From: Chthoniobacteraceae bacterium
GTDB taxonomy: Bacteria; Verrucomicrobiota; Verrucomicrobiia; Chthoniobacterales; Chthoniobacteraceae
NCBI GenBank assembly: GCA_947471505.1
Contig: CANIWM010000051.1
Location: forward strand, 1 to 46,916
Length of the DNA: 46,916 bases
Direction: 5' to 3'
Below are positions 1 through 46,916 of this stretch, in pieces (the first letter of the stretch is position 1; each line of letters opens with the position of its first letter). Below the pieces are notes generated by a model. It was not told the DNA's origin and did not search any database. It saw only the letters and a list, made by a program, of their open reading frames with translations. Both the position numbers and the translations under genes were made by a program.

Positions 1-1
1 C

Positions 2-322
2 AAGTGGGAGAAAAACGACAAAGGCCAGTTCATCCCCGTCGATGTCCCCGGCACCGAGCGCGTCCTCCCGTGCGAACTCGTCCTCCTCGCCATGGGCTTC
101 CTCGGACCCGAGCAACCACTGCTCGAAGCCCTAGCCATCGAGCGCGACCCACGCAGCAACGCGAAAGCCGAGCACGAAAAATACGCAACGAACATCCCAA
201 AAGTCTTCGCCGCCGGCGACTGCCGCCGCGGACAAAGCCTCGTCGTCTGGGCCTTCAACGAAGGCCGCGGAGCCGCCCGCGAATGCGACAAGTTCCTCAT
301 GGGCGCGACGGACTTGCCGTAG
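2..322 (+). CDS. gltD: Glutamate synthase small subunit, 3' end (partial)
   Basis: The reading frame is open from base 2 and ends at TAG 320-322, so only the last 106 residues are present. They match the C-terminus of the NADPH-dependent glutamate synthase beta subunit (GltD). Visible are the [10 protein letters not shown] stretch, the [16 protein letters not shown] segment that closes the second nucleotide-binding fold and contacts FAD, and the [15 protein letters not shown] tail. GltD takes electrons from NADPH and passes them through FAD and iron-sulfur clusters to the large subunit GltB, which makes glutamate from glutamine and 2-oxoglutarate in the cytoplasm. The rest of the gene, and presumably gltB, lie upstream of the window. 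The related small subunits of other Fe-S oxidoreductases share this fold, but the FLGPE and VVWAxNEGR strings favour GltD. Confidence 0.93.
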
Positions 323-612
323 AGATTCGCGCAGGGCACCGCTATCCCCAATCCTAGACCGTCTGTTACACCAACCGGCAACGCTCCCATTTCGGACTTC
401 GCTCTCGCCTGCCCCGATTGCAATTTCCTCGCCCGCAGTGGAGAACAGCTCGCCAAATTCCAGCGAAACATCGCCGAAAACTCAGCAAGAGCCCGGCTCA
501 AAGAAGGCGAGTGACTGTAGGAATCGAAAAGGGCTGCGTCAGGCTGCGTCAATCTGTCGGCGTGCTCGCGAATTCATCCTCCCGCTTCCGATGACTCTGA
601 AATCCTTACTGT
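323..612. other. Gap between gltD and a convergent LysR gene
   Basis: I see no convincing gene here. The only structure is a perfect 10-bp tandem duplication, GGCTGCGTCA twice, at 532-551. No hairpin with a T-run follows gltD, so its terminator is not obvious. A 65-codon frame at 438-635 overlaps the LysR stop and has a composition unlike its neighbours. Confidence 0.5.
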
Positions 613-1533
613 TTAAGAAATCGCATCGAGCTTAAGTAGCGCTTTGAGCGCATCGCAAACTTGGCCCGCTTCATTTCGGACGCGCAGCGTCCTTGGATTC
701 CACGCGACGCAGAGCTGGCGCGGGCGCTTGTTCAGAAACGGCAGAGCGACTTCCAGATACGTGTCCTGCGGTAAATCGCACCGGGCAATCGTCGGGAGAA
801 TCGCAGCATACTCACCCGATTTCAGCGCCGCGCACGCTTGCGGGAAAGAGTCGCATTCGAGGATTTTGGAAACCGTCAGGCCATTCTTCGCCTCCCAGTC
901 TCGAAACTGCCGCATGAACACGCCATCGCTGGTCTGCATGACTAAAGGCGTCGTCTCAAGTATCAGACGCGGGCTCGGTGGTTTGGCGTTTTTGAGTAAA
1001 CGCTTTGGGCAGAAGAGCGCGTGCCCCATTTTCCCGAGTTGGAATGCCGCAAGCGATTCGGGCAGCGCGTCATGCCTGACGATTCCGAAGTCCAGACTCA
1101 GCTCCTGTAGGCGATTCGCGATTTCAACACTCCGCAAGTTTTGCAGTCGGAGGTTTATATTGGGCAGGCGTTTTTGCAGGGCGGCAAGACGCGGAAGAAT
1201 GAGCCACTGCACCAGACTGTCGCCACTGCCGATAGAGAAAGTCACCGGTTGATTCTGCGCCCTCAGTTGGAAATCGTGCAGTCTGCCAATGGACTCGCGG
1301 GCGATTTCCACCAGCTCTTTCCCATGCTCGGTCAAGACCAGCCCTTTGCCGTGGCGACGGGTCAGCTCCACTCCGAAGAAATCCTCCAGTTCCTTGATCT
1401 GACGGCTGAACTGGCTCTGCCGCACGGGATCGCTGCCCGCCGCCCGCACGAGGCTGCCCGCCTCGGCGACTTCGCAAAGCACTCGCAAGCGGTCCATTGA
1501 TAAGCCACTTCGGGCAAACAGGGTTTCAAACAT
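613..1533 (-). CDS. LysR-family transcriptional regulator
   Basis: A 306-residue protein with an N-terminal winged helix-turn-helix (about residues 13-72, with SLVRAAG, QSQFSRQIKELEDFFG and GKGLVLTEHGKEL). A LysR-type substrate-binding domain follows (about 95-300). The start at 1533 gives MFETLFARSGLSMDRLR; a shorter start at 1497 (MDRLRVL) also fits the HTH. An upstream extension to 1902 would run into the divergent ATPase gene and is rejected. LysR proteins usually bind their own promoter region and a divergent target, switched by a small ligand; here the divergent target would be the ATPase/PLD-like pair 69 bp away. The ligand cannot be read from the sequence. Confidence 0.88.
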   Translation of the reverse strand: MFETLFARSGLSMDRLRVLCEVAEAGSLVRAAGSDPVRQSQFSRQIKELEDFFGVELTRRHGKGLVLTEHGKELVEIARESIGRLHDFQLRAQNQPVTFSIGSGDSLVQWLILPRLAALQKRLPNINLRLQNLRSVEIANRLQELSLDFGIVRHDALPESLAAFQLGKMGHALFCPKRLLKNAKPPSPRLILETTPLVMQTSDGVFMRQFRDWEAKNGLTVSKILECDSFPQACAALKSGEYAAILPTIARCDLPQDTYLEVALPFLNKRPRQLCVAWNPRTLRVRNEAGQVCDALKALLKLDAIS

Positions 1534-1602
1534 GACTATCGAGTAGGGTGTCCTGCAATTTTCGCGGTGGCAACATTTCAGCGTCAATGGCACGCTCCGC
1601 CC
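1534..1602. promoter_or_regulatory. Divergent promoter region, LysR gene / ATPase gene
   Basis: These 69 bp separate two start codons facing away from each other, so promoters for both genes must lie here or inside the 5' ends. I find no clear palindrome and no Shine-Dalgarno before ATG 1603. The case for LysR control rests on the layout, not on a recognised site. Confidence 0.35.
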
Positions 1603-3483
1603 ATGATTTCGGAATTCAAGATCGGTAACTTCAAAGCCTTCGGGCCAGCGCAGACCATTCCTCTGCGACCGATCACACTGGTCTTTGGGCCAAACAGCGC
1701 GGGCAAGTCGAGCATCATCCAGAGCCTTCTCCTCGCCCGTCACATCCACGACACGGGCAACGCGGATGCACACCAGACGACGCTCGGCGGTGCGGCGGTG
1801 GATTTGGGCGGGTTTGCGAAATTCGTGCATGGTCGCAGAACTGAATGTGACGCACAATTTTGTCTGACGCTGGAGCGTTCTGCCATGCGGGAGACGTTCC
1901 ACTATCTGAACAAACTTCAGACGCTCACACTGTCCTACACGCTAGGAAGAACGATCGGTGTCAGCTCTGGCATCGTTGGAATCAAGGCCGTCCAGATTTT
2001 GATCAATGGACACGACTTCATTCGTCTTTCCATGCGTGAAGACGGTATCCTCGGCGTGGATACGGAGGCCCTTGAAACCCAAAGCCTTCTGGCTTTCGGC
2101 GCATACGATGCGAAGTGGGTCAATCTGTGTCTGGATTTCGCCAAAACGTCGCCTGCTCGCGTCGAGCAAATCACTGCGGAGATGACAGAGGCGGGCATGA
2201 TGTTTGACGAAATCCGGGATGCGGCGACTGGCAAGTTGAAGCCGCGTAGTGTTGCTGAATTGCGTATTCGCCGCACAATAGCCAATGACGAAGACTTTGG
2301 TGATTTTGTTGCGGCGGATTGGAGAACCGCTTCCAAAAGTGTCAGCGAAACGGTCTCACTTCTGAAATTCAGGATGAAAGGACTACAGTTGGAAAACACC
2401 GATCCACTGCCACGGGAAAACCCCGATTTCGATTTCTTCTGTGCTAACCATGCCTCAGATACGCCCCATAGAAATCCCGTGGACTTTTATCAACGATGGT
2501 TGAAGTCACTGTCATTCGATGGCGAGGAAGTATCCGCTGCCGAAGCATGGTCATACGCCCTACGCTATGACATCGAATGCCTGATCGAGGCAGCAAACAC
2601 AGCCATTGCCTCAGCTTTGTCGGGAACATCGTATCTCGGCCCGCTCCGCTGGATTCCCCCGCGCTTAATTCCCGAAGGCGAGCAGTTCGACGCGAGTTGG
2701 GCGGCGGGCGGCGGCGCGGCGTGGCAGCGGTTGCGCAGCGAGCCGGAGTTGCTGGGCCGGGTGAATCGCTTCCTGCAAGAGACGCTACATTCGCAGTATC
2801 GGCTGCGATGCCAGAGCCTCGCGCCGGAACTGGATGCGGAAACGATTGCGCTTTGTGTGAAGCGGGCCATGGAAAGCAGCGCCACCGCGCCCATGGCTGA
2901 TCCCGACAGTTCGAGCGTCGCCGAAGACGCTCCACCGTATGCCTACACAAAGGCGGGCGCACCGGACTTGGCCACAGCACTGGAAGCCGAACTGCGTGCG
3001 CAGAATTCTGGCGGAAAACTGGCGGAACTCTCGCTCGTGGATGCCGAGTCCGGCCTCGCTGTTTCGCACCGCGATGTCGGCACAGGCATCAGCCAATTGC
3101 TCCCCGTCCTCGTCAACGCTGCCGGCGGGAAGAACCAGTTGATCGCCATCGAGCAACCGGAACTCCACCTCCACCCCGCGCTCCAAGCCGAGCTTGGCGA
3201 TGTCTTCATCGAGTCCGCCCTCGGCGAAAACAAAAACACCTTCCTCATCGAGACGCACAGCGAGCATCTAATCCTGCGCCTCCTGCGCCGCATCCGTGAG
3301 ACGGCGGAGGGAGAACTACCGCCCGGCGCTACTCCGCTCCGCCCAGAGGATGTGGCAGTCCTTTACGTGAAACCCGGCTCGGAAGGCTCGGAAGTGATCG
3401 AGTTGCCCGTGAACATAGAGGGCGATTTTGACAAACCGTGGCCCGACGGCTTTTTCCCCGAACGATCAAAGGAGTTATTCTGA
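1603..3483 (+). CDS. AAA family ATPase with DUF3696-type C-terminus
   Basis: A 626-residue SMC/ABC-like ATPase. Near residue 30 there is a Walker A, GPNSAGKSS, in the usual MISEFKIGNFKAFG context. A divergent middle follows, then an ABC-type signature region (HRDVGTGISQLLPVL), a Walker B with catalytic acid (LIAIEQPELHLHPALQ) and the switch ETHSEHLILRLLRR. The C-terminus ends in GDFDKPWPDGFFPERSKELF, typical of DUF3696. Such stand-alone ATPases (compare those of Septu, Gabija, PARIS and RloAB) commonly pair with a small effector gene in anti-phage systems. Here the partner starts 2 bp after the stop. No nuclease or TOPRIM domain is visible in the ATPase itself. Start 1603 is preferred to 1567 because the family begins at MISEFKI. 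The first half looks less GC-rich than the second. Confidence 0.9.
   Translation: MISEFKIGNFKAFGPAQTIPLRPITLVFGPNSAGKSSIIQSLLLARHIHDTGNADAHQTTLGGAAVDLGGFAKFVHGRRTECDAQFCLTLERSAMRETFHYLNKLQTLTLSYTLGRTIGVSSGIVGIKAVQILINGHDFIRLSMREDGILGVDTEALETQSLLAFGAYDAKWVNLCLDFAKTSPARVEQITAEMTEAGMMFDEIRDAATGKLKPRSVAELRIRRTIANDEDFGDFVAADWRTASKSVSETVSLLKFRMKGLQLENTDPLPRENPDFDFFCANHASDTPHRNPVDFYQRWLKSLSFDGEEVSAAEAWSYALRYDIECLIEAANTAIASALSGTSYLGPLRWIPPRLIPEGEQFDASWAAGGGAAWQRLRSEPELLGRVNRFLQETLHSQYRLRCQSLAPELDAETIALCVKRAMESSATAPMADPDSSSVAEDAPPYAYTKAGAPDLATALEAELRAQNSGGKLAELSLVDAESGLAVSHRDVGTGISQLLPVLVNAAGGKNQLIAIEQPELHLHPALQAELGDVFIESALGENKNTFLIETHSEHLILRLLRRIRETAEGELPPGATPLRPEDVAVLYVKPGSEGSEVIELPVNIEGDFDKPWPDGFFPERSKELF
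3468..3474 (+). promoter_or_regulatory. Shine-Dalgarno site for the PLD-like gene
   Basis: AAAGGAG sits inside the last codons of the ATPase gene, 11 bases before ATG 3486. It supports that start over the in-frame ATG at 3438 and indicates translational coupling of the pair. Good Shine-Dalgarno sites are uncommon in this window. Confidence 0.6.
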
Positions 3484-3485
3484 GC

Positions 3486-4397
3486 ATGATCGCGGAATTT
3501 GGAATCGAACCCGAGGTGCTTGCCGAGTGGAGACATTTTCACGCTTTGTGGGGCGACTTCGGCATCGCTCAACGCAGGCAAATCGCGCTCTACCCGAAGA
3601 AGTGGCAGCGAGTGACGATGGATCGCGCTCGCGTCCTGCTTCGCGAAGGGAGGAACACGGAAATGCAGGTGAAGCGGATTGAGGAACGATTAAGCGGGCC
3701 GGGTGCGAAAGCGAAGTTCCGAAAGACCGATTGTTCGGATTGGAAAGAACGCGAGTGGCTGGATAATGCCCGTGAACATCAACCGGCTTTCGACTCCATC
3801 GTCGCGAAAGCGGCACCGATTGGGTCGAAGGTGCTCGTGGCGGGCGAGTTTCTCCGCGACGAGTCGCCCTACGCACGCGACCCGGAAATTTCCATCCCGC
3901 GAACTGTGCGCGACATTGTTGGTGCCGCGTGGCCGCTTGTTGCACGAGCGGAGGTCATCGTGCTCGTCGAACCGAATTTCAATCCGACGGAGCCACGCTT
4001 TCTCGATCCACTGGTGCATCTGCTCGAACAACTTCAATCAACGGGCGCACATCCAAAGCGGTTGGAACTGCATACGTGCAAATTCTCCAAGGGAGTTTCC
4101 CGTGTGAATCGGGGGAACTATCACGCCCACATTTCGCCGCACTTGCCAGCAGGCTGGACGCTCAAAGTGTGCTTCTGGGCGGAGCGGCAGCCCGAACATC
4201 ATCTCCACGCACGTTTCATCCTCACGGAGATTGGCGGTCTTCGCTATGACAACGGGCTCGATTTCGGGGAATCGGGAAGCACGACGTTAGTCAGTGGCCT
4301 CGGCGAATCCAAGCATCAGGAATTTTTCTCACTCTACTCCGCTGAAGGCGCAGCGTTCCGCAGTGAAAGTGAGAATGAGGCCGTCGTGGTTACTTAA
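3486..4397 (+). CDS. Putative effector with PLD-like/MIT_C-like C-terminal fold
   Basis: A 303-residue soluble protein with no signal peptide or membrane segment. The first 130 residues are not recognised. From about residue 155 the text resembles phospholipase-D-like domains of the MIT_C kind. It has a hydrophobic strand with an acidic end (VIVLVEPNF), a leucine-rich helix (LVHLLEQLQ), and HLHARFILTEIGG followed by GLDFGESG, which fits the pattern HxR-FIL-x-T-x-x-GG-x5-GLD. The canonical HxK is HxR here, and only one such half-site is visible, so catalysis is uncertain. The gene starts 2 bp after the ATPase stop, behind a Shine-Dalgarno, so the two are surely co-transcribed. The role as the effector of an ATPase-gated defence module is inference from the context. 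Confidence 0.6.
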   Translation: MIAEFGIEPEVLAEWRHFHALWGDFGIAQRRQIALYPKKWQRVTMDRARVLLREGRNTEMQVKRIEERLSGPGAKAKFRKTDCSDWKEREWLDNAREHQPAFDSIVAKAAPIGSKVLVAGEFLRDESPYARDPEISIPRTVRDIVGAAWPLVARAEVIVLVEPNFNPTEPRFLDPLVHLLEQLQSTGAHPKRLELHTCKFSKGVSRVNRGNYHAHISPHLPAGWTLKVCFWAERQPEHHLHARFILTEIGGLRYDNGLDFGESGSTTLVSGLGESKHQEFFSLYSAEGAAFRSESENEAVVVT

Positions 4398-4700
4398 GTG
4401 CCCAATTCCGTCGCTGCATCCCCGTTGAGGGGCGACGCTGACGACATTATTGGTAAATTCCGCAGCGCCCCAGTCATATCCGGTATGCCTTTTCACTGGG
4501 GCGAGAGCGCTCCCTGTCAGAATGGCGGAATACGTTGTGAACTTGCTCGTTCGTCCTGCTCACTAGACCCGTGCGAGATTGGAAATCCCAGCTACTTTGC
4601 GGCTTTTCTCTGATAGGGCGGGGATTATGTGCGGAATTTCGTCCCTGAAGCGCCCACCCCGAGGCCTGGGGTCCGCGCCGGGCGCATTTCCCTGCGCACC

Positions 4701-4784
4701 AATCTTTGCGGGGTGTGGGCCTCGTGAGGTTTGGTGTGCGCCATTCTTTCCGGGGTGTGGACCAGGGTGGGTTTGGTGGGGACC
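4701..4784. repeat. Two imperfect 42-bp tandem repeats, GT-rich
   Basis: Unit 1 (4701-4742) and unit 2 (4743-4784) share the frame A-A/T-TCTTT-G/C-CGGGGTGTGG, then AGG/GGG, then GTTTGGTG. A shortened third copy (AATTT, then TTTGGTGCGCAC) continues to about 4804. The block is strongly strand-biased, G/T on the plus strand. No protein reading of it is convincing. Confidence 0.7.
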
Positions 4785-4878
4785 AATTTCAGTTTGGTGC
4801 GCACTTTTTCTTCTGAGGTGCGGAATTTTTGAAAAAACTTTCGAGGATTTTGAAAGATTTGGCGAAAGGGGCCGTATC

Positions 4879-4943
4879 AGGAGGTGAACCGGATTCGGTT
4901 CATTCAACAAACAAACAAAACAAAACACACAGAAACACACACA
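4879..4943 (+). promoter_or_regulatory. Unusual 5' leader: distant Shine-Dalgarno, hairpin, A/C-rich run
   Basis: AGGAGGTGA (4879-4887) is a full-length complement of the 16S 3' end, but the start codon used lies about 57 bases downstream. Right after it comes a 6-bp hairpin, GAACCG-GATT-CGGTTC (4886-4901). It is followed by a run of almost only A and C (4902-4943, a single G at 4932) up to ATG 4944. A GTG at 4884 overlaps the site itself and would give a 20-residue extension with no family-like features. Confidence 0.5.
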
Positions 4944-5654
4944 ATGAAAAATCCATACTATCCAGACGATAAAGGCCAGCAGGCGGATTGGTGGCAAAAT
5001 ATCCTCAACTTTGCCTCTGCGCAGCTTTTGCTGCTGGGGTTCACTCCGGCGCAGATTGCGAAGATATTACTTGATGCTGCTTGGGCCGTTTTTCTCCTGC
5101 GCACGTTGCCCAATACCTATTTGGAATTCGGCAAGCGGGTGACGGGCTATGCGGACTCTTATTTGGACGGTCCGGCGAATGGACCAGCTCCGTTTCCTCC
5201 CGTGGTGCCGGATTGGCCGAGCGGGGCAGGTGCTCCGATCACGACGGGCATCGAAGCGCGTCGCATTGATTGGGTGCGGCTGGCGAAGGCGAATCCGCTT
5301 TATGACCCGGAGACGATTGGGGCGGTGCTGCGACTGGAGCAGACGGGGGATGATTTTGACCCGACGACTTACAAAGCCGAGTTGTCGGACTTTGTGAGCC
5401 CGTCGGTGAATACAGTGACGTTTAAGTTCCGCAAGGCGAGCGGGGAGATTGACGGAATCAATCTCTACATGCGCCGGAAGGGCGAGGCCGCGTGGACGTT
5501 TGTGCGCTTTTTCTCCAAGTCTCCGGCGACGGACACGACGGCAGTAAAAATCGCGGGCACCCCGGAGGAACGCGAATACCAAGGCCGCGCGGTGATTGCG
5601 GATGTGGAGGTGGGCATCGTCAGCGACATCGAGAGTGTGCTGGTGCGAGGGTAA
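4944..5654 (+). CDS. Conserved-looking hypothetical protein with FN3-like C-terminus
   Basis: A 236-residue protein of unknown function. The N-terminus (MKNPYYPDD, then about residues 12-65) is predicted helical with a hydrophobic stretch (FASAQLLLLGF, AAWAVFLLRTL). A proline-rich linker follows (about 75-95). The last 100 residues look like a fibronectin-III-like beta sandwich with INLYMRRKGEAAWTFV and REYQGRAVI. I recall similar orphans as multicopy families in Verrucomicrobiota, which I cannot verify here. It stands alone between an untranslated stretch and a strong terminator, so it is its own transcription unit. There is no signal peptide and no catalytic motif. Confidence 0.75.
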   Translation: MKNPYYPDDKGQQADWWQNILNFASAQLLLLGFTPAQIAKILLDAAWAVFLLRTLPNTYLEFGKRVTGYADSYLDGPANGPAPFPPVVPDWPSGAGAPITTGIEARRIDWVRLAKANPLYDPETIGAVLRLEQTGDDFDPTTYKAELSDFVSPSVNTVTFKFRKASGEIDGINLYMRRKGEAAWTFVRFFSKSPATDTTAVKIAGTPEEREYQGRAVIADVEVGIVSDIESVLVRG

Positions 5655-5680
5655 GCAAACGGTGGCACCGGGCTAGAATA

Positions 5681-5713
5681 ACGGGCGGCTCTTTGCGGAG
5701 CCGCCCGTTTTTG
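5681..5713 (+). terminator. Rho-independent terminator
   Basis: A perfect 11-bp stem, ACGGGCGGCTC (5681-5691) with GAGCCGCCCGT (5698-5708), has a 6-nt loop and is followed by TTTT (the stem end plus four Ts). It ends the 4944-5654 gene and also lies downstream of the convergent halogenase gene. Confidence 0.9.
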
Positions 5714-5767
5714 TCGTAGGCAAGATTTGGAATCTCGTTGTGGCGGGGCGTCTGCGTTCTTAGCCGA

Positions 5768-7282
5768 TCAGGTGGCGGAGGTGGCGGGTCTGGCGTCGTT
5801 CCACTGCCAGCGGGGGTCGTGGACGTATTTGAGAGATTCTTCGACGGTGAGTCCGCGCTGGGCGATGGTGGCGTTTTTTGAGATGTGTTGCTGCCAGGCG
5901 TGGCGCTCGGAGGGGGAGGATTCGTAGCTTTTTTTCCAAGGGACTTTCATGCCGAGGAGCATGACGAGGTAGCCTTCGATGCCGAAGTCGTTTTCGGGGC
6001 CGTTGGGGAGTTTGTAGCGGAGGAGGCCGGTGGGGCCGTTTTCGCGGTAGAGCTCCATGAGTTCGTCGAGGGGGCTGATGTCGGTGTCTTCTTGCGCGTG
6101 TTTCCAGAAGGGGGTGCTGAGGCGGGTGTTGAATTTGTAGTGGAAGGCGAGGAAGTCGCGGACGTTGTCCCACATGATGCCGAGGTGTCCGTTGAGGAAG
6201 TCGCGCATGGCGGGGCCGAACTCCATGCCGCTGTGGTGGAGGGATTGCACGAGGGAGTCGCACTGGGAGCAGATGACCATGAGGGCGGTGGCTTCGAGGG
6301 GTTCGACGAAGCCGCTGGCGTTGCCGATGGCGATGACGTTGTCCACGCACATTTTCTGGTAGCGCCCGGAGCGGAATTTGACGACGCGAGGCTCGCGTGT
6401 GATGCGGGGGTTTTTGCGGAGGAATTCGGCGCAGGCTTGGTCGTCGGAGATGAAGTCGGAGCTGAAGACGTAGCCGCGATTGATGATATTTTCGTGTTCG
6501 ATTTTCCATGCCCAGCCAGCGTCCATGGTCTCGGCGGTGGTGAAGGGGAGGATGGGTTCGTCGTCCTGCCGGTCCCAGCCGGAGACGATGGCGCGGTTGC
6601 AGAAGAGCATTTTGTCGAAGCTCTCGAAGGGGACTTCGAGCGTCTTGCCGAGAAGCTCGGAGCGGAAGCCGCTGGCATCGACGTAGAGGTCGGCTTCGAG
6701 TTTGCGTCCGTCGTCGAGGTGAAGGGCGGCGATGCCCTGTGGGCCACGTTCGACGTTGCTTACGGTGGCGTCGGTAATCTCGACGCCGGCTTCGCGTGCG
6801 ATGCGTTCTAGGACATCGACGAGGAGGGTGTTTTCGAGGTGGAAGCCGTGCCATTCTTGGACGTTCGGGGCCCCGTCTTCTTGGGGGTACCAGACGCGGT
6901 CGCGGTTCATGAGTGCGGAGGAGATGTCCACGTCGCGGAATTCGTTTTCGCAGTAGTAGCCGTTGGGGCGGGGGAGGGTGGGGATTTGTTGGTCGAGCTG
7001 TGGGCTGAATGTGTAGTCGAACCGTTCGCGTGGCCCCCAGAGGAAGCGGATGCCGAGTTTCCAGACGGGGCGTGCGTGCTTGTAGAAGGCAGCGCGGGGA
7101 ATATTCAGCGTGCCGAAAAGGTGCCGCCCAAAGCTCGGCGTAGTCCCTTCGCCGACGCCGATGACGCCGATTTCTTTGCTCCGCACGACGCGGATGGCGA
7201 GCTGTGGAAGTTTGATTTTCAACGTAATCGCTGCGAGAAAACCGGCGCTTCCACCGCCGAGAACCAAAATATTCTTTACCAT
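5768..7282 (-). CDS. Flavin-dependent (tryptophan-type) halogenase family protein
   Basis: A 504-residue FAD-dependent enzyme of the tryptophan halogenase family. Residues 8-17 give the Rossmann GGGSAGFLAA, and GEGTTPSFG follows near 44. WKLGIRF places Lys75 where the family keeps the lysine that forms a chloramine or guides hypochlorous acid. GWAWKI (256-261) is the WxWxI motif that keeps monooxygenase activity off, and GNASGFVEPLEATAL (320-334) is the FAD/chloride region. Residue 262 is Glu where the classic motif has Pro. Members halogenate tryptophan, indole or phenol rings using a separate flavin reductase. No reductase, NRPS or PKS gene is nearby, so the substrate is open. It could instead be one of the non-halogenating relatives common in environmental bacteria. 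It is divergent from the PQQ-propeller gene. Confidence 0.85.
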   Translation of the reverse strand: MVKNILVLGGGSAGFLAAITLKIKLPQLAIRVVRSKEIGVIGVGEGTTPSFGRHLFGTLNIPRAAFYKHARPVWKLGIRFLWGPRERFDYTFSPQLDQQIPTLPRPNGYYCENEFRDVDISSALMNRDRVWYPQEDGAPNVQEWHGFHLENTLLVDVLERIAREAGVEITDATVSNVERGPQGIAALHLDDGRKLEADLYVDASGFRSELLGKTLEVPFESFDKMLFCNRAIVSGWDRQDDEPILPFTTAETMDAGWAWKIEHENIINRGYVFSSDFISDDQACAEFLRKNPRITREPRVVKFRSGRYQKMCVDNVIAIGNASGFVEPLEATALMVICSQCDSLVQSLHHSGMEFGPAMRDFLNGHLGIMWDNVRDFLAFHYKFNTRLSTPFWKHAQEDTDISPLDELMELYRENGPTGLLRYKLPNGPENDFGIEGYLVMLLGMKVPWKKSYESSPSERHAWQQHISKNATIAQRGLTVEESLKYVHDPRWQWNDARPATSAT

Positions 7283-7436
7283 AGACCGCCGAGCTTTACT
7301 GGCCGTGATAACGAACGCAACGGGAGTGGGGTAAATTCGATGTTACGAAGGACGGACCCTCGCTCTTGTGGGATGGAATCCTTGATTTAAAAAGTGCCGT
7401 AGAGTGCCGAGGCTGCTTAGAACGCACGGCACAAAC

Positions 7437-8930
7437 ATGAAATCAAACATCCGCTGGAAACCCGCGCTCATCCTTCTCGCACTCGCCGCCGTCGGCTACG
7501 GCGTCGGCATCTTCAAAAGCGATTGGAAGTTCGAGCAACTCCGCAGCCACACGCTCATTATCACGACGCTGCTGCTCTACGTGTCGCTGCTCGTGTGGTG
7601 GCTGTTTTTCTCGCGAGCGGCGGGGCGGGTGAAGCTGCTCGGCGTGTCCGTTTTCGTCCTGCCGTTTGCGCTCTTTCGGCTACGTGGGATGTCGGGCGAT
7701 TTCGTCCCGAATTTCGAGTTCCGCTTCGCAAAGCGGGCGGCGACGCTCGTGCCAGCAGGCGCTGCGAGTGGCGGCGTGCGCACGGACTTTCCGCAGCTCC
7801 TCGGGCCGAATCGCGATGCGATGCTCACGGGGATCACACTCGATCCTGACTGGGCAAAGCACCCGCCGCAGCTTGTCTGGAAGCAGCCCATCGGCGCGGC
7901 GTGGTCGGGCTTTTCCATCGTCGGCGAGCGCGCGGTGACAATGGAGCAAGTGGGCGAAAACGAAGCCGTCGTCTGCTGCGACTTGCTCACCGGCAAGCGG
8001 CTGTGGGCCACGGAAAACCCCGGCAAATTTTCCACGACCATCGCGGGCACCGGGCCGCGTGCGACGCCGACGATTGTGGGCGACCGCGTCTTCACGTTTG
8101 GCGGCACGGCGGTGCTGCGCGCGCTGTCGCTGGCGGATGGGAAGGTGATTTGGAGCCGCGATTTGATGGCGGAGTTTTCGCTCAAGCTGCCGGATTGGGG
8201 TTTCGCGTCATCGCCGCTCGTCCACGAGGGGAACGTCATTGTGAGCATCGGCGGCGGCGCGGGCAAATCGCTCGTCGCCTACCGTGCGACAGACGGCCAA
8301 CCCGCGTGGAGCGCCGGGGATCGAGGAGTGGATTACAGCTCCCCATTTCTCATCGCGACGCCGCAGCCGCAGATCGTGGTCTTTAATAAGAAGGGCATCA
8401 CCAGCCACGACCCGAAGAGCGGCGCAGTGCTGTGGGACCGGGAGTGGGGGACGGGATTCCCAAACGTCTCGCGGCCCATCGTCGTTAGCGCGGGCAGGGT
8501 GTTTTTCTCCAGCGGCTACGGCATCGGCAGCGCGCTCCTCGATGTCTCCGGTAATCCAATCTCCGAGGTGTGGAAGACGCCGCGCTTTCAGGCGAAGTTC
8601 TCGAATCCCGTCCTGCGCGACGGCCACATCTACGGCGTGAGCGACGGCATTTTCGCCTGCCTCGACGTGACGGACGGCAAGGTGAAATGGAAAGGCGGGC
8701 GCTTCGGTCACGGCCAAGGGCTACTGCTCGGCGAGCACTATTTGCAGATGACCGAGAGCGGCGAACTCGTCCTCCTCCGCCCGACGCCCGACGCCGAAAA
8801 CGAGCTAGGTCGCGTGCAAGTCTTCGACGCAAAAACGTGGAACACCATCGCCCTTAGCGGCGACCTCCTCCTCGTCCGCAACGACCAAGAAGCCGCGTGC
8901 TTGCGGCTGGCGCTGAAGCCGGGTAATTGA
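7437..8930 (+). CDS. PQQ-like beta-propeller protein with N-terminal membrane helices
   Basis: A 497-residue protein. Three hydrophobic segments at about residues 7-25, 38-58 and 66-83 anchor it in the inner membrane. Residues 115-490 carry repeated blades of the PQQ/pyrrolo-quinoline type (LLTGKRLWATENPGKF, LADGKVIWSRDL, KSGAVLWDREWG, VTDGKVKWKGGRFG). Such propellers in Verrucomicrobiota and Planctomycetota often annotate as outer-membrane-assembly-like or alcohol-dehydrogenase-like proteins. None of the metal and PQQ ligands of true dehydrogenases is evident, so a scaffold or binding role is more likely. The start at 7437 gives a normal anchor (MKSNIRWKPALILL); no Shine-Dalgarno precedes it. 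It lies 9 bp before purC and may be co-transcribed. Confidence 0.8.
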   Translation: MKSNIRWKPALILLALAAVGYGVGIFKSDWKFEQLRSHTLIITTLLLYVSLLVWWLFFSRAAGRVKLLGVSVFVLPFALFRLRGMSGDFVPNFEFRFAKRAATLVPAGAASGGVRTDFPQLLGPNRDAMLTGITLDPDWAKHPPQLVWKQPIGAAWSGFSIVGERAVTMEQVGENEAVVCCDLLTGKRLWATENPGKFSTTIAGTGPRATPTIVGDRVFTFGGTAVLRALSLADGKVIWSRDLMAEFSLKLPDWGFASSPLVHEGNVIVSIGGGAGKSLVAYRATDGQPAWSAGDRGVDYSSPFLIATPQPQIVVFNKKGITSHDPKSGAVLWDREWGTGFPNVSRPIVVSAGRVFFSSGYGIGSALLDVSGNPISEVWKTPRFQAKFSNPVLRDGHIYGVSDGIFACLDVTDGKVKWKGGRFGHGQGLLLGEHYLQMTESGELVLLRPTPDAENELGRVQVFDAKTWNTIALSGDLLLVRNDQEAACLRLALKPGN

Positions 8931-8939
8931 GCAAATCAC

Positions 8940-9824
8940 ATGGACCTACTCACACTCGACCTTCCCGGCGTGCGCAAACTCGCCAGCGGAAAAGTCCGCG
9001 AAATCTTCGACCTCGGCGAGCACCTGCTTTTCGTCGCCAGCGACCGCATCTCGGCGTTTGACTGCATCTTGCCCAACGCCATCCCGCACAAAGGTGAAGT
9101 GCTCACGCAGCTCTCGGACTTTTGGTTTCGCAAAATGACCTTCGTGGAAAACCACATCGTCGCCGTGGACTTCGCGGAGTTTCCCGCCGTGCTGCGGCCC
9201 TTCGAGCGCGAGCTGCGGGGGCGCTCGATGATTGTCAAAAAGGCGCGTCCATTGCCCATCGAGTGCATCGCTCGCGGCTACCTCATCGGCTCTGGCTGGA
9301 AGGACTACTGTGCGACGGGCGGCGTCTGCGGCATCCCGCTGCCCGCCGGGCTCCAGCAGGCGCAGCAGCTCCCCGAGACGATCTTCACACCTGCCAGCAA
9401 AGCGACCACCGGGCACGACGAAAACATCCCGTGGGAAACCGCAGTGCAGCTCTGCGGCGAGGATGTCGCCCGGCAAGCGCGCGACCTCACCCTCCGCATC
9501 TACGAAGCGGGCCGTGCCCACGCTGCCGAGCACGGCATCATCCTCGCGGATACGAAGTTCGAGTTTGGCCTGCTCGATGGGCGCGTCATTTTAATAGACG
9601 AAGTCCTCACGCCGGACAGTTCGCGATACTGGCCCGCCGCCGACTACCGCGTGGGCATCAGCCCGCCGAGCTTCGACAAGCAATTCGTCCGCGACTACCT
9701 CGAAACTTTGACGTGGGATAAAACGCCGCCCGCCCCGCCGCTGCCCGCTGAGGTGGTGCAAAAAACGAGCGAGAAATACATTGAAGCATTCCAGCGGCTT
9801 ACGGGTGGGAATCTGTGCTCGTAG
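8940..9824 (+). CDS. purC: Phosphoribosylaminoimidazole-succinocarboxamide synthase
   Basis: A 294-residue SAICAR synthetase, the purine-biosynthesis step that joins aspartate to CAIR using ATP. It shows the nucleotide-binding start ([12 protein letters not shown], then [10 protein letters not shown]), signature 1 as [18 protein letters not shown], and signature 2 as [10 protein letters not shown] followed by [12 protein letters not shown]. The length fits the longer form of the enzyme (about 290-300 residues) and not the 237-residue form of E. coli. It acts in the cytoplasm. No other purine gene is next to it; it follows the propeller gene by 9 bp. Confidence 0.95.
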
Positions 9825-9853
9825 TGGGAACGCTTTCCGCTACAACGACTGTA

Positions 9854-10123
9854 ATGCCACGACAGATTAAACTTAACGGACGCGAGCAAACGATGGTGCG
9901 AAGCATTGGATTTGGCCAAGGCATCACCGGTGCCGAAATCCTGGACCGTATGCCCATGTCCTCCGAAGACCTCGTGGATGTGCTGAACAGTCTGATTGCT
10001 GCGGGCCTCATCGAAACAGGAAGCATGAAGGATTCCGTCACATCCGCGAACTTCGCCGCCGAAAATTACGAGATCAATCCCTCATACTCCACCGACCTCC
10101 GGGATGTGCTAAAGCGCCGTTAG
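9854..10123 (+). CDS. Small winged-helix-like protein
   Basis: An 89-residue basic N-terminus, MPRQIKLNGREQTMVRSIGF, is followed by a helix-turn-helix-like block (GITGAEILDRMPMSSEDLVDVLNSLIAAGLIET) typical of small winged-helix folds. The tail (YEINPSYSTDLRDVLKRR) reads as wing plus C-terminal helix. A 13-residue upstream extension from 9815 would overlap purC by 10 bp; the start at 9854 gives the cleaner fold. The function is unknown and a DNA-binding role is only suggested. Its TAG (10121-10123) shares bases with the TAA of the convergent mutase gene. Confidence 0.6.
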   Translation: MPRQIKLNGREQTMVRSIGFGQGITGAEILDRMPMSSEDLVDVLNSLIAAGLIETGSMKDSVTSANFAAENYEINPSYSTDLRDVLKRR

Positions 10124-12072
10124 CCTTTCAGCCGCGTTGCGACGTCGGCTTGAATCCACGTCCACAGACCGCCGAGACCTTTCGATGCGGCGGCTTTCAC
10201 TTTCGCGAGCTGCGCGGGCGATGAGACGTTCGCTTTCGTGAAGAGGTAGAACTTGATCTTCGGCTCCGTGCCCGATGGGCGCACGGCGACGCGGCGACCG
10301 TCGGCGAGATCGAAAATGACCATCTTTTCGTTCGGCAGCGACTGCCCTTCGCAGTCCTTGTAAGTGTTCTTCGTGTAGTCGCGCACTTCCACGACTTTTG
10401 CGCCGTCCATCGCCTTCGGCGGCTCGCTGGAGAAGCTGGCGGCGAGCTTCTTGATGATGGCCTCACCCGATGCGCCGCGATACTCGATGGTCTTGTTCTC
10501 CTCCAAATAGTAGCCGTAGTTCGCATACACTTCGTCGAGCAGTTGGTCCACGGTGAGCGCGCGCGATTTCGCGTAGGCGCACACTTCGGCGAAGAGGACG
10601 ACGGCGGCGTTTGCGTCTTTGTCGCGCACGAAATCATGCGCGCTGTAGCCGTAGCTCTCCTCACCGCCCGCGACGTAATAGACGCTGTGTTTCAGCCGCA
10701 GGGCACGAGTTTTCTCCTCGGAGAGTGTGCGGTAATTGGCGCGCTCTTTCGCGGGGATGGCGTTCTCGTATTGGCCGAGTTTCTCGCCGATGTATTTGAA
10801 GCCCGTAAGCGTCTCCACGCAGCGCAGGCCGTGTTTCGCGGCGATGGCGCGTTGCAGGTCGGTGGTGACGAGCGTCTTGATGATGGCGCAGCGGCCTGCG
10901 TTTTCCGGCGTGATGACGCCGAGCGCCGTCAGCTTCTCCACCCGATACGCGGCGATGAGCGAACCGATCTGGTTGCCCGTGAGGAGCTGCATTTTGCCGT
11001 CGCGATTGCGGATGGCGACGCCCATACGGTCCGAGTCTGGGTCGGTGGCGACGACGACATCGGCGGCTTCTTTCTCCGCGAGTGCGATGGCCATTGAAAG
11101 GGCTTCGGCGTTCTCAGGGTTTGGCGATTTTACGGTGGGGAATTGGCCGTCAAATTTGTCCTGCTCGGCGACGACGGCGAAGCGGAAGCCGAGGCGCTTG
11201 AGCATGGGCTTGATGATGACACCGCCCGTCCCGTGGATGGGGCTGAGGACGACCTTGAGGCGGCTGGCAGCCTTCACCATCGGGCGGTCGAGGAGGAGCG
11301 TTTCGAGGCGGTCCATGTAGGCGTTATCTTCCTTCGCGCCGAGGACGATGCGCTTGCCTTGCTTCGCCTTCGGGAGCGGCGTGTAAGTGTCGCTCGTCAC
11401 CGCATTTACTAGCCCGATGATGGCGCTGGCGTGCGGCTCGACGATCTGCGCGCCGTCGGAGAAATAGACCTTGAATCCGTTATCATGCGGCGGGTTGTGC
11501 GACGCCGTGACGACGGCTCCGGCGGTCGCATTCAGCAGCCGCACGGTGAAAGAAAGTTGCGGCGTCGAGCGCGGCCCAGCGAAGACGTAAGCATCGCAGC
11601 CGAGGTCCGTAGCGACCTTCGCAGCCAGCTCGGCGAACTCTTTAGAAAAATGCCGCGTATCATGCGCCAGCGCGATGCTCGGGCGGCCTTTTGCCTTCGC
11701 CTTTTTGTGCGCCTTCCACATGTAAGCGACGAGCCCTTGCGTGGCGCGGCTGATGTTAAAATAGTTCATCGCATTCGTCCCCGCGCACGGTGCATCGGGG
11801 CGAGGGCCTGTGCTTTTTCCGCGCTCGGAAGGTGTCACCACTTCGCCGATGCTCCGTCCGCGAAGTCCGCCCGTGCCGAAGGCGAGTGTGCGGTAAAAGC
11901 GGTTCACGATCTCCGTATATTGCCCGGCGTCTTGGAGCTCGGAGATGGCCTGCAACGAAGCAGCAGAGCCGTTCGCCGCAGCCTGATTGATGTTCGCGAT
12001 AGTCTTGGCGAGCACGTCGGCCACGGAAGCTGCGGATTTCGAGAGCGAGTCGTTTGGAGTCTTTTTGGTCAT
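10120..12072 (-). CDS. Phosphohexomutase (phosphoglucomutase/phosphomannomutase family)
   Basis: A 650-residue alpha-D-phosphohexomutase that interconverts 1- and 6-phosphorylated hexoses through a phosphoserine. TASHNP (189-194) holds the active Ser191, DPDSDR (344-349) binds magnesium, GGEES (469-473) recognises the sugar and RPSGTEP (598-604) binds phosphate. The start at 12072 is chosen because residues upstream of MTKKTPND do not look like the family. The insert GKSTGPRPDAPCAGTNAMNY near residue 86 and the overall length are typical of the long glucomutase/phosphopentomutase subgroup. It is divergent from lepB and ends tail-to-tail with the small winged-helix gene. The exact sugar (glucose, mannose or ribose) is not decided by the sequence alone. 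Confidence 0.92.
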   Translation of the reverse strand: MTKKTPNDSLSKSAASVADVLAKTIANINQAAANGSAASLQAISELQDAGQYTEIVNRFYRTLAFGTGGLRGRSIGEVVTPSERGKSTGPRPDAPCAGTNAMNYFNISRATQGLVAYMWKAHKKAKAKGRPSIALAHDTRHFSKEFAELAAKVATDLGCDAYVFAGPRSTPQLSFTVRLLNATAGAVVTASHNPPHDNGFKVYFSDGAQIVEPHASAIIGLVNAVTSDTYTPLPKAKQGKRIVLGAKEDNAYMDRLETLLLDRPMVKAASRLKVVLSPIHGTGGVIIKPMLKRLGFRFAVVAEQDKFDGQFPTVKSPNPENAEALSMAIALAEKEAADVVVATDPDSDRMGVAIRNRDGKMQLLTGNQIGSLIAAYRVEKLTALGVITPENAGRCAIIKTLVTTDLQRAIAAKHGLRCVETLTGFKYIGEKLGQYENAIPAKERANYRTLSEEKTRALRLKHSVYYVAGGEESYGYSAHDFVRDKDANAAVVLFAEVCAYAKSRALTVDQLLDEVYANYGYYLEENKTIEYRGASGEAIIKKLAASFSSEPPKAMDGAKVVEVRDYTKNTYKDCEGQSLPNEKMVIFDLADGRRVAVRPSGTEPKIKFYLFTKANVSSPAQLAKVKAAASKGLGGLWTWIQADVATRLKG

Positions 12073-12230
12073 GCGCGAGAGAAAATGCATATCCGCGCAA
12101 ATCCAGCAACGCGCGAATGCCTCCGAGCCGTCATTTTTATCCAGACGTGGGAGAGGGCTCGGGCTCATGGAGAAAGTGGTATCGACAAACCATTGCCACG
12201 CGGGGCGGCACCGTCTAACTCACCCGCTGC

Positions 12231-13391
12231 ATGTGGATTTTCACTCCAAAGTACATCAAACAGGGACAGCTCTACGTTAAAGCTGCCGAGAAGAAACTCG
12301 CCTACAATCGCGACGTGTGGTCCGCGGAGGCTTGCGCGCAAATGGAGGGACATGTGGCGTCGCTCAAGAAGGCGCTGGCGAGCAAGAGCAAAGAGGGTGT
12401 GGCGGAAGGGGAGAAGGCGATCGAAGAGTTTTGCAAGGTGCATTGCCCGGTGGGGGAGAATGCCTGGATTTCGGAGAATGTGGAGGTCGTCCTAGTCGCG
12501 ATCATCGTGGCGCTGGGCATCCGCACGTTTGTCGTGCAGCCGTTCACCATCCCTACGTCGTCCATGTCGCCGACGCTGAAGGGGATCACCGGGACAGAAA
12601 CAAAAGAGTCGCCGCCGAATTATGCGACTCAGGTGCTCCAGTTTGCGACGCATGGGAGGACGTTGCATGAGGTCGTGGCGAAGGATGATGAGACGATTGA
12701 GGCGATTGAGGATTTCCAGCGGCCATTCCCGAGGAATTTCTTCACTTACACGCGCATCAAGACGGACAAAAACGAGTATTTCGTGAACGAGAATGTGAAG
12801 ACGGTGGCGGAGGATTTCCACCTGATGCGGGGCGCGCGCTACGCGAAGGGCGAGCCGATCGTGCGGGGCTATACGGACACGGGCGACCACGTTTTCGTGA
12901 ACAAGTTCATCTACCATTTCCGCAAGCCATCGCGCGGAGAGGTGATCGTCTTTCTCACGCAGAACCTTGAGTTTCTTGGAAATCCGGGGCCGCCGCCGCG
13001 CAAGCCGTCGCAGTTTTACATCAAGCGCCTCGCGGGTATCCCCGGCGATGAGCTGGCCATCGTGTCGCCACAGCTTTTTGTGAATGGACGCCCCGGCGAG
13101 GAGCGCGGCTTCCAGCGTGTCGCGGAAGGCACGAGGACCAATCCCGCAGGGAACGGTTATATGGGGTACGGCCATGACCGTGAGCGGACTACCCCGGTTT
13201 ACCTTACCGATCCCTCGAAGAAATTTACCGTGCCGGAGAAGTCCTACTTCCCGCTTGGCGACAACAGCTACCACAGCCAGGACGGGCGTTACTTTGGCCC
13301 CGTGCCGCAGGACAATATGTGCGGCTCGGGCTTCCTCGTTTATTGGCCGTTTATGCGGGATAAAGGCACGCACTTCGGGCTCATCCGGTGA
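12231..13391 (+). CDS. lepB: Signal peptidase I
   Basis: A 386-residue membrane serine protease that removes signal peptides from exported proteins, of which this window encodes many. A transmembrane helix spans about 84-103 (VEVVLVAIIVALGIRTFVV). Box B, IPTSSMSPTL (107-116), holds the nucleophile Ser111; YIKRLAGIPGDE (263-274) holds the general base Lys265; GDNSYHSQDGRYFGPV (343-358) is box E. The first 80 residues form an extra soluble, partly helical N-terminal region. About 100 residues between the Ser box and the next conserved box (roughly 120-220) make this longer than the usual 250-330-residue enzyme. The next gene overlaps its stop by GTGA, so they are coupled. Confidence 0.93.
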   Translation: MWIFTPKYIKQGQLYVKAAEKKLAYNRDVWSAEACAQMEGHVASLKKALASKSKEGVAEGEKAIEEFCKVHCPVGENAWISENVEVVLVAIIVALGIRTFVVQPFTIPTSSMSPTLKGITGTETKESPPNYATQVLQFATHGRTLHEVVAKDDETIEAIEDFQRPFPRNFFTYTRIKTDKNEYFVNENVKTVAEDFHLMRGARYAKGEPIVRGYTDTGDHVFVNKFIYHFRKPSRGEVIVFLTQNLEFLGNPGPPPRKPSQFYIKRLAGIPGDELAIVSPQLFVNGRPGEERGFQRVAEGTRTNPAGNGYMGYGHDRERTTPVYLTDPSKKFTVPEKSYFPLGDNSYHSQDGRYFGPVPQDNMCGSGFLVYWPFMRDKGTHFGLIR

Positions 13392-14227
13392 TCCCGGCGT
13401 TTCAAAAAGACGCGGCGCTTTTGGCGGACATTGCGCGCCCGACCGTCGGGGATGAACTGCGGGTGTGGTGGCTGGGGCAGAGTGGATTTTTGGTCCGGCA
13501 TGGGGGCTCGCTGCTGCTGCTCGATCCGTATCTCTCGGATTCGCTGACGCGCAAATATGCGGCGACGGATAAGCCGCACACGCGCATGACGGAGCGGGTG
13601 ATCGCGCCGGGGGCGTTGCGCGACATCGCGGTGGTGACTTCGTCGCACAACCACACGGACCATCTCGATGCGGAGACGCTGCGGCCCATTTTTGCGGGGA
13701 ACCCGGCGGCGCAATTTGTGATCCCGGAGGCGAACCGCGCGTTTGTCGCGGAGCGGTTGGGCTGCGAGCCGGGCTGGACTGTGGGGCTGGACGATGGGCG
13801 GACGGTCGTGGTGAACGGCTGGCAGCTCACGGGCATCGCGGCGGCGCATAATGAGTTCCAGACGGATGAAGCGGGGCGGCACCATTTTCTGGGGATGATC
13901 GTCCAGCGCGGGCCGTGGACGATTTACCATAGCGGCGACACGCTGCGGTATCCCGGCCTCGCGGAGCGCCTCGCGGAGCACGCGGTGGATGTGGCGTTTC
14001 TCCCGATTAACGGGAACCGCCCCGAGCGCCGGGTCGCGGGGAATCTGGACGGGCGGGAGGCCGCGCAGCTTGCCGCCGATATCGGGGCGCGGTGGGCGGT
14101 GCCGCATCACTTCGAGATGTTCGAGTTTAACACCGCAGACCCGCACGGGCTCTTCGTCCCAGCGTGCGAGGCGCTCGGGGTTGCGTGCCGCGTGATGAAG
14201 GGTGGGGAGGGGTGGACGGTGGATTGA
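13388..14227 (+). CDS. Metallo-beta-lactamase-fold hydrolase (UlaG/YtnP-like)
   Basis: A 279-residue MBL-fold protein. WWLGQSGFLVRHGG opens the fold, SSHNHTDHLD places His87, His89, Asp91 and His92 for zinc, and HSGDT and the PHHFEMF tail give the remaining ligands. This subgroup resembles UlaG L-ascorbate-6-phosphate lactonase and N-acyl-phosphatidylethanolamine phospholipase relatives; the substrate is not readable from the sequence. Translation probably begins at GTG 13388, overlapping the lepB stop as GTGA. A later ATG exists only well inside the fold. Confidence 0.85.
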   Translation: MIPAFQKDAALLADIARPTVGDELRVWWLGQSGFLVRHGGSLLLLDPYLSDSLTRKYAATDKPHTRMTERVIAPGALRDIAVVTSSHNHTDHLDAETLRPIFAGNPAAQFVIPEANRAFVAERLGCEPGWTVGLDDGRTVVVNGWQLTGIAAAHNEFQTDEAGRHHFLGMIVQRGPWTIYHSGDTLRYPGLAERLAEHAVDVAFLPINGNRPERRVAGNLDGREAAQLAADIGARWAVPHHFEMFEFNTADPHGLFVPACEALGVACRVMKGGEGWTVD

Positions 14228-14286
14228 GTTCCGAGAAAGAGAAATACTTTCCAAGAAACCGGAACCTCTGCCACTTTATTCCCCGC

Positions 14287-15495
14287 ATGAAAATACTCAC
14301 ACTCCTTTGTAGTCTCGCCATCACCGCCCACGCTGAACTCCGCGTGCCGGCATTCACCGGATATTCGGACCCGGATGCCAACGGCGCGCGCATCTCTTCG
14401 AGTAGCGGCGTGAGCGAGTGGAAGGGGCAGAGCATCTCGTGGTTTGGCGATGTGAAGACGCCGGGTAAACTGACCGCAGCGCTCGTCGCCAAGCCGCCAG
14501 CAGGGGCCACGGCCAAGCTCAAGCTGACCGTCGGCACCGTGTCGCATGAGGCCTCTGTGAAAGGCGGCGATGAGTCGGTGAGCTTCGGCGAGTTTGCCGT
14601 CGCGCAGGCCGGCTACACTCGGTTGCGCGTGGAACTGCTCGACGGCCCTGCGCCGGTGCTGGAGACGCTGGTGCTGGACGGCCCTGCTGCGGCAGACGCG
14701 CACTTTAACACCGAGCCCCGGCGGAACGCAGCCAGCGTCCACCTCGGATACCCGACCACGGCCAAAGACGTCGTCCTTTTCTATAATGAAGCCACCGCCG
14801 TGGAGGAGCCCGTCGCGACGTTCTACATGGCGTGCGGATTTTCGCGCGGATACTTCGGGATGCAGGTGAACTCGGCGAAGGAACGCCGCATCATTTTCTC
14901 CGTGTGGGATGCGGCGAGCGGGCAGTCGGCGAAGGACCGCAGCACCGTCGCCGCCGAGGACCAGACGCAGCTCATCGCCAAGGGCGATGGCGTGGAGGCC
15001 AGCGTCTTTGGAAATGAGGGCACGGGTGGGCATTCGCACCTCGTGTATCCGTGGAAAACCGGCGAGACGCAGCGCTTCATCGTCGCTGTGAAACCGGACG
15101 GCACGCACACGGAATACACCGGCTGGTACTTCCACCCCGGCGACAAGAAGTGGATGATGATCGCCAGCTTCCGTGCGCCGAAAGACGGCAAGTATCTGCG
15201 CGGCTTCCACTCCTTTTCCGAGAACTTCGGCGGGAGCAACGGCCACCTCGTTCGCAAGGCCCGCTACGGCAACGGCTGGGTGCGCGACGCGGCTGGCACT
15301 TGGTCCGAGCTGACGGAGGCTTCGTTCACGCACGACCCCACGGGCAAGACTTCGCGGCTCGACCGCTTCATGGGAGTGGAAGACGGGCGCTTCTTTTTGT
15401 CGCACGGCGGCTTCGTCTCCGGCTTCACGAAATACGGAGAAAAGTTCACGCGCCCCGCAGGTAAGCAGCCGACCGATTTACCGCCGGGGCTGTAG
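14287..15495 (+). CDS. Secreted DUF3472-like protein
   Basis: A 402-residue protein with a clear signal peptide, MKILTLLCSLAITAHA, cleaved before EL. An early beta-rich domain (about 20-135) resembles DUF5077-type carbohydrate-binding modules. The second half has the DUF3472 hallmarks: FYMACGFSRGYFGMQVN, then RIIFSVWDA, then YTGWYFHPGDKKWMMIASFRAP and LRGFHSFSENFGGSNG. DUF3472 proteins are extracellular or periplasmic and often accompany glycan degradation, but no reaction is established. The start at 14287 is fixed by the signal peptide; no Shine-Dalgarno is present. It is convergent with, and 6 bp from, the small membrane-protein gene. Confidence 0.82.
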   Translation: MKILTLLCSLAITAHAELRVPAFTGYSDPDANGARISSSSGVSEWKGQSISWFGDVKTPGKLTAALVAKPPAGATAKLKLTVGTVSHEASVKGGDESVSFGEFAVAQAGYTRLRVELLDGPAPVLETLVLDGPAAADAHFNTEPRRNAASVHLGYPTTAKDVVLFYNEATAVEEPVATFYMACGFSRGYFGMQVNSAKERRIIFSVWDAASGQSAKDRSTVAAEDQTQLIAKGDGVEASVFGNEGTGGHSHLVYPWKTGETQRFIVAVKPDGTHTEYTGWYFHPGDKKWMMIASFRAPKDGKYLRGFHSFSENFGGSNGHLVRKARYGNGWVRDAAGTWSELTEASFTHDPTGKTSRLDRFMGVEDGRFFLSHGGFVSGFTKYGEKFTRPAGKQPTDLPPGL

Positions 15496-15501
15496 GGGCG
15501 T

Positions 15502-15768
15502 TCATTTCTTCGAGCCACCGCGCCGCCCCACGAGGTAGCACGCGAAGTCCCATAGACCGGCGAACCGAAACGATGGGTCCACGTATTTCTCGATGACGTA
15601 GAAGGCGAAGTAGTAAAACCGTGTGGAGCCCCAAATGCAGCAGGCGAGCAGCAATGCCGTGTGCCAGTCCGCGTGGAGGCAGAGGATTTGCGCCGCAGAG
15701 ATAAGGGCGATGAAGAGGAAAAGAATGCCCTTGAGCTTGATGAGGCGCGGCGAGGTTAGGTCTTTCAT
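15502..15768 (-). CDS. Small membrane protein of unknown function
   Basis: An 88-residue protein with two hydrophobic helices, at about residues 14-31 (LFLFIALISAAQILCL) and 37-58 (ALLLACCIWGSTRFYYFAFYVI), and a basic tail (GRRGGSKK). Start 15768 (MKDLTSPRLIKLKG) is chosen over 15804, which adds an unlikely hydrophilic extension. The domain pattern is common among uncharacterised inner-membrane proteins. I do not recognise a family. Confidence 0.65.
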   Translation of the reverse strand: MKDLTSPRLIKLKGILFLFIALISAAQILCLHADWHTALLLACCIWGSTRFYYFAFYVIEKYVDPSFRFAGLWDFACYLVGRRGGSKK

Positions 15769-15904
15769 GGTGTGAGACTTTCCGCCGACACTCGGAAGTT
15801 GCACGGCGGATTTTTGCGCCGAACAGGTTTTTCACACGGAAGGGAGGACCACCAACCGAGCGATATCGTTTCAAAAAAGAATCTCACCGGGTTGGACGAT
15901 TGGG

Positions 15905-16774
15905 GTGCTTCGTGTAACAGCAGGGCACGTGACGACTGTCATCATCAATCCAAGCGCCCATAGCGAGCGGGCACAGCAGAGTCTTGCGACCATCAGGCGG
16001 CTGGCGGTGGGGGCGGATGTGCAGTTCACCACCGGCCCCGGCGATGCGCGGCGGCTCGCGGCGGAGGCGGCCAAAGCGGGCGCTGAAATCGTCGTCGCGT
16101 GTGGCGGGGATGGCACGGTGAGCGAGGTGGCAAACGGCCTCGCGGGTACTGGCGCGGCGCTCGGAGTGATGCCGCTGGGGACGATGAATGTCTTCGCCAA
16201 AGAGCTGGATTTGCCTGCGGACTTGGACGCCGCGTGGCGCATCATCGAAGCGGGCAACATGCGGGAAATTGATCTCCCGACGGCCAATGGCGCGCACTTT
16301 ATCCAGCTCGCGGGCGTGGGATTGGATGCGCAAGTGGTGAAGGAAACGACTTGGGAATCGAAGAAGCGGCTCGGCCCGTTGAGCTACATCCTCAGTGCCG
16401 CACAGATCGCCTCGCGCACGCCGCCACGGCTCCGCGTGGAAACGGGCGAGCAAATGCGCGAGGGGTCGTTCGTGCTCGTCGGCAACGGGCGTTACTACGG
16501 CGCAAAGCTCGTCCTGTTCCCCCACGCAAGGCCGGACGACGGGCGGCTGGATGTCATCATTTTCAAAAACCTCGGCTACCTCGACATCGCGCGCTACATC
16601 GGCGGCGTGCTCATCGGGCATCATACGGATATGGGCGATGTGGAGTATTTTCAAACCTCGGAATTACGGGTGACGTGCGAGAGCCCTGTACCCGTGGAGC
16701 TAGACGGGGAGCTGTTCTGCGATGTGCCGGTGGACTTCCGCATCGGCGCACGGCTGCGGGTCTGCGTGGCGTGA
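15905..16774 (+). CDS. Diacylglycerol/lipid kinase family protein
   Basis: A 289-residue member of the DAGK catalytic family (YegS/DgkB-like). The nucleotide loop ACGGDGTVSEVANGL holds GGDGT at 67-71, followed by GVMPLGTMNVFAKEL (90-98 region), where the usual text is PxGTxNDFA. The second, beta-sandwich domain (about 150-285) closes with PVELDGELFCDVPVDFRI. Such enzymes phosphorylate diacylglycerol, sphingoid or related lipids at the cytoplasmic face of the membrane. Asp is replaced by Val in the usual GTxNDFA, which is seen in some relatives. GTG 15905 is used; GTG 15929 (VTTVIINP) would also start at the fold and cannot be excluded. Confidence 0.85.
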   Translation: MLRVTAGHVTTVIINPSAHSERAQQSLATIRRLAVGADVQFTTGPGDARRLAAEAAKAGAEIVVACGGDGTVSEVANGLAGTGAALGVMPLGTMNVFAKELDLPADLDAAWRIIEAGNMREIDLPTANGAHFIQLAGVGLDAQVVKETTWESKKRLGPLSYILSAAQIASRTPPRLRVETGEQMREGSFVLVGNGRYYGAKLVLFPHARPDDGRLDVIIFKNLGYLDIARYIGGVLIGHHTDMGDVEYFQTSELRVTCESPVPVELDGELFCDVPVDFRIGARLRVCVA

Positions 16775-16890
16775 CGCAGGGTTTTACCAGTCCTTTACAA
16801 AGTATCGCGAAACTCTCCGCGAGTGCCCCGGTTTGACTTTGCGTGCGACGGGCATCCCGCTGGTCGCGAAAACAAACAAACACAAAAAAT

Positions 16891-17292
16891 ATGAAAGCAA
16901 TCATCACCACATTCGGAGTCCTCGCCCTCGCGGCCAGCCTCTCCATCGCAGAAGATAAACCAGCAGGCGGACGCCCCGGCGGTCCCGGAGGTCCGGGCGG
17001 CGAAGGCAAACGCCCGAACCCAGAGGAAATCTTCAAGAAGCTTGATGCGAACAGCGACGGCGCAATCAGCCTCGACGAGTTCAAAGCAGGGCCACGCGCG
17101 CAGCAAGACCCAGCCAAGGCGGAAGAAATCTTCAAGAAGATCGACGCGGACAGCAACGGCTCGGTGAGCCTCGAAGAGTTCAAAGCCCACCGTCCTCCAC
17201 ACGGCCCGGGCGAAGGCAAGCCCGGCGAAGGCAAACCGCCCGGCAAGCCTGGAAAGCCCGGCAAACCCGGTGGACCAAAACCACAACAGTAA
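16891..17292 (+). CDS. Secreted EF-hand protein with Gly/Pro/Lys-rich flanks
   Basis: A 133-residue exported protein. The signal peptide is MKAIITTFGVLALAASLSIA. A Gly/Pro-rich linker follows (about 24-40), then two EF-hands with canonical 12-residue loops: DANSDGAISLDE (52-63, ligands D52, N54, D56, E63) and DADSNGSVSLEE (85-96, D85, D87, N89, E96). The tail (100-133) is repetitive in Gly, Pro and Lys (GEGKPGEGKPPGKPGKPGKP). Calcium binding is well supported; the partner is unknown. The start is preceded by a 22-base run without any G (16869-16890) and no Shine-Dalgarno. A hairpin with a GAAA loop follows the gene. Confidence 0.85.
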   Translation: MKAIITTFGVLALAASLSIAEDKPAGGRPGGPGGPGGEGKRPNPEEIFKKLDANSDGAISLDEFKAGPRAQQDPAKAEEIFKKIDADSNGSVSLEEFKAHRPPHGPGEGKPGEGKPPGKPGKPGKPGGPKPQQ

Positions 17293-17317
17293 TCGCTAAA
17301 CGCGAACGAATCATCAG

Positions 17318-17348
17318 CGCCGCACTCGGGAAACCGGGTGCGGCGTTG
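17318..17348 (+). terminator. Hairpin with GAAA loop, probable terminator
   Basis: CGCCGCACTCGG (17318-17329) pairs with CCGGGTGCGGCG (17334-17345) around a GAAA tetraloop, with one G-U pair. The downstream run is only TTG, then GTTT a few bases on, so termination may be weak or also serve the convergent ABC operon. Confidence 0.65.
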
Positions 17349-17375
17349 TGCGTTTGGCCGACCAAGAACCGATGG

Positions 17376-17472
17376 GTAGCCCGCGCAAGCGGCTCGTAGC
17401 TGCGGCGCCTCGCCGCTTGCGCGTCGAATGCGACGGGGCGTCGCAGGCACTTACTGCGACGAGGGCGTCGCA
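17376..17472. repeat. REP-like palindromes with GTAG heads
   Basis: Within 97 bp there are three perfect palindromes. CGCGCAAGCGGC (17382-17393) pairs with GCCGCTTGCGCG (17412-17423), with GTAG at 17376-17379 just before it and another GTAG in its loop. TGCGACG/CGTCGCA arms stand at 17429-17445 (loop GGG) and again at 17455-17472 (loop AGGG). The last copy lies inside the permease C-terminal codons; the two small copies flank the stop codon of that gene. GTAG plus palindrome is the architecture of REP elements mobilised by RAYT transposases; none is in the window. Confidence 0.55.
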
Positions 17473-19118
17473 GCAACTTGCAGCACATCCTTTGCGATCT
17501 TTTGCCGGTTTGCCCGCAGTTGAACGGCGAGCCAGAGCGCGACGATCAGACCCACGAAGAGCCAGAAGTGAAACGCTCGCGGCACGGCACGCGCGATGTT
17601 CCCTGGCAACTCCGCAATCGAAAGCAATGTCCCGGATGCGTAGAACGGCGTGGAGACTGGCGACATGCCGATGAGCCACGCGGCGGCTGGCGCAAAGCGG
17701 TCGCTGATGGAAGCCATCACGGAGCCGACCATGACTGGGACGACGCCCACAAAGATCGTCGCCAAACCGAGCACACGTCCGCCTTTTCCCTCCAGCAACG
17801 TCTGAAACCCGACGCCGCCCGCAAACATCACGGCGATGAAATACCCGAGCGTTCGCAATGGGACGATATGGCCGGGATACCAGCGGGACTCGACGAGCCC
17901 CCGAGTGAAAATGAACCACCCGACGGCGCCCGCGACTGCCATGAACAGCACAACCCAAAACGCTGTGCCACCATCCGACAACGCGGGGATCGAAGTCGCA
18001 CCTTGCTTGCGGGCGCGTCGCCAGCCGCGCACTTGATTATCCACGGACGGCGTGATGATCCCGGCGAGGATGAAGATGAGCGCCAGCGTGACGAAGCCGT
18101 AGATGCCCGACATCGCCATCGCCTCCCATGTGGAAGGCGCGGGTCCCTGAAACCCGCCCATCATTTGGGAAAACCCGCGTGAGGGAAAAAGGGTGCCGGG
18201 CTCGATGAGCGGGAGCGCATTTCCGAGCAGGAGGACTTGGACCCAGACGAAGAATCCAGCCGCCCATAGTTTGCCCAAAAGGTGCGACTCGGACCAACGC
18301 CATTTGCGGCAGAGCATGACGGTGAACGTGAGGATCAACCCGACTTGAGAGAACACGGTGAAGACGACTTCGGAGAGGTCGAGATTGAAGAACTTCACCG
18401 TCGGCGCAAGCCGCTGCCACGCACGCACGGCTGCGCCTGAAGACGCTGGCAGAAGGCCGGGCAAGCTCTCTTCAAACACAGGCGTGATCGTCAGGTATTT
18501 GAAGAACACCAATCCGAATTTCGCCATCTGCGGGATGATGGTGTAGAGCGAGAAAACGAGGAGGATGCAGACGAGAAATGCCCACCGTTTATTCTTCACG
18601 ACGGTGCCCGTGAGCAGCCCGGTGAAGTGATACAGCAGCGCCGAGGAGACAACGACTGTGTAGAGCGGCAGCCACACCGTCCACGAGACTTGCCCGCGCC
18701 ACAGCGACCATGCGGTGAACAGCAGCGAAACTAAAAAGAGCGCCCACTCCCGCACGGGCAGGCCGAAGACGTAGCCGAGCACTTTCGCCAGCGGCGACAT
18801 GGGGATGAGGCGCTGATAATCAATCACGCCTTCGTCGCGCTCCGCCACCATCCCGCCCGCGACTTGCGCGGTGCCGAAGACGAAGAGGATGATGCCCTGA
18901 ATCACGAGCAGCGGGATGAGCGCGCGGCGCGCATTGTCAACCGGGTCGGAGCCGAATCGCACGCCGATGGAGTTTGTCATCGCGACGATGAACCCGGAGA
19001 CGAGCACGAAGAGCAGGAGCTGGATGCCGAGCCCACGCGCCCGGAGCCGCGAGTAGCAGTAGCGGCGAAAGATGGGGTTCTGCCAGACGTTCCAAGCGGA
19101 GATGCGAGTATTCTTCAT
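17451..19118 (-). CDS. ABC-2 type transporter permease
   Basis: A 555-residue integral membrane protein with about 12 hydrophobic helices. It includes QLLLFVLVSGFIVAM, ALIPLLVIQGIILFVFGTAQVAGG, FLVCILLVFSLYTIIP and GYFIAVMFAGGVGFQTLL. ERDEGVIDYQRLIPMSPLAKVLGYV, a cytoplasmic coupling-like segment, is typical of ABC-2 exporters with large permeases. It is the distal gene of a three-gene operon and overlaps the ATPase gene by 4 bp (ATGA). The cargo is not visible. Its last codons are made of a REP-like palindrome (LQVAATPSSQ), suggesting the C-terminus was extended by the repeat. Confidence 0.8.
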   Translation of the reverse strand: MKNTRISAWNVWQNPIFRRYCYSRLRARGLGIQLLLFVLVSGFIVAMTNSIGVRFGSDPVDNARRALIPLLVIQGIILFVFGTAQVAGGMVAERDEGVIDYQRLIPMSPLAKVLGYVFGLPVREWALFLVSLLFTAWSLWRGQVSWTVWLPLYTVVVSSALLYHFTGLLTGTVVKNKRWAFLVCILLVFSLYTIIPQMAKFGLVFFKYLTITPVFEESLPGLLPASSGAAVRAWQRLAPTVKFFNLDLSEVVFTVFSQVGLILTFTVMLCRKWRWSESHLLGKLWAAGFFVWVQVLLLGNALPLIEPGTLFPSRGFSQMMGGFQGPAPSTWEAMAMSGIYGFVTLALIFILAGIITPSVDNQVRGWRRARKQGATSIPALSDGGTAFWVVLFMAVAGAVGWFIFTRGLVESRWYPGHIVPLRTLGYFIAVMFAGGVGFQTLLEGKGGRVLGLATIFVGVVPVMVGSVMASISDRFAPAAAWLIGMSPVSTPFYASGTLLSIAELPGNIARAVPRAFHFWLFVGLIVALWLAVQLRANRQKIAKDVLQVAATPSSQ

Positions 19119-20065
19119 GGGCGACGATTGCTTTCTGCGACTCCGACGAGGATGTCCTCGAACGACGTTCTCTTTTCCTCAAACGCGCGCATCCGAATGC
19201 CGAGGCGCACGATTCCTTCCATCAAGTCCGCCTGCGCGTCGTCGTTGCCTTTGAAAGTGAAGCTCACTTGCTGGCCGGAGACTTTCACCTCGTGGACGGC
19301 GGGCTGCGCGGCGATCCACGCGGCGGCTTCTTCGTGGCGAGCGAGCAGTGTCGCGGTGAGCACGCGCTCGGTGTTGCCGAGTGTGGAGCGCACTTCATCG
19401 GCGGTGCCGGAGGCGAGCAGTCGCCCGCGATTCATCACGCACAACGACGTACACATCTCCGCCAGCTCGCTGAGAATGTGCGAGCTTACGAAGACCGTCG
19501 CGCCGCCCTCCGCCAGCTTGCGGAGCGCGGTGCGCATGTCGCGGCGGGCGAGCGGGTCGAGACCGCTGGCGGGTTCATCGAGAATGAGCACGCTCGGGCG
19601 ATGGAGCAGCGTTTTCGCCAGCACGACGCGCTGCGTCTGCCCGCGCGAAAGCTCCTTGCACCACTTCTCCCGCTGGTCGGTGAGCGCCACTTCTTCCAAG
19701 CATTCCGCGACACGTTCGCGGCGCTGCGAGCGGTTGCCGATGCCATACGCTGCGGCGTGAAACTCAAGGAACTCCCACACTTTCAAATCCGTGGGCACCG
19801 GCGCGAGGTCGGGCATGTAGCCGATGATGCGGCGGGCGCTCTCGATGTCTTCGAGCACGTCCACGCCGTCGAGAATCACCTCGCCGTAAGTCGGCTCCAT
19901 CAGCGTCGTCAGCACGCGGAAGGTGCTCGTTTTCCCCGCGCCGTTCGGGCCGACGAGGCCGAAGACTTCGCCGCGTGGGACGGTGAGCGTGAGGTCGTCC
20001 ACGGCGACGAAATTGCCGTAGTCCACACGTAAATAGCGGATGTCGATTGCAGGGATGGCGCTCAT
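19115..20065 (-). CDS. ABC transporter ATP-binding protein
   Basis: A 316-residue ABC ATPase with Walker A GPNGAGKTST (39-48), signature LSRGQTQR, Walker B VLILDEPASGLDP and switch VFVSSH. The C-terminal about 100 residues (from TADEVRSTLGNTERVL) form the extra domain typical of ABC-2 export ATPases. It powers the neighbouring permease, overlaps it by 4 bp and overlaps the upstream gene by 4 bp, so the subunits are made together. Confidence 0.92.
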   Translation of the reverse strand: MSAIPAIDIRYLRVDYGNFVAVDDLTLTVPRGEVFGLVGPNGAGKTSTFRVLTTLMEPTYGEVILDGVDVLEDIESARRIIGYMPDLAPVPTDLKVWEFLEFHAAAYGIGNRSQRRERVAECLEEVALTDQREKWCKELSRGQTQRVVLAKTLLHRPSVLILDEPASGLDPLARRDMRTALRKLAEGGATVFVSSHILSELAEMCTSLCVMNRGRLLASGTADEVRSTLGNTERVLTATLLARHEEAAAWIAAQPAVHEVKVSGQQVSFTFKGNDDAQADLMEGIVRLGIRMRAFEEKRTSFEDILVGVAESNRRP

Positions 20066-21039
20066 TTGAAATCGTCGTTATCGAGCATTTCCCAGTTCGG
20101 CGGCAGCGTCAGCCCGACGGCGTTCATGTCCTTCTCTGCCTCCTCGCGTCGTCGCTGTCGCTCGCCGTCGTAAACGGCGCGTTGGTCCGGCGTCAGGATC
20201 GCGAGCACCGCCGCCTGCTTGTTGCCAACGGGAGCTGCTTCGATGGTCCCGGTGGTTCCCTCCAGCACCATCGCTGGGTCGTAGTCGCGCGAGTTGCGCG
20301 CCATCACTGCGAACACCCTGTCGCGCTGCGAATCGTCGAGCTGCACGATGGAGTTGAGCCGCTGCACTTTCATATCCGCCTCGTTCTGCACGCGGGTGGC
20401 GCGCTCGTTCATTCGCTCGGTTTTGAAAGCGGACAGCTTCTCGCCCGAGAGGATGCCTTCCATGAATTTGTCGAGCCCCTCGTCGGGTCGCACATCGCGG
20501 GTGGCGCGCATGAGTTCCTCCAGCCCTGTGTCGTCGCGCCCGAGCATCGCGCTCCAGCGTTTCGCCTCCTCGTTCGCCTTCCCGTCGAACCACACTTTGA
20601 GAGCCGCTTGCTGGTCGGGCGGCAGGTTGTATTTGCGCGCCAGTTCGCCCGTCAGACTATCAATCCGCTTGCGCTGGTCGCGGATGCGGATGCGGTCAAA
20701 CAGCGGCGCGAGGTCGCGCATGAAGGGCTTCGTCGCGCGGAAAATATCGTCCGGGCTTACCGGCTGGCCGCTGCGGATTTTGTCGGCGATACTCCGCGCT
20801 CCGTCGGCCAAATTGCGGCGCGTATTGCCAAAGCGATTCTGCCCCTCCGGCTCCGCTGCCTCCAGCGCGGCGATGCGGTTTTGCGCGTGCTGGAGTTCCA
20901 GTTCCAGCTTGTTCGCCCGCTCCTGCGGCGTCCCTGCTGCGCCGGGGATGCTGTCCATAAACAGCGTCGCCCCGACACCACCCACGACGAGGCCAATCAC
21001 AAGCGGAACGAACGAGCGGATAGATTGAGCGAGCGACAT
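20062..21039 (-). CDS. Membrane-anchored helical protein, LTXXQ-like, first gene of ABC operon
   Basis: A 325-residue protein. The N-terminal helix (about residues 6-28, SIRSFVPLVIGLVVGGVGATLF) looks like an uncleaved anchor. A coiled-coil-like stretch follows (ERANKLELELQHAQNRIAALEA), then a long helical region ending in LTPDQRAVYDGERQRR, which resembles the LTxxQ motif of periplasmic stress sensors such as CpxP. GNKQAAVLAILTPDQ is preceded by similar half-repeats (YNLPPDQQAALKVWF). The start at 21039 is preferred to the longer 21096 frame because it begins right at the anchor. As the first gene of the operon with a 4-bp overlap it may be an accessory or sensor for the transporter. The function is not established. 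Confidence 0.65.
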   Translation of the reverse strand: MSLAQSIRSFVPLVIGLVVGGVGATLFMDSIPGAAGTPQERANKLELELQHAQNRIAALEAAEPEGQNRFGNTRRNLADGARSIADKIRSGQPVSPDDIFRATKPFMRDLAPLFDRIRIRDQRKRIDSLTGELARKYNLPPDQQAALKVWFDGKANEEAKRWSAMLGRDDTGLEELMRATRDVRPDEGLDKFMEGILSGEKLSAFKTERMNERATRVQNEADMKVQRLNSIVQLDDSQRDRVFAVMARNSRDYDPAMVLEGTTGTIEAAPVGNKQAAVLAILTPDQRAVYDGERQRRREEAEKDMNAVGLTLPPNWEMLDNDDFK

Positions 21040-21116
21040 GGGGTGGTGAGGTAGTGCGCTTCCGAACGCGGGGCAACGCAGAAAAGGCCGACACACCGTC
21101 CTCGGCGGCTTTGCAC

Positions 21117-22184
21117 TTACGGGTTTGCGCAGGGGCCGATCGTGCCGCCAGGGACGAACTCTGCGGGGGTCGATGTATGTTTCACGTCCTGTTGGCCACG
21201 GCTCACGTTGTTAGCCCATTGAACGATACGGCGGACGACTGGTCCGATTTCCCAGCGAATGTGGGCGATGCTCGGCATACACCAATCGAAGTCCGGGTCC
21301 GAATCAAAGCAGACCAGCGAAACTTGCTCCGGCACCCGAATTCCTCGCTTCGCGAGAAACTGCTGCGTCGCGACAAAAAACTCCCCGATGCCGACGATCA
21401 GTGCGGTGGGCGGGGTGATGCGGAAGAGCGAAGAAAGCAGAGATTGGAAGCCCTCAACCGTCTCTTCCCAATCCGGCAAATTGTAGTCGCTCGTTGCGAT
21501 GCCGTGCGCGGTGAGTTCGTCTAAGAGGACGCGCTCCGTCAGGCCTGGACCGGGTTTTCTCCGTTCGCTCCGGCAGATCATCACGACCCGGCGATGCCCG
21601 AGCGCTATTAACTGGCGGACCGCGCTGGAAACTGCGGTTCGCGTGTCTGGACCTGCGGCTGCGACGGCGACTCCTTCCCGGCGACCGAACAATGCAAACG
21701 CCGGAACTGACTGCCCGGCGAACCATTCCAGAACCTCGTGGGAGCCTGACTGCACGACCCATGCATCCGCTTCGGTTTGCTGGACGAGTCGTTTGATTCG
21801 CGGGAGATCCATTGCGAGAGCAACGAGAGATGCTCCCGCCATGACGACCGTGTGCCCTGCCTCTACGAGCGCGTGCTGGAGTTCGACGATACAGGTCGAA
21901 AATTGGTCGCTGGCTTCGTAAGGCAGTATCGCCACGCGGGTTGGGCGCATGGGTTTTCCGCTCGGAGCGACGATGCGGCGCTTGCGGCCCGGCCCTTGCC
22001 CCGCGAGCAGCCCTTCTTGTTCGAGTTGGCGCAGCGCGGCTTCCACGGACTTGTGGTTCACGTCGAGTTGCTTCGCCAGCGAGCCCACGCCCGGCATGGT
22101 GTCCGTCCACACCCCGCGCTTCAACTGCTCACGGAGATGCGCAGCGATCTGCGCTGAAACTGAGAGGAGACGTATCGGATGCAT
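21117..22184 (-). CDS. GntR-type HTH / LacI-like sensor hybrid regulator
   Basis: A 355-residue transcription factor. Residues 8-78 form a GntR winged helix (QIAAHLREQLKRGVW, GVGSLAKQLDVNHKSVEAALRQLEQEGLL, then the basic GPGRKRRIV). Residues 82-345 form a periplasmic-binding-protein-like sensor of the LacI/GalR kind (RVAILPY, HRRVVMICRSE, TALIVGIGEFFVATQQFLAKRGIRVP, VSLVCFDSD). Such hybrids are abundant in Verrucomicrobiota and usually respond to sugars. It is divergent from the giant surface-protein gene (180 bp apart), which is the natural candidate target; the ABC operon downstream on the same strand is another. Confidence 0.85.
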   Translation of the reverse strand: MHPIRLLSVSAQIAAHLREQLKRGVWTDTMPGVGSLAKQLDVNHKSVEAALRQLEQEGLLAGQGPGRKRRIVAPSGKPMRPTRVAILPYEASDQFSTCIVELQHALVEAGHTVVMAGASLVALAMDLPRIKRLVQQTEADAWVVQSGSHEVLEWFAGQSVPAFALFGRREGVAVAAAGPDTRTAVSSAVRQLIALGHRRVVMICRSERRKPGPGLTERVLLDELTAHGIATSDYNLPDWEETVEGFQSLLSSLFRITPPTALIVGIGEFFVATQQFLAKRGIRVPEQVSLVCFDSDPDFDWCMPSIAHIRWEIGPVVRRIVQWANNVSRGQQDVKHTSTPAEFVPGGTIGPCANP

Positions 22185-22364
22185 GGCGAAAACCTACCCC
22201 GAAACGGGGATGGGCGTCGAGAAGGAATCACTTTTATTATCATTGAAATTAGGGACTGTAGGTTCCTCAAGATCTACCCTTGCATCTTCGCTACCGCGCG
22301 GAGCGTAAAATTACTACTATCGAAACAATCACCTACATCACCCAAACCAACCCATGTCCAACCC
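22185..22364. promoter_or_regulatory. Divergent region between regulator and giant surface-protein gene
   Basis: It contains the palindrome CCCCG-AAA-CGGGG (22197-22209), 12 bp before the regulator start, and CCGCGCGG further on; either could be an operator. The last 42 bases before ATG 22365 are A/C-rich with a single G (22356). A four-codon upstream frame, ATG 22354, reads M-S-N-P and stops at TGA 22366-22368, overlapping the true start, so reinitiation is possible. No clear -35/-10 pair at normal spacing was found. Confidence 0.4.
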
Positions 22365-25300
22365 ATGAAAACGCCTACATCACCTTCGCCCAATCGCTTC
22401 ACCACTCGGCGCGCAGTCATCCTCGCCAGTTCTATTGCCTCGGTTTTTGCTTCAGTGAAAGCAGGCGGGGCCAGCGCAATCTGGCAGGGAGCCACGGACA
22501 CGCTTTGGGCGCTCGACAGCAACTGGACCGCTCCGGTTCCGGGGTTGGGCGACACTGCGACGTTTAATGGCTTGGGGAATGGAAATGTGATCCTCGATTT
22601 CGGTGTCGGCGGGGTGACTGTGGGTAATCTCACTTTTGATACGTCTTCGGTTGCGGGTTACACGTTGGGCTCGGGTGCGGCTGGCAGTCAGTCGCTCACG
22701 CTTGGGAATGCGGGCACGATTTCGCTGACCTCGACGGTCGCGGCGAATCAACTGGTGAATGCGGCGCTCACGCTGGGGAATGATGGGACAGCGCAGACGT
22801 TCACCCTGGCTAATGAGAGCACGACGAACTCGCTCACTGTGGCGGGAAGCATCGCGGGCTCCATAGGCTCGGGCGTAAAGACGCTGGCGGTCGCGGGCTC
22901 CGGCGCGACTACGCTGAGCGGGACTATTTCAAATGGCACGGGCGGCACGGTGGCAATCTCAAAGACGGGCAACGGGACACTGGCGCTCTCGAATACGGGC
23001 AATACTTTCTCCGGCGGCGTGACAGTCGCAGCGGCGGCAGGCGTGGTGACGGCGACGATGGCTGCCGGGACGAATGCGAGCGGCCTCGGCACGGGCGCGG
23101 TATCCATCGGCGCGGGCTCCACGGTGAATGTGCAGGCCATAAACACGGTGAATGTGACGAATGCGCTCAATAACGTCTTCACCGGCAGCGGGCTCTTGAA
23201 GCTGACGTTTGCCGCGAATACGACGGCTAGAAATACCAGCTTGGGCGACCTCTCCGGCTTCGCTGGCACAATCCAACTGTCGAACCTGGGTGTAACTGGC
23301 GACAAGCTGAATACGAACGCCAACATGGTGAATCTCGCCGCCGCGCTCGTGGTGGATAGCGGCAGCACACTTTTCGTGTCAGGCACCACCAGTTTCAACG
23401 GCGGCATCTCGCTCAACGGCATCGGCAACAACGAAGGACGTGGGGCCATTCGCATGGGGACGGCCGTGCTGCGCGGCAATATCTCGCTGGCGGGGAGCAC
23501 CACCATCGGGCTCGATGCCAACACCTATGGCATTCTTACGGGCAACATCTCGGCGGACGGGTTGGCCACGCTGACTTTTGGCGGCTCGCAGGCGGGAAAT
23601 GGAACGCTGACCGGGAATCTCTCGGATGGCCCTGGGACGCTTTCTTTGACGAAGGCCAACGCAGGCACGCTATGGCTGACGGGGGCGAATAATTACACGG
23701 GCGCGACGACGATTACGGGCGGGCGGTTGCAGCTCGGGCTAGGTGGGACGACGGGGTCGCTTTCGCCGAATAGCTCGGTCATCGTCTCCTCGGGTGCGTC
23801 GATCACGTTCAATCGTTCAAACGCGATGGCGCTGGGCACAGATTTCGGAGCCATCTCCGGCGCTGGAAATGCGATTCAGAACGGCACGGGCACGACGACT
23901 TTCGGCGGCGCGACGGCGCTCACCTACACCGGCATCACGGCGATCAATCGCGGCACGCTGGCGCTGGATTTTGCCGCGCTCGCCACGCCGACGAACATGA
24001 TCAACAGCGGCTCCGCCCTGCAATTGGGCGGCGGCACGCTCTCGGTGCTCGGCAAGAGCGCAGGCGCGACGGCGCAAACTTTTAACGGCACGGCTTTGAC
24101 TGCGGGGCGCTCGGTGATTGCACCGAATCGCGGCACGGGAACGTCCACGACGGTGACGCTCGGCGCGCTGACGAGCAGCGCGGGTAGCAGCATTAATTTC
24201 ACCCCAAATACGGCGTGGGCGAGCGGCGCGAATGCGACGACGGCCGGTGTCGCGTCGGCGACGGAAATCGTAACGGTCACGAGTGTCACTCGCAATGGCA
24301 CCGCGATCACGATGCCGGGCGCGGGCGCGTTCGCTTACATCGGCGCGAATGTTTTCAACAACACGGGCGCGAGCACGCGCTACGCGGTGGTGCAAGGCGC
24401 GGCGGCGGCACCGTATCAAATTGTGGGTGGGCCGCTCTCGACGGCGTTTGCGGTCACTGGTGGAAGCGCGAGCACCGTCTATAGCACGGGCGCCGCGCAG
24501 ACATTGACAGGTGCGACGACAAACTACGCGCTCATCAGCACTGCCGCTGGGGCGGTCACTATCGCAAACGGCGGGTTTGCCTACACGCTGAACGGCTATC
24601 TTGGCACCGCTGCTGGGACGGTCACCATGTCCGGCACGGGCGCTCTGACCATCGGTGCGGAGAAGGATTTTGTGGTAAATAACGCCGCTGCTGGCGGGCT
24701 GACGATCAGCTCCGTCATCGCGAACAGTGCAGGCGGCGCATCGAGCGTCACCAACTCTAGCACGAGCACCGGCGTCCTCACACTGAGCGGCACGAACACC
24801 TACACGGGCGGCACGTTCTTTAATGGCGGCACGACCATCGTCGTCTCGGATGCCGCTGCGAGCAATAATGCGCCGCTCGGATTCGTCCCGGCGGCAGCCA
24901 CGCCGGGGAATCTGACGTTTAACGGCGGCACCCTGCAACTTTCTCCGACAGCGGCGATGACGCTGGCTGCGCAGCGCGGTATCAACCTCGGCGCGAGCGG
25001 CGGGACGATCAATCTCACCACAGCGTTTGCCGTGACGATGAACTCCATCATCGCGGGCATCGGCGGGTTGACGCTCAATAATAGCAGCACGAGCACTGTA
25101 GCCATCGGCGGCGTGAATACCTACACGGGCGGCACGTTCATCAACGGCACCGGCCTTATCGTCCCAGTGAACGTTGCCTCGCCCTTCGGCGTAGGCGGCA
25201 TCCTCACGCTGAACGGCGGGCAAATGCGCGCGACCACGACGGGAACTGTGACCATCCCGAACCCCGTGAACATCGCGGCGAATACGACATTCCCGACCGC

Positions 25301-28300
25301 GGCCACGGAGAAATCGCTCATCTTTTCCGGCCCGGCCACGCTCAGCGGAACGCGGACGCTGACCTCCACGGTCGGCAACACGGTCGCGGGCATCACCGTG
25401 CAATTCTCGAACGGCATCGGCGAATCCGCAGCACTCAGCGGCCTGACGAAAGCAGGCACGGGCAACCTCACACTCAGCGGGCTGAATACCTTCACCGGCC
25501 CGACGAACATCAGCGCAGGGCGCCTTTCCTATACGAAATCCTTCGCCCTTTACGCCAACAACCCAGCGAGCTGGACGGATACGAACATCACCGTCGCCAA
25601 CGCCGCGACCATGATGCTCAACGTCGGTGGCGTGAATGAATTTACCTCCGCAAACGTAGCGACGATTGCCGGGCTGGGGACGGCGACCGGCGGCTTCCAG
25701 ACAGGCTCGACGCTGGGGCTCGACACGACGAACGGGAGCCTCACGCACAACGCTGCGATTGTGAATCCGAACGCCGGAGCAAACGCGATCAACCTCCTGA
25801 AAATCGGCGCAAACAACCTCACGCTAAATGGCACAAACACCTACACGGGAATAACCACCATCCAGGGCGGCACCGTGTTTGCAAATGGCCCCAGCGCGAC
25901 TTCGCAAATCATTATCAACGGCGGCACCAACACGACTCTGCAGGTGACCAACCCAGGCGCGACGGGCACAGGGAGCATCAATATCGCGACAGGTGCCACC
26001 ACTCCGAGCCTCTTGTTCCGGCTGGATGGCGGAGGCAACATTTCATTGCCCAACTCGCTGGTCGGGAACAGCGGCATCACCACAAATATCGACGTGAACA
26101 ACAACGGCACCGGAACCAACGGTGTCGTCCAGCTCAACGGCATCCCGACCACTGGCATCGGCAATGTCACCTTCAATATCACCGGGGGCAACGGCTACAG
26201 CCTGCACATCGCCTCGATATTCGCATCAGGGGGCGCGAATGGTACGACGCTGGTGAATCCGACCACGGCCAGCGTCACCTTCGGAAACATCAGTTCGATT
26301 ACCAACAACTTTGCCTATAACTGGCAGTTCGATGGAACTGCGACCGGCAACGCCGTGATTGGCGCGATTACCAATGGCAGTGGCCCCCTTTCGGTGACGA
26401 AAGCCAACACCAGCATTTGGACCCTCTCCGGGAACAACACCTACTCGGGTGCGACCGCAGTGAACGCAGGCACGCTCATCCTCTCCGGCACGAACACCGG
26501 GGCTGGTGCAACGACCGTCGTCGGTGGCACTTTGCAGGCGGGCGCAGATGGCGCGCTGAACCCGAACTCCGCTGTGACGATGACGGATGCGGCGGCGGCT
26601 GTTCTCGACCTCAACGGCAAACTCGGCACCATCGCCTCGCTCGCAGGCGGCGGACCTCTCGGCGGTAACGTCACCCTCGGTAGCGGCACGCTCACCACGG
26701 GCGATTCGACTTCGACTTCCTACTCCGGAAACATCACCGGCGCGGGCAATCTCGTCAAAGCAGGCACCGGCGCATTCACTCTCGCGACTCCGCAGGCATA
26801 CACCGGCACGACAGCGGTGAATGCCGGATCGTTGCTGGTGAATAGCACGCTCGCGTCATCCGCCGTGACAGTCGCAGGCGGCACGCTCGGCGGCACCGGC
26901 ACGGTCGCGGGAACGGTGACCATTAGTGCGGGCGGAATGCTTTCACCTGCCACCTCGACGACAGCAGGCACGATCACCGTTGCCGGCCTCACGCTCGATG
27001 CGGGCTCGGGGATTGCGTACGAATTTGGCGGAACAAGCGACCTCGTTGCCGTCACAAGCGCAAACGGCCTGACGCTCAATGGCGGTGCGCTCAGTCTCTT
27101 CGCCACAGGCGGAGCCACCCCGCTCGTTACGAACGGAACCTACACGCTCTTTAATTACCTGACTGCCTTCGGCGGCGCGCTCACAAACCTCTCCGTCGCG
27201 AACTCGCAGGCGGGCAAAACCTACTCCGTCGCCGACACCGGCAGCACCATCACGCTCACCGTCGGCACTGCGGTATCGACCGATTGGAACGGCGGCGCGG
27301 CAGACGGGCTGTGGACCACTGCTGGTAACTGGACCGGTGGCACGCCAAACAGCGTCGGCGCAGTCGCCACCCTCGGCACTACGCCAACCTCGCCGACGAG
27401 CATCGCAGTGGACGGCGCGAAGACCGTGGGCTCGATTATTTTTGACAATGCGAACGCCTACACCATCACGGGTGGCGCGACCGACACGATCACGCTGGAT
27501 AGCGGCATCGCTGCGGCGGTTCTCTCGGTGACTACCGGCAGCCACACGATCAATGCGCCAATCGTTCTGAACGGCCCCGTAAACATCACGCCTGGCGCTG
27601 GCACATCACTAACGCTCGGAGGTGTTCTCTCCGGATCAAAGACAGTCACTTACAACGGCGCGGGGACGGTCACTGTGTCGGGTACGAACACGTATTCCGC
27701 AGGCACCACGCTCGTCTCCGGCACGCTTAGCCTTGCGAACGGCGCAGCGCTCGGAACCGGCACATTCACCATCAGCGGCGGCACGCTCGACGCAGCCAGC
27801 GCTCTCACTCTCACGAATAACAACGCGCAGGTCTGGAGCGGCGACTTCGCTTTCACCGGCAGCAATAACCTCAATCTGGGCACGGGCGCGGTTTCTATCC
27901 CGGTTAGCCGGACCGTCACCGTGAACGGAAGCACGCTCACCGTGGGCGGCGCCATCTCCGGTTCCGGTCTTATTAAGGCGGGCAACGGCACTTTGGAACT
28001 TACCGGCAATAACACGTTCACTGGCGCGCTGACCGTCAGCGCGGGCACCGTGATTCTTTCCGGCGAAAACTCCGCACGCCCGGCTGCGACGAACGGTCAG
28101 ACCGTCGTTAACGGCACACTCCAACTCCAGGCGAAGGCAGGCAACACCACGGCGGGCGTCTCCACCGCGCTCTCCGGCGAACGGACTGCCAACCAGCCGC
28201 TCTTGCTCAACACCGGCGGCACGCTGCAACTGCGCAGCGACAGCGCCGTCACATTTGCGGGCGCAAACGGCATGGGCGGACTCGGCAGCGCCACCGTCGC

Positions 28301-30950
28301 AATCGACGTGAACCAGCTCACCGGGGCAGGAACGAACAACGCAATCACCCTCGCGCCCGGCGGCTTCAATGTCAGCGCGACGACCATCAACGTGAGCGGC
28401 GGAAACGGCTACTCGCTACGCCTGCCCGCCATCACCAGCGTCGGGGCAAATACCAGCACGTATAACGGAAACAGCGCACCCATCAGCATCGGCACCTACA
28501 CCGCCAGCGTCACCGGCGCACACGTCCTCGGCCTCGGCGGAACGAACACCGCGAATGTCGTGACGGGCGTCATCTCCAACGGCAGCGCAACCTCCGTGGC
28601 TGTGCTCAAAACGGGCAGCAGCTCGTGGGACTTGCAGGGCGTGAGCACCTTCACCGGTGCACTCACCGTCCGCGAAGGTACGCTCACGGTTTCTGGCGGA
28701 AAAACCGGGAACATTGGAGCTATCACCGTCGGCGACACCGCGGGACTCAGCGCCACGCTCAATATCTCAACCGGCACTTATCCCCTCGCTGCCAATAATT
28801 TCAACGTTGGTAATCAGGCCACCACGCCGGGAACGGCAACCGTCAATCAAAGCGGCGGTGCAGTCTCGTTCACGGGCGGCAATCAGCTTCTGATCGGGCA
28901 GAACACGGTCGGAAACACAGGCACCTACAACCTCAGCGGCGGAAGTATCACGACCATCACCAGCGCGACCCGCGGCATCATGCTCGGTGTGAATGCCAAC
29001 GCGACCGGCATCTTTAACCTTAGCGGCACCGGCGTCCTCAACATGACCGCAGCCTCCGGCGGCGGCGGTAACGCATTTCTCCAAATTGGGCGCTCTGACA
29101 CTACTACCGCCGACAACACGACCACGCTCTTCAACCAGACCGGCGGCACTGCAAACGTCGGCATTCTCGGCATCGGCGGCGGCGGCACCGGCGGTGTGAA
29201 TGGTATCAACCTCAGTTCCACCCTCACCCTCACGGGCGGGACTTTCATCGCCAGCACGTTCACGGTCCTTGCAGCGGGTAATACCAACACCGCCACCATC
29301 AACATCGGCGGCACCGCAGACGTGACGCTTCCCGCATTCCCGACAGTGCGCGGCACCAGCTCCACTGCGACGATCAATTTCGACGGCGGCACGCTCCGCT
29401 CACTCGCCGCGAGCGCCACCTACATGGGCAGCCTCACGAACGCCTTCATCAAGGCGGGCGGCGCAAAGTTCGACCTCGCGAACAACATAACCGTCACCCA
29501 AGCACTGCTCGAGCATCCCATCTCGACAGGCGGTGGATTCACCAAAGCGGGTGCGGGGACTTTGACGCTGACGGGTCTGAATAGTTACACGGGGAAATCG
29601 ACCGTCTCAGCAGGCGGCCTCACTTTCAACACCATCGGCAATGTCGGCGGCGGAGCCAGCACCCTCGGCGCACCGACGACGGTTGCAGAAGGCACCATAG
29701 ACCTCTCGGGAATCCTTACATACACAGGCGCGGCGACTTCCACGGACCGCGTGATCAACCTGCCCAACCCGGCTGTGGGCGTCACCATCAACAACAGCGG
29801 CTCCGGCCTGCTCACGCTGAACGGCGACGTCACCGGCAACTCCTCGAACCTCCTCTACCGTGGAAACGGAAACATCACGATGAACGGGGTTATCCCAGCC
29901 ACCCATACCGGCACCGTCACCCACACAGATGCCGGCACATTGACCCTCACGAATGCGGCCAACGCCTTCACCGGGGCACTCGTCGTCTCCAAAGCAATCG
30001 TGAGCGTGGACACCATCGATAACAAGGGAGTCGCATCCGGCATCGGTGCAGGCACGCTGATCACGCTCGGGCAATCTGGCTTTAATAACACCGGCACCTT
30101 CCAGTTCACCGGAGTCGGCGGCGGCTCGACCGACCGCGACATCGACATCCAGAGCAACCTTGCACAAGCCAACGGCGGCATTATCGAAAACACCGTCGCG
30201 GGCCAATTGCTCACGCTCAGCGGCAACGTCACCGTGGGCGGCACGGGCACACTCCCGACTCTCGGCCTCACTGGCGTAGGTAACGGCAGACTCAGCGGCA
30301 ACATCCTCGGCACATCGCCCCTGGCCATCACCAAATCCGGCACCGGCACTTGGACGCTCGCTGGCGCAAACACGCAAACCGGCGTGACCAACGTGAACGC
30401 GGGCACGCTCAATATCACCGGCAGCATTAGCGGGAGCGCAGTGACCGTGAACAACACCGGCACCCTCGGCGGCATCGGCTCCACCGGCGCACTCACCGTG
30501 AACAGCGGCGGCACCGTCGCACCCGGTCAATCGCCCGGCGTCCTGAGCACGGGAGCCGCGACATTTGCCGCAGGCAGCACGCTGGCAATCGAGGTCAACG
30601 GCCTCACGCTCGGCACGCAATACGACCAACTCAGCGTCACCGGCGCGGTGAACATCACAGGGGCCACGCTCAGCCTCAGCGGCTCGTATTTTACCACGCC
30701 AGCCATCACGAGCGACCTCTTCACCATCCTGCTCAACGACGGAAACAGCGACGCCATCACCGGTACCTTCGCCGGCCTCGCAGAAGGCGCGCACGCATTC
30801 TCCGGCTTTGGGCAAGACTACACCATCAGCTACATCGGCGGAGACGGGAACGACATCGTCCTCACCGCAGTCCCCGAGCCCGGCAGCGCAGTGCTCGTGC
30901 TCGGCGGTCTGGCACTCCTCGGCGCACGCCGCCGCCGCCGCATGGAGTGA
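22365..30950 (+). CDS. Giant PEP-CTERM protein with autotransporter-associated beta-strand repeats
   Basis: A 2861-residue exported protein. The N-terminus has a twin-arginine-like signal (TTRRAVILASSIASVFA), probably cleaved after AGGASA at 38. Most of the length is a parallel beta-helix of passenger-associated transport repeats (TIGR02601/PF12951 type) with the text GTLTLTGxNTYTGxTTVxxGTL. It ends in the PEP-CTERM anchor VPEPGSAVLVLGGLALLG plus ARRRRR (about 2836-2861), which exosortase cuts to tether or release surface proteins (established for the PEP-CTERM family). Two modules each open with a W-rich start: IWQGATDTLWALDSNW (39-54) and DWNGGAADGLWTTAGNW (from 1640). The start at 22365 is chosen because longer frames lack a signal. 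No exosortase gene is in the window. Confidence 0.93.
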   Translation: MKTPTSPSPNRFTTRRAVILASSIASVFASVKAGGASAIWQGATDTLWALDSNWTAPVPGLGDTATFNGLGNGNVILDFGVGGVTVGNLTFDTSSVAGYTLGSGAAGSQSLTLGNAGTISLTSTVAANQLVNAALTLGNDGTAQTFTLANESTTNSLTVAGSIAGSIGSGVKTLAVAGSGATTLSGTISNGTGGTVAISKTGNGTLALSNTGNTFSGGVTVAAAAGVVTATMAAGTNASGLGTGAVSIGAGSTVNVQAINTVNVTNALNNVFTGSGLLKLTFAANTTARNTSLGDLSGFAGTIQLSNLGVTGDKLNTNANMVNLAAALVVDSGSTLFVSGTTSFNGGISLNGIGNNEGRGAIRMGTAVLRGNISLAGSTTIGLDANTYGILTGNISADGLATLTFGGSQAGNGTLTGNLSDGPGTLSLTKANAGTLWLTGANNYTGATTITGGRLQLGLGGTTGSLSPNSSVIVSSGASITFNRSNAMALGTDFGAISGAGNAIQNGTGTTTFGGATALTYTGITAINRGTLALDFAALATPTNMINSGSALQLGGGTLSVLGKSAGATAQTFNGTALTAGRSVIAPNRGTGTSTTVTLGALTSSAGSSINFTPNTAWASGANATTAGVASATEIVTVTSVTRNGTAITMPGAGAFAYIGANVFNNTGASTRYAVVQGAAAAPYQIVGGPLSTAFAVTGGSASTVYSTGAAQTLTGATTNYALISTAAGAVTIANGGFAYTLNGYLGTAAGTVTMSGTGALTIGAEKDFVVNNAAAGGLTISSVIANSAGGASSVTNSSTSTGVLTLSGTNTYTGGTFFNGGTTIVVSDAAASNNAPLGFVPAAATPGNLTFNGGTLQLSPTAAMTLAAQRGINLGASGGTINLTTAFAVTMNSIIAGIGGLTLNNSSTSTVAIGGVNTYTGGTFINGTGLIVPVNVASPFGVGGILTLNGGQMRATTTGTVTIPNPVNIAANTTFPTAATEKSLIFSGPATLSGTRTLTSTVGNTVAGITVQFSNGIGESAALSGLTKAGTGNLTLSGLNTFTGPTNISAGRLSYTKSFALYANNPASWTDTNITVANAATMMLNVGGVNEFTSANVATIAGLGTATGGFQTGSTLGLDTTNGSLTHNAAIVNPNAGANAINLLKIGANNLTLNGTNTYTGITTIQGGTVFANGPSATSQIIINGGTNTTLQVTNPGATGTGSINIATGATTPSLLFRLDGGGNISLPNSLVGNSGITTNIDVNNNGTGTNGVVQLNGIPTTGIGNVTFNITGGNGYSLHIASIFASGGANGTTLVNPTTASVTFGNISSITNNFAYNWQFDGTATGNAVIGAITNGSGPLSVTKANTSIWTLSGNNTYSGATAVNAGTLILSGTNTGAGATTVVGGTLQAGADGALNPNSAVTMTDAAAAVLDLNGKLGTIASLAGGGPLGGNVTLGSGTLTTGDSTSTSYSGNITGAGNLVKAGTGAFTLATPQAYTGTTAVNAGSLLVNSTLASSAVTVAGGTLGGTGTVAGTVTISAGGMLSPATSTTAGTITVAGLTLDAGSGIAYEFGGTSDLVAVTSANGLTLNGGALSLFATGGATPLVTNGTYTLFNYLTAFGGALTNLSVANSQAGKTYSVADTGSTITLTVGTAVSTDWNGGAADGLWTTAGNWTGGTPNSVGAVATLGTTPTSPTSIAVDGAKTVGSIIFDNANAYTITGGATDTITLDSGIAAAVLSVTTGSHTINAPIVLNGPVNITPGAGTSLTLGGVLSGSKTVTYNGAGTVTVSGTNTYSAGTTLVSGTLSLANGAALGTGTFTISGGTLDAASALTLTNNNAQVWSGDFAFTGSNNLNLGTGAVSIPVSRTVTVNGSTLTVGGAISGSGLIKAGNGTLELTGNNTFTGALTVSAGTVILSGENSARPAATNGQTVVNGTLQLQAKAGNTTAGVSTALSGERTANQPLLLNTGGTLQLRSDSAVTFAGANGMGGLGSATVAIDVNQLTGAGTNNAITLAPGGFNVSATTINVSGGNGYSLRLPAITSVGANTSTYNGNSAPISIGTYTASVTGAHVLGLGGTNTANVVTGVISNGSATSVAVLKTGSSSWDLQGVSTFTGALTVREGTLTVSGGKTGNIGAITVGDTAGLSATLNISTGTYPLAANNFNVGNQATTPGTATVNQSGGAVSFTGGNQLLIGQNTVGNTGTYNLSGGSITTITSATRGIMLGVNANATGIFNLSGTGVLNMTAASGGGGNAFLQIGRSDTTTADNTTTLFNQTGGTANVGILGIGGGGTGGVNGINLSSTLTLTGGTFIASTFTVLAAGNTNTATINIGGTADVTLPAFPTVRGTSSTATINFDGGTLRSLAASATYMGSLTNAFIKAGGAKFDLANNITVTQALLEHPISTGGGFTKAGAGTLTLTGLNSYTGKSTVSAGGLTFNTIGNVGGGASTLGAPTTVAEGTIDLSGILTYTGAATSTDRVINLPNPAVGVTINNSGSGLLTLNGDVTGNSSNLLYRGNGNITMNGVIPATHTGTVTHTDAGTLTLTNAANAFTGALVVSKAIVSVDTIDNKGVASGIGAGTLITLGQSGFNNTGTFQFTGVGGGSTDRDIDIQSNLAQANGGIIENTVAGQLLTLSGNVTVGGTGTLPTLGLTGVGNGRLSGNILGTSPLAITKSGTGTWTLAGANTQTGVTNVNAGTLNITGSISGSAVTVNNTGTLGGIGSTGALTVNSGGTVAPGQSPGVLSTGAATFAAGSTLAIEVNGLTLGTQYDQLSVTGAVNITGATLSLSGSYFTTPAITSDLFTILLNDGNSDAITGTFAGLAEGAHAFSGFGQDYTISYIGGDGNDIVLTAVPEPGSAVLVLGGLALLGARRRRRME
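22960..30420 (+). repeat. About fifteen PATR-type coding repeats
   Basis: Units of about 30 residues, each a K-x-G-x-GT start followed by LTLSGxNTYTG and a GTL close, recur at roughly 22961, 23650, 23885, 24776, 25090, 25447, 25797, 26397, 26755, 27655, 27975, 28605, 29545, 29925 and 30330. Spacing is irregular, so the copies are old and divergent and are separated by other beta-strand text. In between lie two copies of a second module with GGNGYSL (about 26185 and 28400). Confidence 0.8.
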
Positions 30951-30962
30951 AAATCACAGATT

Positions 30963-31028
30963 TACCGGGGCTTCTTGACGGGTGCCCCGGTGGAGTAAGG
31001 CTGGAGTTTCTTGACGGGTGCTCCAGCC
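30963..31028. repeat. Tandem covarying hairpins with identical 12-nt loop
   Basis: Hairpin 1 is ACCGGGGC (30964-30971) with GCCCCGGT (30984-30991). Hairpin 2 is GGCTGGAG (30999-31006) with CTCCAGCC (31021-31028), closed by a T-G pair. Both loops read TTCTTGACGGGT. Counted from the loop, base pairs 3, 6 and 8 differ by compensating changes on both arms, so the structure is conserved while the stem sequence is not. No T-run follows either. The type of element is unknown to me. Confidence 0.75.
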
Positions 31029-31045
31029 AAAGGATGGAGGAACTG

Positions 31046-31126
31046 ATGGGGGCGCTACGGGATCATGGTGCGCGACCACAGGACTTTCACGGTGGCGGTG
31101 TCGCAGGGGTGCGGCACCGCCACTGA
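31046..31126 (+). CDS. Candidate 26-residue leader peptide
   Basis: An ATG with GGAGG five bases ahead (31036-31040) opens a frame of 26 codons, rich in His, Gly and Arg (ends GVRHRH), stopping at TGA 31124-31126. The good Shine-Dalgarno with ideal spacing is rare in this window. The last 11 codons and the stop cover a 14-bp hairpin, so ribosomes translating it would melt that stem. It lies 17 bp before the CotH gene. It may also be chance; the product resembles nothing known. Confidence 0.35.
   Translation: MGALRDHGARPQDFHGGGVAGVRHRH
31092..31123 (+). terminator. 14-bp hairpin before the CotH gene (terminator or attenuator)
   Basis: GTGGCGGTGTCGCA (31092-31105) pairs fully with TGCGGCACCGCCAC (31110-31123), one pair being T-G, around a GGGG loop. 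It is followed by TGACTCTCTTCAATTTTCT, only partly T-rich, then ATG 31144. It could end transcripts of the giant gene, or act as an attenuator or a translation block for the next gene. Confidence 0.55.
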
Positions 31127-31143
31127 CTCTCTTCAATTTTCTA

Positions 31144-34100
31144 ATGAGCAAACGACTTTCACACTTCATCGCCCTCTGGCTCGCGCTAGTCGGAAGCGCC
31201 TTTGCGCTCACGAACGGCAATTTTGAAGCGACGCCGTTTTCCACCGGATGGACGATCACGGGAGCACCGGTCGTCACGCCGGGGATCGCGCCGGGCTCCA
31301 CGCAAGGTGCGCGTTTTTCTACCACGGGGCAGGCGCTTTCGCAGACGGTTGCGTGGGGCGCGGAGTGGTCGCTGGAGAATTACTTCGCCATCCGCTCCAC
31401 CGGAGTCCGTGCGTATTCCTGCATCATCGGCCTCGGGGCTGCGCCCAACGGGATCAACCTTCGCTACGAAGCGGGTGCGTTCCATGTGTATAATGGGACG
31501 ACTGCCGCGTGGGTCGCGCTGCCGACGCTGGGCACCGTGCTGGCCTCCGTGGATGCAAATGCTGACGGCGATTTGGACGATGTGGGCGATACAAAGAATG
31601 TCTATCGCATCCGCATCACTGGCCACTCGTTCGGCACCGCAGGCTGGAACTACGAGGTCTCGGTGAGCGATGCAAACTCCCCTACATTCACTCGCAACGT
31701 CGCAAACCTCACGACCAACCAGAACGCCTCGGGCGCGGCCAACTTCCCGACGCTGATCAAATACAGCGCGGAGTTCGGAAGTAACCCCGGCTATTGGCTC
31801 GACGATGTGAAATCGCACGAGGACGCATTGCCTGTCATTCGCTCGTTCCTCACGACGGCGGGCAACATCGGTGGTCCCGGCTTGCCTGCGAGCGCGCAAC
31901 TCTCGTGGGCCGTGGATGGCGCGGATGCCGTTTCCATTTCGGGAATCGGTGCCGTCGCCACGACTGGCACCGCGACCGTGAGCCCGACGGCGCAGACGAC
32001 TTACACGCTCTCGGCCACCATCGGCGCTTCGTCTGCCTCCACGGCCACCGTCGTCATCTCGGTCAATGCGGCTCATCCCAGCATCACCGAGTTCCAAGCC
32101 GCCGACGGCACCCTCCTCGACGTGGACGGTGACAAGCCCGACTGGATCGAGCTTTTCAACCCAAACGCCTTCACGCTGAACCTCGCGGGCTACCAGCTCA
32201 CCGACACCGCCACACCGGGCGACAACTGGATCTTCCCGCAGACGAACCTCGCGCCCGGCGGCTACGTCGTCGTCTTTGCATCGGGAAAAAACCGCGCCAT
32301 CTCCGGCGCGCAGCTTCACACCGACTTCAACCTCGCGGCCAGCGGCGAATACCTTGCGCTGCACGCGCCCGGCGGCGTGCTCGTCCAGCAGTTCCCGGCG
32401 GACTATCCCACGACGCAGAAGTTCCCGAAGCAATACGCCAACACCAGCTACGGGCTCCTCGGTGGACTCGCGAAGTATTTCAAACCCTCCACGCCCGGCG
32501 CAGCGAATGGCTCAGGCTTCGACGGCGTGGTGGAAGACACGAGCTTTTCGATAAAGCGCGGCATCTACTCGACCGCGCAGACGGTCGCCATCACCACCGT
32601 CACACCCGGCGCGCAAATCCGCTACACAACCACCAGCGCGGAACCTACCGCGACGACGGGCACGGTTTACACCGCTCCGCTCACCATCTCCGCGACGACC
32701 ACGCTGCGGGCCGCGGCGTTCAAGACGAACTTCGCGCCGACGAATGTGGACACAAACACTTACATCTTCCCCGCCGATGTGGTGACGCAGGCGACGATGA
32801 GCACGACCATCACACAGCACGCGACGTACGGGCCGCAGATGGTCGCCGCGCTCACCGATTTGCCGAGCATCTCCGTGGTCACGCCCGGCACCATCGTGAA
32901 CGGAGCCGACACCGTCTGCTCGTTCGAGTTCATCCCCACCGTCGGTGCGGGAGTGCAGGAAAATGCCGGCGTCGAGCTGTTCGGCGGCGCATTCACGAAC
33001 TTCGCGAAGAAGAGCTTCCGCTTTAAGTTCAAAGCCGACTTCGGCGCGACGAGCATCAAGATTCCCGGCCTTTACGCCAACCACGCGCACGGCTGGAAAC
33101 CGATTGAAGAGTTCGACGAACTCGAAGTCCGCAGCGGCTCGCACGACATGGCGCTGCGGGGATTCTATATGTCGAATCCTTTCACCGATGCGACGATGCT
33201 CGACGCCGGAAACTGGAACCCGCACGGACGCTTTGCCCACATGTATATCAACGGCGTTTACTGGGGCATGTTCCACGTCCGCGAGCGATGGGACGCGGAC
33301 CTCCACACCGCGTATCTCGGCGGACCATCGAGCGACTTCGAGAGCATCAACGGCAACCTCAACGTCGGCGGCTGGGCCGACCCCGGCGACCCGTACGACG
33401 GCGACGGCGCATCATGGACGCGCATCAAATCGCTCCGCACCAACTACACGCAACTCAAGCAATACATGGACATGCGGAGCTACGTGGACTTCCAGCTCAT
33501 GTACATGTTCGGAACCAGCGAGAACGAATGGCGGAGCACCGGCCCGAAAGACATCGGCAGTGGCGCGAAGTACATGATGAACGACTCCGACGGTTTCCTC
33601 GCCACGGCAGCCTACGGCGCGCTGGCTGCGCAAAACACAAATCGCGCTGCGACCCGCTCCAATCCCGCCGCCGGCAGACAAGTTGGCGACGGCCCCGGCG
33701 GCGTCTTCAGCCAGCTCTGGCAGGAAGGACACGTGGACTACAAAATGTTCCTCGCCGACCGCATCCACGCGCTCTTGTTCAACAACGGCGCGCTCACCGT
33801 CGGGAAAACCCAGGCGCGTCTCACCGGACTCTGCAACGAAATCGAACGCGCATTTTACGCCGAAGCCGCACGCTGGAGCACCGTCAGCGCCACACAATAT
33901 CGCACGCCGTCCACATGGGCCACCGAGCGCGACAACATGCTCAACAACTGGCTGCCAGCGCGCGGCCCCATCTACATCGGCCAACTGCAAGGCGCGGGCT
34001 ACTACCCCACGACCGCCGCGCCCGCGTTCGCCAGCGCCACCGTCGCAAATGGAGCCACCGTGAGCTTCCCCGTCAGCGGCGCCACCGTCTATTTTACCAA

Positions 34101-35064
34101 AGACGGGAGCGACCCGCGCCTGCCCGGCGGCGGCGTCAACCCGAGCGCGACCGTCGCATCGAGCACGACCATCAACGGCAACACCTGGCTCCGCGCACGC
34201 GCACTTTCCGGCGGAGTTTGGAGCGCGCTGAACGAGTCGTATCTCACCGTCACCACCCTCGCACCGGGCGACGTGCTCTTTTCCGAAATCCACTACAACC
34301 CGCAAGGCGACGACGACGCCGAGTTCCTCGAATTGTGGAATCCCACGACGCACGCCATCAACATGCGCGGCGCGAAATTCACTGCCGGGATCAGCTACGA
34401 CTTCCCCGACAACCGCGACATCCCGCTCCCGCCCGGCGGACGGCTCATCCTCAGCGGCAACCTCTACGCTTTCCAAAAACGATACGGCATCAACGTACCC
34501 GTCGAGGGCGTGTATTTCGACAGCCTCGGCAACGACGGCGACACCCTCACGCTCGCCCTCGGCGCGACCCCGCTCTTTTCCATCAACTACCAAGACGTGG
34601 CCCCGTGGCCCGACAACGCCGACGGCGACGGCTACAGCCTCGTCCTCGCAAACCCCGCCGCCGCCACGCTCGCCACGAGCTGGCGCACCAGCACCGCCAT
34701 CAACGGCAACCCGACCACCAGCGACACCGCGCTCCCCTTCACCGGCACCGCCCTCGCCGATGCCGATAATGACGGCATCCCCGCGCTGCTGGAGCATTTC
34801 TTCTCCACCAGCGACACGACGCTCAACGCATCGCCCATCGTCGCCAGCCGCGCCCTCGACGGCCGCCTGCAAATCACCTTCCCCCGCCGCCTCGCCGCCG
34901 ACGATCTCGCCGTGAACGTCGAAGTCAGCACCGACCTCGTAAACTGGACCGCCGACGTGACGCGCACCGCGCACTTCAACAACGGCAACAACACCGCCAC
35001 CGAAACCTGGACCGCCAACGCCGCAAGCAACGCGCAGTTTATGCGCGTCCGCGTGGTGAAGTAG
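31144..35064 (+). CDS. Lamin-tail / CotH-domain surface protein
   Basis: A 1306-residue secreted protein (signal peptide MSKRLSHFIALWLALVGSAFA). Domains in order are: an N-terminal beta domain (about 22-230); an Ig-like domain with TTYTLSATIGA (about 240-310); a lamin-tail domain (ITEFQAADG, then DWIELFNPNAFTLNLAGYQLTD); a chitobiase/FN3-like module (GAQIRYTTTSAEPTATTGTVY); a CotH-like domain (ENAGVELFGGAFTNFAKKSFRFKF, then GRFAHMYINGVYWGMFHVRERW); a second FN3-like module; and a second lamin-tail domain (LFSEIHYNPQGDDDAEFLELWNP). CotH domains are atypical kinases in spore coats, but in Verrucomicrobiota these large relatives are extracellular, with unknown substrates. It follows the giant PEP-CTERM gene by 193 bp and has no Shine-Dalgarno of its own. 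Confidence 0.88.
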   Translation: MSKRLSHFIALWLALVGSAFALTNGNFEATPFSTGWTITGAPVVTPGIAPGSTQGARFSTTGQALSQTVAWGAEWSLENYFAIRSTGVRAYSCIIGLGAAPNGINLRYEAGAFHVYNGTTAAWVALPTLGTVLASVDANADGDLDDVGDTKNVYRIRITGHSFGTAGWNYEVSVSDANSPTFTRNVANLTTNQNASGAANFPTLIKYSAEFGSNPGYWLDDVKSHEDALPVIRSFLTTAGNIGGPGLPASAQLSWAVDGADAVSISGIGAVATTGTATVSPTAQTTYTLSATIGASSASTATVVISVNAAHPSITEFQAADGTLLDVDGDKPDWIELFNPNAFTLNLAGYQLTDTATPGDNWIFPQTNLAPGGYVVVFASGKNRAISGAQLHTDFNLAASGEYLALHAPGGVLVQQFPADYPTTQKFPKQYANTSYGLLGGLAKYFKPSTPGAANGSGFDGVVEDTSFSIKRGIYSTAQTVAITTVTPGAQIRYTTTSAEPTATTGTVYTAPLTISATTTLRAAAFKTNFAPTNVDTNTYIFPADVVTQATMSTTITQHATYGPQMVAALTDLPSISVVTPGTIVNGADTVCSFEFIPTVGAGVQENAGVELFGGAFTNFAKKSFRFKFKADFGATSIKIPGLYANHAHGWKPIEEFDELEVRSGSHDMALRGFYMSNPFTDATMLDAGNWNPHGRFAHMYINGVYWGMFHVRERWDADLHTAYLGGPSSDFESINGNLNVGGWADPGDPYDGDGASWTRIKSLRTNYTQLKQYMDMRSYVDFQLMYMFGTSENEWRSTGPKDIGSGAKYMMNDSDGFLATAAYGALAAQNTNRAATRSNPAAGRQVGDGPGGVFSQLWQEGHVDYKMFLADRIHALLFNNGALTVGKTQARLTGLCNEIERAFYAEAARWSTVSATQYRTPSTWATERDNMLNNWLPARGPIYIGQLQGAGYYPTTAAPAFASATVANGATVSFPVSGATVYFTKDGSDPRLPGGGVNPSATVASSTTINGNTWLRARALSGGVWSALNESYLTVTTLAPGDVLFSEIHYNPQGDDDAEFLELWNPTTHAINMRGAKFTAGISYDFPDNRDIPLPPGGRLILSGNLYAFQKRYGINVPVEGVYFDSLGNDGDTLTLALGATPLFSINYQDVAPWPDNADGDGYSLVLANPAAATLATSWRTSTAINGNPTTSDTALPFTGTALADADNDGIPALLEHFFSTSDTTLNASPIVASRALDGRLQITFPRRLAADDLAVNVEVSTDLVNWTADVTRTAHFNNGNNTATETWTANAASNAQFMRVRVVK

Positions 35065-35115
35065 GGCGCACTTTCACGCTTGGCCCGTCTCGCCGGTTTC
35101 GCCAAGATTCCCGGC

Positions 35116-36522
35116 ATGACAGTCCCGCAGACCGAAATCATCATTTCCAAAGACGGTGAAGAGTTGCTCCGCAAGACCGTGCCGCCTGGCGAATACGTCA
35201 TCGGGCGCAGCGCGGAATGCGAACTCGTTGTGCCGACCGACCTCATCTCGCGTCGCCATGCGAAGCTGACGATTCAATACTACGAGACGTTTATCGAGGA
35301 TATGGGGAGCAGCAACGGCACGTTCGTTGCCGGGGAGCGCATCTCCGAATACACGCGCTTCTATCCTGGGCAGTCGGTGACGCTCGGTAGCGTGGTCGTG
35401 GAGTTGCGGCGGACAAAAACGGAGGACCCAGCGCAGACGATGTCGCCGCACAGCGAGGCGGTGCAGCGCCTCGTGCCGACGGCATTTTTGCGCGAGCAAA
35501 AGTACAGCGTCGGCGCAGTGATCGCGCAGGGCGGGATGGGCGCGATCCTCGACGCACAGGAAAACACGCTGCGCCGCAAGGTGGCGATCAAGCGGATGCT
35601 GAACAGCACCGACAGCGATCAGCTCGCGCGATTTATCGAGGAGGCGCAGATCACGGCGCAGCTCGATCATCCGAACATCGTGCCCGTTTACGAGCTGGGT
35701 GTGGATGCACAGGAGCAGGTGTTTTACTCGATGAAACTGGTGCGCGGCATCACGCTTCACAAGGTGCTCGGCCTGCTCGCGCAGGGCGTGCCGGCGACCG
35801 TGCAGAAGTACCCGCTCGCGGCGCTGCTGGGCATTTTTCAAAAGACGTGCGACGCGCTGGCGTTCGCGCACAGCAAGGGCGTGCTGCACCGCGACTTGAA
35901 GCCCGAGAACATCATGCTCGGCGAATACGGCGAGGTGCTGGTGATGGATTGGGGCCTCGCCCGCGCTGGAGGGCAGAACCTCGGCGGGCCAAACCGCACG
36001 CTCGTCCGCAGCGCACGCCGGGAGGACGCGGCGCAAATGACGATGGTCGGCATGGTGCTCGGCACGCCGCATTACATGGCACCCGAGCAGGCGCGCGGGG
36101 AGACGGACCGGTTCGACGCGCGGACGGACATCTACGCGCTGGGGGCGATCCTTTACCACATCCTCGCGCTGGAGTTGCCGGTGAAGGGAGACGACGTCGG
36201 CGAGGTGCTGCGCAGCGTGGCGAATGGCGAAGTGGCACCGTTCACCTCCACGGCGAAGAATCTGCCTGCGGGAAAGACGTTCCCGCATTTGCCGGACGGC
36301 AAAATCCCGCCCGCCCTCGCGAAGATCACGCGCTGTGCGATGGCGCTAAACATGGCCGACCGCTACGCGACGGTGCAGGAGTTGCAGACGGCGGTGGAGG
36401 AGTTCCAAGGCGGCATGGCGACAGGCAGCGGTAACAGCGCGGCGAAAACGCCGTGGCTGCTCTACGCAATCATCACGACGCTCGCGGCTGCGCTGGCACT
36501 GGTGCTGGCAATGCCGCGGTGA
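35116..36522 (+). CDS. FHA-domain Ser/Thr protein kinase
   Basis: A 468-residue protein with an N-terminal FHA phospho-threonine-binding domain (about 27-95: GEYVIGRS, SRRHAK, SSNGTF). A Hanks-type kinase follows (about 130-430: glycine loop QGGMGA 138-143, Lys159 in VAIK, HRDLKPEN 258-265, DWG 278-280 in place of DFG, APE 322-324). One membrane helix lies at the C-terminus (about 445-465, LLYAIITTLAAALALVL) with only a few residues after it. All catalytic residues are present apart from the DFG to DWG change, which is frequent in kinases of this group. It would signal from the inner membrane with both domains in the cytoplasm. It is a paralogue of the next gene. The start is fixed by near identity of the N-termini. 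Confidence 0.92.
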   Translation: MTVPQTEIIISKDGEELLRKTVPPGEYVIGRSAECELVVPTDLISRRHAKLTIQYYETFIEDMGSSNGTFVAGERISEYTRFYPGQSVTLGSVVVELRRTKTEDPAQTMSPHSEAVQRLVPTAFLREQKYSVGAVIAQGGMGAILDAQENTLRRKVAIKRMLNSTDSDQLARFIEEAQITAQLDHPNIVPVYELGVDAQEQVFYSMKLVRGITLHKVLGLLAQGVPATVQKYPLAALLGIFQKTCDALAFAHSKGVLHRDLKPENIMLGEYGEVLVMDWGLARAGGQNLGGPNRTLVRSARREDAAQMTMVGMVLGTPHYMAPEQARGETDRFDARTDIYALGAILYHILALELPVKGDDVGEVLRSVANGEVAPFTSTAKNLPAGKTFPHLPDGKIPPALAKITRCAMALNMADRYATVQELQTAVEEFQGGMATGSGNSAAKTPWLLYAIITTLAAALALVLAMPR

Positions 36523-36528
36523 TCGCCT

Positions 36529-36571
36529 GCGGGTGCGCTGGCAGAGCGTCTCGCATCCGCGAAGACTTTTT
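36529..36571 (+). terminator. Rho-independent terminator between the two kinase genes
   Basis: GCGGGTGCG (36529-36537) pairs with CGCATCCGC (36552-36560), one G-T pair, with a 14-nt loop. It is followed after six bases by TTTTT at 36567-36571. It follows the first kinase stop by 6 bp and suggests the second kinase has its own promoter. Confidence 0.55.
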
Positions 36572-36608
36572 GGTTCTCCCAGCGGCAGGATGTTGACACA
36601 CTCCGCAC

Positions 36609-39173
36609 ATGACTGTCCCGCAGACAGAGATCATCATTTCAAAAGACGGCGCTGAAGTGGAGCGCCGCGTGGTCGCGCCGGGTGAATACATTATTGGGCG
36701 CGGGGAGGACTGTGCGTTTCAGGTCATCGGTGAGAAAGTCTCCCGGCATCATGCTCGGCTTTTTGTCAGCTATCAGGACTGGTCTATCGCCGACCTCGGG
36801 AGTGCGAACGGGACTCAGCTCAATGAGGAGCCCGTGGGCGAGGCGGCGGTGAAGGTTTGGCCTTCCCAAATCATCCGCGTGGGCGAAGCCACTATTGAGC
36901 TTCGTGCCCTCTCGCAGAGCGACCTGGATGCCACGCTCATGCCCATGCAGGAGGCCGTGCGCAGGCATCTGCCGCCGGAGCTCCAGAGCACGCGCAGATA
37001 CCAGATCGGCAAACAAATCGCGCAGGGCGGTATGGGCGCGATTCTTTCCGCAGCGGACCAAGGGATTCGCCGCGAGGTGGCGATGAAGGTGATGCTCAAG
37101 GCGATGGACCCCGGCGACATCCTGCGGTTCATCGAGGAGGCGCAAGTGACCGGACAGCTTGAGCACCCGAGCATCGTCCCCGTTTACGAGCTGAGCGTGA
37201 ACGAGCAGGGCGAAGTCTTCTACACGATGAAGATGGTGCGCGGCATCACGCTGAAAAAGGTGATCGAACTGCTGGCGAAGGGCGTCGGCGACGTGGCGAA
37301 AAAATACCCGCTCGCAGCGTTGCTCACCATTTTCCAGAAAGTGTGCGACGCCATCGCGTTTGCGCACAGCAAGGGAGTCATCCACCGCGACCTCAAGCCC
37401 GAGAACATCATGCTCGGCGACTACGGCGAAGTGCTGGTGATGGATTGGGGCCTCGCCCGGCTCGTCGGCAGCACCGAGCGAGCGACCGTCGTGCGCTCCG
37501 CAAAGGCCGACGAAGGCGACGCGATGCGCACGCAAACCGGCACCATCATGGGCACGCCCACCTACATGTCGCCCGAGCAAGCGCGCGGTGAAATCGAGAA
37601 CCTCGACGCCCGCTCGGACATCTACGCGCTCGGGACGATCCTCTTCGAGTTGTTGCACCTGCGCCCCGTCGTCACCGGCGCGGAAGTCATGCAAATCGTC
37701 AGCAAAGTGCAGCGCGGCGCAGTCGAGTGGGGCACCGACAAGACGCAAATCCCCGCATCGCTCCTCGCCGTCTGCCGCAAAGCCCTCGCGCTCTCGATCA
37801 CCGCCCGCTACCCGCGCGTGGAGGACTTGCAAGCCGACCTGCTCGCCTTCCAAAACGGCTTCGCCACCAGCGCGGAGAAAGCGGGCGCGTGGAGGCAGAT
37901 CAAGCTGCTCATCAAACGCAACAAAGCGGCTAGCATCGGCGCCGCCGCCGTGCTCGCGGTGAGCATCGCTTTCACCGCGAAGGTGGTTTCCGAAGGCCGC
38001 CGCGCCGAGCGTGCGCTGGAAAAGCTCGGCGCGGCGGCGCCCTCGCTCGCCGCACAAGCGCGCACGCTCGTCGCGAGTCGCAAGCTCGATGAGGCGGTCG
38101 AGAAGCTGGACTTTGCGCTGACCATCGCGCCGGAGAATGCGGACTTTCACCTCCAGCGCGCGAATGTCCTGCAAGCCGCGCTCCGGCTCGATGAAGCCGC
38201 TGTCGGCTACCGCCGTGTGCTCGCGCTGCGCAAAGGCGACGCCGCTGCCACGACGAACCTCGCACTTTGCGAAAAGCTCTCCGCGCGCGGCGGCGAACTC
38301 TCTTCCGGCGATCTGCAATCGCTCCTGCGCACCATGCTCGATCAAAAGCGCGACGCCGAAGCCGCACCGCTCGCGCTCCGCCTCGGCCAAGGCGCCGCCG
38401 TTATCTCCGCCGCGATTGATGAGGCGCTCAGCGGCTGGAAGACCCTCGCGGGCTGGAAGAGCATTCCGCGCGTGAGCCGCCTGGGCGACGGCAGTTACTC
38501 TCTTAATCTCAGCGGCCTCGGCCTCGCCGATCTCACCCCGCTCGCGAAACTGCGCGACCTGCCGATTTCCGAACTTAACATCGCGGAGAATCCTGTCGCC
38601 GATCTTTCTCCCCTCGCGGGCCTGCCGCTGCGCTCGCTCAATGGCTACCATTCGGGCATCACCTCCCTGCTTCCCCTCCGCGGGATGCCCCTCCGCTCGC
38701 TGGCGATTGTAAAATGCACGGGCGTCACCTCACTCGATGGTCTCCAGGGCGTGACACTGGAAACCGTGGATATCCAGAACACGAAGGTGGCGGATATCAC
38801 TCCGTTGCACGGCGCCCCGCTCAAGAAACTCACCTTTGGATACTACAGCAAAGTTGTGACACTCGCGGGGCTGGAAGGCGCACCGCTCCATACTCTCACG
38901 GTCGTGGCTTTTAACAACTCGCTCGCGGACATCTCCGCCCTCCGCGGCTCGCCCGTGCGCGAAGTGAGCTTTCTGAGTTGTCCGCACATCAAAGACTTCT
39001 CGGTGCTCACGACCTGCCCGAAACTCGAAATCATCAGCTTTGACGCCAAGGCGCCCGGCACGCCCGCGCTCCGCGCGATGACGCACCTCAAGGTGACGCT
39101 GGATGACGGGCGCATCCTGCCGATGGCGGAGTTCTGGAAGGAATACGACGCAGAGAAAGCCAAACCAAAATGA
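36609..39173 (+). CDS. FHA-domain Ser/Thr kinase with TPR and LRR-like C-terminus
   Basis: An 854-residue kinase, paralogous to the preceding one over the first 430 residues: FHA (28-98: GEYIIGRGEDCAF, SRHHAR, SANGT), glycine loop (139-144), Lys160, HRDLKPEN (259-266), DWG (279-281) and SPE (321-323). After a membrane helix (441-458, ASIGAAAVLAVSIAFTAKVV) it has a TPR-like stretch (about 480-555, SRKLDEAVEKLDFALTIAPENADF). Leucine-rich-like repeats of about 22 residues follow (about 630-800: DLTPLAKLRDLPISELNIAENPVADLSPL, PLRSLNG and similar). The C-terminal part would sit outside the membrane as a sensor or scaffold. The kinase ligand and targets are unknown. Its stop overlaps the ATG of the next, broken FHA gene. 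Confidence 0.9.
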   Translation: MTVPQTEIIISKDGAEVERRVVAPGEYIIGRGEDCAFQVIGEKVSRHHARLFVSYQDWSIADLGSANGTQLNEEPVGEAAVKVWPSQIIRVGEATIELRALSQSDLDATLMPMQEAVRRHLPPELQSTRRYQIGKQIAQGGMGAILSAADQGIRREVAMKVMLKAMDPGDILRFIEEAQVTGQLEHPSIVPVYELSVNEQGEVFYTMKMVRGITLKKVIELLAKGVGDVAKKYPLAALLTIFQKVCDAIAFAHSKGVIHRDLKPENIMLGDYGEVLVMDWGLARLVGSTERATVVRSAKADEGDAMRTQTGTIMGTPTYMSPEQARGEIENLDARSDIYALGTILFELLHLRPVVTGAEVMQIVSKVQRGAVEWGTDKTQIPASLLAVCRKALALSITARYPRVEDLQADLLAFQNGFATSAEKAGAWRQIKLLIKRNKAASIGAAAVLAVSIAFTAKVVSEGRRAERALEKLGAAAPSLAAQARTLVASRKLDEAVEKLDFALTIAPENADFHLQRANVLQAALRLDEAAVGYRRVLALRKGDAAATTNLALCEKLSARGGELSSGDLQSLLRTMLDQKRDAEAAPLALRLGQGAAVISAAIDEALSGWKTLAGWKSIPRVSRLGDGSYSLNLSGLGLADLTPLAKLRDLPISELNIAENPVADLSPLAGLPLRSLNGYHSGITSLLPLRGMPLRSLAIVKCTGVTSLDGLQGVTLETVDIQNTKVADITPLHGAPLKKLTFGYYSKVVTLAGLEGAPLHTLTVVAFNNSLADISALRGSPVREVSFLSCPHIKDFSVLTTCPKLEIISFDAKAPGTPALRAMTHLKVTLDDGRILPMAEFWKEYDAEKAKPK

Positions 39174-39319
39174 CCATTCCACAGACCGAGATCATCATCC
39201 GTAAAGACGGCACCGAGTTGGAGCGCCGAGTGGTCGCGCCGGGCGAATACATCATCGGGCGCGGGGAGGACTGCGCGTTTCAGGTCATCGGAGAGAAAGT
39301 GTCGCGACATCACGCGCGC
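39170..39319 (+). pseudogene. Third FHA-kinase start, broken after 50 codons
   Basis: The start ATG overlaps the stop of the second kinase (ATGA). Codons 1-50 (MTIPQTEIIIRKDG, then GEYIIGRGEDCAFQVIGEKVSRHHAR) repeat the N-terminus of the second kinase almost exactly. After the Arg at 39317-39319 the homology stops, just where LFVSYQ would follow, and the frame runs on for 52 unrelated codons to 39478. Half an FHA domain and no kinase remain, so it is a remnant of a tandem duplication cut by a deletion or recombination. Confidence 0.8.
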
Positions 39320-39320
39320 G

Positions 39321-39929
39321 CAGTGGATCAGCCGCATCCTTGGCGAGCAGCAATACAACGACCGCAAGAATGTCGCCGGGGGAATCTGGAGCAGCATGGC
39401 GCACTACCAAACGGTCGCGCTCGCGGGCTCGGCAGTCGGGCTGGGACCACTCGGGCAGGAGCTCGCGGAAGCAAATGAGTCGAAGGACAAACAGAAAGTT
39501 GAGCAGCCGAAGTTGGCGGAAACGGATCAGAAAATCGCCATCGGCAAAGATGGTGCAATCACGATTCCGGCAGTCGCTTTCAGCAAGCCTTCCGGCCACT
39601 TCGCGGCGATGAAGAGTTTCGCAGGCGGCATGCAAATCCACGGCACCGGCGGCTTCAAAGCCGAATACGCCGTCGAGGTGCCGCAGGCCGGAAAGTACGT
39701 GCTGACCGCCCGAGTGGTGACGGTGCAAGAGGGGCAGAAGTTTCGGCTCGCCGCAAACGACGCGAAGGCACCGGTCGAAATCGCAGTGCCCTACACCATC
39801 GGCAAATGGCAGCAAACGCAGCCGGTAGAGTTCGCGCTCGCGAAGGGGAAGAACGTGATTCAGGTCGCGCTCGCAGACGGTAGTCGCGGAGTGAGCATCA
39901 AAGAGTTCACGCTCGCACCGGTGAAATAA
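39321..39929 (+). pseudogene. 3' fragment of a large secreted-protein gene
   Basis: From CAG 39321 a different frame becomes coding (QWISRILGEQQYNDRKN, then GGIWSSMAHYQTVALAGSAVGLGPLGQEL) and ends at TAA 39927-39929, out of frame with the FHA start. The first part looks like the end of a helical repeat domain. The second (about 39580-39929: HFAAMKSFAGGMQIHGTGG, KAEYAVEVPQAGKYVLTARVV) is a carbohydrate-binding-like beta sandwich. It lacks its own 5' end. ATG 39396 could start a 177-residue product without signal peptide, so residual expression cannot be excluded. The family is not recognised for certain. Confidence 0.6.
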
Positions 39930-39959
39930 TCCAACTTACAACTCAACAACCAAACCACC

Positions 39960-41075
39960 ATGACACAGAACCACATCACACGCCGGGCCTTCGTGCTCAC
40001 CACACTTGCACTCGCATCGTACACCGCCTCGGCAGCCGACCTGCCCGGCGGCAAGCCTGCCGACATGACGAAGCCCGTCCAGGTCTTCATCCTCATGGGT
40101 CAGTCCAACATGGTCGGCCTCGGCAAAGTCACCGGACCCGATGGCTCGCTGGAGTTCGCGGTGAAGGAAAAGAAAAAGTATCCCTTCCTCGTGGACGAAG
40201 CGGGTGCGTGGGCTGAGCGCAAGGACGTGCGCTTTGCCCGCGTGATGTCCGGTCGCGGCGGCGACATGCAACGGCTCAACAACGAGTGGATGACCGTCAA
40301 GACCTGCAAGACCATCGGGCCGGAGTTCGGCATCGCGGAACCCCTCGGCAATGCCGTCGCGGAACCCGTGCTCATTTTGAAAAGCTGCATCGGCAACCGC
40401 AGTCTCGGCTGGGACCTCCTCCCTCCCGGCAGCGAGCGCACTGAGTTTGTCGTCAAAGACAAAGCGGGCGTGGAAAAGAAGATGATCTATGCCGGCTACA
40501 AGGAGAAACCCGACTCATGGGAAGCGGATCCCGCCAAGGGTCTCAAAACCGAACCCCCATCACCGTGGGTGGATAAAGCGGGCAAGCCGATCGAATGGTA
40601 TGCCGGCAAGCAGTGGGACGACGACATCAGCTACGCCAAGACCGTCCTCACCGAGCTCGATAAACACTACCCCGGCGCGACGAAGTATGAAGTCGCGGGA
40701 TTCTTTTACTGGCAGGGCGAGAAGGACGCCGGCAACCCCGGACACGCCGCGACCTACGAGAAAAACCTCGTGCATTTCATCAAGACCGTGCGCAAAGAAT
40801 TCAATGCACCGAATGCGAAATTCGTTCTCGCCACGATGGGCGAATCCGCAAAGGGCGGCGGTGGACTTGGCGGAGAGATTCTCAACGCGCAGCTCGCCGT
40901 GGACGGCACCACCGGGAAGTATCCCGAGTTCAAAGGCAACGTCGCGACCATCTACACAAACCCCATGGCACAAGGCGGCAGCGGCAACGGACACTACGGC
41001 GGCAAGGCCGAGGTTTACATGGATGTAGGCGAAGCCATGGGCAAGGCGATGGTCGAACTGCTGAAGAGCAAGTAG
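39960..41075 (+). CDS. Sialate O-acetylesterase-like carbohydrate esterase, paralogue 1
   Basis: A 371-residue exported esterase of the SASA/DUF303 (CE6-like) family, which removes acetyl groups from sugars. The signal has a twin-arginine look (TRRAFVLTTLALASYTASA). The block GQSNM (47-51) gives the nucleophile Ser49, FYWQGEKDAG (249-258) is the second conserved block, and NGHYGGKAEVYMDVG (343-357) places His345 as the likely base. A 30-base leader without any G (39930-39959) precedes the start. The next gene begins 4 bp after the stop. The products of neighbouring DUF1592 and DUF1552 genes suggest a periplasmic polysaccharide-processing unit (inference). Confidence 0.88.
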   Translation: MTQNHITRRAFVLTTLALASYTASAADLPGGKPADMTKPVQVFILMGQSNMVGLGKVTGPDGSLEFAVKEKKKYPFLVDEAGAWAERKDVRFARVMSGRGGDMQRLNNEWMTVKTCKTIGPEFGIAEPLGNAVAEPVLILKSCIGNRSLGWDLLPPGSERTEFVVKDKAGVEKKMIYAGYKEKPDSWEADPAKGLKTEPPSPWVDKAGKPIEWYAGKQWDDDISYAKTVLTELDKHYPGATKYEVAGFFYWQGEKDAGNPGHAATYEKNLVHFIKTVRKEFNAPNAKFVLATMGESAKGGGGLGGEILNAQLAVDGTTGKYPEFKGNVATIYTNPMAQGGSGNGHYGGKAEVYMDVGEAMGKAMVELLKSK

Positions 41076-41079
41076 GCCA

Positions 41080-44000
41080 ATGCGCGAGGCAAAGCTCCTT
41101 GTGTTGTTGCTTTTCGCAACGTCAGCCGCCGCGCCCGCCGCTCCCGACGCCGCGAGGAAAGTCCTCAGCGAATATTGCACCGACTGCCACGACGCCGCAG
41201 AGCAGAAGGGCGACATCCGGCTCGATCATCTCGATGGTCTCGCGCTGGATGCACGGCTCGATCTGCTCAACCGCGTACAGGAACAGGCCTATCTCAAACA
41301 CATGCCTCCTCCCAAAAAGAGGCAGCCGTCTGAGGAGGAACGGCAGCAGTTGCTCGCCTGGGTGTCGGCGGAGCTGAAGGTTCACAAGGCCTCCAAGCTG
41401 GAGGGCAAGCTCAGCAAGCCGGAATACGGCAACTACGTGGAGCATGAGAAATTGTTCTCTGGGGAGTATTCAAACCTCCCCGGCTCCACCCCCGACCGGC
41501 GCTGGCTCATTAGCGAGTTCATCTTCAACGCCAAGATTCAAAGGATGCTCGGCAACATCACCATTGAATCATGGAAGGGCGGACGGGTGCCCGTGCTGGG
41601 TGGCGTAAAAGTCCAGAACCTCAGCCTCAGCAATCCCTTCCTGCTGCCGTCCGTCTCAGGAGTGCGCTACTACGCCAACGAGGATCTCACCGGCGGGCAC
41701 CTCTCGAGCATGCTGACCAATGCTCACAAAATCTCCGAATACATCACGGACACCCTCGTGAAGCGGAAGGGTAGCAAGAGCTTCCCGGCCATCGGCCAAA
41801 TCATGGCCCTCGAAGATCTGCAGCAGGCAACGCTCGCGGCGAGGCGCGAATTTCTCAGCACCCGGCTCGCAGGACTCTGCGAGGAAATTTACGGTGCAAA
41901 AAATGCCGCGATGCTTCCCCGCTTCCAGCCGGTCGTCCTGAATGAGGTGAAGAAACTGGCTGACGGGGAGACCTACAAGAAAGCGCCCATCCATGTCGCC
42001 CAAAACCTCCTGAAGGATCTCGAAGGCGACACACTCGTTTTCGAGCTCCTGGGTGATCCGGAGAGTCGGAAAAAATCCGACGAGGAACTCCGGGAACTGT
42101 GCGAGCGCACCTGGTTTTATTTTGGTGATGACCCGCGCACCATCCAGGGACGCATGACCATCCTTCGGGATTACTTCTCCGATTTCCGCCAGCTCGCACT
42201 CACCGCGAAAGGCAAGCAGAAGGCGGGCGCCTCCAAGCCGCTCCCCGACGCGGAAACGAAGGTGATCCAAGCCTCCATCCTCAAGCACCGTGCCCAGAGT
42301 GACACCTATTCCGCGCTCCTCGAAAAGTGCATGGCGGGCTGGGAGAGCGAATGCAAACAGGCCCGACTCGATGCCCCGCCCACGCCGGATTCGCTGCTCG
42401 GCGAGTTAATCAACCAGTTGTTCAGCGCCATTCTCGATCGTTCGCCTGATTCTGCGGAAGCCCGCGAGTATCTCGACCTTTCCCGGACCTACATCCAGAA
42501 ACTCGGCAAACTAAAGGCCATCCAGAAACTGATCCAAACGCTGGTTCTCTCCAGCGAGTTTGCCTACCGGCAGGAGTTTGGCTGTGGTGCCGCGGATGCA
42601 AACGGACGGCGCATGCTCTCCCCGCGCGACGCCAGTTACGCCATCGCCTATGCCCTCACCGATCAATGTCCGGACCCGGAACTCACGCAGGCCGCAGCCT
42701 CGGGCAGGCTTTCCACGAGGGAGGATTACAAACGGGAAGTGACCCGCATCCTCGCGGATCGGAGCAAAATCTATCTGATCGATCCCATTCTCGCCGACAA
42801 AGGCTTCCGCGAAAACACCACCGACCTCCCCGTCCGCAAACTTCGTTTCTTCCGCGAGTTTTTCGGCTACCCGGCCGCCATCACCATCTTCAAGGACGAG
42901 AAACGCTTCGGCGGTGACCGTCTCAGTGACGCCACGGATCGCCTGCTCAGTGAAACCGACCGGACCGTCGAACACATTCTCAAGCAGGACAAAAACGTCT
43001 TCGAGGAGCTGCTGACGACGGACAAGTTCTACGTTTACCACGACGGCGACAACGCGCGGATGCAGGCCGCCTCCGACCGAATCAAGTCCATCTACGCCTA
43101 CTTCAAAGACCTCGACTGGCGAAAATTCAAAAAGGAGGACCTGCTCAAGCACGCCGATTTTCTGAGGAAGGTGAAGATGCGGGGCGTTGACCCCGACAAG
43201 CTTGAGGCCCGCAACCGTCAGGGTTCGACCATCGAACTTTTCAAACTGTCCATGGAAAGCATCACGGCGCGATTGGACAAGGGACAGAAGGAAGCGGCCC
43301 CGTTCGACCTCTACCGGGGATACGGCTACGATTTCATGATGGGCTATAACGTGTCCAAGTTCTTCAACATCCCAATGGACAACTGGGATTACCTCGCCGT
43401 CCAGCCGGGGAAGGTCGCCCATCGCAAAGGCATTCTGACGCATCCGGCCTGGCTCATCGCCCACGCCAAAAACACCGAGACCGATCCCGTGCATCGCGGC
43501 AAATGGGTACGCGAGAAACTGCTCGCCGGCACCATCCCCGACGTGCCCATCACCGTTGACGCAAAAATCCCCGAAGACCACGGCAAATCATTGCGGGACC
43601 GCCTCGCTTCCGCTTCCGAAGTCACCTACTGCTGGAAATGCCACGTGCAGATGAACCCGCTCGGATATGCCTTCGAGAGCTATGATGATTTCGGCAGATT
43701 CCGAACCGAGGAAGCCCTCGAGTATCCGGATCAGGTCATCAAGAAAAGCCCCGACAAATGGACGCTCCTCACCGATACCCGCGACGTTTACAAAACGGTG
43801 CCGGTCAATGCAGCCGGATCTCTTGAAGGAACCGGCGACGAGAAGCTGGACGGCGCCATCAAGGACGCGCAGGAACTCGCTGAACGCCTTGGCAAATCCC
43901 GCCGGGTCCGCCAGTCCATCATCCGTTACGCCTTCCGTTATTTCATGGGTCGGAACGAGACCCTCTCCGATTCGCAAACCCTCATCGCGGCTGAGAAAGC

Positions 44001-44091
44001 CTATGCGGAAAGCGGCGGGAGCTTCGATGCCGTGATCGTATCCCTGCTGACCTCCGATTCCTTCATTTATCGCAAACCCGTAGAAAGCTAA
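41080..44091 (+). CDS. Secreted DUF1592/DUF1588/DUF1585 protein with c-type haem motif
   Basis: A 1003-residue exported protein (short signal MREAKLLVLLLFATSAAA). A planctomycete-type cytochrome domain follows, with CTDCH at 33-37 and MPPPKKRQPSEEERQQLLAW closing the haem fold. From about residue 485, SSEFAYRQEF and YAIAYALTDQCPDPELTQAAASGRL mark DUF1592. RKGILTHPAWLIAHAK and the second CxxCH (YCWKCHVQMNPLG, near 850) mark DUF1588. GRNETLSDSQTL and DSFIYRKP mark DUF1585. In Planctomycetota and Verrucomicrobiota this family is regularly paired with DUF1552, as here 4 bp downstream. The reaction is not established. The DUF1587 part is unclear; residues 100-440 are divergent. Confidence 0.88.
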   Translation: MREAKLLVLLLFATSAAAPAAPDAARKVLSEYCTDCHDAAEQKGDIRLDHLDGLALDARLDLLNRVQEQAYLKHMPPPKKRQPSEEERQQLLAWVSAELKVHKASKLEGKLSKPEYGNYVEHEKLFSGEYSNLPGSTPDRRWLISEFIFNAKIQRMLGNITIESWKGGRVPVLGGVKVQNLSLSNPFLLPSVSGVRYYANEDLTGGHLSSMLTNAHKISEYITDTLVKRKGSKSFPAIGQIMALEDLQQATLAARREFLSTRLAGLCEEIYGAKNAAMLPRFQPVVLNEVKKLADGETYKKAPIHVAQNLLKDLEGDTLVFELLGDPESRKKSDEELRELCERTWFYFGDDPRTIQGRMTILRDYFSDFRQLALTAKGKQKAGASKPLPDAETKVIQASILKHRAQSDTYSALLEKCMAGWESECKQARLDAPPTPDSLLGELINQLFSAILDRSPDSAEAREYLDLSRTYIQKLGKLKAIQKLIQTLVLSSEFAYRQEFGCGAADANGRRMLSPRDASYAIAYALTDQCPDPELTQAAASGRLSTREDYKREVTRILADRSKIYLIDPILADKGFRENTTDLPVRKLRFFREFFGYPAAITIFKDEKRFGGDRLSDATDRLLSETDRTVEHILKQDKNVFEELLTTDKFYVYHDGDNARMQAASDRIKSIYAYFKDLDWRKFKKEDLLKHADFLRKVKMRGVDPDKLEARNRQGSTIELFKLSMESITARLDKGQKEAAPFDLYRGYGYDFMMGYNVSKFFNIPMDNWDYLAVQPGKVAHRKGILTHPAWLIAHAKNTETDPVHRGKWVREKLLAGTIPDVPITVDAKIPEDHGKSLRDRLASASEVTYCWKCHVQMNPLGYAFESYDDFGRFRTEEALEYPDQVIKKSPDKWTLLTDTRDVYKTVPVNAAGSLEGTGDEKLDGAIKDAQELAERLGKSRRVRQSIIRYAFRYFMGRNETLSDSQTLIAAEKAYAESGGSFDAVIVSLLTSDSFIYRKPVES

Positions 44092-44095
44092 CGCC

Positions 44096-45478
44096 ATGAA
44101 CAACCGAAGAGAGTTTATTTTAAAGTCCATCCTTGGCACCGGTGCCATGGCGCTGGCTCCGTCCTTCAATCAACTGTTTGCCGCACCCAATGCGGCGGGC
44201 ATCCCGAGGCGTTTCATCTTCATTCGCAAATCCAGCGGGCTGCGTCCCCTGGAATCGGCCCTGCCGACGTTTTCTGAAAAGGACAAGGCCCGCGACACCG
44301 CCAAGGAGCCACTGGAGGTGGACCTCGACAAACACGAATTGCCCGTGTGGTTGCAGGGACTCACGCCGCACAAGGAGCACCTCACGATCCTTCAGGGCCT
44401 CTCGGCAATGATGAGTGAAAACGTCCATTACTCGTTTTCGTCGGTCATGGGCTGTTTCAAATCCAATCGGAACACCCTCAGTGCCATCAAGCGCACGACC
44501 ATAGACTTCGAACTCGCCAGGCTCTTTCCCTCGCCCTTCGGCCACGTCGAACTCTCCTTCGCAGCGGACCGCACCGGAATTGTCTCGGGCTACTCCGCGC
44601 CCGCTCCGCAGACCCGGAACTACTGCTACGCGGACCCCGAGACCGCGCGATTCGAGCTGTTCAAATCGGTCCTCAACCCGGATGCAGTCAACTCCGACAA
44701 TGACATGCTTTCCTTTCTTCAAAGCAAGGAAGGCTTGAAGGCCATCGGCATTGGTGGGCGCGAAAAACAGCGCCAGGAAATGCAGATTGAGTCCATCGAA
44801 GCCATCCGTGAGCGCAACAAGAAGCTAATCTCCCTCTCGGGAACGCTCTCGAAGCATCTCCCCAAGCTGGCTCCGGTTCACGCCAACGGCGGCCCCGACG
44901 CAACCACTCCGGAGAAACAGGCCGCCATGACGGATGTGTTGATCGCCGCCTTGACCGCTGGCCTGACGAACGTGGTCACCTACACCATCGATGATCTCGG
45001 CACGCCCATCACCGGCCTGCCGGGCAACGAAACCGACCGCATCGGCATCCACCCGTTGGGCCACGATGAAGCGTTCGGAGGCGTGCCTGCATGGAAGACC
45101 CGCGAGCAGATCCGGATCAGCCACGTCAACCAGATCAGAACCCTCGTCGAAAAGCTCAAGAAGCAGCCGGAGGGCAACGGCACGATGTTCGACAACACGA
45201 TGATCATGTATTTCCCCGAGAATGGTGAAACCCACCATGGCATCGGCTTGGAGTCGCCGTTCATCATCATGGCCGGTGCGAACTGCAATTTGAACATCGG
45301 CCGCCGTTACATCCGCCTGCCATTTCACGGCACCGAAGGCCACAAGACGCTGGGCAACTGGTACACTACGCTGCTCAACGCCCACGGAAATCCCATCAAG
45401 CACTACGGCGATTTGGACCTCGAGATGGCGCGCAAGAAGTTCGACCAGACCGGCGCGATCAAACAGCTCATGGCATAA
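44096..45478 (+). CDS. DUF1552 exported protein
   Basis: A 460-residue protein with a Tat-type start NRREFILKSILGTGAMALA. The DUF1552 text follows: PRRFIFIRKSSGLRPLE, then GLTPHKEHLTILQGLS, RTTIDFELARLF, DMLSFLQSKEGLKAIG and, near the C-terminus, MIMYFPENGETHHGIG and FHGTEGHKTLGNWYTTLLNAHG. The HHG and GTEGH stretches recall the metal-binding residues of the sulfatase-like DUF1501/DUF1552 superfamily. It is the partner of the preceding DUF1592 gene in sequenced relatives (established co-occurrence). The function is unknown. Confidence 0.9.
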   Translation: MNNRREFILKSILGTGAMALAPSFNQLFAAPNAAGIPRRFIFIRKSSGLRPLESALPTFSEKDKARDTAKEPLEVDLDKHELPVWLQGLTPHKEHLTILQGLSAMMSENVHYSFSSVMGCFKSNRNTLSAIKRTTIDFELARLFPSPFGHVELSFAADRTGIVSGYSAPAPQTRNYCYADPETARFELFKSVLNPDAVNSDNDMLSFLQSKEGLKAIGIGGREKQRQEMQIESIEAIRERNKKLISLSGTLSKHLPKLAPVHANGGPDATTPEKQAAMTDVLIAALTAGLTNVVTYTIDDLGTPITGLPGNETDRIGIHPLGHDEAFGGVPAWKTREQIRISHVNQIRTLVEKLKKQPEGNGTMFDNTMIMYFPENGETHHGIGLESPFIIMAGANCNLNIGRRYIRLPFHGTEGHKTLGNWYTTLLNAHGNPIKHYGDLDLEMARKKFDQTGAIKQLMA

Positions 45479-45542
45479 AACGAAGCGAGCCATTCCTAAT
45501 GTGCGAGCGTTCAGCAGGAGAAACCACCAACATCGACAAACA

Positions 45543-46667
45543 ATGAAGCAGAACCCAATCACCCGCAGAGTTTTTGCTCTGTCATCCATCGTGCTCACCG
45601 CGCTGGCCTCGTCATCCATTGCCACCGCATCGGCGGCGGAAGCGCCCATCCCGAAGCCGGATGGCAAACCGGCTGATATGACGAAGCCGGTCCAGGTCTT
45701 CATCCTCATGGGCCAGTCGAACATGGTCGGCCTCGGGAGGATTAACGCTGGCGACAAAGGCAAGCCTGAGGGGGCTCTGGAGCATGCCGTAAAGACCAAG
45801 ATGCAATATCCCTATCTCGTGGATGATGCCGGCAATTGGTCGGAGCGCAAAGACGTCCGCTTTGTGCGGATGATGCAGGGAAACGGATTGATGAACAACG
45901 AGTGGATGGGAATCAGGACAGGCACCATCGGGCCGGAGTTCGGGATCGGACATGTGGTCGGCAATGCGGTCGATGCACCGGTGATGATTCTCAAGAGCTG
46001 CATCGGCAACCGCGCCCTTGGCTGGCACCTTTTGCCGCCGGGAAGCGAGCGTTTTGAAGAAGGGGACAATGTGTATGCCGGTTACAGGGATGCCCCCGCT
46101 TCATGGCCCAAAGGGACCGAGCCAACTCCGCCCGAGATCAAAGCCGGGGAGAGGACTGTAACCCTGAAGGGCGACAAACCGGACGGCTGGTACGCAGGAA
46201 AACAGTACGACGATGACACAGCAGATGCGAAGATCGTGCTCGCGGACCTCGACAAACACTACCCCGGCGCGAAGAGCTACGAGGTTGCCGGCTTCTTTTA
46301 CTGGCAGGGCGAAAAGGACGCCGGCAATCCCGTCTGGGCGGCTCGCTACGAGAAGAATCTAGTCCAGTTCATCAAAGCCGTGCGCAAGGATTTCAGTGCC
46401 CCCAACGCCAAGTTCGTGCTCGCCACGATGGGTGAATCCGTAAAAGGCAGCGGCGGCAACGGCGGCAAAATCCTCGAAGCCCATCTCGCCGTGGACGGCG
46501 CCACCGGCAAGTATCCCGAGTTCAAAGGCAACGTCGCCACCATCTACACAAACCCCATGGCCCAAGGCGGCAGCGGCAACGCCCCCTACGGCGGCAAGGC
46601 CGAGGTTTACATGGATGTCGGTGAAGCCATGGGCAAGGCGATGGTGGAGCTGCTGAAGAACAAGTAG
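45543..46667 (+). CDS. Sialate O-acetylesterase-like carbohydrate esterase, paralogue 2
   Basis: A 374-residue paralogue of the 39960 gene with the same signal style (TRRVFALSS), nucleophile Ser59 in GQSNM, and FYWQGEKDAG. The C-terminal NAPYGGKAEVYMDVG has Pro348 where paralogue 1 has His345, so the probable catalytic base is missing. The last 150 nucleotides are nearly identical to paralogue 1. An AGGAG (45516-45520) lies 22 bases before the start, followed by an A/C-rich leader. The start at 45543 is chosen because an upstream frame (45501) adds a non-signal extension. It ends the likely operon. Confidence 0.85.
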   Translation: MKQNPITRRVFALSSIVLTALASSSIATASAAEAPIPKPDGKPADMTKPVQVFILMGQSNMVGLGRINAGDKGKPEGALEHAVKTKMQYPYLVDDAGNWSERKDVRFVRMMQGNGLMNNEWMGIRTGTIGPEFGIGHVVGNAVDAPVMILKSCIGNRALGWHLLPPGSERFEEGDNVYAGYRDAPASWPKGTEPTPPEIKAGERTVTLKGDKPDGWYAGKQYDDDTADAKIVLADLDKHYPGAKSYEVAGFFYWQGEKDAGNPVWAARYEKNLVQFIKAVRKDFSAPNAKFVLATMGESVKGSGGNGGKILEAHLAVDGATGKYPEFKGNVATIYTNPMAQGGSGNAPYGGKAEVYMDVGEAMGKAMVELLKNK

Positions 46668-46771
46668 TCGACCATCACTCGGATCATATTTCCGGTTCTG
46701 CTTGGGCCGCGTGCCGTGCGTCGGGCAGCCGTGCCAAAAGCCGCCATTACGTGCAGATTCGCGCCTTTAAC

Positions 46772-46916
46772 CCTAAAAACGGCAGTTGAACGGATTTTCA
46801 GAGAAAAATGAGCCTTGGACGGGTGAGTGATTTTCAACTGCTCCGCAGTTGGCAATTTCCAGAGTAAAATACCCTATTTTTCGGCCTCAAAAACGGGGTC
46901 AACTGCCGTTTTTAGG
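46772..46916. repeat. Nested inverted repeat at the window end
   Basis: CCTAAAAACGGCAGTTGA (46772-46789) is repeated inverted as TCAACTGCCGTTTTTAGG (46899-46916), 18 of 18 bases, 109 bases apart. A second palindrome CAACTGC-TCC-GCAGTTG (46835-46851) stands in the middle and uses the same core. The outer arm ends exactly at the last base, so the element may extend further. No gene lies within; bases 46668-46771 show nothing recognisable. Confidence 0.7.

Follow-up and report, generated by a model that had tools for sequence, protein, structure and literature searches.

A four-hairpin element with a repeated loop 3' of PEP-CTERM genes in one genus of Chthoniobacteraceae

Protein-sequestering RNAs of the CsrB/RsmY type carry a repeated loop motif on several hairpins whose stems are free in sequence, and ANTAR-bound tandem hairpins are two hairpins side by side that share a loop and are bound as a pair, with hexaloops and a location in leaders. 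The element described here shares with the CsrB/RsmY-type RNAs the display of one repeated loop motif by several hairpins on free stems, and differs from them in its loop (YTTGACGGGT as against GGA), in its small number of hairpins, in its tie to the 3' ends of coding genes and in having no Rfam match. It does not belong to that class: its loops read TTCTTGACGGGT or TTTGACGGGT, and GGA is found in a single loop only, that of hairpin 1 in genome G009 (TTCTTGACGGAAAT). With the ANTAR-bound hairpins it has in common that neighbouring hairpins come as a pair with one shared loop; its loops, however, are of 12 nt, and they lie in 3' regions as part of a longer, four-hairpin structure. Small RNAs derived from bacterial 3' UTRs, and mRNA 3' stem-loops, are likewise found immediately downstream of a stop codon, on the same strand and with a strong final stem, whereas the present element has no U-tract directly after its final stem and carries repeated conserved loops. 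REP/BIME and other extragenic palindromic repeats are also palindromes placed after genes, but they number in the hundreds in comparison to a handful of copies of the element, whose loops and not stems are conserved and for which no RAYT transposase was seen. Judged by these likenesses, the element would work most like a multi-hairpin, loop-presenting RNA.

The window and six further element loci gave no match at the Rfam 15 gathering threshold and none above chance at the E-value threshold, in keeping with the initial annotation of this DNA, which had found no known RNA class to fit. The open-access literature, with most subscription journals outside the scope of the search, held nothing relevant on PEP-CTERM genes with hairpins or on Prosthecobacter small RNAs.

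Paired hairpins and the full element in the window

The window, by which we mean the whole stretch of 46,916 nucleotides analysed (locus C51 of genome G000), contains two hairpins 36 bp apart with loops identical over 12 nt (Table 1), and the loop 12-mer has no third site in the window with one mismatch allowed. This identity, reported in the initial annotation, was confirmed to the base; the coordinates also bore out its statements that stem pairs 3, 6 and 8, counted from the loop, are altered on both arms and stay paired (G-C in hairpin 1 vs A-T in hairpin 2, C-G vs T-A, and A-T vs G-C, respectively), and that the gap between the flanking genes measures 193 bp (30951-31143). Pair 1 differs on a single side (C-G vs T-G). 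The predicted folding energy was -18.4 kcal/mol (z -3.5) for hairpin 1 and -17.7 kcal/mol (z -4.4) for hairpin 2. When nearby hairpins with at least 7 Watson-Crick pairs, a loop of 10-14 nt and a distance within 100 bp were considered, a shared loop 10-mer was found once in the real window and in none of 100 dinucleotide shuffles of it.

The whole intergenic gap (about 190 nt) folds far better than its shuffles (z -8.6), because two further hairpins follow the first two. These lie beyond the hairpins of the initial annotation and extend the structure to about 31125; the paired hairpins are thus the first half of a four-hairpin element (30963-31125), which begins 12 nt past the stop codon of the preceding gene.

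Table 1. Features of the element and its neighbouring genes (positions in the window)
Feature	Position	Strand	Remarks
Giant PEP-CTERM protein with passenger (PATR/autotransporter) repeats, 2923 aa	22179..30950	+	Pfam PATR 1e-43, PEP-CTERM 5e-05; TIGR02601
Hairpin 1	30964..30991	+	8-bp stem, arms 30964-30971 / 30984-30991; loop TTCTTGACGGGT, 30972-30983; covariation helix 1
Hairpin 2	30999..31028	+	9-bp stem, arms 30999-31007 / 31020-31028; loop TTCTTGACGGGT, 31008-31019; aligns with form-B hairpin 1
Hairpin 3	31035..31089	+	Long interrupted stem; sequence varies among copies, pairing kept; covariation helices 3 and 4
Hairpin 4	31090..31125	+	15-16 bp G+C-rich stem, GGGG apex; covariation helix 5; terminator-like
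LTD/CotH secreted protein, 1306 aa	31144..35064	+	Neighbour; link to element not consistent

Copies of the element and covariation of the stems

The loop 12-mer occurs at four sites in its own genome, which form two pairs, both with the 36-bp spacing; single-hairpin copies were rejected there, the 12-mer being present at both paired sites only and the BLAST remnants being noise. A two-hairpin covariance model was built from both of these pairs and the pair at G006:C12 (pattern search), and within the genus it brought up G006:C31 and G009:C183 as two more, with no match elsewhere in the family. This form, which we call form A, comprises five full copies in three genomes of one genus (G000:C51, which is the window copy, G000:C7, G006:C12, G006:C31 and G009:C183), and they occupy three kinds of locus. 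G006:C31 is the counterpart of the window locus by a common neighbouring LTD/CotH gene, and G006:C12 that of G000:C7 by a common downstream EVE-like gene. When 210 genomes of the order were searched with a covariance model of the full element, these five copies only were found (E 1e-26 to 3e-38), with all further matches at E 0.02 or worse. The E-values are rough; the sequences are few and come from three related genomes, at least one of them a MAG. TTCTTGACGG is kept in 10 of the 10 form-A hairpins 1 and 2, and hairpin 1 of G006:C31 shows poorer pairing.

Covariation was computed on a MAFFT alignment of the five form-A sequences, in which 92.8% of the pair cells hold standard pairs. Changes on both sides were observed in 16 of the 59 pairs, in comparison to a mean of 6.1 for shuffled alignments, none of which reached 16 in 500 shuffles, and to 1-4 for slid structures; the slid control leans toward the proposed structure because the structure was derived from the same sequences, and counts of double changes are more robust than it. 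The last stem is the most conserved helix. The element thus shows the compensatory changes of a conserved structured RNA, well above both controls, and this supports the earlier claim of selection for structure and for a recognised loop. One simple recent duplication, which the initial annotation had also argued against, is excluded because the loops agree where the stem sequences are unrelated.

Since four of the five form-A copies trail PEP-CTERM genes, the 3' flanks of such genes were compared in G000, G006 and G009, the comparison covering 115 flanks. It yielded a second form, form B, with four full copies (G000:C14 near 56 kb and near 79 kb, G000:C22 and G006:C255) and one truncated copy consisting of hairpin 1 only (G000:C14, ~65.2 kb), these counts being minimum numbers from about 1.4 Mb of the three genomes. 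The stems of form B are unlike those of form A, most of its loops carry TTGACGG, and its last stem is likewise capped by GGGG; the loop of hairpin 1 is TTTGACGGGT, and that at the tip of the long hairpin reads TCTTGACGGT, TTTTGACGGG or TCTTGGTGGG. With a model made from form B only (R3), the best non-B matches in 1.4 Mb were the form-A copies, at 48 bits and E 7e-08, and the R3 alignment places form-B hairpin 1 on form-A hairpin 2. The best matches of the form-A model in other sequence (1.3 Mb) were two form-B copies, which scored weakly (E 0.01 and 0.09). We read the two forms as one family, in which TTGACGG is retained in 17 of 19 motif hairpins, the other two having TTGGTGG. The expectation of the initial annotation, that a covariance search would bring up more copies in which the stems differ and the loop does not, was thus borne out (five full copies of form A and five diverged ones of form B). 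The element is not widespread in the Verrucomicrobiota, form A being present in only 3 of the 210 genomes of the order.

Several other readings of the matches were rejected. Matches of the exact paired-loop pattern in distant genomes, of Muribaculaceae, Actinomycetes, Deltaproteobacteria and Lentisphaeria proved to be lysine-rich repeat coding sequence (PVKK-like) on the other strand and not hairpins, a match in G096 was a similar coding-like repeat, and viral contigs gave no match to the pattern. The element does not code for protein, as its frames are interrupted or unshared, with stops and frame-shifting indels that differ among copies; a small ORF starting near 31046 was rejected for having a frame not common to G006:C12. 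TTGACGGG resembles a conserved stretch of 16S rRNA, a resemblance of only about 8 nt that was treated as chance.

Position relative to PEP-CTERM genes

In nine of the ten copies the element comes directly after the stop codon of a PEP-CTERM gene and has the orientation of that gene, starting 12-20 nt past the stop codon. Eight of these nine copies have their first TTGACGG at a distance of 24-31 nt from the stop, and in the ninth the open frame runs into the element. TTGACGG within the first 150 nt was found in 9 of the 115 PEP-CTERM 3' flanks, all nine being element flanks, and the other 106 flanks have no element. The position is that of a structured 3'-UTR element of PEP-CTERM genes, with the G009 copy as the exception: it lies between a divergent GntR-like gene, 138 bp away, and an LTD/CotH gene, 5' of the latter. 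Homologues of the G009 EVE gene follow the element at C7 and C12, and in G009 this gene is preceded by a LarB-like gene, with neither element nor PEP-CTERM gene; because the locus has neither, the PEP-CTERM gene and the element come or go together at the EVE locus (the names EVE, GntR and LarB are readings of translated sequences only).

At C51 and C31 and in G009, the element is followed by a co-oriented gene for an LTD/CotH protein, as would be expected if the element were a 5' leader (riboswitch-like attenuator) of these genes. This explanation has hardly any probability and was rejected, being contradicted by the synteny tests, in which no element was present at the G006 (74% identical) and G000 (69%) homologues of the G009 CotH gene or at the G009 homologue of the CotH gene of the window, and the C7 and C12 copies precede an EVE-like gene. 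The adjacency can be chance because about 50 CotH matches are found in each of G000, G006 and G009 (0-15 in other members of the genus). PEP-CTERM C-terminus matches number 41-48 in each of these three genomes.

Within the window, the stretch at 30332-31123, which takes in the C-terminal coding end of the giant PEP-CTERM gene and a large part of the element, is similar to the C7 paralogue, while both sides resemble the orthologous C31 locus, which suggests from the sequence comparison that a cassette of C-terminal end and 3' UTR was exchanged at the window locus. The copies are partly homogenised by exchange, and as they are related by descent and partly by exchange, the nine PEP-CTERM copies are not nine independent events. 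This mosaic of C7-like and C31-like sequence, together with the differing genomic settings (G009 included) and the G000 and G006 homologues of the G009 CotH gene that have no element, could also speak for a DNA element, either a mobile repeat of the non-autonomous kind or a site of recombination at which a nuclease or recombinase recognises the hairpins in single-stranded form. We consider a DNA element very improbable, however, in view of the few copies, the fixed orientation and position after stop codons, the lack of an observed transposase and of a clear target duplication (a GTAGTC repeat is present at C7 and C12 only), and an exchange that is accounted for by the homology between the genes. 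A phage or plasmid origin was also rejected on testing, with no match in phages and a single 32-bp stretch in one plasmid. RNA rather than single-stranded DNA is favoured by position and orientation, and from these an RNA element in the mRNA 3' UTR is likewise the favoured form.

A candidate role for the repeated loops

The element is a previously uncatalogued RNA family with real covariation, located on genes for very large surface proteins. Its structure, its covariation, its fixed loop and its recurrence after PEP-CTERM stop codons are shown by the sequences. An unchanging loop, carried by several stems of free sequence, points to a partner that reads sequence as the selecting agent, and we infer that the element is transcribed, is bound and affects its mRNA. 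About an even chance is given to its being a clade-restricted structured 3'-UTR element on some of the PEP-CTERM (exosortase-sorted) genes, often giant ones, with loops bound in trans and a last stem that protects or ends the transcript. Under this model, a constant loop (consensus YTTGACGGGT) would be displayed by several hairpins, whose stems may have any sequence that pairs; a single factor acting in trans would dock at the loops, either an RNA-binding protein or, with lower probability, an antisense RNA; the long, G+C-rich, GGGG-capped last stem would block 3'-5' decay or help to end transcription; and the translation or stability of costly PEP-CTERM mRNAs could thereby be controlled together. 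A more specific proposal, which we hold only tentatively and find on the whole doubtful, is that of an RNA regulon, in which a loop-reading factor of the Prosthecobacter-like clade would bind YTTGACGGGT hairpins in the 3' UTRs of chosen giant exosortase-sorted adhesins for joint post-transcriptional control. To our knowledge, little is known about post-transcriptional control of such adhesins; if a dedicated protein reads the loop, the element would reveal control of this kind and provide an RNA-protein recognition pair to study.

The repetition of one loop over several hairpins and the strong last stem would also suit a small-RNA gene, either driven by a separate promoter or released by cleavage from the 3' end of the mRNA, that acts in trans by loop-target pairing or by protein titration in a CsrB-like manner. 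The G009 copy lies in the region between divergent genes, where it would depend on a promoter of its own. This is nevertheless rather unlikely, as no sigma-70-like promoter was found in 30800-31250, the exact complement of the loop is absent elsewhere in the own genome, where only the four known sites on the + strand occur, and the site is tied to PEP-CTERM stop codons in 9 of 10 copies.

Improbable, to a greater degree, is a mere structure for 3'-end processing, termination or mRNA protection with the loop kept for folding reasons. It is consistent with the 15-16 bp last stem being the most conserved helix, with two form-B copies that sit between convergent genes, and with a simple scan in which the first 140 nt contained no further intrinsic terminator, but it does not account for several hairpins keeping one loop while their stems are unrelated. 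Hairpin 4, moreover, has the G+C-rich stem of a canonical intrinsic terminator and not the U-tract directly after it, and was rejected as one; no terminator was called there or in the nine element flanks, the scan of the flanks being limited to 140 nt and requiring 4 T in 6. A terminator-like score was obtained in only 19 of the 106 other flanks, which makes this comparison weak.

Other structures were observed near genes of these kinds. Ordinary terminator-like hairpins with a T-run follow other PEP-CTERM genes (L114, L116, L124, L127, L128 and L140), and on G000:C98 (L135) the PEP-CTERM gene at 260-532 (-) is followed in its 3' flank by a different strong hairpin structure of roughly 100 nt, CTGCGACGCC...GGCGTCGCAG. 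Upstream of the G000:C5 LTD/CotH gene lies a tandem array of about seven G+C-rich units of 42 bp (L101:1081-1372).
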